Below, one piece after another: positions 1 through 44,763 of a DNA stretch of 44,763 bases. Within the stretch, counting starts at the first letter, position 1; every line of letters begins with the position of its first letter. A model generated the notes under the pieces. It had not been told where the DNA came from. It did not search any database and worked only from the letters and a program-made list of their open reading frames with translations. Source of the DNA: Dictyoglomota bacterium. GTDB lineage: Bacteria; Coprothermobacterota; Coprothermobacteria; Coprothermobacterales; JAADFF01. Position numbers and translations under genes: made by a program. The stretch spans positions 1-44,763 of the forward strand of contig JAADFF010000077.1 in NCBI GenBank assembly GCA_013153035.1, in the 5' to 3' direction.

Positions 1-276
1 CTCATTAAGATTACACCTATCAATCCCACTGTAAGTGCTAAGAAAAATCATATGACCAATGACATAGACCTTGAAACAGGGCTTCCTATGAAGCACAAAG
101 ACTTTGTAGATAAACTAAAAGAGTATGGGTACGATGTCATATTATCTGTTGGAGATACAGAAGAAAACCTCGTCGGTTCAAATTGTGGTCAGTTCATATT
201 GCGATATGTCAAGGAAAGTGAGCTGGATTTAGAAGGAGGCTACAAATACATCAAAGAGCTGGGGATAGTGCTATAA
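1..276 (+). CDS. Radical SAM protein, RlmN/Cfr-like (C-terminal fragment)
   Basis: The reading frame is open from the first base of the window, so this is the 3' end of a gene that begins outside; the internal ATG at 52 is probably not the start. The visible tail carries an ITPINPT stretch, a DVILSVGD segment and a GSNCGQF motif. This pattern is familiar from the C-terminus of radical SAM enzymes of the RlmN/Cfr-like group, where the Cys of the GSNCGQ motif lies near the end. The SAM-cluster CxxxCxxC motif would lie upstream and cannot be seen, so substrate and exact family are unknown. The stop codon lies in the loop of a hairpin shared with the convergent gene, which it overlaps by 6 bases. 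Confidence 0.6.
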   Translation, partial: LIKITPINPTVSAKKNHMTNDIDLETGLPMKHKDFVDKLKEYGYDVILSVGDTEENLVGSNCGQFILRYVKESELDLEGGYKYIKELGIVL

Positions 277-289
277 CACTATCCCCAGC
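258..289. terminator. Shared hairpin over two convergent stop codons
   Basis: Bases 258-270 and 277-289 form a perfect 13-bp inverted repeat around a 6-base loop (271-276). The loop holds the TAA of the rightward gene and, on the other strand, the TAG of the leftward gene. No T-run follows on either side, so it is not a textbook intrinsic terminator. It may still stop or protect both transcripts. Because it is palindromic, both proteins end in the same residues, LGIVL. Confidence 0.6.
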
Positions 290-876
290 CACCTTCTTAC
301 CTCATCAAGGGGCGGTATATGGGCAATGCCATACGCCAGATTTTTTAAAGCACACTCATGCACATCGTGGGGCTTATCGGCTACCCCATCGCATGGCACA
401 ACAACATGGTATCCTCTAACAAATGCACTGCGGGCCGTTGTATCAACACACAGATGTGTTCTTACACCAAGAATAATCAGTGTATCAATACTCTCCTTGA
501 CAAGAATATCGTCAAGGAGGGTGTTGTAAAAGGCATCATAGGTAGACTTCTTGACAACATATTTGGCAAATCCTTGGAAGCGTCTATCTATATCGGCATA
601 GGGTGAGTATTCATCAAGTACATTCCCCCACCAACGGTGCATAGGACCATTTTCCATATCCACATGCTTAGTGAAAATCACAGGCACCTCATCACAACCA
701 CGAATATCTTCAAGAAAAGAAGCTATCTTATCGGCAACACGGTCGGCTTCAGAAAAATACAAAGGAGAACCAACATGTGTAAACCACATCTGCATATCAA
801 CAACAACGATAGCAGGTCTTTTCATGCTTTCTTTAAACCTATTCCACCGCTGTGCTCTAAAATACTTACAGCTCAA
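271..876 (-). CDS. Isochorismatase-family cysteine hydrolase
   Basis: Soluble alpha/beta hydrolase of the isochorismatase/nicotinamidase superfamily, usually an amide or enol-ether hydrolase acting on a small molecule. The catalytic triad is visible: Asp in VVVDMQ (about residue 27), Lys in VVKKSTYDAF (about 110), and Cys in RTHLCVDTTARSAF (143). The conserved THLCVDTTAR block fits the family closely. The longest frame starts at a TTG (876) about 9 bases after GGGGAG and overlaps the end of pgi by 11 bases. The ATG at 825 gives the typical family N-terminus MKRPAIVVVDMQ but has a poorer ribosome site, so the start is uncertain. It is the last gene of the archease-rtcB-pgi operon. Substrate unknown; nicotinamidase is possible but not shown. 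Confidence 0.85.
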   Translation of the reverse strand: MSCKYFRAQRWNRFKESMKRPAIVVVDMQMWFTHVGSPLYFSEADRVADKIASFLEDIRGCDEVPVIFTKHVDMENGPMHRWWGNVLDEYSPYADIDRRFQGFAKYVVKKSTYDAFYNTLLDDILVKESIDTLIILGVRTHLCVDTTARSAFVRGYHVVVPCDGVADKPHDVHECALKNLAYGIAHIPPLDEVRRWLGIVL

Positions 877-2239
877 ACACCTTCATCTCCCCTAGCCTGC
901 TTTTTATCTGCTGTGCAAGTTTTTCATATCCTTCCCTACCCATAAGGGCATATGTGGCGTTTTTGCCTGCCTCAACACCGGGCTGGTCATAAGGATTAAT
1001 ATTGAGAATCTTTCCTGCCAGTGCAGTTGCAAATTCGTATACAAAGAAGAACTGACCTATATGCTCCTCGTCTATTTTAGGGAAGATAACTTGCATCGCT
1101 GGTCTACCGTTGTCTGTAATGGCAAGGTATGTGGCAAATTGCTCAGCCAGTATCAGCTCTTTAAGGGTTTTACCTTTGAGATAATCAAGATCGGTGATAT
1201 CTTCGTGAATGTCCTTGGGTATCTGGATATCTATCCCGAAGTCCTCAACCCTTAGAAATGTAATAACTTTATCAAAGGGACCTTCATTGTAAAGTTGAAC
1301 CTGTGAATGCTGGTCGGTGGTGCCAATAGCCTTAATAGGAGTCTGCCCTGTAAATACCTCTCTACCATCAAGGGTATACCTCTTACCAAGTGACTCTGCC
1401 CACAGCTGTCTATACCAATCGGCAACATTGGCAAGATTATTGGAATACGCAAACATCACAGCCATGTTCTTACCCTTCTTAAATAGATACATATGAGTAT
1501 ATGCTATAAGTGCAGCAGGGTTTTCCATAAATGGTTTCTTGGTGCGCTCTGCCATAGTCTTAGCACCATCTACCAGAGCTTTTATATCTACACCAACCAT
1601 GTAAAGTGGCACAAGCCCAACTGGAGTCAGCACGGAAAATCTACCACCAACATCAGGAGGTATATCAAACATGGTAATTCCCTCGGCATTGCCTATCTTT
1701 CTTAGCACACCTTTTTCAGGGTCAGTTATAAATATGAGATGCTTTTTCAGAGAAACACCGGCATCTTCCAGCCACTTTCTGGCTATGAGATACTCAGCAG
1801 CAGTTTCAGCAGTTCTCCCCGATTTGCTGATGACAATAACAAGAGTTTTTTGAGGATTAAGCATATGAAGAAGTTTTCCTACATAGTAAGGATCTACGTT
1901 ATCGGGCACCCATAATCTTGGATATCCATCTCTCTCATCTTTGGGTAAACCGTTGTAATAAACACCCTTTATTGCATCCCTTGTGGCTATAGTACCAAGA
2001 GCAGAACCACCGATGCCAAGCACCAATACATCATCAAAGTTGTATTCCTTAAAAGGCTTTAATGCTTCTTCGATGTACGATACATCTTCATATGGAAGTC
2101 TTGTAAAACCAGGTGCTTCCTGCCAAACTTCTTCAATATACCTGTCCATCAAATCTGTATCGCTCTTCATATTTTCAAGCGATACACCATGCTCACCAAT
2201 ATTTTCTTTTAAAAGTCCTGAAAAATCAAACTTCAGCAT
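866..2239 (-). CDS. pgi: Glucose-6-phosphate isomerase
   Basis: Interconverts glucose 6-phosphate and fructose 6-phosphate in glycolysis and gluconeogenesis. At 457 residues it has the short form seen in Thermotoga and Gram-positive bacteria. Diagnostic blocks are VLGIGGSALGTIATRDAI near residue 72, the phosphate-binding ISKSGRTAETAAEY, GGRFSVLTPVG, and the catalytic region TDQHSQVQLYNEGP. The ATG at 2239 follows a strong GGAGGTGATACC site. It lies 13 bases after rtcB and overlaps the next hydrolase gene, so the three are probably cotranscribed. Nothing is missing from the active site as far as can be read. Confidence 0.96.
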   Translation of the reverse strand: MLKFDFSGLLKENIGEHGVSLENMKSDTDLMDRYIEEVWQEAPGFTRLPYEDVSYIEEALKPFKEYNFDDVLVLGIGGSALGTIATRDAIKGVYYNGLPKDERDGYPRLWVPDNVDPYYVGKLLHMLNPQKTLVIVISKSGRTAETAAEYLIARKWLEDAGVSLKKHLIFITDPEKGVLRKIGNAEGITMFDIPPDVGGRFSVLTPVGLVPLYMVGVDIKALVDGAKTMAERTKKPFMENPAALIAYTHMYLFKKGKNMAVMFAYSNNLANVADWYRQLWAESLGKRYTLDGREVFTGQTPIKAIGTTDQHSQVQLYNEGPFDKVITFLRVEDFGIDIQIPKDIHEDITDLDYLKGKTLKELILAEQFATYLAITDNGRPAMQVIFPKIDEEHIGQFFFVYEFATALAGKILNINPYDQPGVEAGKNATYALMGREGYEKLAQQIKSRLGEMKVFEL

Positions 2240-2252
2240 GGTATCACCTCCT

Positions 2253-3680
2253 TTATCCTTTCACAACACCCTTAGGTATCTGTCTACTAACTTTTCGAGC
2301 AATCCCAACCCTATCTATAACATTGACCACCTCATCTACATCTTTGTAAGCATCGGGAGCCTCTTCGGCCACTGTTCTCTTAGAAGCAGACTTTACAAGT
2401 ATGCCCCTTTCTTCAAGCTGGGAAATAATATCTGTCCCCTTATGCCTCTTTAATGCCTGCCTACGAGAAAGCACTCTACCGGCTCCATGGGCTGAAGAGC
2501 CAAAGGTTTCTTCAAGGGCCTTCTCCGTAGGAACAAGCACATAGGAACCAGAGCCCATATCACCTGGAATGAGTACAGGGTGACCTGTCTCTTTATACAC
2601 ATCTGATAGCTCTTCCCTACCAGCAGGGAACGCCCTAGTAGCTCCTTTGCGATGAACCACGAGCAGCTTCTCAGCGCCATCAACAACATGCTTTTCAATC
2701 TTTCCTATATTGTGGGCTACATCGTAAAGGAGAGGCATTTCATCGTACGCAATACCCAATGTCTTAACAAATGCCTTTCTCACTCTATGCATGATAATCT
2801 GCCTGTTTGCCCATGCAAAGTTTGCAGCAGCAGCCATAGCAGAGAAATATGCCATACCTTCCTTTGATGAATAAGGAACAGCTGCAAGCTGTGGATCTGG
2901 TACCTTTATGCCGTACTTCTTCATAGCATATGCCACCGTCTTAATCCAGTCAGTGGCAACTTGATGTCCTAAACCACGAGAGCCTGTGTGTATCATCACA
3001 ACAACTTGATCGGCATACAGTCCCCACTGACGGGCAATATCTGGCATAAAAATATCTTCAACTACTTGAATTTCTATAAAGTGATTGCCTGCCCCCAATG
3101 TTCCTAGTTGCTTTTTTCCTCTATCAAAGGCTTTTCCAGAAATCTCATCAGGATCGGCTTCTATCATCTCACCGCGATTTTCTGTCCTATCCAAATCCTC
3201 CGACAGTCCCATATCATTTTCCACAGCCCATCTAGCACCGAATCTTAGTACTCGTTCCATATCAACCCGTTTTAATTTCAAATCGCTCTCGGCACCTACG
3301 CCTGCAGGGACAGAATTAAAGATAGCCGTAAGAACCCGATCCAACTTGCTCTGCAAATCAGACCAAGTTAAAGGGGTTAGCATCAACCTTACACCGCAGT
3401 TAATATCAAAACCTATACCACCAGGGGTAATAACACCATCATTAACATCAAAGGCCGCTACACCACCTATAGGAAACCCATAACCCCAGTGGATATCTGG
3501 CATACCAATAGCATACTTTACAATACCTGGAAGAGTAGCAACATTCTTTAGCTGTGTAATAGCACCATCTTCTACAGCCTCCAACAATCTTGAAGATACA
3601 TAAAGTCGTGCAGGGACACGCATACCACCTTCTCTTGGTATTTCATACACAAACTTATTTAACTCTTTGAGACCTTTCAT
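2253..3680 (-). CDS. rtcB: RNA-splicing ligase RtcB (3'-phosphate/5'-OH ligase)
   Basis: GTP- and Mn-dependent ligase that joins RNA 2',3'-cyclic phosphate (or 3'-phosphate) ends to 5'-OH ends, used in RNA repair and, in archaea, tRNA splicing. Seen here are GGIGFDINCGVR (metal Cys at about residue 95), GAGNHFIEIQ, MIHTGSRGLGHQ and DVAHNIGKIEKH (metal-binding His residues), and SSAHGAGRVLSRRQA, which holds the His that becomes guanylylated. Length (475 aa) is normal. The ATG at 3680 is preferred over the GTG at 3689 because GAGGTG sits 6 bases before the ATG and overlaps the archease stop. Archease, its activator, is the gene immediately upstream. No rtcA or rtcR is seen nearby. Confidence 0.97.
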   Translation of the reverse strand: MKGLKELNKFVYEIPREGGMRVPARLYVSSRLLEAVEDGAITQLKNVATLPGIVKYAIGMPDIHWGYGFPIGGVAAFDVNDGVITPGGIGFDINCGVRLMLTPLTWSDLQSKLDRVLTAIFNSVPAGVGAESDLKLKRVDMERVLRFGARWAVENDMGLSEDLDRTENRGEMIEADPDEISGKAFDRGKKQLGTLGAGNHFIEIQVVEDIFMPDIARQWGLYADQVVVMIHTGSRGLGHQVATDWIKTVAYAMKKYGIKVPDPQLAAVPYSSKEGMAYFSAMAAAANFAWANRQIIMHRVRKAFVKTLGIAYDEMPLLYDVAHNIGKIEKHVVDGAEKLLVVHRKGATRAFPAGREELSDVYKETGHPVLIPGDMGSGSYVLVPTEKALEETFGSSAHGAGRVLSRRQALKRHKGTDIISQLEERGILVKSASKRTVAEEAPDAYKDVDEVVNVIDRVGIARKVSRQIPKGVVKG

Positions 3681-3690
3681 ATACTTCACC

Positions 3691-4086
3691 TCACAAATCT
3701 AATATAACAGAGACGTCCCACCTCATTGAGAAAGATACAGCTTTAACATCTTCACCAGTGGGATGTTTCCCCTTACAAGCTTTAATCCTTACAGTTATAT
3801 TTACCAAACTATTTCGACGGCTATAAGCAATATCTTCAAGAGAAACAACTTTTATATTGTCTGTTTCTATAAGATACAAAAGATCTGAAAGAAGAGATAC
3901 CAACGCAAAGGTCATATCAGGGCCATCACCTGATAGGGAAATAACAATATTCACATCATCGCAATCTGTATTTCCCCAGACATAGTCTGACAAACCAATG
4001 ATGAATCCCTCTATAATTTCCTCTAAAGAATGTCCCTCAACTGCAAGTAAAGCATCAGCTGTATGGTCCTTAATTTCTACTCTCAA
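3691..4086 (-). CDS. Archease, RtcB activator
   Basis: Small protein (131 aa) that speeds RtcB guanylylation and multiple turnover. The N-terminal DHTADALLAVEGHSLEE segment matches the archease signature, in which the Asp residues bind metal, and the C-terminus ends with the typical VILDL. The segment KGKHPTGEDVKAVSFSM corresponds to the conserved HxxxxDIKAVTYH-type region, slightly diverged. The start is a TTG at 4086, preceded by GGGGGTGAT; no ATG or GTG is available. It is the first gene of the operon with rtcB directly behind it, which supports the call strongly. Confidence 0.9.
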   Translation of the reverse strand: MRVEIKDHTADALLAVEGHSLEEIIEGFIIGLSDYVWGNTDCDDVNIVISLSGDGPDMTFALVSLLSDLLYLIETDNIKVVSLEDIAYSRRNSLVNITVRIKACKGKHPTGEDVKAVSFSMRWDVSVILDL

Positions 4087-4145
4087 AATATCACCCCCTT
4101 GATATAATACTCTATGACACTACCTGTATACAGGGAGGAAGACTG
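4087..4145. promoter_or_regulatory. Divergent intergenic region with TATAAT and a 12-bp palindrome
   Basis: This 59-base gap separates the leftward archease operon from the rightward sensor gene. It contains a perfect TATAAT at 4103-4108 on the + strand, without a recognisable -35 element. A perfect 12-bp palindrome, CCTGTATACAGG, lies at 4123-4134 and touches the sensor ribosome site. The palindrome could be an operator, but a single copy this short may be chance. Confidence 0.35.
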
Positions 4146-6728
4146 GTGAAGAAGAAAAAGTGGCTACTACTGTACATCATACTTGCATTGTTAGCTGTTT
4201 ATTTAGGTTTTCTTACTCCCGCAACCTACGCAGAACCAGAAAGGCAAACCGTCTATTTCGGTATTGATAAGGACTTTCCTCCATATTCATGGAAAGACAA
4301 AGATGGAAAAGTAAAAGGTTTTTATGTAGACATATACAATTACATCAAAAAAGAACTGGAAAAAGAGGGATATCATGCTGAAGCTATAGTGGAAGCTGGT
4401 CCCACGATCATGAAAATGTTCGATGAAGATAAGATACAGGTCATTATGGGGCTGAGCATAACCCCAGAACGGAAGAAAAAGTATTATTTCACTATGCCAC
4501 TCCACATATTGACATATAAAATGTACACAATAAAACATAAATATATCAAATCCATCGACGACTTAAAAAACCCAGTATCCCCTTTAACAATAGGTGTACT
4601 TGAAAACTCATCTGCAGAATCATATGTAAGGTCAAATTTTCCTTCACTTTTTATCAAGGAGTATCCTAGCGTAGAAGAGGCCATAAAAGCTTTACTCGAA
4701 AACAAGATTGACCTTCTCATGGGGTATGAGTACATTGTCAAATTTTACTTAGATAACTACTTTAAAGATGCCAGTAGTCAAGTGTATCCACTACCCATAG
4801 ATTTTCCAGGAGGTCATAAATGGCATGCTATAGCCATCAATAAAAATCATGAAGACTTAGCCTACAAAATTGATGAAATCATCAAGGAAATGTCCGAAAA
4901 AGGAATACTGGCAGAAATCAACAGCAAATGGTTCGGACAAGAAGAACAAACATTTTCTAGAAGCAAATTGCTTTACTACATCCTATTAGCGGTTATAGGT
5001 ATTATCAGTGTAGGTTTTGCCTATCACATACAGTTAACAAATGCTACTAGGAGATTACGCACCCTGATTAAAGAAAAGGAAGACCAAAGAAATCAGCTGG
5101 AATACCAGATGAATGAACTTATGGCTGCCAGAGAAGAGCTAACCGCTATGAGCGAACAGCTTATGGCTCAACAAGAAGAATTGACATATCTATATGAAAA
5201 TGAACGTTCACTAAAAACACAACTAGAAAAACAAAACGATTTCCTATCTACACTACTTGCATTTTTTAGAGTACCAGAAGAGGGAAGTGATTTTACCACT
5301 CAACTAAAAAACTTTCTTATAAAAACAAAAGATGCATTTGATGCCTCTGGAGTTTATCTATATAAATATGTGCCAGAGACAGATTCGTTATCACTTGTTG
5401 CATACGCCGGTGAACCCAAACCTGCCCCATCCATCTCACCAGGAATAGTTCAAGCATTCCTATTAGGCAAAACTACATTTTTACCTGCATCTGCAGATCC
5501 TATCGCATCAACACTTGGAGTGGAAGACGGAATTATTCTAGTCGTTCCCCTCATAGCCCTTAAAGAAAATAAAGGCATACTTGTACTGTACTTCCCCAAA
5601 GAAATACCAGATAATGAAAAGAGTAATGTCACATCTATTTTGGAAAACCTTGCCCCATCACTGGGCATATACATGGAAAATATGATGGTTATAGAAACCC
5701 ATCTATCAGAAATGGTAAAGCTCAGGGAACTGTTACAGTTTATAGAAACAGCAATTACTATCACAGATATCGACGCATTGTTGAAGCAATTTACTGTGTT
5801 TGCAGCCAAAATCTCTGGTATGGAAAAGGCATTCCTATTAGACAAGGACAATAACATTGTCTTTGCCTCACACGATGGAGTAGAACATTATGTTGACACA
5901 ATAAAGCGATACCTAGATAAAGAAGACTCTATTTTCTATGATGAAGCATCTCAACTTCACTTCTTCATACTCAAGTTCGATATTAGAGACCAGCAGTACA
6001 AGCTTGTGGTATTATCAACCTCACCAGAACTATCTCCTGAATCTATTAAATCAAATACCTATTTCTTAAAACTCGTTACTAGGTTCGTGAGCATATACGC
6101 TAGCAACATTTTATACGCTAAGAAACTAGAATCTCTATTAAAAATGCGGGCCAAAGAGAGTGCACTATTAAAAGGCATCGTGGAGCATATGCTGAAAAGA
6201 GAAGACACAGAAGAAAATCTCGTTATCACATTAGCAATGATATTAGAACGCAGTGGCATACCAACAAGAGTAGAAAAGAACGGAAAAATCATTTATGGTA
6301 AGGAAGATATTCCCGAGGTCGATAGCTTTAGCATTTCATACTTTGGTGAAGAATATACACTCATTTTAGGAGACAAAATACAGGAACATCTAAAATCAAC
6401 AATTAGAATGTGGATTCAACTCAAAGAGGAAAAGGCTACATGGACACAGAAGCTAGAGGAGTCAAGAGCCGAATGGCTTGGCATCATCGATTCAGCCCCG
6501 TATCCACTAGTGGCCATAGATGAAAATGGTATTATTAACAAGGTCAATAGAGCATTTGCTACCCTTGTAAACAAATCGATTGATGATCTTCTCGGAAAGA
6601 ATATCAACGATATCGTACCCGGAATATTGCAAGCTTGCGAAAGAGAAACATGGGAAGGCTGGCATTGTTATGAATGGCTAGTAGATGATATTCCCATAGG
6701 GAAAATTCTTATAAAGGGAGAGGTTTAG
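4146..6728 (+). CDS. Membrane sensor: SBP_bac_3 domain, GAF-like domains, PAS; no output domain
   Basis: Residues 1-29 are a signal/anchor ending near TYAEP. Residues about 34-263 form a family-3 periplasmic solute-binding domain (VYFGIDKDFPPYSWKDKDG start, ending in a SKWFG segment), like those of sensor kinases that detect amino acids or similar solutes. A single membrane helix follows (about 277-295), then a Gln/Glu-rich coiled coil (about 300-355), two GAF-like regions (about 360-510 and 525-665), a further diverged region, and a short PAS domain at about 780-860 (IIDSAPYPLVAIDENGIINKVN). The protein stops right after PAS: no HisKA, HATPase, GGDEF, EAL or phosphatase motif is visible and none continues downstream. 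The GTG start follows GGGAGGA. It overlaps moaE by 4 bases at the 3' end. Domain limits are by eye. Confidence 0.8.
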   Translation: MKKKKWLLLYIILALLAVYLGFLTPATYAEPERQTVYFGIDKDFPPYSWKDKDGKVKGFYVDIYNYIKKELEKEGYHAEAIVEAGPTIMKMFDEDKIQVIMGLSITPERKKKYYFTMPLHILTYKMYTIKHKYIKSIDDLKNPVSPLTIGVLENSSAESYVRSNFPSLFIKEYPSVEEAIKALLENKIDLLMGYEYIVKFYLDNYFKDASSQVYPLPIDFPGGHKWHAIAINKNHEDLAYKIDEIIKEMSEKGILAEINSKWFGQEEQTFSRSKLLYYILLAVIGIISVGFAYHIQLTNATRRLRTLIKEKEDQRNQLEYQMNELMAAREELTAMSEQLMAQQEELTYLYENERSLKTQLEKQNDFLSTLLAFFRVPEEGSDFTTQLKNFLIKTKDAFDASGVYLYKYVPETDSLSLVAYAGEPKPAPSISPGIVQAFLLGKTTFLPASADPIASTLGVEDGIILVVPLIALKENKGILVLYFPKEIPDNEKSNVTSILENLAPSLGIYMENMMVIETHLSEMVKLRELLQFIETAITITDIDALLKQFTVFAAKISGMEKAFLLDKDNNIVFASHDGVEHYVDTIKRYLDKEDSIFYDEASQLHFFILKFDIRDQQYKLVVLSTSPELSPESIKSNTYFLKLVTRFVSIYASNILYAKKLESLLKMRAKESALLKGIVEHMLKREDTEENLVITLAMILERSGIPTRVEKNGKIIYGKEDIPEVDSFSISYFGEEYTLILGDKIQEHLKSTIRMWIQLKEEKATWTQKLEESRAEWLGIIDSAPYPLVAIDENGIINKVNRAFATLVNKSIDDLLGKNINDIVPGILQACERETWEGWHCYEWLVDDIPIGKILIKGEV

Positions 6729-6737
6729 TCCTCTCCC
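6716..6737. terminator. Hairpin with both convergent stop codons in its loop
   Basis: Bases 6716-6723 (GGGAGAGG) pair perfectly with 6730-6737 (CCTCTCCC) around loop TTTAGT. The loop contains the TAG of the sensor gene and, on the other strand, the TAA of moaE. No T-run follows. This is the same arrangement as at 258-289. A bidirectional termination or RNA-stability role is inferred. Confidence 0.55.
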
Positions 6738-7144
6738 CTGTTATCGGGTGTTCCTTCTTCTATCCAAAACTCTCCTTCTTCATTAATCTCCTTTTTAAAA
6801 ATAGGTACACTATGCTTTACCTCATCAACCACCCACTCTACAGCCTTAAATGCTTCTCTTCTATGTGCTGCACCAACAATAACAATCATCGATTCATTTC
6901 CAACCTCAACTCTACCCAGTCGATGATGTATCTCTACAAACAAAACTTTAAATCTCTTTTGAGCTTCTTCCTCTATACGCTGCATCTCTTTAATCGCCAT
7001 AGGCTCATAGGCATCGTACTCCAAAGCCAATGTCTTACCATATCTCCCATCAGCCCGTGTAACACCGCGAAAAATTACCCATGCTCCAACCTCCGGAATA
7101 GTAGGTATTTCATATACTATTTGTTCTTTATGAAGTTTAGCCAT
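6725..7144 (-). CDS. moaE: Molybdopterin synthase catalytic subunit MoaE
   Basis: Large subunit of molybdopterin synthase, which inserts two sulfurs carried by MoaD into precursor Z to make molybdopterin. The family blocks are present: GAWVIFRGVTRADGRYG, LEYDAYEPMA, HHRLGRVEVGNES, GAAHRREAF and the catalytic Lys region VKHSVPIFKKE. Length is normal. The ATG at 7144 is preceded by GGGGGTGA at proper spacing and begins 5 bases after the moaD stop, so the two subunits are translated from adjacent cistrons. No moaA, moaC, moeA or moeB lies in the window. MoaE argues that the neighbouring MoaD serves molybdopterin synthesis, possibly besides other thiolation. Confidence 0.93.
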   Translation of the reverse strand: MAKLHKEQIVYEIPTIPEVGAWVIFRGVTRADGRYGKTLALEYDAYEPMAIKEMQRIEEEAQKRFKVLFVEIHHRLGRVEVGNESMIVIVGAAHRREAFKAVEWVVDEVKHSVPIFKKEINEEGEFWIEEGTPDNRGED

Positions 7145-7149
7145 AGAAG

Positions 7150-7380
7150 TCACCCCCCAGATACAGGTGGAAATGCTACTATCTCGTCATCAGGTTTTAT
7201 TTCATAACTATCATCTACGTATGAGCCATTGACAGCAACAAGTATAGGAATATTATCTAATCCTTGCTGGGCCAATAACGCCCGAAGATATGATTTCAAG
7301 TCTTTTACCGTTCGCACATCTTCTATTTCTACATACTCACCAAGAATATCTCTAAATCTGGCAAATAATTTTACCCTCAT
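7150..7380 (-). CDS. moaD: MoaD/ThiS-family sulfur carrier
   Basis: Ubiquitin-fold sulfur carrier of about 76 residues. It starts MRVKLFARFRDILGE, typical of MoaD, and ends in PPVSGG, the Gly-Gly tail that is adenylated and converted to a thiocarboxylate. The ATG at 7380 follows GGGGAG by 6 bases and overlaps the stop of the PP-loop gene in an ATGA; an upstream GTG at 7404 is less likely. The position between a PP-loop tRNA-thiolation-type enzyme and moaE suggests one carrier could feed sulfur to both, as TtuB and SAMP proteins do elsewhere. That double role is inference. Confidence 0.93.
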   Translation of the reverse strand: MRVKLFARFRDILGEYVEIEDVRTVKDLKSYLRALLAQQGLDNIPILVAVNGSYVDDSYEIKPDDEIVAFPPVSGG

Positions 7381-8402
7381 AGGAGTCTCCCCTTTAGAGG
7401 ACACATAACTTTCTTTTCACTAAGATGTATCCAGCCATGCTCCTCAGGATTTTTAGGAACAACATGAACAAGTTGACCATCGCCATACCGATAATCAGCA
7501 GCTCCCATTTTTCTTATCTTAGATGAGTAATATGCAACATAGGAAGCCATTTCATCATAAGGTAAAGGATCTGCATCAAATGTGTAATATACGGCAAATG
7601 GTCCTGTCTGTACACCCTCAAATGAGATCCCCTGCCTATTATAAACAGCTTTTAGTTCTGTAGATTCGTCCTTATTACGGGCTATAACAAGCCAATGCTT
7701 TCCACCATCTTTGATAAGATGTCTTCCTATTTTCAACATATATACAAAGTCACGTGGCACATAATCTAATAATCCTAAAAGAAGACATAGCCTACGCGCA
7801 TATACATGCTCTGTTAGTAAACAACCACCAGCTGGAGTAGGTATTTCCTTAGCACCAAGTTTCTCGGCAAGTTCTATGATATGTGTACGATTTCGCCCCT
7901 TGAAATCAAGTAATATTTCATCAGGGACCCAACCTTCTCTAACAGGCTTTGATGGTGGCAAAAGTCGTGCTGACATTGGTCGCAGCAGCAAATCGGCATC
8001 ATCACCAAGATAATTAAGATGGTCATCAAGGATTTCACGTCTTTGAGACATGGGTCTTTCTCCAAGCACCTCACCGGTAACAACATACTCGGCTCCAAAA
8101 AGATGTCTCATCTTTAGTGCCTTCTTGATCATTTCAAAGTGGCAATCGGCACAAGGATTAAGTGCTCTACCGTATCCCCAGCGAGGTTTTCGGATAATAT
8201 TTTGCATGTCGTCCCAAAAGTCAATGACATTTAAAGGGATATCATGGATCATGGCTAGCCGTCGCACTCTATCTGCACTGCCAAAGTATGGCACATCAAA
8301 ATACACCCCCTCAAAGGGGACTCCATACCTCTTAAGAAGTAATGCCACTACCAGACTATCAAGCCCTCCTGAAAACAGCACTAATCCTTTCCTCACACTC
8401 AT
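7377..8402 (-). CDS. PP-loop ATPase, MnmA/ThiI-like, with NFACT-R_2-like C-terminus
   Basis: Adenylating enzyme of the PP-loop (N-type ATP pyrophosphatase) class. The P-loop SGGLDS is at residues 11-16. Further blocks are NPCADCHFEM (a CxxC pair), TGEVLGERPMSQRR and PAGGCLLTE, which supplies another Cys. This arrangement resembles the MnmA-like proteins often annotated as tRNA thiouridine synthases. The C-terminal part (IGRHLIKDGGKHWLVIARN, then TGPFAVYY) resembles an NFACT-R_2 type RNA-binding domain. tRNA thiolation is therefore the best guess, not proven. The ATG at 8402 overlaps the previous stop, but its SD GGAGG is only about 2 bases away; the GTG at 8396 has better spacing and may be the true start. 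It overlaps moaD by 4 bases. Confidence 0.8.
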   Translation of the reverse strand: MSVRKGLVLFSGGLDSLVVALLLKRYGVPFEGVYFDVPYFGSADRVRRLAMIHDIPLNVIDFWDDMQNIIRKPRWGYGRALNPCADCHFEMIKKALKMRHLFGAEYVVTGEVLGERPMSQRREILDDHLNYLGDDADLLLRPMSARLLPPSKPVREGWVPDEILLDFKGRNRTHIIELAEKLGAKEIPTPAGGCLLTEHVYARRLCLLLGLLDYVPRDFVYMLKIGRHLIKDGGKHWLVIARNKDESTELKAVYNRQGISFEGVQTGPFAVYYTFDADPLPYDEMASYVAYYSSKIRKMGAADYRYGDGQLVHVVPKNPEEHGWIHLSEKKVMCPLKGRLL

Positions 8403-9652
8403 ACCTCCTTTTCCATATTATTCCACCCTCTCATAAGGGTTATTAACCTTTCACGAGGCAACATTAACTTATATATTCTGTCTTCACCAAACATCTTGAT
8501 AATAACATAATCATCAGGATCAAGTACCGTACCAGCAAACGTTATAGGAAATGAAAAAGATACTATGGAAAAACTAATACCAGTTTTCCCATCAGAAGAA
8601 ATATAATTCCCAATAGGCATTTCTTCCTCAGGAATATCTTTTAGAGACTCTAATATAGACAATACACTTTCAGAAATCCTCATATCGAAAGGTATAAACA
8701 TGCGTGCCCTAAGACCATAAAAACCAAGCATATCAATGAGTATGCTATAGTCTTTTTCGGGCTGTCGGGCAAGAGCTGCATACAATAACCCCTTACGCGA
8801 AATCTCGTCTGTATAAGCACTACCAGAAAAATGAAGTTCACCAGGAAATATATCATGCCATAAGACGGTAAAATGCTCCCGTATCATATTTACAGGAGAA
8901 ACATTACTTGCAAATACCCCTTGGAATTCCATGCCATTACCAGCATAAACTTCTACTTTTTCACCTATAAATGACATAAGCGATATATCAACCTTACCTA
9001 ATGTGTCTGTAAAACATAAATAATATGGAAGAACTGCATCACTAGCTGATAGATGAAATCTAGAAGAATATATACGAGCACCCTCACCCGGTTCTTTAAC
9101 TTTAAATTCAATCTTGTAAACCTTCACATTCCAAACGCTACTATATGTGTAAAATTCTTCCCCAGGCACATCTATAACTAAAGAAGCCAAATCACCAGAT
9201 AAAATGCTATCTACAATGGGACGCCTAACAACTAAAGATGATGTCCTGCGTAATTTTACCTCCGTCTTCTTTAAATCCCCAGCCAATACAAGTTTGCTTC
9301 CCATATCTATCTGCAATGAGGCTTTCACAAGTTTCGACGGAATAAAAATCTCTCCCGCTTCAGTAACCATTAGCGTTAAACTTCCAGCATAACGATCTTC
9401 AAATTGTATATCCAGGAAGGGGGAACCCTCTACTTTTACTGTCTTAGAGATGGCTCCGGAGATATATAAACGCTCTCTAACAGGTGAAATTCCTTTAGTA
9501 AGTGCCTTTACATATAATCCTTCTGCTTCTGAAGGGATAACTACGCGTTTTTTCTCCAATCTTTCATGTTCTTCAATTATCTCCGGTTCAATAGGAACAG
9601 TCTTGTCATCATAAACGAGAAAATACGCATACTTTATCTTCTTTATTTCCAC
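8399..9652 (-). CDS. Conserved-looking protein of unknown function (417 aa)
   Basis: I do not recognise this family. The protein is soluble by appearance, with no signal peptide or long hydrophobic helix, and is rich in short beta-type segments (ISKTVKVEGSPFLDIQFED, SLTLMVTEAGEIFIPSK). A charged N-terminus leads into the body, and the C-terminus ends in a short basic region. No catalytic motif stands out. The start is a GTG at 9652, overlapping the membrane-protein gene upstream by 10 bases, with only a weak ribosome site (GGGAAG). Its end overlaps the PP-loop gene by 4 bases. The tight coupling to a DUF2207-like protein on one side and a thiolation-type enzyme on the other suggests cotranscription, not a proven shared function. 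Confidence 0.75.
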   Translation of the reverse strand: MEIKKIKYAYFLVYDDKTVPIEPEIIEEHERLEKKRVVIPSEAEGLYVKALTKGISPVRERLYISGAISKTVKVEGSPFLDIQFEDRYAGSLTLMVTEAGEIFIPSKLVKASLQIDMGSKLVLAGDLKKTEVKLRRTSSLVVRRPIVDSILSGDLASLVIDVPGEEFYTYSSVWNVKVYKIEFKVKEPGEGARIYSSRFHLSASDAVLPYYLCFTDTLGKVDISLMSFIGEKVEVYAGNGMEFQGVFASNVSPVNMIREHFTVLWHDIFPGELHFSGSAYTDEISRKGLLYAALARQPEKDYSILIDMLGFYGLRARMFIPFDMRISESVLSILESLKDIPEEEMPIGNYISSDGKTGISFSIVSFSFPITFAGTVLDPDDYVIIKMFGEDRIYKLMLPRERLITLMRGWNNMEKEV

Positions 9653-10638
9653 AGCTTCCCAGTGCCTCCCAAAGAACCTGCAAGCATATTAACTGCACCT
9701 ACAAGTGCTCTAATATCAGAAAATGATAACTTCTCCGTTTCAGCAAATGGTGGTTTACCCACTTTCACTTTACCATCAATAATTTGATTTTTCACCACAT
9801 CTAAATAGTGTTCTACAATACCTAATGCTAAGGCATAGCCTAGCAAATCATAAAAATTATCTATCTCTACATTTCCGCTTACCACAGCTTTTTTAAAACC
9901 TAACCATCTGCTTCGAAACTTTTTAGCAGTTGGAGACCACATGTAATGTATACGGAACATAAGAAGACCAACCAACACAAGTAATACAGACACGGTATAA
10001 CCTACATAATACATGTTAACTTCTCTTGTAAGATAAGTCACATATGCAGATACTCCTGCCCATAATACGGAAAAAGCTCCAATAAGATAGGTAATGCCCT
10101 TTATACTTTTTCGTGGTTTACCATATTTTTCCTCATATGCATCATCAACAAGTTGCATGTATTTCTCCCAAAACTGTCGCTTATCTATCTTTGCAAAATG
10201 TGAATACAAGTCATCTACATCGATGGTATCTGTCTGTGTTTCTCCGAATAATCCGCTTTCTGATACCAAATCTGGAATTAATTCATAAATGGAAGCCAAA
10301 ACCTTATCTGACGGAGTATCAACTTTTTTTATCTTTATTTTTGTCATTTCCCCCATAATGGCCTTATCTTTTGCAAATACAACTTTAAGATAGCCATCTT
10401 TTATCAACCTGTAAAACGAAGCTGCAATACTATCAACATAATAAAATTTCTGCTGTCCCAAAATCGGGGGAAGTAGATAATCCTCAGGTTCATAGGGATG
10501 CCCTACATACCATCTATAAGATTCTCGCTGAGAAAACCATAGAACAATATCTACAATAAAAAGTACAAATGCAACTGCTAATACAGCATAGAGCAATATA
10601 TCACCCGATATACCAAAGAGTGTTATTGTCGCCGTCAT
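9643..10638 (-). CDS. DUF2207-like membrane protein (short form)
   Basis: Membrane protein of 331 residues with one N-terminal helix (about 13-34), a cytoplasmic region, two adjacent helices (about 177-198 and 205-222), and a C-terminal segment WLGFKKAVVSG...NFYDLLGYALALGIVEHYLD. This last segment resembles the DUF2207 signature, in which a Leu-Pro-Tyr-Ala-x-Ala-Leu-Gly motif follows a Trp-x-x-Phe/Leu element. Full-length DUF2207 proteins also carry an extracytoplasmic beta domain at the N-terminus; it is missing here. The C-terminal Gly-rich end is also common in that family. Function unknown. The ATG begins right after the cyclase stop, with GGGAGGGA upstream. Confidence 0.65.
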   Translation of the reverse strand: MTATITLFGISGDILLYAVLAVAFVLFIVDIVLWFSQRESYRWYVGHPYEPEDYLLPPILGQQKFYYVDSIAASFYRLIKDGYLKVVFAKDKAIMGEMTKIKIKKVDTPSDKVLASIYELIPDLVSESGLFGETQTDTIDVDDLYSHFAKIDKRQFWEKYMQLVDDAYEEKYGKPRKSIKGITYLIGAFSVLWAGVSAYVTYLTREVNMYYVGYTVSVLLVLVGLLMFRIHYMWSPTAKKFRSRWLGFKKAVVSGNVEIDNFYDLLGYALALGIVEHYLDVVKNQIIDGKVKVGKPPFAETEKLSFSDIRALVGAVNMLAGSLGGTGKLWK

Positions 10639-11217
10639 CTATTCATCCCTCCCAACATGCACAAGTTTAGCAACAGCCGGCAATGCATCAACAGTATCTA
10701 CAATAGACAGTGTAAATAAAAACATTTTATACTTACCCTCTCTTACAGACTCGAGATTGATATTCTCCAAGATAGGGATCCCTTTCTTTAAAAATAACGT
10801 GTGAATATAACCATCACCTGAATACCTCTCAATAGAAGGTGCTTCAATACCTACAAGAAGCATTTTCTTGGACACAAGATAGTGTGCTTTCTCTTCATTC
10901 AAAGCTACGTAGTCTTTATCGATAGTTCTATTCATAAGAGATAAACCCTGCCCTGTTTTTATAAGAATACCATCAACACCCGCTAAATCTACTTCATATA
11001 ATTTGTCTATTCCCACAACCTGTACACTATAAATGTCCTTCAAGACAACTTCTTGATCAAGACCAACATGCATTGGCAAATCTACATGGGTTCCACTATG
11101 AAGAGACATATAAAGATATCCTATAGTAAACTTCTCTGAAGAGCTCATCTTTACAACTGGTGGTTTATCGTCCCACCAGTAAAACCCCCCCACATGTGGC
11201 ACTGTTATATCTATCAT
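10639..11217 (-). CDS. Cyclase-family protein, kynurenine formamidase-like
   Basis: Metal-dependent hydrolase of the cyclase family (PF04199), which includes bacterial arylformamidase KynB. The signature HSGTHVDLPMH (about residues 40-50) supplies the metal-binding His and Asp residues. A second conserved region, GIEAPSIERYSG...HTLFLKKGIPILENINL, also fits the family. Length (192 aa) is close to usual. The ATG overlaps the htpX stop in an ATGA. No other tryptophan-degradation gene is nearby, so the kynurenine pathway is not implied; the substrate could be another amide or a cyclic compound. Confidence 0.85.
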   Translation of the reverse strand: MIDITVPHVGGFYWWDDKPPVVKMSSSEKFTIGYLYMSLHSGTHVDLPMHVGLDQEVVLKDIYSVQVVGIDKLYEVDLAGVDGILIKTGQGLSLMNRTIDKDYVALNEEKAHYLVSKKMLLVGIEAPSIERYSGDGYIHTLFLKKGIPILENINLESVREGKYKMFLFTLSIVDTVDALPAVAKLVHVGRDE

Positions 11218-12146
11218 AATGCAGTCATACTCCTCAGCCTTTTAATCCTTTCATCAATAGGCGGATGTGTAGAGAACAGTCCTGAAAGCATAGACGATAT
11301 ACCATAAAGAGGATCAAATATAAACATATGAGAAAACTCTTCTGGCACACGAAGCCTTTGCCGGGAATATTCATGATACATCTTGAGTTTCTCTAGGGCC
11401 GAAGCCAACGCCTCAGGATTGCGAGTAATCATAGCCGAACCAGCATCTGCCATATATTCTCTCTCGCGGGATATGGCAAATCTTACCATCATTGCAGCAA
11501 TAGGTGCAAGAATAATAACAAGAATGGCAAGAATCATACCAAGGGGATTTCTATCTTCTCTATCTCTACTTCTTCTGCCCCCAAATGCTCCCCAGAATGT
11601 CAGCCTCATCAGAATTCTTACAGCGAGCATTAAGCTCATAGCCAGTACTGCAGCGATAGTACCAACAACGATATCACGATGCCTTATATGAGATAATTCA
11701 TGGGCAAGCACTCCAGCAAGTTCATCTCTATTCATCATTTCCATAATGCCACGAGTTACAACAACAATACCACTTTTGGGCGACATTCCTGTGGCAAAAG
11801 CATTGGGTACATCGCTTTCTATTATACCCACCTCAGGTTTGGGAAGACCTGCAGCAATACTAAGCTCTTCGACAATATTGTGCACCATCTGTGCTTTCAA
11901 TGATTCATCGGGGGATAATGGTCTTGCTCCTACAGCTGCAAGTGTGATAGGTCGTGCAAATATAATAAAAACAAGCTGATATACTAAAAACCCCACAAAA
12001 AGGGTAATACCCCATGTCATATCACCAGTTAGATAACCAACGGCAAGGCCAAAGGCAGCAGAAATAAGAAACATCAGTATAAAAAGAAGTACGGTTTTTA
12101 TTCGTGACTGGTTAATGGCATCTTCGATGCTTATGATATCCCTCAC
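11214..12146 (-). CDS. htpX: Membrane zinc metalloprotease HtpX
   Basis: M48-family protease of the inner membrane that helps degrade misfolded membrane proteins. Two N-terminal helices (about 18-40 and 44-64) precede the zinc site HELSH at residues 149-153; the third ligand is the Glu in SREREYMADAGS. Two more hydrophobic segments lie between these (about 158-180 and 203-226). Length (310 aa) is typical. The GTG start at 12146 follows GGAGGTGA. It is the first gene of a six- or seven-gene leftward operon and has a possible promoter upstream. Confidence 0.96.
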   Translation of the reverse strand: MRDIISIEDAINQSRIKTVLLFILMFLISAAFGLAVGYLTGDMTWGITLFVGFLVYQLVFIIFARPITLAAVGARPLSPDESLKAQMVHNIVEELSIAAGLPKPEVGIIESDVPNAFATGMSPKSGIVVVTRGIMEMMNRDELAGVLAHELSHIRHRDIVVGTIAAVLAMSLMLAVRILMRLTFWGAFGGRRSRDREDRNPLGMILAILVIILAPIAAMMVRFAISREREYMADAGSAMITRNPEALASALEKLKMYHEYSRQRLRVPEEFSHMFIFDPLYGISSMLSGLFSTHPPIDERIKRLRSMTAL

Positions 12147-12167
12147 ATTATCACCTCCACCTGGTAA

Positions 12168-12196
12168 ATTGTATCAAAGTTATGTTATTCTGGTAA
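12168..12196 (-). promoter_or_regulatory. Possible promoter of the htpX operon
   Basis: On the minus strand, TACAAT (12168-12173) lies 17 bases downstream of TTACCA (12191-12196), four of six bases matching the -35 consensus. The predicted start of transcription would be about 12-15 bases before the ribosome site. Assigned by pattern only. Confidence 0.4.
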
Positions 12197-12214
12197 AAGT
12201 ACAGAGAGAGTATA

Positions 12215-12223
12215 TGGTATAAT
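12215..12223 (+). promoter_or_regulatory. Extended -10 promoter for the disulfide oxidoreductase gene
   Basis: TGGTATAAT is an exact extended -10 element (TGn followed by TATAAT). No good -35 element is present, which is usual for this promoter class. Transcription would start near 12230, giving a leader of about 50 bases before the GTG at 12282. Confidence 0.6.
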
Positions 12224-12281
12224 TTTAAGGCTACCTAACTTTATGTAGATAGCACAGAAGATTATTTGGAGGTGAAGTCTT

Positions 12282-12995
12282 GTGGGACTTTTAGGAGAAA
12301 ATGAAATTAAAGCCGTAAAAGAGAGACTTAGCGGGATAAAGAATCCCGTAAAGGTGGTACTTGTCAATCCACCTAAGGGCATTGATCTGCCTGATATACC
12401 AAAAAATCAGTACACAGAAACAACAGAGGAACTATTTGAGGAACTTGTTGCAGCCGTTCCCGATAAGCTGTCTCTTGAGATTCTCAGGTATCCTGAACAG
12501 AAAGAAGAAATTTCTAAGTATTATTTATCTCAGCCATATGGTTATCCACTTATGACAAGCGTTATTTTGCTTGATCATGAGGGCAATGATTATGGCATCC
12601 GTTTCTATGGTATCCCAGCCGGTTATGAGTTTGCAACAATTCTTGAGGACATCATAATGCTTGGCAATGGTGACCATGGTCTTAATCCTAAGACTGTACA
12701 GGAGCTTGAGAAACTACCAGAAGGTGTAAGATTGTGGGTATTTGTTACACCATCTTGCCCTTACTGCCCAAGAGCAGCTAGACTTGCCCATCAGATGGCA
12801 TATGCTTCTAAAAACATTATAGAAGCAGCTACTATTGAGGCTATGGAGTTTGAAAAACTCTCTCAGGAGTGGCAGGTCTACGGCGTACCCAAGATTGTTA
12901 TTGGTCTTGGTGATGAGATGGGTAAGGGACAGTTTGAAGGTGCTGTTCCTGAACCAGTATTCATGAGTCACATCAAAAACGCTGTATCTAAATAA
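12282..12995 (+). CDS. Protein disulfide oxidoreductase (PDO), two thioredoxin-fold domains
   Basis: Cytoplasmic thiol-disulfide oxidoreductase of the kind described mainly in thermophiles, where it maintains protein disulfides with thioredoxin reductase. It has two thioredoxin-like halves of about 115 residues. The C-terminal half carries the active site TPSCPYCPRAARLA with Cys at 159 and 162, and the cis-proline region YGVPKIVI. The N-terminal half has the fold pattern but no CxxC, so only one redox site remains. The GTG start follows GGAGGTGA with good spacing. It stands alone between its own extended -10 promoter and a strong terminator, so it is probably a single-gene unit. Confidence 0.9.
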   Translation: MGLLGENEIKAVKERLSGIKNPVKVVLVNPPKGIDLPDIPKNQYTETTEELFEELVAAVPDKLSLEILRYPEQKEEISKYYLSQPYGYPLMTSVILLDHEGNDYGIRFYGIPAGYEFATILEDIIMLGNGDHGLNPKTVQELEKLPEGVRLWVFVTPSCPYCPRAARLAHQMAYASKNIIEAATIEAMEFEKLSQEWQVYGVPKIVIGLGDEMGKGQFEGAVPEPVFMSHIKNAVSK

Positions 12996-13020
12996 AAAAG
13001 GGGGCAATCGCCCCCTTTTT
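12995..13020. terminator. Bidirectional intrinsic terminator
   Basis: An 11-bp perfect stem, AAAAAGGGGGC (12995-13005) with GCCCCCTTTTT (13010-13020), closes loop AATC. T-rich sequence follows on the + strand, and the A-run at 12994-12999 gives a T-run on the other strand. It serves both the oxidoreductase gene and the convergent glycerate kinase gene. Confidence 0.93.
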
Positions 13021-13028
13021 TATTTTCA

Positions 13029-14126
13029 TTAAAACATACCTGCTAAACTAAAGGCAATGTCTCTCATAAGTCTATCGGCATGATTCATAGCATACCGAAC
13101 ACTAACAGGACCACACACTAAAGTAAAAGCACTATCAAATACACCCCAGTCTATCTCTTCATGCTCTACCCTGCCACCAATACCTATCACCTTACCACCT
13201 GTTATCTTTTTAAATGCTTGGGCTACACCATACGGAGCTTTACCCATAAAGGTCTGCCTATCAATCTTACCTTCACCTGTAAAGAGAACATGTGCTCCCT
13301 TTATCTTTTCAGAGAAATTCGCTTTAGCTAGTAGAAACTCTATGCCACTAACAGTTTTTACACTACCCAACAGGTGTAGTGCTACAGATACACCACCTGC
13401 AGCCCCATACATAGGTTTACCTAAAATGGAAACACCCGCTTTTTCTTCTACAAGTCTCCCCCACTTATTTAATGCCTCATCAAATACCGGTATATCTTCT
13501 TCAGACAACCCTTTTTGAGGACCATATACTACAGCAGCCCCCATACCGCCTACCAACGGATTGTCAACATCTGAAAGAACAGTGATATTTAATCCTAAAT
13601 TACGGGGAATATCTATATCCTTTACATGTAAAAGGAGTTGTCCTTCAGGTTTTAGTTTATATCCATCAGTGTGTATTGGAAATCCAAGAGGCAGCAATAG
13701 CCCTATTCCACCATCAACCGTAGCACTACCTCCAACGCTAATAGTAATATCCTTGATACCCCTTTTAACTAGGCTGGCAATAACTTCGCCCATGCCATAT
13801 GTTGTTGTCTTTCTAGCATCACGCTGCTCGTCATTGATCAATGCTAAACCTGAAACATCTGCCATAGCAAACATAGCCCAATTGTCATCAACCAAGACGG
13901 GGACTTTAATAGGTCTCATCAATGGATCGTGTGCATCTACATACTCTATCTGGCCACCAAAGTGATACTTCCACACCTCAAGAGTACCATCTCCACCATC
14001 GGCTATAGGAAAATGTATAACTTCATCTGATTTTCTACGACTATTCCATCCCTTTATAAAGTGGTACCCCGCCTGCACGGGAGATAGACTTCCCTTAAAT
14101 GCATTGAATGCCACTACAATCTTCAA
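13029..14126 (-). CDS. Glycerate kinase (GarK/GlxK type)
   Basis: Phosphorylates D-glycerate, in this family usually to 2-phosphoglycerate. Visible blocks are KIVVAFNAFKGSLSP at the N-terminus, the IADGGDGTLE motif, the ISVGGSATVDGGIGLL loop, and FTGEGKIDRQTFMGKAP near the C-terminus, all diagnostic. A TTG at 14126 is preferred because it gives the family-typical MKIVVAFNAFKGS and sits 8 bases after GGAGGTGA; the upstream GTG (14138) lies inside that ribosome site. It is divergent from a hydroxypyruvate/glyoxylate reductase gene, which could make its substrate. The exact product (2- or 3-phosphoglycerate) is inferred from the family. Confidence 0.93.
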   Translation of the reverse strand: MKIVVAFNAFKGSLSPVQAGYHFIKGWNSRRKSDEVIHFPIADGGDGTLEVWKYHFGGQIEYVDAHDPLMRPIKVPVLVDDNWAMFAMADVSGLALINDEQRDARKTTTYGMGEVIASLVKRGIKDITISVGGSATVDGGIGLLLPLGFPIHTDGYKLKPEGQLLLHVKDIDIPRNLGLNITVLSDVDNPLVGGMGAAVVYGPQKGLSEEDIPVFDEALNKWGRLVEEKAGVSILGKPMYGAAGGVSVALHLLGSVKTVSGIEFLLAKANFSEKIKGAHVLFTGEGKIDRQTFMGKAPYGVAQAFKKITGGKVIGIGGRVEHEEIDWGVFDSAFTLVCGPVSVRYAMNHADRLMRDIAFSLAGMF

Positions 14127-14198
14127 GTTTACTTTCACCTCCTATTTTTCACTTTAATGCTACCATACTTGTGAGAAATATGTAAAGGAGGGGAGAAT

Positions 14199-15179
14199 AT
14201 GCCGTACATTTATGTCACAAGGCGAATACCAGAAGAAGGTTTAAAACTTCTAAAAGAGAGAGGATGGGACATCTACATTCATGAAGATGAACTTCCACCA
14301 AGTAGAGAAGAACTGTTGCGCAGAGTACAAGGAGCTGACGCAATACTCAGTCTTCTTACAGACAAGATTGATAAAGAAGTATTCGATGCTGCAGGAGAAA
14401 ACCTAAAAATTGTAGCTAACTATGCAGTAGGATACGACAATATTGATATCGATGAGGCTACAAAGAGGGGAATAATCGTTACTAACACCCCGGGCGTACT
14501 TACCGATACAACAGCAGATTTTGGTTGGGCACTATTGATGGCTATTGCAAGAAGAGTTGTAGAGGCAGACCAATATGCTCGCAGTGGACAGTGGAAAACA
14601 TGGGGGCCTATGCTTATGCTGGGCACAGATGTTCACGGTAAAACATTGGGAATCATAGGATTTGGTCGTATAGGCAGAACTGTTGCTAAAAGGGCAAAAG
14701 GATTCGATATGAACGTGCTCTACTATGATCCAATAAAAGCTGATGAGGAAACTGAAAGACAACTAAATGCAAAACAAGCAGACTTGGATACTCTGCTAAA
14801 AGAAAGTGATTTTATTGTAATATGTGCCAAACTAACACCAGAAAATAGACACCTCTTAAACAAAGAGGCATTCAAAAAGATGAAAAATAGTGCCTATCTC
14901 ATAAACATCGCCCGCGGTCCTATAGTAGATGAAGAGGCGCTTGTGTGGGCACTAAAAAATGGAGAAATCAAAGGAGCAGGACTTGATGTCTTTGAACATG
15001 AACCTAAGATCCATCCCGAGCTTATAAAAATGGATAATGTTGTACTAACACCACATATAGGCAGTGCTTCAGAAGAAACAAGGGGAAAGATGGCTCAGAT
15101 GGCAGCATCTAGTATCGTAGCCGTGCTAACGGGAAAAATACCTGAAAATATTGTTAATCCCGAGGTTTTGAAGAAATAA
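14199..15179 (+). CDS. D-2-hydroxyacid dehydrogenase, glyoxylate/hydroxypyruvate reductase
   Basis: NAD(P)H-dependent reductase of the D-isomer 2-hydroxyacid dehydrogenase family. The Rossmann motif GIIGFGRIGR is near residue 149. The catalytic residues are Arg in INIARGPIVDEEAL, Glu in FEHEP and His in TPHIGSA. The N-terminal substrate domain VANYAVGYDNIDIDEATKRG closely matches glyoxylate reductases of GyaR type. Length (326 aa) is normal. The ATG follows AGGAGGGGAG. It is divergent from glycerate kinase, which makes a hydroxypyruvate-to-glycerate-to-phosphoglycerate route plausible. Specificity between glyoxylate and hydroxypyruvate cannot be read from sequence alone. Confidence 0.9.
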   Translation: MPYIYVTRRIPEEGLKLLKERGWDIYIHEDELPPSREELLRRVQGADAILSLLTDKIDKEVFDAAGENLKIVANYAVGYDNIDIDEATKRGIIVTNTPGVLTDTTADFGWALLMAIARRVVEADQYARSGQWKTWGPMLMLGTDVHGKTLGIIGFGRIGRTVAKRAKGFDMNVLYYDPIKADEETERQLNAKQADLDTLLKESDFIVICAKLTPENRHLLNKEAFKKMKNSAYLINIARGPIVDEEALVWALKNGEIKGAGLDVFEHEPKIHPELIKMDNVVLTPHIGSASEETRGKMAQMAASSIVAVLTGKIPENIVNPEVLKK

Positions 15180-15182
15180 AAT

Positions 15183-15202
15183 AAGGGGGCTCGTGCCCCC
15201 TT
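15183..15202. terminator. Intrinsic terminator between convergent genes
   Basis: AAGGGGGC (15183-15190) pairs with GCCCCCTT (15195-15202) around loop TCGT and is followed by TTTAT. It lies directly after the dehydrogenase stop and directly before the stop of the leftward MBL-fold gene, so it may act in both directions. Confidence 0.9.
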
Positions 15203-15203
15203 T

Positions 15204-15896
15204 TTATATTTCTATAGTGTCTCCCAATCCTACATCAAGATATCCTTCTTTCCAATCAAGAGCAAGTCTTCGCCTCGCTCTATCACCACTACAATGCAAT
15301 GGGGCAACCTTTTTTAGTTTATATCGCAGATCATTCCACATCTTCTCTATAATATGACCAGGAGTTCTATACAGATGAAGTCCTCCAATGACCCAATCGG
15401 GATATTTACCCATGCGACTATTAACTTGTTCAAGAACTGTATAAAGACCTGGATGATTACAACCAACAAGAAGCACATCATGATCGCCTCTAAGATATAG
15501 GGCCTGTTCCATAATTGCCCGAGAAGGCAGGTTCTTTAGAAGATATACACCTTCTTCAATCCAACCTTCTGCATCTCTATGAACCATGGATTCGTCAGGA
15601 ATACCTGCAATAACAGCATCACGGGGTAACCATACATGCCCTATAGAAAATGCAGAAAACACATAAGGGAGACCACCTATATGGTCGTGGTGAGCATGAG
15701 ATATAACAAGATGATCTATATACTCACCGGGCTTCAATATTCCCAGTGTTTCTATATTGTATTTCAGAATATCCGGTTTCTCTCCAGCATCAAAAAGCAC
15801 TCTTTTACCACTATCGGTCTCTATAAGGGCAGAAAAACCCCAATCAGGCTTTAAACCATTTTTCGGTTCATTATCATAAAGAATTGTTAGCTTCAC
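15204..15896 (-). CDS. MBL-fold metallohydrolase, dihydropterin-RFAP synthase-like
   Basis: Metallo-beta-lactamase fold protein of 230 residues. It has HAHHDH (the two-metal motif, about residues 65-70), the later GCNHPGLY, GGLHLY and APLHCSGDRAR. This order, including the GCNHPG and HCSGD elements, resembles proteins annotated as 7,8-dihydropterin-6-methyl-4-(beta-D-ribofuranosyl)-aminobenzene-5'-phosphate synthase in archaea and some bacteria. True function in bacteria is unclear. The GTG start follows GGGAGG by 8 bases and begins 2 bases after the pseudouridine synthase stop. Confidence 0.82.
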   Translation of the reverse strand: MKLTILYDNEPKNGLKPDWGFSALIETDSGKRVLFDAGEKPDILKYNIETLGILKPGEYIDHLVISHAHHDHIGGLPYVFSAFSIGHVWLPRDAVIAGIPDESMVHRDAEGWIEEGVYLLKNLPSRAIMEQALYLRGDHDVLLVGCNHPGLYTVLEQVNSRMGKYPDWVIGGLHLYRTPGHIIEKMWNDLRYKLKKVAPLHCSGDRARRRLALDWKEGYLDVGLGDTIEI

Positions 15897-15898
15897 GG

Positions 15899-16705
15899 CT
15901 ATCGCCTCCCACCCCTTCTGCGGTGATGGTTATTGCCACGCCCTTTCCGTGTTCTTTGTTTTTCATAAAACTGCTTTTTCAATGGTTCAACGATGTTCTT
16001 TATCTCCTTGTCAGTTAAAAATCTATATGTTCCCGGTTTCTGAATACCCTTCAGTGTGAATGGGCCAAAGGAAATACGTTTGAGTGTAATAACTTTCTTT
16101 CCTAGAGCACCCAGCATACGTCTAATATGTCTTTTCTTCCCTTCAGACAAAGTGATTTCAAGCAGTGTCTTTCCCATTCCCTTTCTAAGAATCTTGACAT
16201 CCTTGGCTTTTAATAACTCGCCACCAGTGGAGACACCTTCTTTCATCTGTTTAATATCTTTAGCCGTAATATGTCCATCAACAAATACCTCGTATATCTT
16301 TTCTTTACCATAACGAGGATGCAACATAAGATCGGCAAAATCCCCATCGTTGGTAATGAGAAGGAGCCCCTCACTGTCTCTATCAAGACGACCAACAGGA
16401 AAGATATTGGCCATAACCACACCACGAAGCATATCCATGACAGTCATACGACCTTTTTCATCCTTTTTAGAGGTAATAATACCTTTGGGCTTATGAAAAA
16501 GAATATAGACAGGAGGTTCTGGTTTTAGCACCTTACCACCCAGTGTTACCCTATCCACACCAATTTTTACATTATCGGTAGGCTTAGCAAGCCTTCCGTT
16601 AATACGGATATTACCCTCTCTTATAAGTTTTTCCACCTTGCGACGGGAATCTATTCCACACATGGCAAGATACTTTCGTATATTAACCTCTCTGCCTGTA
16701 TCCAT
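15899..16705 (-). CDS. rRNA pseudouridine synthase, RsuA/RluB family
   Basis: Converts a uridine of ribosomal RNA to pseudouridine. An S4 RNA-binding domain spans about residues 8-55 (RKYLAMCGIDSRRKVEKLI), followed by the catalytic domain with GRLDRDSEGLLLITNDG, where the Asp of RLDRD is catalytic. The C-terminus is a basic, His/Arg/Gly-rich tail, common in RluB-like members. The ATG at 16705 follows GGAGAGTG. The position modified (small or large subunit) cannot be told by eye; the tail favours RluB. Confidence 0.93.
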   Translation of the reverse strand: MDTGREVNIRKYLAMCGIDSRRKVEKLIREGNIRINGRLAKPTDNVKIGVDRVTLGGKVLKPEPPVYILFHKPKGIITSKKDEKGRMTVMDMLRGVVMANIFPVGRLDRDSEGLLLITNDGDFADLMLHPRYGKEKIYEVFVDGHITAKDIKQMKEGVSTGGELLKAKDVKILRKGMGKTLLEITLSEGKKRHIRRMLGALGKKVITLKRISFGPFTLKGIQKPGTYRFLTDKEIKNIVEPLKKQFYEKQRTRKGRGNNHHRRRGGRR

Positions 16706-16707
16706 GT

Positions 16708-17307
16708 TTACTCACTCTCCAAACGATTTTCGAATTTATTGCTATCCACATTTACTATAGCACTAAGTTGCTTCACAACTATGGGACCTATAGCAAGAAT
16801 GAGTATTATACCAGGTAAAGACTTCAAAGTCCAGTAAACAAGTACACTCATAAAGGCGACAAAGAAATTTGATGCCATTTTAGGGGCAAGGGGAGGAATA
16901 ACAAACATTAAGACAAGTGCCGCTGCGAGTTTACCCATTATAAAGCCAATAACAGAAGAAATATAGAGAGAAACATAACTATCCCGATTGATTTTTCCTA
17001 TGATTGCAGACGATGCTCCCCACATAAAACCATATATACCAATTTCTATGGCAAATATAAGCCAGAACGGATATGGTGGCATTCCTCTAACGATAAATGA
17101 TACAAGTGGTGTTAAAAATCCAACAACAAAACCATGAATAGGTCCAAGAAGCATACCTGCTACAAACGCTCCCCACCACATAGGTACCCACATGGTACCA
17201 GCCACTCTACCACCAATAGCATGCAAAACAGTTGCTAACACAACAGCTGTGGCAACAAACACAGCATCAAGTAAGAGAGATTTCAGCGAACCCAATTCCC
17301 TTTTCAC
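16708..17307 (-). CDS. ECF transporter S component-like membrane protein
   Basis: About six hydrophobic segments in 199 residues, with a short charged N-terminus and polar C-terminus. The first helix carries an Ala-rich stretch (AVVLATVLHAIGG) and the second has WVPMWWGAFVAGMLLGP, a layout typical of substrate-binding S components of energy-coupling-factor vitamin transporters. The ATPases and T component are not in the window and are often shared and encoded elsewhere. It begins at a GTG that overlaps the stop of the upstream HTH gene by one base, so translation is likely coupled. Substrate unknown. Confidence 0.75.
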   Translation of the reverse strand: MKRELGSLKSLLLDAVFVATAVVLATVLHAIGGRVAGTMWVPMWWGAFVAGMLLGPIHGFVVGFLTPLVSFIVRGMPPYPFWLIFAIEIGIYGFMWGASSAIIGKINRDSYVSLYISSVIGFIMGKLAAALVLMFVIPPLAPKMASNFFVAFMSVLVYWTLKSLPGIILILAIGPIVVKQLSAIVNVDSNKFENRLESE

Positions 17308-17672
17308 TACAAATCACACTCCTTCTTTAGCTCCTCATATGCCCAACGAGCTAATCCACCAGCTACATGGGTATCAATATCTGCTCCCTCTTCTATTTTC
17401 TTTCGTACTTCCTCAGGTTTGGCAGAAAGTATCTTGGAAACAGTAGTTGGTGTAAGTCCCAAGAGAGCGGCGATCTCTTTCTGGGTTTTCTTACCCATGT
17501 CATAGAGAAGCCATACATATGCTGCCTCTACGAGAGAAGGAAGCCATGTGAGATTACGATGAAGAATCAGATGCCTCGGACCACCTAGCAATGCCACTGC
17601 CTTTTCAACAATTTTCCATACCAATCTGTCGTAACGCTCCCAGTTACCACCCTGTACTTTTATAACTGGCAT
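17307..17672 (-). CDS. Small HTH transcriptional regulator
   Basis: A 121-residue protein with a clear helix-turn-helix, KTQKEIAALLGLTPTTVSKIL, at about residues 62-82. The N-terminal region (LHRNLTWLPSLVEAAYVWLLYDMG) resembles archaeal-type small regulators. The last part (IDTHVAGGLARWAYEELKK) is likely helical and could serve dimerisation. The ATG follows GGAGGTGATAGT. Direct overlap with an ECF S component suggests that it senses the level of the transported vitamin or metal and controls this two-gene unit; that is inference. Confidence 0.8.
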   Translation of the reverse strand: MPVIKVQGGNWERYDRLVWKIVEKAVALLGGPRHLILHRNLTWLPSLVEAAYVWLLYDMGKKTQKEIAALLGLTPTTVSKILSAKPEEVRKKIEEGADIDTHVAGGLARWAYEELKKECDL

Positions 17673-17684
17673 ACTATCACCTCC

Positions 17685-18533
17685 TTATTTCTTAGATCCT
17701 ATCTTAGAGGTAACCACCCAGGAATAATCAGAAAGCTGGGATGTTTGTATTTTCACAAATCTCACATTACCGTTAACTGTGAATGTAGATGTATAAACTA
17801 TCCCCTCAGATGGAAGAGACATAGTACCAACAACTTGCCAATCCCTTGATAATGTACCAGTTTCTGTAAGAACATATACCGTTGCTGTCGCGGGGGCATT
17901 AATAACTCTTACCTTTATAGGCAATTTTTCTACATATACCTGACATCCGATATCATGTACCCATACCTTTCTGTAAAGATAGGTGGACACAAGAGAACCA
18001 ATAGCCCTATTCTGCAACGTACACCGTGGGCGTTTATAACGGGGAAGAACAAACTCACTATAAATAAGCATAACACCATCGGGATGCTCAGGAGACACAC
18101 GCTTACCATCAATAGCAAACTCTATGGCTCGAGCCATTGTTAATGTCGTTGTAAGTTTAATATCACCTGAAAAAGTCGTATAAGGTGCTTTAACAACAAC
18201 CTTTTCTGCATGGAGAATAGACCACCTTTTTCCATCGGGCGTAGACAGTACAAGAAGAGTAGCTGTTTGGGTCTTACTGGTAGACACCGCTATGGCGTAC
18301 TTTACTTCTTTGAAGTTGACATTCATCAAGGGATAAATATGTGTGTTCCATGGTGAAATACATGCATCATGAAACAATCGTATAGCTTCAGGACCTTCCT
18401 CATGCACTCCATAATCGCATTTCAGTGAAAAGGTATGAGAAAAGTCCTGTGGGGCAGAAACCTGCCCACAGGACACAAATGCAAATACAAGAGATACTAA
18501 AATAACTGCCAGTAATGTAAACTTACCTTTCAC
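17685..18533 (-). CDS. Secreted protein of unknown function
   Basis: A Sec signal peptide is clear (hydrophobic LLAVILVSLVFAFVSCGQVSA, cleavage near residue 26); a Cys in that stretch could make it a lipoprotein, but the lipobox is not ideal. The mature part (about 255 aa) is beta-rich, with scattered Cys residues (in LKCDYG, DACIS, RCTLQ, GCQVY) that could form two disulfides. No known domain is recognised. The GTG start overlaps the 3' end of the leucyl aminopeptidase gene by 11 bases, with GGAG about 10 bases upstream. It probably acts outside the membrane. Confidence 0.75.
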   Translation of the reverse strand: MKGKFTLLAVILVSLVFAFVSCGQVSAPQDFSHTFSLKCDYGVHEEGPEAIRLFHDACISPWNTHIYPLMNVNFKEVKYAIAVSTSKTQTATLLVLSTPDGKRWSILHAEKVVVKAPYTTFSGDIKLTTTLTMARAIEFAIDGKRVSPEHPDGVMLIYSEFVLPRYKRPRCTLQNRAIGSLVSTYLYRKVWVHDIGCQVYVEKLPIKVRVINAPATATVYVLTETGTLSRDWQVVGTMSLPSEGIVYTSTFTVNGNVRFVKIQTSQLSDYSWVVTSKIGSKK

Positions 18534-19920
18534 CGCTTATCAACTCCACAAGGGCTGTCATACTTCTTACTGGAAATCCTGTAGAGCCTGGAGGATTGTA
18601 ATGCCATTGCTTCTTTGTTGTTGCCGTACCGGCAATATCTATATGTAGCCATGCCGTATCTTGGGGTATAAACTCTCTCAAGAAGAGAGCTGCTGTCACA
18701 GGACTTCCTTCTCTACCTGCACTATTAACAATATCTGCAACCTTACTTTTCATATTTTCTCTAAGATCTTCATCCAGCGGCATTCTATGCATCTTCTCAC
18801 CTGTGTATTGGGTAACCTTGCTAACTTTTTGAACAATATCATCAGAATTGCTAAATATAGCTGCAGTATAGGAACCCAGTGCAACCACAGCACCACCTGT
18901 TAAGGTTGCCATTGTAACAGTTATATCAGGTTTCAAACCATCGGCATACTGAAGTGCTGATGCCAGAGCCAGCCTACCTTCCGCATCGGTATTAGTAATT
19001 TCAACAGTTTTTCCATTCTTTGCTCTAATAACATCACCGGGACGATATGAAGCGCCATCTGGCATATTTTCAGCAAGGGCAAGAATACCATGAACCTCTA
19101 CATCACTCACCCCCAACTTGGCAATTGCCCTCATAATACCAAGCACCATAGCGGCTCCGCTCTTATCAAATTTCATGCCATCCATAGCTGTCGGTGGCTT
19201 GAGGTCAAGTCCGCCAGCATCAAATGTTAGACCCTTACCAACAAAGGCAAGCTTCTTTTTAGGTACACCATTTTTGTAGGTGAGACGAATAATGCGAGAC
19301 TCTTTAACACTACCCTGTCCAACAGCAAGGATAAGATTGTATCCCTCCTGTTTTAAGGCTTCTTCACGAAGAATTTCTATCTCAAAGCTATATTCTTCGG
19401 CAAGCTTACGGGCAACCTCTTCAAACCAATCTGGGTCAGCTACATTGGCAGGCTGGTTGGCAATAGTGCGGGCATAGTTTGTTGCCTCTACCATAATGAG
19501 GGCTTTTTCAACGGTTGGTTCGTAGCCTTCTCCTTCCGGCACAAGGAAGACAACCTCTTTGGGCTCCTTGACTCCCTCAGATTTAAAGTCTACAAACTGG
19601 TAAGCACTAAGCCCAATACCCTCAATAATGGCAGACAGTTCTTCTTTAGTTAATTTACCAGGTAGTTTAACCTTCAAAACATCGCTACCATCCTGCCTCA
19701 CACGGGTAACAACCTTTGCTGCATGTCTTCTAACTTTTTCCACATCATCTGCAGGTATCCATACTTTATAGTCTAGGACACCCACAGGTTTCATTCTAAA
19801 TTTCTCGCTCTGACCAAATACAACATCAACAAATGCAATCTCCTCATCTTCGACATAATAATCAGAAGTAACTACCTCATAGTGAATCTTAACGGCATCA
19901 TAATTAACCACTACTTCCAC
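18523..19920 (-). CDS. pepA: Leucyl aminopeptidase (M17)
   Basis: Cytosolic two-metal aminopeptidase that removes N-terminal residues from peptides. Conserved blocks are VGKGLTFDAGGLDLKP (with catalytic Lys and metal Asp), MKFDKSGAA, and NTDAEGRLALASAL (metal Asp/Glu and catalytic Arg). The N-terminal non-catalytic domain is present and total length (465 aa) is normal. The GTG at 19920 lies right against GGGAG; the GTG three codons later (19911) has better spacing and may be used. The upstream neighbour is grpE, so the pair may serve protein quality control. Confidence 0.95.
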   Translation of the reverse strand: MEVVVNYDAVKIHYEVVTSDYYVEDEEIAFVDVVFGQSEKFRMKPVGVLDYKVWIPADDVEKVRRHAAKVVTRVRQDGSDVLKVKLPGKLTKEELSAIIEGIGLSAYQFVDFKSEGVKEPKEVVFLVPEGEGYEPTVEKALIMVEATNYARTIANQPANVADPDWFEEVARKLAEEYSFEIEILREEALKQEGYNLILAVGQGSVKESRIIRLTYKNGVPKKKLAFVGKGLTFDAGGLDLKPPTAMDGMKFDKSGAAMVLGIMRAIAKLGVSDVEVHGILALAENMPDGASYRPGDVIRAKNGKTVEITNTDAEGRLALASALQYADGLKPDITVTMATLTGGAVVALGSYTAAIFSNSDDIVQKVSKVTQYTGEKMHRMPLDEDLRENMKSKVADIVNSAGREGSPVTAALFLREFIPQDTAWLHIDIAGTATTKKQWHYNPPGSTGFPVRSMTALVELISGER

Positions 19921-19930
19921 CTCCCAAATG

Positions 19931-20362
19931 TTATTTATACACTTTTACAAGAGCAGGACGCAGTAGAAAATCACCCATTTTGTAGCCGGGCCTGATAATT
20001 TCAGCCACTTTTCCACTACTACCCCGCTCCCCTTCCACCATAGCAACAACTTGATGTTCCATAGGATTAAAATCCATACCAACACTATCGATGACTCTAA
20101 TGTCATGGGAGGAAAGGATATTTTTTAATTTTCCCCATACCATAGCCCATGAGCTGTCATGAACTGCCCCTTGCCATATATCATCAAGAACAGGTAGAAG
20201 ATCTTGCATAAACTTTTCAAGAGCAGCTTTCTCCATATGCGCCAATTTTCTCTCATATGTATGATGAATAGTATCAAGCTCGTTTTTCAAATATCCTATC
20301 TGTAAATTCAGCTTTTTAACAGTTTCATCTACATAATCTTCCCACAAACTTTCTATACTCAT
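19931..20362 (-). CDS. grpE: GrpE, nucleotide exchange factor of DnaK
   Basis: Dimeric cochaperone that releases ADP from DnaK. The long N-terminal helix (about residues 5-55) is followed by the GrpE core: LEKFMQDLLPVLDDI, the GMDFNPMEHQVVA segment and the end KVAEIIRPGYKMGDFLLRPALVKV, the classic signature. At 143 residues it is short, lacking the usual acidic N-terminal extension. The ATG follows GGAGGTGAT. No dnaK, dnaJ or hrcA is adjacent. Confidence 0.93.
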   Translation of the reverse strand: MSIESLWEDYVDETVKKLNLQIGYLKNELDTIHHTYERKLAHMEKAALEKFMQDLLPVLDDIWQGAVHDSSWAMVWGKLKNILSSHDIRVIDSVGMDFNPMEHQVVAMVEGERGSSGKVAEIIRPGYKMGDFLLRPALVKVYK

Positions 20363-20450
20363 AAAATGACATCACCTCCAACTACCCATATAAATATACT
20401 ACTTATTGCTACAATTTTCATAGAAGGCGTATAAAATTGAGGTGATGCGT

Positions 20451-21023
20451 ATGGATGATATTAAACAAGAAATAATAGACGTAGCTGGCAGGCTTTATGA
20501 AAAGAATCTCAACGGTGGATACGGAGGCAACCTATCTATAAGAGTAAATGACCTTATTTATATCACCCGCGGTGGCATTCCCAAAGTCAATCTTTCACCC
20601 CAAGATATAGCCATCATCGACATCAATGGTAATTTTATAGAAGGCAAACCATCATCGGAATATAAAATGCATTTATACACCTACCAAAAAAATGCCGATC
20701 TAAAAGCCATGGTACATGCTCATCCCCCATACGCTATGGGGTTCTCAATTGGTCCTACAAACATACCCACCCATCTTTTTCCTGAAACTTCTATGCTTAT
20801 AGGAAAAATAGCAATATCTCCTTTCTTTCCATCAGGTACCAATGAGCTAGCAGAAGACATCTCCAATAGAATTGCAGAAGGAGCTATTGCCGTACTCATG
20901 GAAAAACATGGCATTAGTGTAGTATCTACTACCAGCCTATGGGATGCGTATTATAAATTAGAGGCAATTGAACATGTTGCAATGGCATGGGTAACACATA
21001 AAATATTAAAGGAGGCGAGATAG
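20451..21023 (+). CDS. Class II aldolase/adducin-family protein
   Basis: Zinc-dependent aldolase or epimerase of the L-fuculose-phosphate aldolase / L-ribulose-5-phosphate 4-epimerase family. Seen are GGYGGNLSIRV near the N-terminus, the phosphate-binding SPQDIAIIDINGN region, the PSSEYKMHL motif with catalytic Glu, HAHPPYA (two zinc His) and EKHG (third His). Length (190 aa) is slightly short of the usual 210-220. The ATG at 20451 lies 6 bases after GAGGTG; the frame also has earlier starts inside that site. The substrate could be a sugar phosphate or methylthioribulose phosphate. It overlaps the next gene by one base. Confidence 0.88.
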   Translation: MDDIKQEIIDVAGRLYEKNLNGGYGGNLSIRVNDLIYITRGGIPKVNLSPQDIAIIDINGNFIEGKPSSEYKMHLYTYQKNADLKAMVHAHPPYAMGFSIGPTNIPTHLFPETSMLIGKIAISPFFPSGTNELAEDISNRIAEGAIAVLMEKHGISVVSTTSLWDAYYKLEAIEHVAMAWVTHKILKEAR

Positions 21024-22009
21024 TGAATCTAGAAAAGATTAAAAAGATAGACCAGCTCAAGGAAGGCATGGAAAATGTTATCGTTCTTGTTTATGTATCA
21101 CAGGCATATACATTCTCATCGAAAAAAGGAGAGCGTTTTTCCCGACTAATTATCAATGACAAATCGGGGAGCATAAATGCATTTCTAAAATCCCCTCTGC
21201 CTCCTCGCAGTGGAAGCATTATTCGTGTCAGGGGTAATGTAGGCAATTATAACGGCAATAAAACATTCTATATGACAGAGATAATGAATACATATAGTAT
21301 CGATGAACTATCTCCTGAGGCAAAAAAACATCTGTTTCCTTCACTCAGCCAAGAAGAACTTATACATATAGAAAACCAGTTAAAAGATCTTATCAATCGA
21401 ACACAGGACAATGAGATAAAGAACCTACTTCTTGGTATTTTCTTTGGAAAAGATATACCTTCAGAACTATATAGCACTTTAAAACGTATCTGGCATTATC
21501 CTGCTGCCTCTAAGATACACCATGCCAGAATTGGAGGCTTACTTGAACACTCTGTGAAAGCAGCACGACTTGTCGAAAAAATTGCCTTAGAATACAAAGA
21601 CTTTGTTATAAGAGACATTGCCGTTGCTGGCGCACTTATCCACGATATAGGCAAAATTTTAGAACAAAGAGAAATTCCTGGCACAGGATGGACCGAAGAA
21701 GGAGAACTTCTTGGACATATCGCTATGGGATACGAACTCCTTATCGAGGTATCTAAATACATACCTATAGCACCAGAAAAACTAACAGCGCTCAAGCATA
21801 TAGTATTGTCTCATCATGGCGAGCGTGAAAAAGGGTCACCAGTTGTTCCTTTGACCCCAGAGGCCCTTATCGTTCACGCAATAGAAGATTTAGAATCTCA
21901 TATGGACAGTATTATAGGTAGCGCTCCAGATGAACCAGGCAGGGGAGAAACTCCCAATGCCTTCAGTAAACGCATTTTTTATTACCACTTAGGGAGGGAT
22001 ACACAGTGA
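21023..22009 (+). CDS. 3'-5' exoribonuclease, YhaM-like (OB fold plus HD)
   Basis: Residues about 15-95 look like an OB-fold nucleic-acid-binding domain (FSRLIINDKSGSINAFL), and residues 160-320 form an HD phosphohydrolase domain: YPAASKIHHARIGGLLEHS, LIHDIGK and VLSHHGERE supply the metal ligands. This order matches Bacillus YhaM, a 3'-5' exoribonuclease that trims RNA and DNA. Length (328 aa) is close to YhaM. The GTG follows AAAGGAGG. It is coupled by a GTGA overlap to a beta-CASP nuclease, so the pair may act together in RNA turnover. Confidence 0.92.
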   Translation: MNLEKIKKIDQLKEGMENVIVLVYVSQAYTFSSKKGERFSRLIINDKSGSINAFLKSPLPPRSGSIIRVRGNVGNYNGNKTFYMTEIMNTYSIDELSPEAKKHLFPSLSQEELIHIENQLKDLINRTQDNEIKNLLLGIFFGKDIPSELYSTLKRIWHYPAASKIHHARIGGLLEHSVKAARLVEKIALEYKDFVIRDIAVAGALIHDIGKILEQREIPGTGWTEEGELLGHIAMGYELLIEVSKYIPIAPEKLTALKHIVLSHHGEREKGSPVVPLTPEALIVHAIEDLESHMDSIIGSAPDEPGRGETPNAFSKRIFYYHLGRDTQ

Positions 22010-23571
22010 AAATTACATTTTTAGGTGCAACCGGTGAAGTTACCGGATCATGTTATCTTGTTCACGACACCAATATTCAGTTTCTTGTGGATTGTGGAAT
22101 GTTTCAGGGCCATTCCGAACACAAAAACGACGCTCCATTTCCATTTAAACCATCAGAAATACCATATGTTATACTCACCCACGCTCACCTTGACCACTCG
22201 GGGCGACTTCCTCTTCTTGTCAAGCGGGGATTTAAAGGGAAAATCATAACCACCCCACAAACAGCTGAACTATTAAGAATTATGCTCCTAGATGCTGCCC
22301 ATGTACAAGAAGAAGAAATTAAACGTATCAACAAGAAAAGGGTACGCCAAGGGCTTCCTGAAATCAAGCCCGTTTATACAACAGAAGATGTGGAAAAAGT
22401 CTTTCCCCTTGTTGTTCCTATATCATACGACAATAGATATCCACTAAATGAGCATGTAGAAATAAGATTTAGAGATGCAGGACATATACTCGGCGCCGCC
22501 AGCGTAGAGATATGGGACCATATGGATAACGAAAAAATTGTGTTTTCAGGAGATTTGGGTCAAATACCCAATGAAGTGCTTCATGACCCTACTCTCATTG
22601 AAGAAGCAGATTATGTTGTGATGGAAACAACATACGGCGGGCGTAAACATAAAAGTCTTGAAGAGACAAGAAAAGAATTTCGCGACGCTATAGTCAACGG
22701 TTTAAAAAATGGTGGCAACATCCTCATACCATCTTTTGCCGTAGAAAGAACCCAAAGAATACTATACGAGTTAAGGCTACTCTGGGAATCAGGAGAGCTT
22801 CCTAAAGATGTCCCTATATATCTAGATAGTCCATTGGCTAGCAAAGCAACGGAAATATATAACGAGTACAAAGCCTCTTACAAACCATATATCCAGAAAT
22901 ATTTCATCGACGGAGACTCACCATTTAATCTTCCCAATCTACACATGGTAGAAAGTTCTCAAGAGTCTAAAAAGCTTAATGATGTGTCCGGCGCCATAAT
23001 AATAGCTGGCAGTGGAATGTGCACAGGTGGACGCATACTACATCATCTTAAACATAATCTGTGGAAACCACAAACTACACTTATATTCGTAGGTTATCAA
23101 GCCCAAGGCACACTGGGTCGTCTTATCGTTGACGGTGCCAAGACTGTAAAGATATTTGGAGAACCCGTTAAGGTCAGGGCAAAGGTATTCACTATTAATG
23201 GTTTCTCTGCCCATGCAGACAGAGATGATCTTTTAACATGGGCTACATTCTTTAAGACGAAACCATACTTCATTTTAACCCATGGTGAAGATGATCAAAG
23301 ACTGGCCTTTGCCAACTTACTTAAGAAAAGGGGATATAAGGTTCTCATTCCTCAGTACAAAGATTCGGTTGTTCTTAAACCTGACATGCCAGAAAGATAC
23401 CCAGTGCCTATTAGAAGAGATGCTACCAGCGAAGCTCTAAAACTCATCTCTCAAATCTACGGTGACCTTCATGAACTTGAGGATATTATTGCAGAAGAAG
23501 GTGCCACCCCAGAACTTGTAGGTATACTTAAAAGTATTAGTACTCTGGTATCCTCTATTAAGAAGGTATAG
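22006..23571 (+). CDS. MBL-fold beta-CASP RNase (CPSF73/TTHA0252-like)
   Basis: Zinc-dependent RNA nuclease of the beta-CASP branch. The MBL part has THAHLDHSGRLP (motif 2), the FRDAGHILGAASVEI region (motif 3) and SGDLGQ (motif 4). The beta-CASP part has LIPSFAVERTQRILYEL, IIIAGSGMCTGGRILHHL and the C-terminal INGFSAHADRDDLL, whose His is a metal ligand. The protein continues past the usual end into a tail with a possible coiled coil (residues about 470-521). At 521 aa it is longer than the compact bacterial forms. The start GTG overlaps the YhaM-like stop by 4 bases. Exact RNA substrates unknown. Confidence 0.93.
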   Translation: MKITFLGATGEVTGSCYLVHDTNIQFLVDCGMFQGHSEHKNDAPFPFKPSEIPYVILTHAHLDHSGRLPLLVKRGFKGKIITTPQTAELLRIMLLDAAHVQEEEIKRINKKRVRQGLPEIKPVYTTEDVEKVFPLVVPISYDNRYPLNEHVEIRFRDAGHILGAASVEIWDHMDNEKIVFSGDLGQIPNEVLHDPTLIEEADYVVMETTYGGRKHKSLEETRKEFRDAIVNGLKNGGNILIPSFAVERTQRILYELRLLWESGELPKDVPIYLDSPLASKATEIYNEYKASYKPYIQKYFIDGDSPFNLPNLHMVESSQESKKLNDVSGAIIIAGSGMCTGGRILHHLKHNLWKPQTTLIFVGYQAQGTLGRLIVDGAKTVKIFGEPVKVRAKVFTINGFSAHADRDDLLTWATFFKTKPYFILTHGEDDQRLAFANLLKKRGYKVLIPQYKDSVVLKPDMPERYPVPIRRDATSEALKLISQIYGDLHELEDIIAEEGATPELVGILKSISTLVSSIKKV

Positions 23572-23604
23572 TTTATAATGATAACACTGAGGAGGTAGGT
23601 AGCC

Positions 23605-23877
23605 ATGAAGGAAGTATTGAAATATATCAAGAAAAACATATTAGGATTTGTTGTGCTGACAGTTATAACCATATTACTCGTGGGTTTCTTGTATTCTTAC
23701 TATATGGTTTACCTACCACAAAAGCAAGCCCTCATACAAGAGCGATATGAAAATCCAGAGGAATTTGCCAATACCAGCGGTGTACCATCATTCCACATAG
23801 AATCCAACTACTGGGATTGGCTTAAAACACAGTTTACAGGACCAGGTAAAGCTGTACCCTACAGCTATACCCGTTAA
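23605..23877 (+). CDS. Small single-pass membrane protein, unknown
   Basis: A 90-residue protein with one hydrophobic helix (about residues 14-34) after a basic N-terminus (MKEVLKYIKKN), so the C-terminal part is likely outside. That part is aromatic (ESNYWDWLKTQF) and ends in PYSYTR. The ATG follows GAGGAGG, and the gene is 17 bases before a MalK-like ATPase gene. I do not recognise it. A role as an accessory transporter subunit is possible but unsupported beyond position. Confidence 0.7.
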   Translation: MKEVLKYIKKNILGFVVLTVITILLVGFLYSYYMVYLPQKQALIQERYENPEEFANTSGVPSFHIESNYWDWLKTQFTGPGKAVPYSYTR

Positions 23878-23894
23878 GGAAAGGAGGATGCACT

Positions 23895-25073
23895 ATGGCA
23901 GAAATTGTTCTCAACCATGTATGGAAAATATTCCCCACAAAAAAAGGTGAGGTTATCGCTGTTAAAGATGCAAATTTAAAAATAGAGGATGGAGAATTTA
24001 TGGTTTTCCTTGGGCCATCTGGTTGCGGTAAGACAACAACGCTCCGCATGATTGCAGGATTGGAAGACATTACCAAGGGCGAAATACTCATCGATGGTAA
24101 AGTCGTTAATAACCTTCCCCCAAAAGATAGAGACATTGCTATGGTCTTTCAGAACTATGCCCTATACCCACATATGAAAGTATTTGATAATATAGCCTTT
24201 GGTCTAAAACTGAGAAAAATCCCAAAAGACGAAATCAAGAAAAGGGTACTGAAAGCGGCAAAAATGCTTCATATCGAAGAGCTCCTTGACAGAAAACCAG
24301 GTGAACTATCTGGTGGTCAAAGACAGCGTGTCGCCCTGGCAAGGGCAATTGTCAGGCAACCTAAGGCATATCTTATGGATGAGCCATTGTCCAACCTTGA
24401 TGCAAAATTGAGGGTACAAACAAGAGCTGAACTTCTCGAACTTCACAGACAGTTGGGTGTTACTACCATATATGTTACCCATGACCAGGTAGAGGCAATG
24501 ACACTAGGCACAAGGGTAACAGTTATGAAAAAAGGAGAAATTCAACAGGTGGGAACCCCTCTTGAAATATACTCTATACCTGCCAATATATTCGTTGCCG
24601 GTTTTGTCGGCTCTCCTCCAATGAACTTCATTGAAGGACAACTGGTCGAAGAAAATGGACAAATGTGGTTTGTCTCTGAAGGAGATATTAAACTACACAT
24701 ACCAGAAGACATAGCAGGTCTTCTTAAGCAGAAAAACGCACCAACAAATATTATCCTTGGTATTAGACCTGAGGATGTACATCTTAAAGAAGAGTACCAC
24801 AAGGAGATCAATGATAGCTGGATAGTAAAAGGAACAGTCAAAGTTGTTGAAAGATTGGGCGCAGAAACTTTTGCCCATTATGAGGTTGGAGGAAGATTCA
24901 AAGTTATAGGACATGTTTCTCCGCTTACACTCATTGAACCTGAAGAAAGCAAAGAGCTACTATTTGACATGACAAAAAGTCATTTCTTTGATAAGGAAAC
25001 AGAAAAACGTATTGGCGGAGGCCTCGACTTGAGACCTGAAATATATCGCAAGAAACAGGCAAAGGCCTCATAA
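23895..25073 (+). CDS. ABC transporter ATPase, MalK/UgpC/MsmK family
   Basis: ATPase that powers import of sugars or glycerol-phosphate-type solutes. The nucleotide-binding domain has Walker A GPSGCGKTT, Q-loop VFQNYALYPHM, signature LSGGQRQRVALARA, Walker B YLMDEPLSNLD and switch His in VTHDQ. The C-terminal TOBE-type regulatory domain covers about residues 240-370 (GFVGSPPMNF at its start). Length (392 aa) is typical. No permeases or binding protein are nearby, so it is probably a shared ATPase such as MsmK/MsiK. The ATG follows AAAGGAGG. Confidence 0.93.
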   Translation: MAEIVLNHVWKIFPTKKGEVIAVKDANLKIEDGEFMVFLGPSGCGKTTTLRMIAGLEDITKGEILIDGKVVNNLPPKDRDIAMVFQNYALYPHMKVFDNIAFGLKLRKIPKDEIKKRVLKAAKMLHIEELLDRKPGELSGGQRQRVALARAIVRQPKAYLMDEPLSNLDAKLRVQTRAELLELHRQLGVTTIYVTHDQVEAMTLGTRVTVMKKGEIQQVGTPLEIYSIPANIFVAGFVGSPPMNFIEGQLVEENGQMWFVSEGDIKLHIPEDIAGLLKQKNAPTNIILGIRPEDVHLKEEYHKEINDSWIVKGTVKVVERLGAETFAHYEVGGRFKVIGHVSPLTLIEPEESKELLFDMTKSHFFDKETEKRIGGGLDLRPEIYRKKQAKAS

Positions 25074-25087
25074 AAAGAGGTGAGTCT

Positions 25088-26461
25088 ATGGCCAAGAAAC
25101 CAACAGTACTCATAGCTGATGATGAAGACAGTGTACGCCTCCTTCTCAAGGAAATACTTGAGGAGGAGGCTTTTGTCATAGAAGCCCGTAACGGAGGCGA
25201 GGCAATAGATATTGCCCGCATAAACAAACCACATGTTGTATTTCTTGACATTCGTATGCCCGGTATTGATGGAATGGAAGCTTTGAAGAAGATAAAAAAA
25301 TTGCTACCCAATACACCGGTTATAATGCTTACCGCCTATGGAGACGCAAATCACACAATTACAGCTATGAAAGAAGGAGCCTTTGAATATATTGTCAAAC
25401 CATTCGATATTGAAGACATCCTTGATATCTTTCACAAAGCTATGGCCTATAGGGAATCACTTAGAGAAGTAGAAGTGCTTTCACCGTCATCTGAACCGTC
25501 ATCTTCCATACTTGTAGGTAAATCTGACGCCATGAAGAATATCTTTAAAATTATAGGAAAAATTGCCGAATCACCTGTCAATATACTTATCACAGGAGAA
25601 AGTGGTGTAGGCAAAGAACATGTAGCACGAAGCATACACAATGTATCCTCTCGAGCTGACAAACCGTTCATACATATACCGTGTTCTGCCATCACCGAGG
25701 AAACCATAGAAAGTGGAGAGATAACAGCAAAAATACTTTCCGCTCAAGGTGGAACTGTACTACTTGACGAAATAGGCGACCTTAGCTTTGCCGCACAAGG
25801 TTTCTTATTACCCATTATTGGAGAAAAACGTATACAAAGAGATAATGAGGAAATCCCCCTTGATATCAGATTCATTGGCACCTCTAGCGAGGATCCACAG
25901 AAACTTGTAGAGGAGAAGAAACTGCGCAAAGATTTTCTCTTTAGACTTAATGTTGTACATATTCACATTCCTCCGCTAAGAGAAAGAAAGGAAGATATAC
26001 CCGAACTTGTTTTTTACTTCATTTCTAAATACTCTAAGGCCTATGGCATTAAAGTTAAAGGCATCACAAAAAAGGCTATGGACCTGCTTACCAGCTATGA
26101 TTATCCTGGTAATGTTAGAGAGCTAGAAAATATTATAGCAAGGGCAATTGCCATGTCAGCTAATGCATACATTGATGTGCATGCTCTTCCCCAAGAATTA
26201 GGGAAGAAACTGGAAAATCTATCTGACACATCTGAGTCGGAGGAAGAAAAGGGTAATACACTTTCAACAATTCCCGTTCCCGACGGTAAATTTGTCTCTT
26301 TAAAAGATATTATAAAACAGGTAGAAAAAGAGACTATTATTAATGTACTAAAGCAGTGCCGTGGCAATAAAACAGAAGCTGCAAAGAAACTGGGTATATC
26401 TAGACAGGCACTATTTAAAAAGATAAAAGAATATGGCATAACAGATGAAGACATTATGTAA
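25088..26461 (+). CDS. NtrC-family response regulator lacking the GAFTGA loop
   Basis: A receiver domain (about residues 5-120) with acidic pocket D11/D12, phosphoacceptor Asp54 (FLDIRMPG), Thr82 and Lys104 is intact. The AAA+ domain has Walker A GESGVGKE (170-177), Walker B GGTVLLDEIGDL and the RLNVVHIHIPPLRERKEDI arginine-finger region. The L1 loop between them is about 14 residues shorter than usual and has no GAFTGA-like sequence, so it should not remodel sigma-54 RNA polymerase. A C-terminal Fis-type HTH (about 425-455, GNKTEAAKKLGISRQALFKK) is present. It may regulate with sigma-70, as reported for some GAFTGA-less family members. No cognate kinase is adjacent. The ATG follows AGAGGTGAG. 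Confidence 0.92.
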   Translation: MAKKPTVLIADDEDSVRLLLKEILEEEAFVIEARNGGEAIDIARINKPHVVFLDIRMPGIDGMEALKKIKKLLPNTPVIMLTAYGDANHTITAMKEGAFEYIVKPFDIEDILDIFHKAMAYRESLREVEVLSPSSEPSSSILVGKSDAMKNIFKIIGKIAESPVNILITGESGVGKEHVARSIHNVSSRADKPFIHIPCSAITEETIESGEITAKILSAQGGTVLLDEIGDLSFAAQGFLLPIIGEKRIQRDNEEIPLDIRFIGTSSEDPQKLVEEKKLRKDFLFRLNVVHIHIPPLRERKEDIPELVFYFISKYSKAYGIKVKGITKKAMDLLTSYDYPGNVRELENIIARAIAMSANAYIDVHALPQELGKKLENLSDTSESEEEKGNTLSTIPVPDGKFVSLKDIIKQVEKETIINVLKQCRGNKTEAAKKLGISRQALFKKIKEYGITDEDIM

Positions 26462-26481
26462 TAAGGGGGATTAATAAACAC

Positions 26482-27714
26482 ATGATTCATATACGTCGTT
26501 TTATAAGGGATCTTGTTATATTTACAGTAAGCTATTATATAGGTTTCTTCATACGCTTCGGCTATCCTTTCCCACAAAAAAATTTTTCGGATTTTTCACG
26601 TATATTTCCTTTAACTCTTTTAGCATTCATACTCATCTCCCTCATTATGGATAACTATCCCCGTATCAACCTCTCTGCCTTAGAAGAAATCTCTGGATTC
26701 GCCGCCGCCTCATTAATTACAACATTCATATGGTCAACCTTTAACTACTTCTTACATGCCTTCGCCCTACCCCGCTCTATTCTCTTAATAGCCTTCATTC
26801 TCCAGATTATTATGTTAACGATAGCTATATACATAGAAAGAAAGCTGGGATTATCTTGGATAAAAAAGACAGTTGGAGTTATTGGAGAAACTCATATAGA
26901 CAATATATCTGGTATACCCATCAATTCACCAGAGGTTATTGACAAGGTAGATTCTGTAATAGCATCTTCGATAAAAAGTGAACAAGAGGCACTTTTACTT
27001 CTCAAAGCTATTGAAAAGGGAAAGGATATCTTTATAAAACCCAAGCCGGCCGATATCGTTCTTCATGCATCAAAATTTCTATCTCTGGGTAGTCACCCCA
27101 TTCTATATTATTCAGCCCCTATCATATCCCCAGCAGAAAGATTTTTTAAACGTGTTATGGATATAATCATGGGACTTATTGGAAGTATGATTACAGTTAT
27201 ACTTCTGCCCTTTATTGGAGCTGCCATATACATAGACAGCCCGGGTCCTATTTTCTATTTGCAAACTCGCTTAGGAAGAAATGGTAAACCCTTCAAGGTC
27301 ATTAAATTCCGTACCATGATACCCAATGCTGAAAAATATACAGGAGCCGTTCTTGCCACAGAAGATGATCCTCGCATAACAAAAGTAGGTAAATTCCTCA
27401 GGAAAACCCGTCTTGACGAGTTACCCCAATTTTTTAATGTACTTATAGGAGACATGTCAACGGTAGGACCTAGACCTGAGAGACCTGAGATGTACGAAAA
27501 AATAGAAAAAGAACTACCACTTTTCAGAATGAGACTTATGGTTAAACCGGGTATTACGGGACTGGCTCAGGTATATGGAGAGTACGACACACCACCAGAA
27601 GAGAAATTAACATACGATCTCATATATATACTCTCAAGACCGAAACTTCCTCTTGACATCCGTATTATCCTTATGACCATCAAGACGATGCTTACCCCTT
27701 CCAAGGCTAAGTAA
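26482..27714 (+). CDS. Undecaprenyl-phosphate sugar-1-phosphate transferase (WbaP-like)
   Basis: Starts synthesis of a surface polysaccharide by moving a sugar phosphate from a nucleotide sugar to undecaprenyl phosphate. Four N-terminal membrane helices occupy about residues 1-115, then a soluble region with a degenerate nucleotide-binding-like part. The catalytic domain begins at about 215 (FFKRVMDIIMGLIG) and shows PGPIFYLQTRLGRNGKPFKVIKFRTM, the DPRITKVGKFLRKTRLDELPQ motif and VGPRPERPEM. All typical residues are present. The usual downstream glycosyltransferases are absent from this window. Confidence 0.92.
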   Translation: MIHIRRFIRDLVIFTVSYYIGFFIRFGYPFPQKNFSDFSRIFPLTLLAFILISLIMDNYPRINLSALEEISGFAAASLITTFIWSTFNYFLHAFALPRSILLIAFILQIIMLTIAIYIERKLGLSWIKKTVGVIGETHIDNISGIPINSPEVIDKVDSVIASSIKSEQEALLLLKAIEKGKDIFIKPKPADIVLHASKFLSLGSHPILYYSAPIISPAERFFKRVMDIIMGLIGSMITVILLPFIGAAIYIDSPGPIFYLQTRLGRNGKPFKVIKFRTMIPNAEKYTGAVLATEDDPRITKVGKFLRKTRLDELPQFFNVLIGDMSTVGPRPERPEMYEKIEKELPLFRMRLMVKPGITGLAQVYGEYDTPPEEKLTYDLIYILSRPKLPLDIRIILMTIKTMLTPSKAK

Positions 27715-27751
27715 TATATAATGAGTTAGTAAGTTAAAGGGGGTATGTAGC

Positions 27752-28795
27752 ATGCACGATGTTTTACTACTACTAAAAGACCTTATGTCTATTCCATCAA
27801 CAACAGGACAGGAAGAAGAAATTGGTAAGTTTTTAGCCGCTATTCTTCGTTCTATGGATATGGAAGTTCATACGCAAGAAGTAGAAAAAGGCAGATTTAA
27901 TGTTATCGGAAAAAGAGGAAATCACGGGGTTCTCATAGTTACACACATGGATACCGTACCAGCCGATGAGGACACTGATAAATTGTATCTTCAAAAAAGT
28001 GGCATGCTTCGCGGCAGAGGAGTTATTGACACCAAAGGACTAATAGCAGCTCTTCTGGCAGCACTAGCAAAAACTAAAGATCCGGTTACAGTAGCATTCG
28101 TTGTAGACGAGGAAGAAACAGGGCTAGGTTCAAGAGTACTTGAAGTTCCACCAAGCAACTATACGCTGGTACTGGAACCCACGGATCTAAAGATTGCCAA
28201 TATTGAAGCAGGATTTTTAGAGGTTGTTGTTACATTCTACGGCAAATCAGCACATGGAGCCCATCCAGAAAAGGGCAATAACGCACTGGAAAGGCTTTAT
28301 GCATTTCTACAAAATGTAGAAAACCTTTCATTTGTCAAACCAGAGCATCCCTTGTTCTATCCCCCACTTTATCTCTTACAAGAAATAAAGGGAGGCTCTG
28401 TCATATATAGGGTACCAGACAAGGCTATATTAAGATTAAACTTTATCCTACAACCAGGCATTTCTCCAGTGAAGGCACTTGAAGAACTTAGCCAATACAT
28501 TGATGAAGACACAGAAATTGAAGTTGTAGACATGGATGAGGCCATTGTCATTGATGACGACGAAGATGTTGTCATAAGACTAAAAGAAGCGTACAAAAGG
28601 GCTGTAGGCTCAGAACCAGAATTTACTGTTATGAGAAGTTGGACCGATGCCGCCAATCTCTATATGAAAGGACTAAAACCCATTATCTTCGGAGCAGGGA
28701 GTTTGTGGAAAGCACACACATCTGAAGAATCTGTCACGCTAAAGGAATTAACCACCTTGAGAGATGTACTCATTGAATTTATAGAGGGAGAGTAG
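27752..28795 (+). CDS. M20-family metallopeptidase, LysK/ArgE-like
   Basis: Zinc peptidase or deacylase (347 aa). The metal site is THMDTVP (first His and Asp), RGRGVIDTKG (bridging Asp), DEEETGLGS (catalytic Glu and ligand Glu), a later LVLEPTD ligand, and the C-terminal His in LWKAHTSEESV. The dimerisation lid FLEVVVTFYGKSAHGAHP is also present. Size and order resemble LysK and related bacterial deacetylases that act on ornithine or lysine derivatives. No lysW or arginine genes are nearby, so the substrate is open. The ATG follows AAGGGGG. Confidence 0.88.
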   Translation: MHDVLLLLKDLMSIPSTTGQEEEIGKFLAAILRSMDMEVHTQEVEKGRFNVIGKRGNHGVLIVTHMDTVPADEDTDKLYLQKSGMLRGRGVIDTKGLIAALLAALAKTKDPVTVAFVVDEEETGLGSRVLEVPPSNYTLVLEPTDLKIANIEAGFLEVVVTFYGKSAHGAHPEKGNNALERLYAFLQNVENLSFVKPEHPLFYPPLYLLQEIKGGSVIYRVPDKAILRLNFILQPGISPVKALEELSQYIDEDTEIEVVDMDEAIVIDDDEDVVIRLKEAYKRAVGSEPEFTVMRSWTDAANLYMKGLKPIIFGAGSLWKAHTSEESVTLKELTTLRDVLIEFIEGE

Positions 28796-28812
28796 TATCA
28801 AAAGTCTTTATA

Positions 28813-28821
28813 TGTTATACT
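28813..28821 (+). promoter_or_regulatory. Extended -10 promoter upstream of the ABC exporter operon
   Basis: TGTTATACT fits an extended -10 element (TGn then TATACT). No -35 element is clear. The start site would be near 28828, leaving too short a leader for the TTG at 28836 and about 38 bases before the ATT at 28866. Confidence 0.5.
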
Positions 28822-28865
28822 AACATTGTCTTTATTTGCTGTACAAAATAAAGGAGGCACCAGTC

Positions 28866-29705
28866 ATTATTATTGAGATACGTAATTTAACATTTGGCTA
28901 TAAAAAGGGGAAACCAATATACAATAACTTGTCATTAACGCTAGGAAAATACCCATGTGAAGGGCTAGTTGGCCCTAATGGAGCCGGTAAATCTACCTTG
29001 GTAAAATTACTCCTTGGTCTTAAAAAACCGTGGAGTGGAGAAATTATCATACCCAAAGATACTGTTATGGGTTTCCTTCCAGAGATTCCTACATTGCCAG
29101 AAGAATTGTCTGTTAGTGAGTTTCTTATAGACATGGCAGTATCTGGCGGACTTCCCCTAACAGAGGCATATAAAACAACAGATTTACTACTTATCAACTT
29201 GAAATTAGACGCATACAGAGATAGCAAGATTAAAACTTTGTCTAAAGGAACCTTACAAAGGGTGGTATTTGCCCAAGCCATTATTCATGGGCCTTCTTAT
29301 GTCATCCTCGATGAACCTACATCAGGACTTGACCCACTATCACGCAAACATATGTTATCTCTCATATCCACTATAAGTAATTTAGGAATAAAAGTACTGA
29401 TGTCTACCCACATACTTACAGACATTAAACAGGTATGTCAACGGGTTATTTCAATAGACAATGGACAAGTTATTTCGGATATAGAGATAAACAATCTTAT
29501 AAAACATGATACATATATAGTAGAAACATCATCACCTGATATATTGCTAAAACATCTTCCCGGGAAGAAGCTTTCTGATGTATCAGCCATTATCAACACA
29601 GATAACCCAGACAATATACTTAGGATTCTCGCCGATTACCAATTACCCGTTTGGAAGCTGGAACCTCTAGAAGAAGACATATATGAGGTGGTTACACATG
29701 AGTAG
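28866..29705 (+). CDS. ABC-2-type exporter ATPase (first copy)
   Basis: ATPase of a bacteriocin/multidrug-type ABC exporter. Walker A GPNGAGKST, a diverged signature LSKGTLQRVVFAQA, Walker B YVILDEPTSGLDPLS and switch His in MSTHIL are clear. The family-typical N-terminus IIEIRNLTFGYKKG starts right after an SD (AAGGAGG, 28851-28857), but no ATG, GTG or TTG is in frame there. The only such codon in this part of the frame is a TTG at 28836 with no SD. An ATT at 28866, 8 bases after GGAGG, is the best-placed start. It is followed by a permease gene, overlapping by 8 bases. Confidence 0.87.
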   Translation: MIIEIRNLTFGYKKGKPIYNNLSLTLGKYPCEGLVGPNGAGKSTLVKLLLGLKKPWSGEIIIPKDTVMGFLPEIPTLPEELSVSEFLIDMAVSGGLPLTEAYKTTDLLLINLKLDAYRDSKIKTLSKGTLQRVVFAQAIIHGPSYVILDEPTSGLDPLSRKHMLSLISTISNLGIKVLMSTHILTDIKQVCQRVISIDNGQVISDIEINNLIKHDTYIVETSSPDILLKHLPGKKLSDVSAIINTDNPDNILRILADYQLPVWKLEPLEEDIYEVVTHE

Positions 29706-30513
29706 AATATATGACCTGTCGTTTAAGCCGTACCGTGGCAAACGCACAAGTATACTAATGCGAACATCCTATTTGTTATTCAGCTATTTCAAACATATAT
29801 TAACAAAATTCGGGGGAGGATTTACAAAGTTTGTATTGTATTCTGTACTCGCAATTCCTACTATTAGCGCTGTAGCACAGTTATTTTTCTCATATTTAAA
29901 GGCGAACGTTAGTCATAAGGTTGATATTGATTATGGGGCAGTCGCTACATCTGCTTCATTTCCTCTATACTTTATGATAGCTATAGCAGCTTCTTTTCTC
30001 ATATCCACTATTACATCTTCTGATTATCCTACATTTATGCGATACAGAAAGATGGATAAAGGGATGTGGTTAGCACTATATGGTGTAACTCTATCACTCT
30101 TATTCCTTCCTATGTTTGTGGCATTTTTCATACTATTTCTTGGTGGCATTTCATTATTTCCTCAGTTTGTCCCAGCATGGACAACATTCACCATGTTTAT
30201 CAATGAATCCTTTAAATGGTTCTTGGCATCACTGATTGCCACAAACATCATTGTCACATTTTCAATACTCATGAAAAAACCATCATTTAGTAGTATTGCA
30301 TCTGCTATATATCCTATGGTACTAGGTATAATCTTGTCTATCATTACCGAAATAGCAAACATATCATACACTGCAACAAGTTCTATTAATGTAGCCAGTG
30401 TCATATTCTCTTTAGAAAACACACCCATGTCAGACCTTCTTCTTAACAGTGTCCTCTATATGGGCATTATGGTTTTGGCGTTCATTTACAGGGGGAAAAC
30501 CTTATGGAGATAG
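29698..30513 (+). CDS. ABC-2-type permease, first copy
   Basis: About six hydrophobic helices (residues roughly 45-70, 90-110, 125-155, 175-200, 215-235, 245-265) after a basic N-terminus with FKPYRGKR. No enzymatic motif. The ATG at 29698 is preferred because GAGGTG precedes it by 7 bases; an ATG at 29683 has none. It overlaps the ATPase before and after it, as expected for a coupled transporter. The exported substrate is unknown. Confidence 0.8.
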   Translation: MSRIYDLSFKPYRGKRTSILMRTSYLLFSYFKHILTKFGGGFTKFVLYSVLAIPTISAVAQLFFSYLKANVSHKVDIDYGAVATSASFPLYFMIAIAASFLISTITSSDYPTFMRYRKMDKGMWLALYGVTLSLLFLPMFVAFFILFLGGISLFPQFVPAWTTFTMFINESFKWFLASLIATNIIVTFSILMKKPSFSSIASAIYPMVLGIILSIITEIANISYTATSSINVASVIFSLENTPMSDLLLNSVLYMGIMVLAFIYRGKTLWR

Positions 30514-31418
30514 TTGTGAAAAACGTCAATAAATGGTATGGCACAAGACCCGTTTTAAAAGACATATCACTAACTCTAAATACAGGTATTACAGGACTTT
30601 TAGGACCTAATGGTGCTGGCAAGACAACACTAATAAGCATAATAGCAGGTCTTATGAGACCATCTGCAGGCAGGGTAGAAATAAATGGCAAATCGCCGTA
30701 TTATAACCATAGTGTTAGAAAATATATAGGTCTACTCCCGGAGAACGCCCATTTACCAAAGCGATTTTCAATAAGAGAATTTTTGACATGGCAGGCAATA
30801 ACACTAAAAGCAGAAAAAAAAGAAGTGGACAAGGTTCTCGACATAGTTGGTATGACAAGATACCATAAAGAAACTATTGGCAGTCTTAGCAAAGGTATGA
30901 AACAACGTATAAAGTTTGCAGCTGCTATACTGGGTGATCCACCTATATTATTACTTGATGAACCTTTCAGTGGTATTGACCCACATGGTAGAAAAATACT
31001 GCGAAATCTTATCCTATCTTATGCTAAAGAAAAAACCATTGTGTTCAGCTCTCATATACTTGAAGAGGTACAAATGATAGCCCACAACATTGTTGTATTG
31101 AAAACAGGTTATATTGTAGCAGAAGGCACTCCTGAGGGTATAAGAAAACTACTCACCGATGTGCCCTATAAAGTATATATAGAGACTTCTGATCCAATAA
31201 AACTTATTAACACATTGTTTGAGCGAAAACTTATCCATATGGGAAAAATTGAGTCACCAGACGGTATAACAGTAGAGACCTTTTCTTTTTCTGAGCTATC
31301 CACAGCTATACCTCAAATAGCAGTTCAGGATAACATATCGATAAAAATGTTTAGTCCGGAAGATGTCAAGCTAGAAAAACTTTTCGAATATTTGACAATG
31401 CGTGGTGATCTAACATGA
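30504..31418 (+). CDS. ABC-2-type exporter ATPase (second copy)
   Basis: Second ATPase with Walker A GPNGAGKTT, signature LSKGMKQRIKFAAA, Walker B ILLLDEPFSGIDPHG and switch His in FSSHIL. The C-terminal region (about 215-304) is of the type that follows CcmA-like ATPases. The ATG follows GGGGG by 8 bases and overlaps the first permease gene. Sequence is clearly different from the first ATPase, so this is an old duplication or a recruited pair. With the second permease it forms another half, suggesting a heteromeric exporter. Confidence 0.92.
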   Translation: MEIVVKNVNKWYGTRPVLKDISLTLNTGITGLLGPNGAGKTTLISIIAGLMRPSAGRVEINGKSPYYNHSVRKYIGLLPENAHLPKRFSIREFLTWQAITLKAEKKEVDKVLDIVGMTRYHKETIGSLSKGMKQRIKFAAAILGDPPILLLDEPFSGIDPHGRKILRNLILSYAKEKTIVFSSHILEEVQMIAHNIVVLKTGYIVAEGTPEGIRKLLTDVPYKVYIETSDPIKLINTLFERKLIHMGKIESPDGITVETFSFSELSTAIPQIAVQDNISIKMFSPEDVKLEKLFEYLTMRGDLT

Positions 31419-32077
31419 GATATCTAATTTTGCAATGGTACAACATAAAATATATGCTTAAGCACAATATAACTGCCATCATAGCCGGTATGCTATATGC
31501 CACATTAATTATCATATGGAATATCACATCATACACTAGCGGTATATACATAAAACACACCATAAAAGACAGTATATACAATACCTTCACAAGTAATATT
31601 ACCCTACTTGTCTTATCTATTATCGCCGTTATACTATATAATTCCGATCTATCCGATAAAACCTATACCTATATCAGAATGCGTCCCATAAACCCCATGA
31701 TATACACCGGACTAAAGGTTGTTAGCATTTGGATTATTACATCCGTATTCACCACAGGTATATATCTTAGTGATAGTCTGTTGGTTGGGAAATTTTCATT
31801 AGGCGGACTTATAACTATAGTGCTGACAACACTCAACATAGCAATAATATCGTCAAGCATAGGAGCACTAATCGGTGGCAAAGCATCTATATTTGTCATA
31901 GCAGGCTATAGTGGGCTATCTACAAGTCTTCACGATATGTTCACAAGTGGCACTATAGCATCATGGCTCAAAAGTATATCAATGATTGCCCCTATCTACA
32001 ATGTCATACCATGGGTAGGAATACTGGCACTTATACTACTACTTATTAAAGAGCTAAGACGCAATATAAGGGCTTAA
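31415..32077 (+). CDS. ABC-2-type permease (second copy)
   Basis: Short membrane protein (220 aa) with about five or six helices, a basic end (LRRNIRA) and no signal peptide. It has a polar loop with YTYIRMRPINP between the second and third helices. The ATG overlaps the ATPase stop in an ATGA. Its last 24 bases overlap the 3' end of the convergent maf gene. The short length compared with the first permease suggests they are distinct subunits. Confidence 0.75.
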   Translation: MRYLILQWYNIKYMLKHNITAIIAGMLYATLIIIWNITSYTSGIYIKHTIKDSIYNTFTSNITLLVLSIIAVILYNSDLSDKTYTYIRMRPINPMIYTGLKVVSIWIITSVFTTGIYLSDSLLVGKFSLGGLITIVLTTLNIAIISSSIGALIGGKASIFVIAGYSGLSTSLHDMFTSGTIASWLKSISMIAPIYNVIPWVGILALILLLIKELRRNIRA

Positions 32078-32620
32078 AATTTCCCATACCCTACCAACAG
32101 GAAAACCTACAACATTATAGTAATCACCAATAATAGACTCAACAAGTATTGCTCCATATGAATCCTGTATGCCATAGGCTCCCGCCTTGTCAAGGGGCAA
32201 ACCTGTAGAAACGTATTCCTCTATAAACTTGTCTGGCACAATACGAAATTTTACCTGTGTCGTTTCATGAATAAGATGTAATTTTCCATCAACCTTAATA
32301 GCAACACCAGTTATAACACTATGAGTTCTCCCCATAAGCATTTTCAGCATAAAAACAGCATCCTTTTCATCTTTAGGTTTTCCAAGTAACATATCTGAAG
32401 ATGGAATATATACTACCGTATCAGAAGCAACAACAACATCGTAATTCTCCCATGTTACGCTATCCAGCTTACCCTTGGCCTGCCTAAGCACAAACTCATT
32501 AATATCTCCGCCGTTGTAAGGTTCTTCTTCATAATGAGGTGAAACAACATCAAACTCATCACATATATAGCGAAAAAGTTCTTTCCTACGGGGAGAAGTG
32601 GAAACAAGAAGGCATCTCAA
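32054..32620 (-). CDS. maf: Maf/YceF-type nucleotide pyrophosphatase
   Basis: Hydrolyses non-canonical or modified nucleoside triphosphates (dTTP/UTP type) to monophosphates. Visible are STSPRRKELF at the N-terminus (the Maf motif), ASDTVVY, LGKPKDEKDA, MLMGRTHSVITGVAI and KAGAYGIQD, all family blocks. The start is a TTG at 32620, 9 bases after GGAGG, and overlaps the stop of the unknown gene upstream. Length is normal (188 aa). It ends convergently over the permease gene with no obvious hairpin between them. Confidence 0.93.
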   Translation of the reverse strand: MRCLLVSTSPRRKELFRYICDEFDVVSPHYEEEPYNGGDINEFVLRQAKGKLDSVTWENYDVVVASDTVVYIPSSDMLLGKPKDEKDAVFMLKMLMGRTHSVITGVAIKVDGKLHLIHETTQVKFRIVPDKFIEEYVSTGLPLDKAGAYGIQDSYGAILVESIIGDYYNVVGFPVGRVWEILSPYIAS

Positions 32621-33126
32621 GACACATCGCCTCCTGCACCACCAGATAAAACATGGTGAACAGCAGAAACCACATCATTTGCTTCTATTTGACCTTTTTC
32701 CGCGAACATGAGCACAATGACAGTAAGAATGTCGAGAATAGGATTTACACTCTTCTCTACAGCCTCTTTAGGATCAAATGTATATAGAATTTTGGTAAAT
32801 TCTTCTTCGTCTTTATCCCAAACAGCAGCTATATATGGTGGCACAACATCAGTTATATAGCCATTGATAACAGCCTTGATGATTTCCTGAAAGGAATCAG
32901 AATGGATAAAATCATACACTTCAGATGCATGGGGTTTACCCGCAATCAGTTCATCAAGCTGTTTACGTGCCTCTTCATCATGGATAAGTCCATGAAACAC
33001 TTCCCAAGCCACGCTCTCAAGCACATCTCTGAGCCCTATAACCATAGATGTATACATACCCAGTTTCCTTGTTGTCTCATTCATCACAGGCTCAACATCT
33101 TTAAAAAACACACTACTCACCCCCAA
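32617..33126 (-). CDS. Hypothetical protein between hflX and maf
   Basis: I do not recognise this 169-residue protein. It looks soluble and mostly helical, with a conspicuous acidic middle (VWDKDEEEFTKIL), a helical stretch near the C-terminus (VNPILDILTVIVLMFAEKG) and a Gly-rich end. The latter helix could be buried or peripheral, not a clear membrane span. Start is uncertain: TTG 33126, GTG 33120 or GTG 33111, all near GGGGGTGA. It overlaps the hflX and maf genes, so it is part of the same operon. Confidence 0.7.
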   Translation of the reverse strand: MGVSSVFFKDVEPVMNETTRKLGMYTSMVIGLRDVLESVAWEVFHGLIHDEEARKQLDELIAGKPHASEVYDFIHSDSFQEIIKAVINGYITDVVPPYIAAVWDKDEEEFTKILYTFDPKEAVEKSVNPILDILTVIVLMFAEKGQIEANDVVSAVHHVLSGGAGGDVS

Positions 33127-34393
33127 GCTTTCCTATAAGCATTTTAATATCCTCTTTGGGTCCAGCAACTTTATATTTTTCTCCATGTTCAAAAGACTCC
33201 AACTTCTCTATCTGAAGTTTATCTTTAAAACTCCATAAAACACCAGTCTTATCATATGGTACAAAGACTTCCGCAGAAATGGATTCACCAAATAGTTTTT
33301 CATCAACAGCCTCCAGTAGCTTGTCTATCCCTTCACCAGTCTTGGCTGAAACAAAGAGTGCATCTGGATACTCTCTTTTTAAATCTTCCAAATCTTCCTT
33401 GTCTAAAAGGTCTATCTTATTGAAAACAAGCATTAAAGGTAATTTTTCAGCACCTATTTCTTTTAATACACCTTTCACTACACGCAGTTTATCTTTATAA
33501 TTTTCATCTGTAGCATCAAGTATTATAAGGGCAAGATCCGACTCTTTTATCTCTTCAAGTGTTGCCTTAAACGCTTCAATAAGCGTATGGGGAAGTCGCC
33601 TAATAAAACCTACAGTATCAGCAAAGATAACCGTCCTACCAGAAGGCAATGTAACTCTCCTCATTGTCGGAGCTAAGGTTGCAAATAGCATATCTGCCAC
33701 AAATACATCTTTGTCTCCTGATAACCTTCTTAGTAGTGTGGATTTACCGGCATTGGTGTAACCTACTAAAGACACAATCTTGTTTTCACGCTTTCTCTTC
33801 TTTCTTCTGAGCTCACGGTCCTTTTCCAAATCTGCTAGCTGCCTCTTGATAACAGAAATACGTCTGCGTATACGCCTTCTATCCACCTCAAGCTTTTTTT
33901 CACCAGGTCCTCTCGTACCAATACCACCGCCTAACCTGCTCATTTCCTTCCCCATGCCTACAAGTCTTGGCAAGTTATACTCAAGCTGAGCAAGCTCTAC
34001 CTGCAATTTACCCTCTTCAGTAGTGGCATGCTGTGCAAATATATCAAGGATCAGCTGAGTTCTATCGACTACTTTCAACCCGGTAATATCCTCTATATTT
34101 CTCTTCTGGGAAGCTGTCAGTTCTCCATCAACAATAAGGGTTTCAGCGGAAAGGGCTTCTGCATATCTTTTAATTTCTCTCAGTTTTCCTTTCCCAAAGT
34201 AGTAGGCAGGGTGCGGATATTTTCTCCTCTGCACCACCCTACCTACCACCTCTCCACCAGCTGTTTCTACCAGCCGCTCCATTTCATCAAGTATATCTGA
34301 TGTATAAGAGGCACTTCCCCTATCCAAAGCGGCTATGATAACCCGCTCTTTCTGTTTGGCCTCTTCTTCAAGATTAATCATTTCATGGGGCAT
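33113..34393 (-). CDS. hflX: Ribosome-associated GTPase HflX
   Basis: GTPase that rescues stalled ribosomes by splitting subunits. An N-terminal HflX domain (about 1-180) with YPHPAYYFGKGKL and the LPRLVGMGKEMSRLGGGIGTRGPGEKKLE glycine-rich region precedes a coiled-coil helix and the G domain: G1 GYTNAGKST, G3 DTVGF, G4 NKID and G5 SAKTG. A short C-terminal domain follows. All key residues are in place. The ATG lies 1 base after the gyrA stop, with AAGGTGATG upstream. Confidence 0.97.
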   Translation of the reverse strand: MPHEMINLEEEAKQKERVIIAALDRGSASYTSDILDEMERLVETAGGEVVGRVVQRRKYPHPAYYFGKGKLREIKRYAEALSAETLIVDGELTASQKRNIEDITGLKVVDRTQLILDIFAQHATTEEGKLQVELAQLEYNLPRLVGMGKEMSRLGGGIGTRGPGEKKLEVDRRRIRRRISVIKRQLADLEKDRELRRKKRKRENKIVSLVGYTNAGKSTLLRRLSGDKDVFVADMLFATLAPTMRRVTLPSGRTVIFADTVGFIRRLPHTLIEAFKATLEEIKESDLALIILDATDENYKDKLRVVKGVLKEIGAEKLPLMLVFNKIDLLDKEDLEDLKREYPDALFVSAKTGEGIDKLLEAVDEKLFGESISAEVFVPYDKTGVLWSFKDKLQIEKLESFEHGEKYKVAGPKEDIKMLIGKLGGE

Positions 34394-34394
34394 C

Positions 34395-36749
34395 TCACAT
34401 CACCTTTCCTATTACCTTCACATTTCCTTTCATTATCTTCTTGCCCCTGGCACCTCTTCCCATAACAGGTAATGTGTCACCATCTCGAGGAATACTCCAT
34501 ACTCTCTCATCGGTAATAACACGCACTTCAGACACATCATCGTCAACAACCTTAGCAAGAACGACTTTACCAGTAGTACTATCTACCCTTTGAAGAATAA
34601 CACCACCACTACCTCGGTGCCTCAAGGGAATATCTTCAATATTTGTAGCCTTTCCATATCCCTTACGGGTCATGGTAAATAACAACGCATTACTATCAGA
34701 AGAATCGTGGAAATCTGCATCCGCAACAGCATCTTTATCTGTTATTTTAACTAGCTTACTCCCCCTTGCATTCATTCCTTGAACAGAAATTTCCCCTATC
34801 TTATAACGGGAAGCCTTTCCATTTTTTGTAACAACAACCAACTGATCTTTATCTTCTGGTACATCCTCGGCAAACACGAGTTCATCTCCAGGAATAAGGC
34901 TCATAATTGTTGTTACCCTGCCACGACTGGTCAAGAGTACATCTCCAGGAACTATTTTGCCTCTACCTCCTGCCGTGATGAGAAGAATATCTCTCTCGTT
35001 ATCGAGGGCTTTCAGTCCAATAACATCCTCGCTAGCAGCCATATTGAAAATATCGCCTACTTTGGCCCCTTTCTTACCCCTTGTCCCTTCAGGCAGATGT
35101 GCAACTTCCATTCTTAATGCTCTACCATGATTGGTGATAATTAGAATCTCTCCATTAAGAGGTACCTCTACACACATGATGCATTCTTCATGTACATCCT
35201 TTTCTGGGCTAACTCTCCTAATGAAACCACCAAGAAGAAGCTCTACCCTCTGCATAACAGCAGGCAAATCGGCATTTTTTCTTACATATCCACCAATCTC
35301 TGTTCTTCTTGGATCGGCATACTTTTCTTTTAATTCCCTAAGTTCCCTTTCAACAACACTATCCCTAAACAGGGGATCCTCAAGAATACGCTTATTGTAT
35401 GCAATAATCTCCTCCAGCTTATTTTTCTCATCTACAAGCTTATCTCTTTCAAGTTTAGCTAACCTCTGCAAACGCATATTCAAAATGGCTGTAGCCTGGG
35501 CTTCACTGAATCCAAACTTTTCTATAAGCCCTATCTTAGCCTCCTCTGCATTTTCTGACCCCCTAATATGGGCAATGATTTCATCAATAATATCAAGTGC
35601 CCTGAGAAGTCCAATTACAATATGATGTCTCTCCTCAGCCTTTCTCAGATCATAACGGGCTCTTCTTTCAACAACCTCTCTTCGAAAGGCAATAAACTCT
35701 TTGAGAATATCAAGCAAAGACAATTGCTTTGGCATACCATTGACAATAGCGACAAGAATAACGCTGTACGAGATTCTGAGATTGGTATACCTCAGAAGCT
35801 GGTCTACAATAACATCTGGTGAAGCACCACGCTTGAGTTCTACAACAATACGTACACCATGCCTATTAGACTCATCTCGCACTTCATCTGCACCAGGAAG
35901 TTTGCCATCAACAATAAGTTTGGCTATAGATTCAACAAGGTGTGCCTTGTTAACCTGATAAGGTATCTCCGTAATAACAAGAAGTTTTCTTCCGCCACGT
36001 CCATCTTCTACTCTCCATTTTCCCCTAAGGTGGAATGTTCCCCTACCCGTCTTATAAATTTGTCTCAACCTTTCTGGATCATCAATAATACCACCTGTAG
36101 GAAAGTCTGGAGCAGGAAGCACACCCATTATTTCATCAATGGTAACATTCTCATTTCTGAGCACCTTAATAAGAGCATCAACCACCTCTCCTAAATTATG
36201 AGGAGGTATACTCGTAGACATACCAACGGCTATACCACTAGAACCATTAACAAGAAGATTGGGAAGAAGTGCTGGAAGAACTACAGGTTCTTTTAATGTG
36301 CCATCGAAATTTGGCATCATATCGATAGTATCCTTATCTATATCCTTTAACATCTCAAGTGCTATCTTGTGAAGTCTTACCTCTGTATAACGCATTGCAG
36401 CAGCGCTATCGCCATCCATGGAACCAAAGTTACCCTGCCCATCTATAAGAGGATAACGCATATTAAAGTCTTGTGCCATTCTCACAAGAGCATCGTAAAC
36501 GGCATTATCACCATGGGGATGATACTTACCAAGTACTTCACCGACAACACGGGCAGATTTTTTATACGGTCTATCAGGTAAATTACCCATGTCGTACATA
36601 GCATACAAAATGCGTCTCTGAACAGGCTTTAAGCCGTCCCTAACATCGGGAAGAGCTCTTCCCACAATAACAGACATTGCATAATCAAGATAGGATTGTT
36701 TCAACTCATCTGTTAAGTTCCTATATCTGACATTATCAAACATACCCAC
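34395..36749 (-). CDS. gyrA: DNA gyrase subunit A
   Basis: Breakage-reunion subunit of gyrase. Catalytic Tyr is at about residue 121 ([11 protein letters not shown]). The WHD region has [18 protein letters not shown], in which the residue corresponding to E. coli Ser83 is Asn82, while Asp87 is conserved as Asp86. The C-terminal beta-pinwheel is present (about residues 495-784). The first blade's gyrase box is degenerate, reading GTRGKKGAK. Length (784 aa) is normal. The GTG at 36749 sits 7 bases after GAGGTG; an ATG at 36743 is possible. It lies 16 bases behind gyrB. Confidence 0.97.
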
Positions 36750-36765
36750 CGCACATCACCTCAAA

Positions 36766-38697
36766 CTAAATATCAAGATTCTTGACTTCAAGTGCATGTT
36801 CTTCTATAAATTTTCTACGGGGCTCAACTTTCTCTCCCATAAGAATACTCATTATTTCATTGGCCTCCTCTGCATCATCAACAGTTACCTGAAGAAGTAC
36901 CCTTCTACGAGGATCCATCGTTGTAGCCCAAAGCTGTTCAGCATTCATCTCACCAAGACCTTTATACCTTTGAATTTCATACTTCTCAATTCCCTGATCT
37001 TCTAATTCTTTTATAAGCTTTTCAAGTTCCTCGTCAGAGTATATATACTGTACTTTCTTATTCTTACCTCTTCCCCACTCAACCTTATAAAGTGGAGCAA
37101 GAGCTATGTATACATGTCCATTTTCAACAAGTGGTTTCATAAAACGGTAGAAAAATGTCAAAAGCAGAGTTCTAATATGGGCACCGTCAACATCGGCATC
37201 TGTCATGATAATAATCTTGTTATATCTTAGCTTAGAAAGATCAATATCATCACCAATACCTGTTCCAATAGCCGATATCAGGTCACGAATTTCCCTGTTA
37301 GAAAGTATTTTATCCAGTGACGCTTTTTCAACATTAAGGATTTTACCTCGAAGGGGAAGTATTGCCTGATGGGCCCTATCTCTTGCCTGCTTGGCACTAC
37401 CACCAGCTGAATCACCCTCAACGATGAACAGCTCCCTATGCTCAGGATTTTTATCTGAACAATCAGCCAGTTTGCCAGGGAGAAGGCCACCAGCTCTCTT
37501 TGCCTGCTTCTTCACAAGTTCTCGACTCTTTCTCGCAGCCTCTCTTGCCCTTTTAGCTAGCTCTATACGCTCAAGAACGGCCTTTAGCTCAGAGGTACGT
37601 GTGGCAAAGTAGTTATCAACTGCATCATATGTGATTTTATCCACCACAGAACGTACCCAAGAAGTACCAAGCTTACCCTTTGTCTGCCCTTCAAATTGAG
37701 GTTCTGGAAGCTTAACAGATACAACAGCTCTAAGCCCTTCCTTTACATCCTCTGCAGTGTAAGACTGCTTATCCTTCAACACACCTTCTCTACGAGCAAG
37801 GTCATTTATAGCCCTGACAAGTCCTCTTCGGAAACCTGAGACATGGGTACCGCCATCGGCGGTACGAATAGAGTTAACAAATGAATATATGGTTTCTCCA
37901 TCATTTTCTACATACTGAAAGGCCACCTCAACCTCTAAATGAGCTTTTCCATCGGGAGAATCTCCTTCACCCTTAAAATAAACACTTTCTGAAAGGATAG
38001 GCTTTGCTTGACCTATAATCTCTAACAGAAGCTCTTTAATACCCTCTTCGGAATAAAACTCTTTGCTATCACCGGTAAACTCGTCAATTAGGATAAACTT
38101 TACCTTGGGATTGAGATAAGACAACTCTTCCAAACGATCATAAATAATATCATAGTCGAACTTTGTTGTTTCAAATATCTCAGGATCAGGCTTGAATCTG
38201 ACACGAGTCCCTCTCTTGTCTACCCCCTCTTCAACAACAGTAAGCGGTTCTACAACCTTACCTCTTTCAAAACGCATTCTGTAATGCTTACCATCACGCC
38301 ATACATCAACAACAAGCCATTCACTGAGAGCGTTAACAACAGTAACACCAACACCGTGAAGACCACCAGATACTTTATATGCCTTACTATCAAATTTACC
38401 ACCAGCATGGAGTTTGGTAAAAACAACCTCTAGTGCCGACTTCCCGGTTTTAGGATGGACATCTACAGGAATACCTCTTCCGTTATCCTCCACTGAAACA
38501 GAACCATCGGTGTGAAGGGTTACCACTATCTTATCGGCATAACCTGCCATTGCCTCGTCAACAGAGTTGTCAAGTATTTCCCATACAAGATGGTGAAGGC
38601 CACGCCAATCGGTGCTACCTATGTACATAGCCGGCCTTTTTCTAACACCCTCTATCTGCTCTAAAACAACAATATTATCCGCTTTATACTCTCCCAC
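36766..38697 (-). CDS. gyrB: DNA gyrase subunit B
   Basis: ATPase subunit. GHKL motifs EILDNSVDEAMAGYAD, DNGRGIPVDVHPKTG and GGLHGVGVTVVNAL are followed by QTKGKLGTS with the ATP-contacting Lys. The TOPRIM part has EGDSAGGSAKQARDR and IIIMTDADVDGAHI. The C-terminus ends after the GLGEMNAEQLWATTMDP motif. The GTG at 38697 is preferred: it gives MGEYKADNIVVLE, typical of GyrB, and lies 8 bases after GGAGG, whereas the GTG at 38703 is too near that site. It overlaps the DciA-like gene by 14 bases, the order dciA-gyrB-gyrA known from other bacteria. Confidence 0.98.
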   Translation of the reverse strand: MGEYKADNIVVLEQIEGVRKRPAMYIGSTDWRGLHHLVWEILDNSVDEAMAGYADKIVVTLHTDGSVSVEDNGRGIPVDVHPKTGKSALEVVFTKLHAGGKFDSKAYKVSGGLHGVGVTVVNALSEWLVVDVWRDGKHYRMRFERGKVVEPLTVVEEGVDKRGTRVRFKPDPEIFETTKFDYDIIYDRLEELSYLNPKVKFILIDEFTGDSKEFYSEEGIKELLLEIIGQAKPILSESVYFKGEGDSPDGKAHLEVEVAFQYVENDGETIYSFVNSIRTADGGTHVSGFRRGLVRAINDLARREGVLKDKQSYTAEDVKEGLRAVVSVKLPEPQFEGQTKGKLGTSWVRSVVDKITYDAVDNYFATRTSELKAVLERIELAKRAREAARKSRELVKKQAKRAGGLLPGKLADCSDKNPEHRELFIVEGDSAGGSAKQARDRAHQAILPLRGKILNVEKASLDKILSNREIRDLISAIGTGIGDDIDLSKLRYNKIIIMTDADVDGAHIRTLLLTFFYRFMKPLVENGHVYIALAPLYKVEWGRGKNKKVQYIYSDEELEKLIKELEDQGIEKYEIQRYKGLGEMNAEQLWATTMDPRRRVLLQVTVDDAEEANEIMSILMGEKVEPRRKFIEEHALEVKNLDI

Positions 38698-39166
38698 ACG
38701 CACTACCTCCTCTCTGACTCTTCAACCAAATGATTGCCAACCTTTTTTTTATGTCGTTGTCATCTATCATAGAAAACAAACGACTGGCCTTTTCAATTTC
38801 CTCATCAGAAAAACTGATAAACTTATTATGGGCAGTTTGTTCCTCACCTTCTATATTATTATCCCTACCTTGTTTAACAATCTTTATCTTCAAGCTGCTA
38901 ACATGAAAACCATACTTCTTCAAGGTTTTCAAAAACTCACCTTCATACCTCTTAATAGCAGAAGCAACAGCAGGAGAATATGCCCCCACATGAAGTTCTT
39001 CGGTATATATACCCAGTGGCTCCGTAAGAGATGATAAATCAAGCACCTTTCTACCTTTGTGTATACGCATGATATCCTTCCATAGAGTTCTTAACCTCAG
39101 GTAGGCTTTAACACTGGGAGCAGCCGAAGATAACAAATCTCCTGTAGCTTCTTTCATATTCCTCAC
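38684..39166 (-). CDS. DciA-like (DUF721) protein
   Basis: A 160-residue protein. Residues about 20-95 (SVKAYLRLRTLWKDIM...LGIYTEELHVGAYSPAVASAI) resemble the DUF721/DciA domain, which loads the replicative helicase DnaB in bacteria lacking DnaC or DnaI: a Trp in a helix, then TEEL-h-V, then a long helix. A charged C-terminal tail follows. The similarity is modest, but position directly before gyrB supports it, since DUF721 genes often sit between recF and gyrB. The GTG start overlaps the previous stop in GTGA. No recF or dnaN is adjacent. Confidence 0.6.
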   Translation of the reverse strand: MRNMKEATGDLLSSAAPSVKAYLRLRTLWKDIMRIHKGRKVLDLSSLTEPLGIYTEELHVGAYSPAVASAIKRYEGEFLKTLKKYGFHVSSLKIKIVKQGRDNNIEGEEQTAHNKFISFSDEEIEKASRLFSMIDDNDIKKRLAIIWLKSQRGGSACGRV

Positions 39167-40794
39167 GGTGTACCACCTGTAGCCGTAGTAGATGTAGACG
39201 ATGTAGAAACAGAAGTTTCTGTTCCCGTAGATATCGTAGCCGTTGATGTGGTAGATGTTTCAGTTACTGTAGAAGACCTAGTAGATGTAGCACTGGTTTT
39301 CTCTACTTCCGTAGCAGTCTGTGTAGTAGTTGCCGGTTGTGTACCTGACTGACCAGATGGGTTCAAGGAAGGTGAAGACGTTTGCGTTTGTGTCCCTGTC
39401 GTCTGTGTAGATGTTGTAGAAGTTGATGGGGTCTCAGGTTTGACACAATGTCCCAATTGACCTACTGTCCTATCAGGATGTATCCCCTTTATATACTCAG
39501 ATGCTAGCTCTGGACCAAAGACCTTTATATAAAAGTCTTTCAGCCATGCATCGTCATACTTCAATGCCGATACCTCTACAGTTAGATCAGCGGCGTAACA
39601 TCCCCAGACATCATAAACTTTTAGTGATTCCGACCTGATATGATAATCTCTAATATCATATGCAAGCTTGATCCATTTATCTGGAGAGGTATCAGAAACA
39701 ATCTCATTACCCCATATCTTCATCAACTCATCGGCAAGAGATAAAGATAACTTTTCCATAACTTGATTCTTCACATCAGGAGATGTAAGAAATTTCATCT
39801 GCCTTTCAACACGCTCTATATCACTCGTGCGAGAACGCCAGAAAACAAGGAATTTTCTACCATCAAGATGAACCTCTCCCGGCCCAAGACATGTACCTCC
39901 GCGACAAGCCCAATCATGGCTATGACAGCATATTCTTTTATCAAGATGTACATCAATACCTCCAATGGCATCAATAACATCGGCCACACCTTTAAATGAA
40001 AAGATTATATAGCGGTCAATATGCACACCAAAGTTATACTCGAGCGTTTCAATAAGCGATCGAGCACCATCTTGTGGGTCACCAGCTCTCGAATAGATAA
40101 AGGCATGGGCCAGCTTTGTATAAGATTTCAGACGGGGTATGTACACAATAGTGTCTCGTGGGATAGAGAGGATAGTGATACTACTGGTTTTGGGATTAAT
40201 GAAAAGAAGCATTACAGAATCATTATGACCATAGAGAATACCATTGCGGGAGTCAATACCTGCAACAAGCCACACCGCAGGTTTTGTAATCTTTCGGACA
40301 ACAATGATCTGTTTCCCTTTATATTCTGCCAGTTTATCGGCTGGAATCTTTTTACCAGATACCGGATCTATAAAAACAACATCTGTAGCCTTATCAGGAT
40401 ATATAAGAAGCTTCTCTTTCACTTTTACAATAACGGAAACAGTCTTATTTCTATACCATCTGGCGTTACGCTGGGTAATAATACGACCTGTTTGCGACTT
40501 TATAGCAATAACATTAGAAGCATCGGGAGCTATAGTACCAGACCTCGTAAGAACATAGAAATTGTTTCCATCTAATACAAGGGTTCCAGTTTGAGTCACA
40601 TATTTGTCTACATAAACCTCTACATATAATTCTTTGCCTTCACCTTTAACTGTACCCTCGTCTTTCTTTTCTACTGTACCCTTACCATTCCAAACATTAG
40701 CACTACCTACAGTATAGGCCCAATACCCAACACCAATAATCACTCCTAAAATTAAAAAGGATACTATGTATAAAATCTTCTTTTTTACGCTCAC
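39163..40794 (-). CDS. LytR-CpsA-Psr (LCP) family cell-wall ligase
   Basis: Membrane-anchored enzyme that attaches polymers to peptidoglycan. One N-terminal helix (about 7-27) leads outward. Residues 55-170 are a beta-rich region of unknown type. The LCP domain starts near 176 (WLVAGIDSRNG, with a GHNDSVMLL motif) and shows LSIPRDTIVYIP, RYIIFSFKGVADVIDAIGGIDV and the RSRTSDIERVERQ motif. Between them, a Cys cluster (C289, C290, C297, C302) is unusual for this family. The last about 88 residues are Ser/Thr-rich and unstructured. The GTG start follows GGGAGG by 8 bases and an extended -10 promoter lies upstream. It may tether a polysaccharide. Confidence 0.92.
   Translation of the reverse strand: MSVKKKILYIVSFLILGVIIGVGYWAYTVGSANVWNGKGTVEKKDEGTVKGEGKELYVEVYVDKYVTQTGTLVLDGNNFYVLTRSGTIAPDASNVIAIKSQTGRIITQRNARWYRNKTVSVIVKVKEKLLIYPDKATDVVFIDPVSGKKIPADKLAEYKGKQIIVVRKITKPAVWLVAGIDSRNGILYGHNDSVMLLFINPKTSSITILSIPRDTIVYIPRLKSYTKLAHAFIYSRAGDPQDGARSLIETLEYNFGVHIDRYIIFSFKGVADVIDAIGGIDVHLDKRICCHSHDWACRGGTCLGPGEVHLDGRKFLVFWRSRTSDIERVERQMKFLTSPDVKNQVMEKLSLSLADELMKIWGNEIVSDTSPDKWIKLAYDIRDYHIRSESLKVYDVWGCYAADLTVEVSALKYDDAWLKDFYIKVFGPELASEYIKGIHPDRTVGQLGHCVKPETPSTSTTSTQTTGTQTQTSSPSLNPSGQSGTQPATTTQTATEVEKTSATSTRSSTVTETSTTSTATISTGTETSVSTSSTSTTATGGTP
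39170..39430. repeat. Low-complexity coding repeat (Ser/Thr-rich tail of the LCP protein)
   Basis: Read on the minus strand, this stretch codes mostly for Ser, Thr, Gln, Gly and Glu in short degenerate units such as TSTTSTQTTGTQTQTSS and TSTTSTATISTGTET. There is no exact tandem period. It has the character of an extracellular, flexible linker, possibly glycosylated. One 18-base stretch (39215-39232) reappears with one mismatch in the adjacent amidase gene at 41225-41242. Confidence 0.75.
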
Positions 40795-40826
40795 TATTTA
40801 TCCCTCCCATAGCATAATGCCTATAT

Positions 40827-40835
40827 ATTATATCA
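40827..40835 (-). promoter_or_regulatory. Extended -10 promoter for the LCP-gyrase operon
   Basis: On the minus strand TGATATAAT (TGn followed by exact TATAAT) lies about 33 bases before the LCP start codon, with GGGAGG between. No -35 is needed for this class. It may drive the whole LCP-dciA-gyrB-gyrA-hflX-maf run, in which adjacent genes overlap or lie at most 16 bases apart. Confidence 0.6.
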
Positions 40836-40862
40836 GTAGTCATGTATAATTCATTTGGAGCC

Positions 40863-42440
40863 ATGAGAAAAACATACATAGCTGTAATCATTGCATTAAC
40901 AATAATCGGAAGCTTTCTTAGTTTATCGGTCTCTGCCATTGCCACACCTCAACTCATTAATATAGAAATAGGTCGAAACTTCGTCAAACTGACACCTGCC
41001 CCACTACATATGAAACAAATAAGTGATAACTTTTACAAGATATACAAGTTTCCAGATACAACTGTTGGCAGTGCATCATCGACAAACTCTTCATCTATCG
41101 CTCTACTTACTACATACCCAATAACTATTGTCACTCCAACAAACTACATTGCCACTTCGACAGACGAAAGTCTCATTATAGCACCCCGCGACTTTTTTAT
41201 TTCCACTCCGTCAACAGCAAGCACATCTACAGGAACAGAAACAGGAAGTCAAACAACAACACCTACGGAAAGTCAAACTTCTACACCACATATTATAGTT
41301 GCAGACATCAAGCTGATACCAAAATCAGAAAGAGGAGAAACTTTCATATTCTTGTCTGGTGAAGATCTGTATAAGATTCTGATGGCATACACACGACATC
41401 ATGAAATAAGTACACCAACAGAAACGGTAAAATCTATTGCATACAGCACTGCCAAATGGAGTAAAACCTTTGGCATTGATCCGTTGCTTATACTCGCCCA
41501 AATGAGATGGGAAAGTAAATTTAAACCTTATGCACGCAGCAAAAGCGATGCTAAAGGCCTTATGCAACTAAAGGATTTTGTATATCAGCCCATAGCAAAT
41601 TTTTTAGGGTTAGACACAAGTACAAATGCCATATATGACATCGACAACAATATCGCAGCAGGCACATATTACATGTATTACAAGATGAGAACATGGGGTA
41701 CTGAAGCCGGGGCCCTTGGGGCCTATCTTCTAGGAGACACAGGCTATCTACAAGCCCTCTGGAATGAAACAGAAGGCAAAGATTCTATAGGGACAACATA
41801 CAACAAATATATCGCCAAGATAATGAATACTCGGAACGAACTAAGATCTTATATAGGTCTTCCTCCCTATAATAAACCTCTTAGCGTCTACATATCACCA
41901 GGGCATGGGACCTATGATAATGGTTACTATGATATGGGGGCCATTGTGGGGCAATACTACGAAAGTCGGATAAACCTTGCTATTGCTTTGAAACTGAAAA
42001 ACATACTAGAAAGCAAAGGGATCAAAGTATATATGGCTCGTACAGAAGAAAATAATCCTGAAACTCCATATCTTTCAGAGCGGGTTCGTATGATCAACCT
42101 ACTTCATCCCAATGTTGTTATTAGTATCCATGCTAATGCCAATCCCTACTCAAAATCCATACGAGGATATGAAATCTACTATCGCAAAGCATATGATAGG
42201 TTCCTCGCCAAATCTATAGACAAGTCTATGGATTTGATAAGTCCTATTCCAAAACATAAGGATCCTCAATACATGAAACTAATTATACTATCTGGATGGC
42301 CACCATCAGTTCTCATAGAGACAGGATACATGACAAATAGCCAAGATCTTAGCATTTTACTCAATGATAATTACCAATCTGCTATTGCACAATCAATAGC
42401 CGAGGGGGTTTTAACCTTCCTTGGAAGCGACAATCGTTAA
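40863..42440 (+). CDS. Bifunctional cell-wall hydrolase: SLT lytic transglycosylase plus amidase_3
   Basis: Sec signal peptide (residues about 1-25, ending SVSA), a diverged region, a Ser/Thr-rich linker (STSTGTETGSQTTTPTESQTS), then a lytic transglycosylase-like domain with catalytic Glu in ILAQMRWESKFKPYA and KSDAKGLMQLKDF. After about residue 325 comes an N-acetylmuramoyl-L-alanine amidase domain: VYISPGHGT (zinc His), YESRINLAIALKLK (zinc Glu), VISIHANAN (zinc His) and VLIETGYMTN (catalytic Glu). One protein could cleave both glycan and peptide bonds of peptidoglycan. Start ATG 40863 is chosen for the signal peptide and GGAG just upstream (short spacing); an ATG at 40842 has no SD. Confidence 0.88.
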   Translation: MRKTYIAVIIALTIIGSFLSLSVSAIATPQLINIEIGRNFVKLTPAPLHMKQISDNFYKIYKFPDTTVGSASSTNSSSIALLTTYPITIVTPTNYIATSTDESLIIAPRDFFISTPSTASTSTGTETGSQTTTPTESQTSTPHIIVADIKLIPKSERGETFIFLSGEDLYKILMAYTRHHEISTPTETVKSIAYSTAKWSKTFGIDPLLILAQMRWESKFKPYARSKSDAKGLMQLKDFVYQPIANFLGLDTSTNAIYDIDNNIAAGTYYMYYKMRTWGTEAGALGAYLLGDTGYLQALWNETEGKDSIGTTYNKYIAKIMNTRNELRSYIGLPPYNKPLSVYISPGHGTYDNGYYDMGAIVGQYYESRINLAIALKLKNILESKGIKVYMARTEENNPETPYLSERVRMINLLHPNVVISIHANANPYSKSIRGYEIYYRKAYDRFLAKSIDKSMDLISPIPKHKDPQYMKLIILSGWPPSVLIETGYMTNSQDLSILLNDNYQSAIAQSIAEGVLTFLGSDNR

Positions 42441-43704
42441 TTTAGACCTTCTTATATCGGCCATCATTCATGATCTGGGAAAAGTATCTCTTGAATATTT
42501 TTTATCTAAAGAAAATAACAGTTACATACCTGACATGCACGCTCATATACTTCTAGATAAGTACCCACATATTAGGAGTATTTTAGAGAAATCTACATTA
42601 TGGGCACCTGATATAACATACCTCGATATAATGACAAAACATCATGATAGCTATGTTACTGGAACACTGAAGATATTTAAAGAAGCAGATAGACAAGATC
42701 ATATAAAAAACTTTTCATTTCCCCCTCCAGTGCAGACCCGTACACCAGTAAAAGACCACATGATACAAATGAACTTCTTTGGAAAAACGATTAAATGCAG
42801 TATCTCAGAAATTCCGCACATGCAAAAACTTTTAGCAAAAAACCTTAAGATCCTCATTAACGGATACATGAAGGATAAGGTAGAAGTTATAAACAAGATA
42901 TACAAACCAATATTATCGTATTGCCCAACAGACAATAGGCCGGCATACAGTGTTAGTATATGGGACCACAGCATAAGTTTATACATGTATCTTCTGAATA
43001 TTAGAAACATCAAACACCCTTTACAAGAATATTCTCACCCCGAATGCTCACTTTTCCACCCTTATGGAAACATAAATTTGTGGAAACAAGTATATCCATA
43101 CTATGAAGCTTTATTTCAAGCAAGCGCATATTCACTAGTGAAAAATCTGGAAGATATTCAGAAAGGGACAGAGAAACATATATCTCACTTACCACACAAT
43201 GGAGAACTGCATCGCCTGTTGTTTATGAAAAGAAACATTAATTACTTAAAAGCTATGGCGAAAAAGCATGATCCGAAATATATTGAATATATCTTCAGAC
43301 GTATTCTCGGACTATCCAAACCACCATCTATTAGTAACATAGCATATAGAACTATAAGATCATATTTAAACCTTGTCTATAATCACAACTATACCCATAT
43401 CGGTGCGTTATTCTACATGTTTTTCGTGAGAAAGGTATCTCTAACAGATATATTACAAATTCAGCGCATAGGCACAAATGGACCTCTACAACCTCTCTTA
43501 GGAACACCAAATAGTAAAACATGTATATATAAAGGCAAATTTCACAATCCATTTCCATGGATATACACAACAAAAGATAAGGGTACGGCTATCAAAAAGA
43601 ACTTATACATAACAAGCAGAAATCACAATATTCTTGTAAATCAATCAGAAATCTTCCTCAAACGGATCGGCCCAAAAAGGTACAGATTTACCACCAATTG
43701 TTAA
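42421..43704 (+). CDS. HD-domain protein with Cas10/Csm1-like N-terminal half
   Basis: A 427-residue soluble protein. The N-terminus shows HDLGK (H17/D18), H40/H42, HH at 74-75 and EADRQD (D90), the HD metal-ligand pattern. A second region, CPTDNRPAYSVSIWDHSISL (about 168-187), resembles the SLYDH-type segment that follows the HD domain in type III Cas10 (Csm1/Cmr2). No Palm/GGDEF, zinc finger or GGGH follows; residues 190-427 are unrecognised, rich in Tyr and His. No CRISPR array or other cas gene is seen. The TTG start at 42421 overlaps the amidase gene by 20 bases, with only a distant SD. The 3' end overlaps the convergent gene by 60 bases. The Cas10 relation is by eye. Confidence 0.7.
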   Translation: MEATIVNLDLLISAIIHDLGKVSLEYFLSKENNSYIPDMHAHILLDKYPHIRSILEKSTLWAPDITYLDIMTKHHDSYVTGTLKIFKEADRQDHIKNFSFPPPVQTRTPVKDHMIQMNFFGKTIKCSISEIPHMQKLLAKNLKILINGYMKDKVEVINKIYKPILSYCPTDNRPAYSVSIWDHSISLYMYLLNIRNIKHPLQEYSHPECSLFHPYGNINLWKQVYPYYEALFQASAYSLVKNLEDIQKGTEKHISHLPHNGELHRLLFMKRNINYLKAMAKKHDPKYIEYIFRRILGLSKPPSISNIAYRTIRSYLNLVYNHNYTHIGALFYMFFVRKVSLTDILQIQRIGTNGPLQPLLGTPNSKTCIYKGKFHNPFPWIYTTKDKGTAIKKNLYITSRNHNILVNQSEIFLKRIGPKRYRFTTNC

Positions 43705-44763
43705 GATAACGCTAGTTACCTCTTTAGCAGAGATAGTACTTCGCAATATAGCTTGTGTTATCTCTCTTGAAGGGATATACTTCAAATCAATTACAGCTTT
43801 TCCATTACCGATCTTTACCGAATTAATAACAGGGAAAGTATCGCTCAGCTGCTTAGTAAAAGACAATCTATCTCCCATTCGGGCTAAGAAATCGTCTCCC
43901 GTTGTGGGCACAAGCAAAATTGGGTCCAATCTTGTATCTACGTATGGCAAAGCTTTCTCATCTTCCACACGAATAGTAGAAATATAAGGATAAAGGTACA
44001 TCATGTTGTATATAAGAGCATACCTCACATATGGATCTGCACCGGCAAAAGAACCTTTTTTCACTTTAACTGTTAAGACATTGTTTTCAAATGATACCGA
44101 AGTCACCATATCTATAAAGTCTGTATCCCCAAGCTGAGAAGCCATCTTAAGAACAGTCATGAAGTATGATGTCAAATCAGACTTATTGATTGCTTCGTCA
44201 TATATCCAACGAGCCCTTACACTACTACCTCGAACATAGAAAACCATATAACCATCCTTAGCATCACAGGGAATAAACTTTCTTATGTTCATACCATCAT
44301 AATACAAAATAACATGTTCATTGATATTTTGCTCTATATTATCCAAGGCTTGACATATCTGTTGCCTTATACGCCAAGAGGTATAAAACGGTATTCCACT
44401 ACCAGATAAATAAACTTCCCAACCAGATGTTCCCTTCTCCACAGATATAATTCTTAGCTTATTCTTGGTATCGTATCCTAAAGTAAAGCCGTTATGTTCT
44501 GAAAATTGAGAATATACATAAGAAATGGTAAACTCTTCTCCAGCATCGGCAATCTTCTTCTTTTCATATGTTATCTTCCCTTCTTGAAAAACGGGAATCG
44601 CAATATTTAAGTAAGTTTTCTGAATTACATCAGTCTTAGTGTCACTATGGTTTCCAAATATCCATGGAAAAAGTACTGTCATGGATTTATAAGTTAAAAA
44701 CAACAAAATAGCTACAACAACCATAGCACCAATAAAAACAGTAAATAAGTACCTAAGCCATGA
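43645..44763 (-). CDS. Membrane-anchored GerMN-like protein (5' end outside window)
   Basis: The frame is open to the window end, and 13 codons upstream of the ATG at 44724 carry no start codon, so the gene probably begins outside. A hydrophobic stretch (WLRYLFTVFIGAMVVVAILLFLTY) forms the anchor. The outer part has two possible GerMN-type repeats; the second, ending in VKIGNGKAVIDLKYI then ITQAILRSTISAKEVTSVIL, is the better match to GerMN (a Val-Asp-Leu motif, then a Gln-x-Ile helix and a V-x-V-x-I strand). GerMN domains occur in spore-germination and cell-wall proteins, but no sporulation gene is here. It converges on the HD gene with a 60-base overlap. Confidence 0.65.
   Translation of the reverse strand, partial: SWLRYLFTVFIGAMVVVAILLFLTYKSMTVLFPWIFGNHSDTKTDVIQKTYLNIAIPVFQEGKITYEKKKIADAGEEFTISYVYSQFSEHNGFTLGYDTKNKLRIISVEKGTSGWEVYLSGSGIPFYTSWRIRQQICQALDNIEQNINEHVILYYDGMNIRKFIPCDAKDGYMVFYVRGSSVRARWIYDEAINKSDLTSYFMTVLKMASQLGDTDFIDMVTSVSFENNVLTVKVKKGSFAGADPYVRYALIYNMMYLYPYISTIRVEDEKALPYVDTRLDPILLVPTTGDDFLARMGDRLSFTKQLSDTFPVINSVKIGNGKAVIDLKYIPSREITQAILRSTISAKEVTSVILTIGGKSVPFWADPFEEDF

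Follow-up and report, generated by a model that had tools for sequence, protein, structure and literature searches.

A stand-alone protein with a permuted, Cas10-type HD domain, most likely of Csx11-type descent

Cas10 proteins of type III CRISPR systems carry an HD domain that acts on single-stranded nucleic acid (PMC5965380, PMC10212523). Its mark is a circular permutation, which places the matching histidine at the end of the domain (PMC3150331, PMC10212523). Csm1 and Cmr2, of types III-A and III-B, display this permuted order as HD...HH...D...SLYDH, in proteins that have an active GGDD cyclase of their own, a zinc finger and a place in a CRISPR operon. Csx11, the Cas10 of type III-C (TIGR02682; PADLOC PDLC01314), has the same permuted HD domain with a DTRRPxNDVTLWDHS segment, and its cyclase is inactive (PMC8730458, PMC11229360). 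The HD domains of type I systems, found in Cas3'' and Cas10d, are likewise metal nucleases of the HD superfamily, but they are not permuted (PMC3150331, PMC10212523). Reduced Cas10s have been described inside CRISPR loci (PMC12669027), and the Cas10 of III-I and the Csf1-HD of IV-C are examples of large subunits that are reduced or bear a Cas10 HD domain (PMC12669027, PMC8730458). The lone polymerase half of Cas10 has been described outside CRISPR as mCpol, a minimal Cas10 made of the polymerase domain (PMC8730458). In the openly readable papers that we searched, a lone HD half of Cas10 living outside CRISPR does not appear, though an earlier mention elsewhere is possible.

Here we describe a gene in a 44,763-nucleotide stretch of DNA from a member of the Coprothermobacterota (contig JAADFF010000077.1; the whole stretch is referred to as the window). 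Judging from its sequence, the product is most likely a metal-dependent HD hydrolase that stands alone and derives from a Csx11-type Cas10. The window protein has the permuted HD domain, the ligand order and the closing segment of Csx11 but less than half its length, and it is without the zinc finger and the DEIAD/GKF Palm segment. Long members of its family also share with Csx11 the start of Palm1, a KxPSxxRL segment and a C-terminal LPxTLGxGxxDxYY region. Unlike the gene for Csx11, the family gene does not lie in a RAMP operon, and it is present in genomes without CRISPR. Csm1 and Cmr2 share the permuted order but are more distant, and in contrast to the type I domains the window protein has its matching histidine, residue 183, at the domain end. 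With respect to mCpol, likewise a Cas10 homologue outside CRISPR, the family is the opposite case: in mCpol the cyclase remains and the HD domain is absent, whereas in this family the HD domain remains and the cyclase is absent. The III-I Cas10 and the IV-C Csf1-HD reside in CRISPR effector modules, and the family does not. We put at roughly 0.7 the probability that the window protein is a free-standing relative of Csx11-type Cas10, in which the HD domain alone keeps its catalytic residues, inherited vertically and independently of CRISPR, and acting, as we propose, as a phosphodiester hydrolase.

The HD gene and its match to Cas10

The gene for this stand-alone protein of 427 amino acids occupies positions 42421..43704 of the forward strand, as an earlier note on this DNA had placed it, and begins with a TTG codon. 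Its first 20 bases are shared with the end of the amidase gene upstream. Its 3' end is overlapped by ~60 bases by a convergent gene (43645..44724, reverse strand) that matched no Pfam or NCBIfam family above the cut-off, is conserved in a genus-mate and is considered here as context only. At the corresponding place, the genus-mate (G001) has a gene whose product is 60% identical and which likewise starts at a TTG inside the upstream gene. Between these two genes there are 125, 89 and 237 changes at codon positions 1, 2 and 3, with a dN of 0.32 and a dS of about 2.2, which is near saturation. The excess at third positions, together with this dN at a dS near saturation, places the frame under purifying selection; 42421-43704 is a real gene, though one evolving more quickly than the genes around it (dN 0.32 vs 0.03-0.16).

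The predicted metal ligands are distributed over several motifs, all on the forward strand. The HD motif HDLGK (residues 17-21; 42469..42483) supplies H17 and D18 and is followed by K30...D38-x-H40 (42508..42540), a signature of the family whose H40 aligns with the site of a further histidine in Csm1 proteins. Next come H74-H75 (42640..42645) and EADRQD (residues 88-93; 42682..42699), which contains D90. The permuted segment CPTDNRPAYSVSIWDHS (residues 168-184; 42922..42972) bears H183, as seen in alignment with Csx11 and Csm1; its equivalents are SETRRPxNDxTLWDHS in the family and DTRRPxNDVTLWDHS in Csx11. These motifs, HDLGK, HH, EADRQD and CPTDNRPAYSVSIWDHS, lie where the earlier note had located them. 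The resulting order, H17-D18, H40, H74-H75, D90 and then H183, is that of a permuted HD domain.

Across 28 family members, eleven residues of the HD part do not vary, H17, D18, H40, H74, H75 and H183 among them. K21 and S23 show no variation alongside H17 and D18, and the K30...D38-x-H40 signature, H74-H75 and R173 with H183 are invariant as well. The invariant ligands persist at 15-24% identity to the window protein (28 sequences, outside the genus), and D90 is the one ligand that varies. The window protein keeps every predicted metal-binding residue of the Cas10 nuclease domain. Members from Coprothermobacter have HDINK in place of HDxGK and Glu in place of D90, so their activity is less sure.

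A III-D Cas10 (PDB 8bmw chain K) may show the other arrangement, as its ADTRPGYNFTSLASH stretch precedes HDIGKL and does not come after it. This motif order suggests a non-permuted HD domain in that protein, and it favours taking the DHS histidine for the first of the HD ligands.

Profile searches connected the window protein to Csx11. Its single PADLOC match was Cas10c (Csx11, III-C), over residues 12-186 (E=4.3e-6), and the first 204 residues alone gave a stronger match (E=6.4e-7). In profile-profile comparison, the window protein and its sister matched Csx11 N-termini across the HD and SIWDHS blocks (E=3.8e-10, score 70.9, 172 columns), while 30 column-shuffled control copies reached a maximum score of 17.0. 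The same pair matched Csm1 at E=3e-5 over just 15 columns and PgpH (an ordinary HD hydrolase, same order) at 0.0035. The HD part of the whole family matched Csx11 over 204 columns (E=6.7e-31), and the HD domains of Cas3'' and Cas10d gave weak profile matches to the window protein. Searched against Pfam, NCBIfam and PHROGs, the window protein had nothing above threshold, Pfam HD falling below the cut-off. A PDB sequence search with this protein alone returned chance matches, and a search with the family profile returned sub-significant matches to Cas10 (III-D, E=0.027; Csm1, E=0.1). The resemblance to Cas10 that the earlier note had proposed is therefore significant over both blocks, and no unrelated HD family that left residues 168-187 unmatched emerged in its place. 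The closest relative, however, is Csx11 of type III-C, and not Csm1/Cmr2 generally, with which the note had compared the protein.

AlphaFold2 modelled the HD part of the window protein, together with 28 family rows, as a helical domain with good confidence (pLDDT 86.7, pTM 0.86); the C-terminal half was modelled as helices of moderate to low confidence. With both models, Foldseek found no match in the PDB at E<=0.001, and its top rows were noise (actin, at an rmsd of about 20 Å); the PDB that was searched does contain Cas10 and Cas3 HD chains. A search of BFVD with one model likewise returned noise only. This noise is not a rival fold, and we weigh it for neither side, though it is surprising for an HD domain; the case for Cas10 descent consequently rests on sequence profiles. 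The lack of a Cas10 match from Foldseek and the Pfam HD score below cut-off would also suit an HD hydrolase of other origin that happens to contain a SIWDHS-like stretch, but we give such a chance resemblance hardly any credence. It is refuted by the profile matches over both blocks, by the shuffled controls and by long intermediates that have Csx11 C-termini, given that these intermediates are homologous to the window protein (E=7.5e-6; E=3.8e-10).

Family members and the loss of Cas10 domains

The window protein belongs to an unnamed family of about 430-720 amino acids, found in six of seven Coprothermobacterales genomes (the members of the G002-G006 group being 434-437 amino acids long). 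Both genomes of another, deeper family of the same phylum contain it as open frames of about 620-716 amino acids. In a second phylum, Caldisericota, it is present in 25 of 54 genomes, including 14 of the 18 genomes of one family, all five of another and four of five in a third. When the sample was widened to 386 genomes, most of the other strong matches were Cas10 proteins of about 1000 amino acids. A search of genome contigs with the window protein alone found no relative; a search of genome contigs with the family alignment returned the Caldisericota and Coprothermobacterota members along with three type III-C Cas10s. As there is no Pfam or NCBIfam model for the family, its members would be annotated as hypothetical.

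The long members (about 620-690 amino acids) matched Csx11 in three segments: a 277-column stretch that takes in the HD domain and enters Palm1 (E=5.6e-44), a KGPSFSRL segment (E=2.7e-4) and the C-terminus (114 columns, E=5.8e-10). These segments occur in the same order as in Csx11, and what lies between them lacks both the zinc finger and the DEIAD...GKF Palm segment. Among the Caldisericota members of about 490-585 amino acids, the last segment is absent in part of the group.

The C-terminal half of the window protein (~residues 218-350; 43072..43470, forward strand) is helical in the model and includes H253, PPSI (301-304) and FFVRKVSLTDIL. It matched the C-terminal half of the Caldisericota members (E=7.5e-6). 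A comparison of this half with Csx11 gave no match (E=0.5), so the Palm1/Palm2 cyclase expected of a whole Cas10 was not found in it, and the treble-clef zinc finger motif, CxxC...CxxC, is absent from the translation of the window protein. The earlier note had described the Palm, zinc and GGDEF parts as missing, and the cyclase and zinc parts are indeed lost or worn away. Its further suggestion, that a foreign C-terminal half had been attached, did not survive: this half is common to the whole family and is present here in a worn form, and what the longer relatives display is the erosion of a Cas10 and not the fusion of an HD domain to something new.

Stepwise shrinkage of a Csx11-type Cas10 is the simplest reading of these sequences. 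A tree split the family and Csx11 from Csm1 with 100/100 support and left the order inside that group unfixed; a single origin of the family was not rejected (p-AU 0.40), nor did the tree establish it. Our case for the direction of change comes from domain content. An ancestral form predating Cas10 is disfavoured by the long members, which have the Csx11 C-terminus but not the middle part. An HD-dependent lineage is a plausible starting point for such shrinkage, since the cyclase of Csx11 is inactive.

A series of sizes falling from about 1000 to 430 amino acids, in a gene that changes faster than its neighbours, could also mark a decaying Cas10 remnant that has no present function. We judge this very improbable, and as a general account it is refuted by the invariant active site: the frames are open in two phyla and under purifying selection, and the ligands are invariant at 15-24% identity.

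Two Caldisericota members (L009 and L065) contain long, low-complexity inserts rich in Asn, Thr and Ala between conserved blocks, and the L065 sequence also has masked bases. Separately, a type III-C locus in genome G386 (L104, 7392-10256) has a split Cas10, with a 467-amino-acid, HD-containing ORF and a separate ORF of 350 amino acids with 57% identity to the C-terminal third of a 956-amino-acid Cas10 that is intact. This arrangement is either a split gene or else a frameshift or assembly fault.

Separation of the family from CRISPR loci

We found no CRISPR-like repeat array within the window, as the earlier note had reported, and neither RAMP nor Cas1 genes in the whole genome assembly to which it belongs (94% complete). 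Cas1 and RAMPs were also undetected in the Coprothermobacter-like genomes G002, G004 and G006 and in G145, G158, G162, G186 and G195, and G153 has Cas1 and no RAMP. In any one of these assemblies, which are 68-100% complete, an absence could reflect a gap, but G002 and G153, each a single contig, follow the same pattern. Other carriers have type III genes too (G001, G007, G008, G021, G149, G156, G160 and G194). In G021 these genes lie ~30 kb from the family gene on the same contig, and in relatives of G021 the family gene sits beside the same LipS genes. The family gene was found neither in phage records nor in viral contigs, and the one plasmid match proved to be a Cas10-like protein encoded within a CRISPR module of Thermus. 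Linkage to CRISPR has been lost in this family. The earlier idea of a Cas10 relative turned stand-alone is supported by the Cas10 match together with the absence of Cas1 and RAMPs from the genome of the window.

The carriers that also have type III genes raise the question of whether the protein still acts in trans, as an HD subunit for type III complexes whose genes lie elsewhere in the genome. This is improbable, and we reject it as a general account, because many carriers lack any RAMP, including the genome of the window, G002, G153, G145, G158 and G162.

Proposed activity and genomic neighbourhood

The catalysis, substrate, switch and role that we infer for the window protein can be set out as follows. 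H17, D18, H40, H74, H75, D90 and H183 would coordinate one or two divalent metals, with whose help the domain would hydrolyse phosphodiester bonds. Single-stranded DNA or RNA is the most likely substrate because Cas10 HD domains act on single-stranded nucleic acid, and the predicted hydrolase is, by this analogy, probably a single-strand nuclease. The helical C-terminal half may take over substrate binding or control, functions that in Cas10 are supplied by crRNA and the RAMP subunits.

Neighbours of the family gene are housekeeping genes, kept within each lineage and different between lineages. The conserved neighbourhood that the earlier note would have counted as support exists within each lineage but does not extend from one lineage to another. 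Outside the lineage of the window, the neighbours are LipS1/LipS2-like radical SAM genes, a NUDIX/XerD-like/M20 set, DUF58 with DUF4129, or PhoH with PgpH and YbeY. Such lineage-bound neighbourhoods fit vertical inheritance without a fixed partner. No partner gene was common to all lineages, and the genomic context thus speaks for no particular substrate or role.

Outside CRISPR, HD enzymes are often nucleotide phosphohydrolases, and a core, vertically kept gene beside housekeeping genes might encode another. The protein would then have the same Cas10 descent, and its HD domain would hydrolyse a nucleotide, a cyclic dinucleotide or a cyclic oligoadenylate in a housekeeping or signalling role; the extra invariants K30, D38 and R173 could shape a small-molecule pocket. 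We consider this unlikely, since the closest kin, the HD domain of Cas10, works on single-stranded nucleic acid (PMC5965380, PMC10212523), and the neighbourhoods show no recurring gene for a cyclase, a sensor or a nucleotide pathway.

An antiviral role independent of CRISPR, in which infection would unleash the HD nuclease to degrade invading or exposed nucleic acid, overlaps with the phosphodiester hydrolase that we prefer and is possible but not probable. Cas10 ancestry agrees with it, as do the faster change of the HD gene relative to its neighbours and the reliance of the closest Cas10 class on its HD domain without cyclic oligoadenylate (PMC11229360). Against it, there is no defence island, the ten window genes near the HD gene having only generic ABC-type ATPase matches in PADLOC, and the gene is vertically inherited, with no copy found on plasmids or phages.

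For the history of the phosphodiester hydrolase we lean, a little beyond even odds, towards domestication: a Csx11-type Cas10 would have left CRISPR and lost its cyclase and zinc finger stepwise (about 1000, 690, 560 and 430 amino acids), and its HD nuclease would have become a core gene of two phyla with a guide-free job in the cell or in innate defence. If this is true, the family is the mirror image of mCpol, the proposed ancestor of type III systems, and would add a case of a Cas protein leaving RNA-guided immunity. A lone Cas10 HD domain would show what the type III HD domain does without a guide complex, and the window protein would be a small protein for HD biochemistry.

Within the window, the gene directly upstream (40842..42440, forward strand) was assigned by Pfam to a cell-wall enzyme and is treated as context only. 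Its product combines an SLT transglycosylase domain (204-301) with Amidase_3 (349-523), two cell-wall cleaving activities in one chain. This gene adjoins the family gene in this genus only, and a functional link to the amidase was dropped because other lineages have other neighbours. Farther upstream, the reverse-strand gene at 38684-39166 encodes a DciA-like protein, a sub-threshold match (E=0.0036), directly upstream of gyrB.
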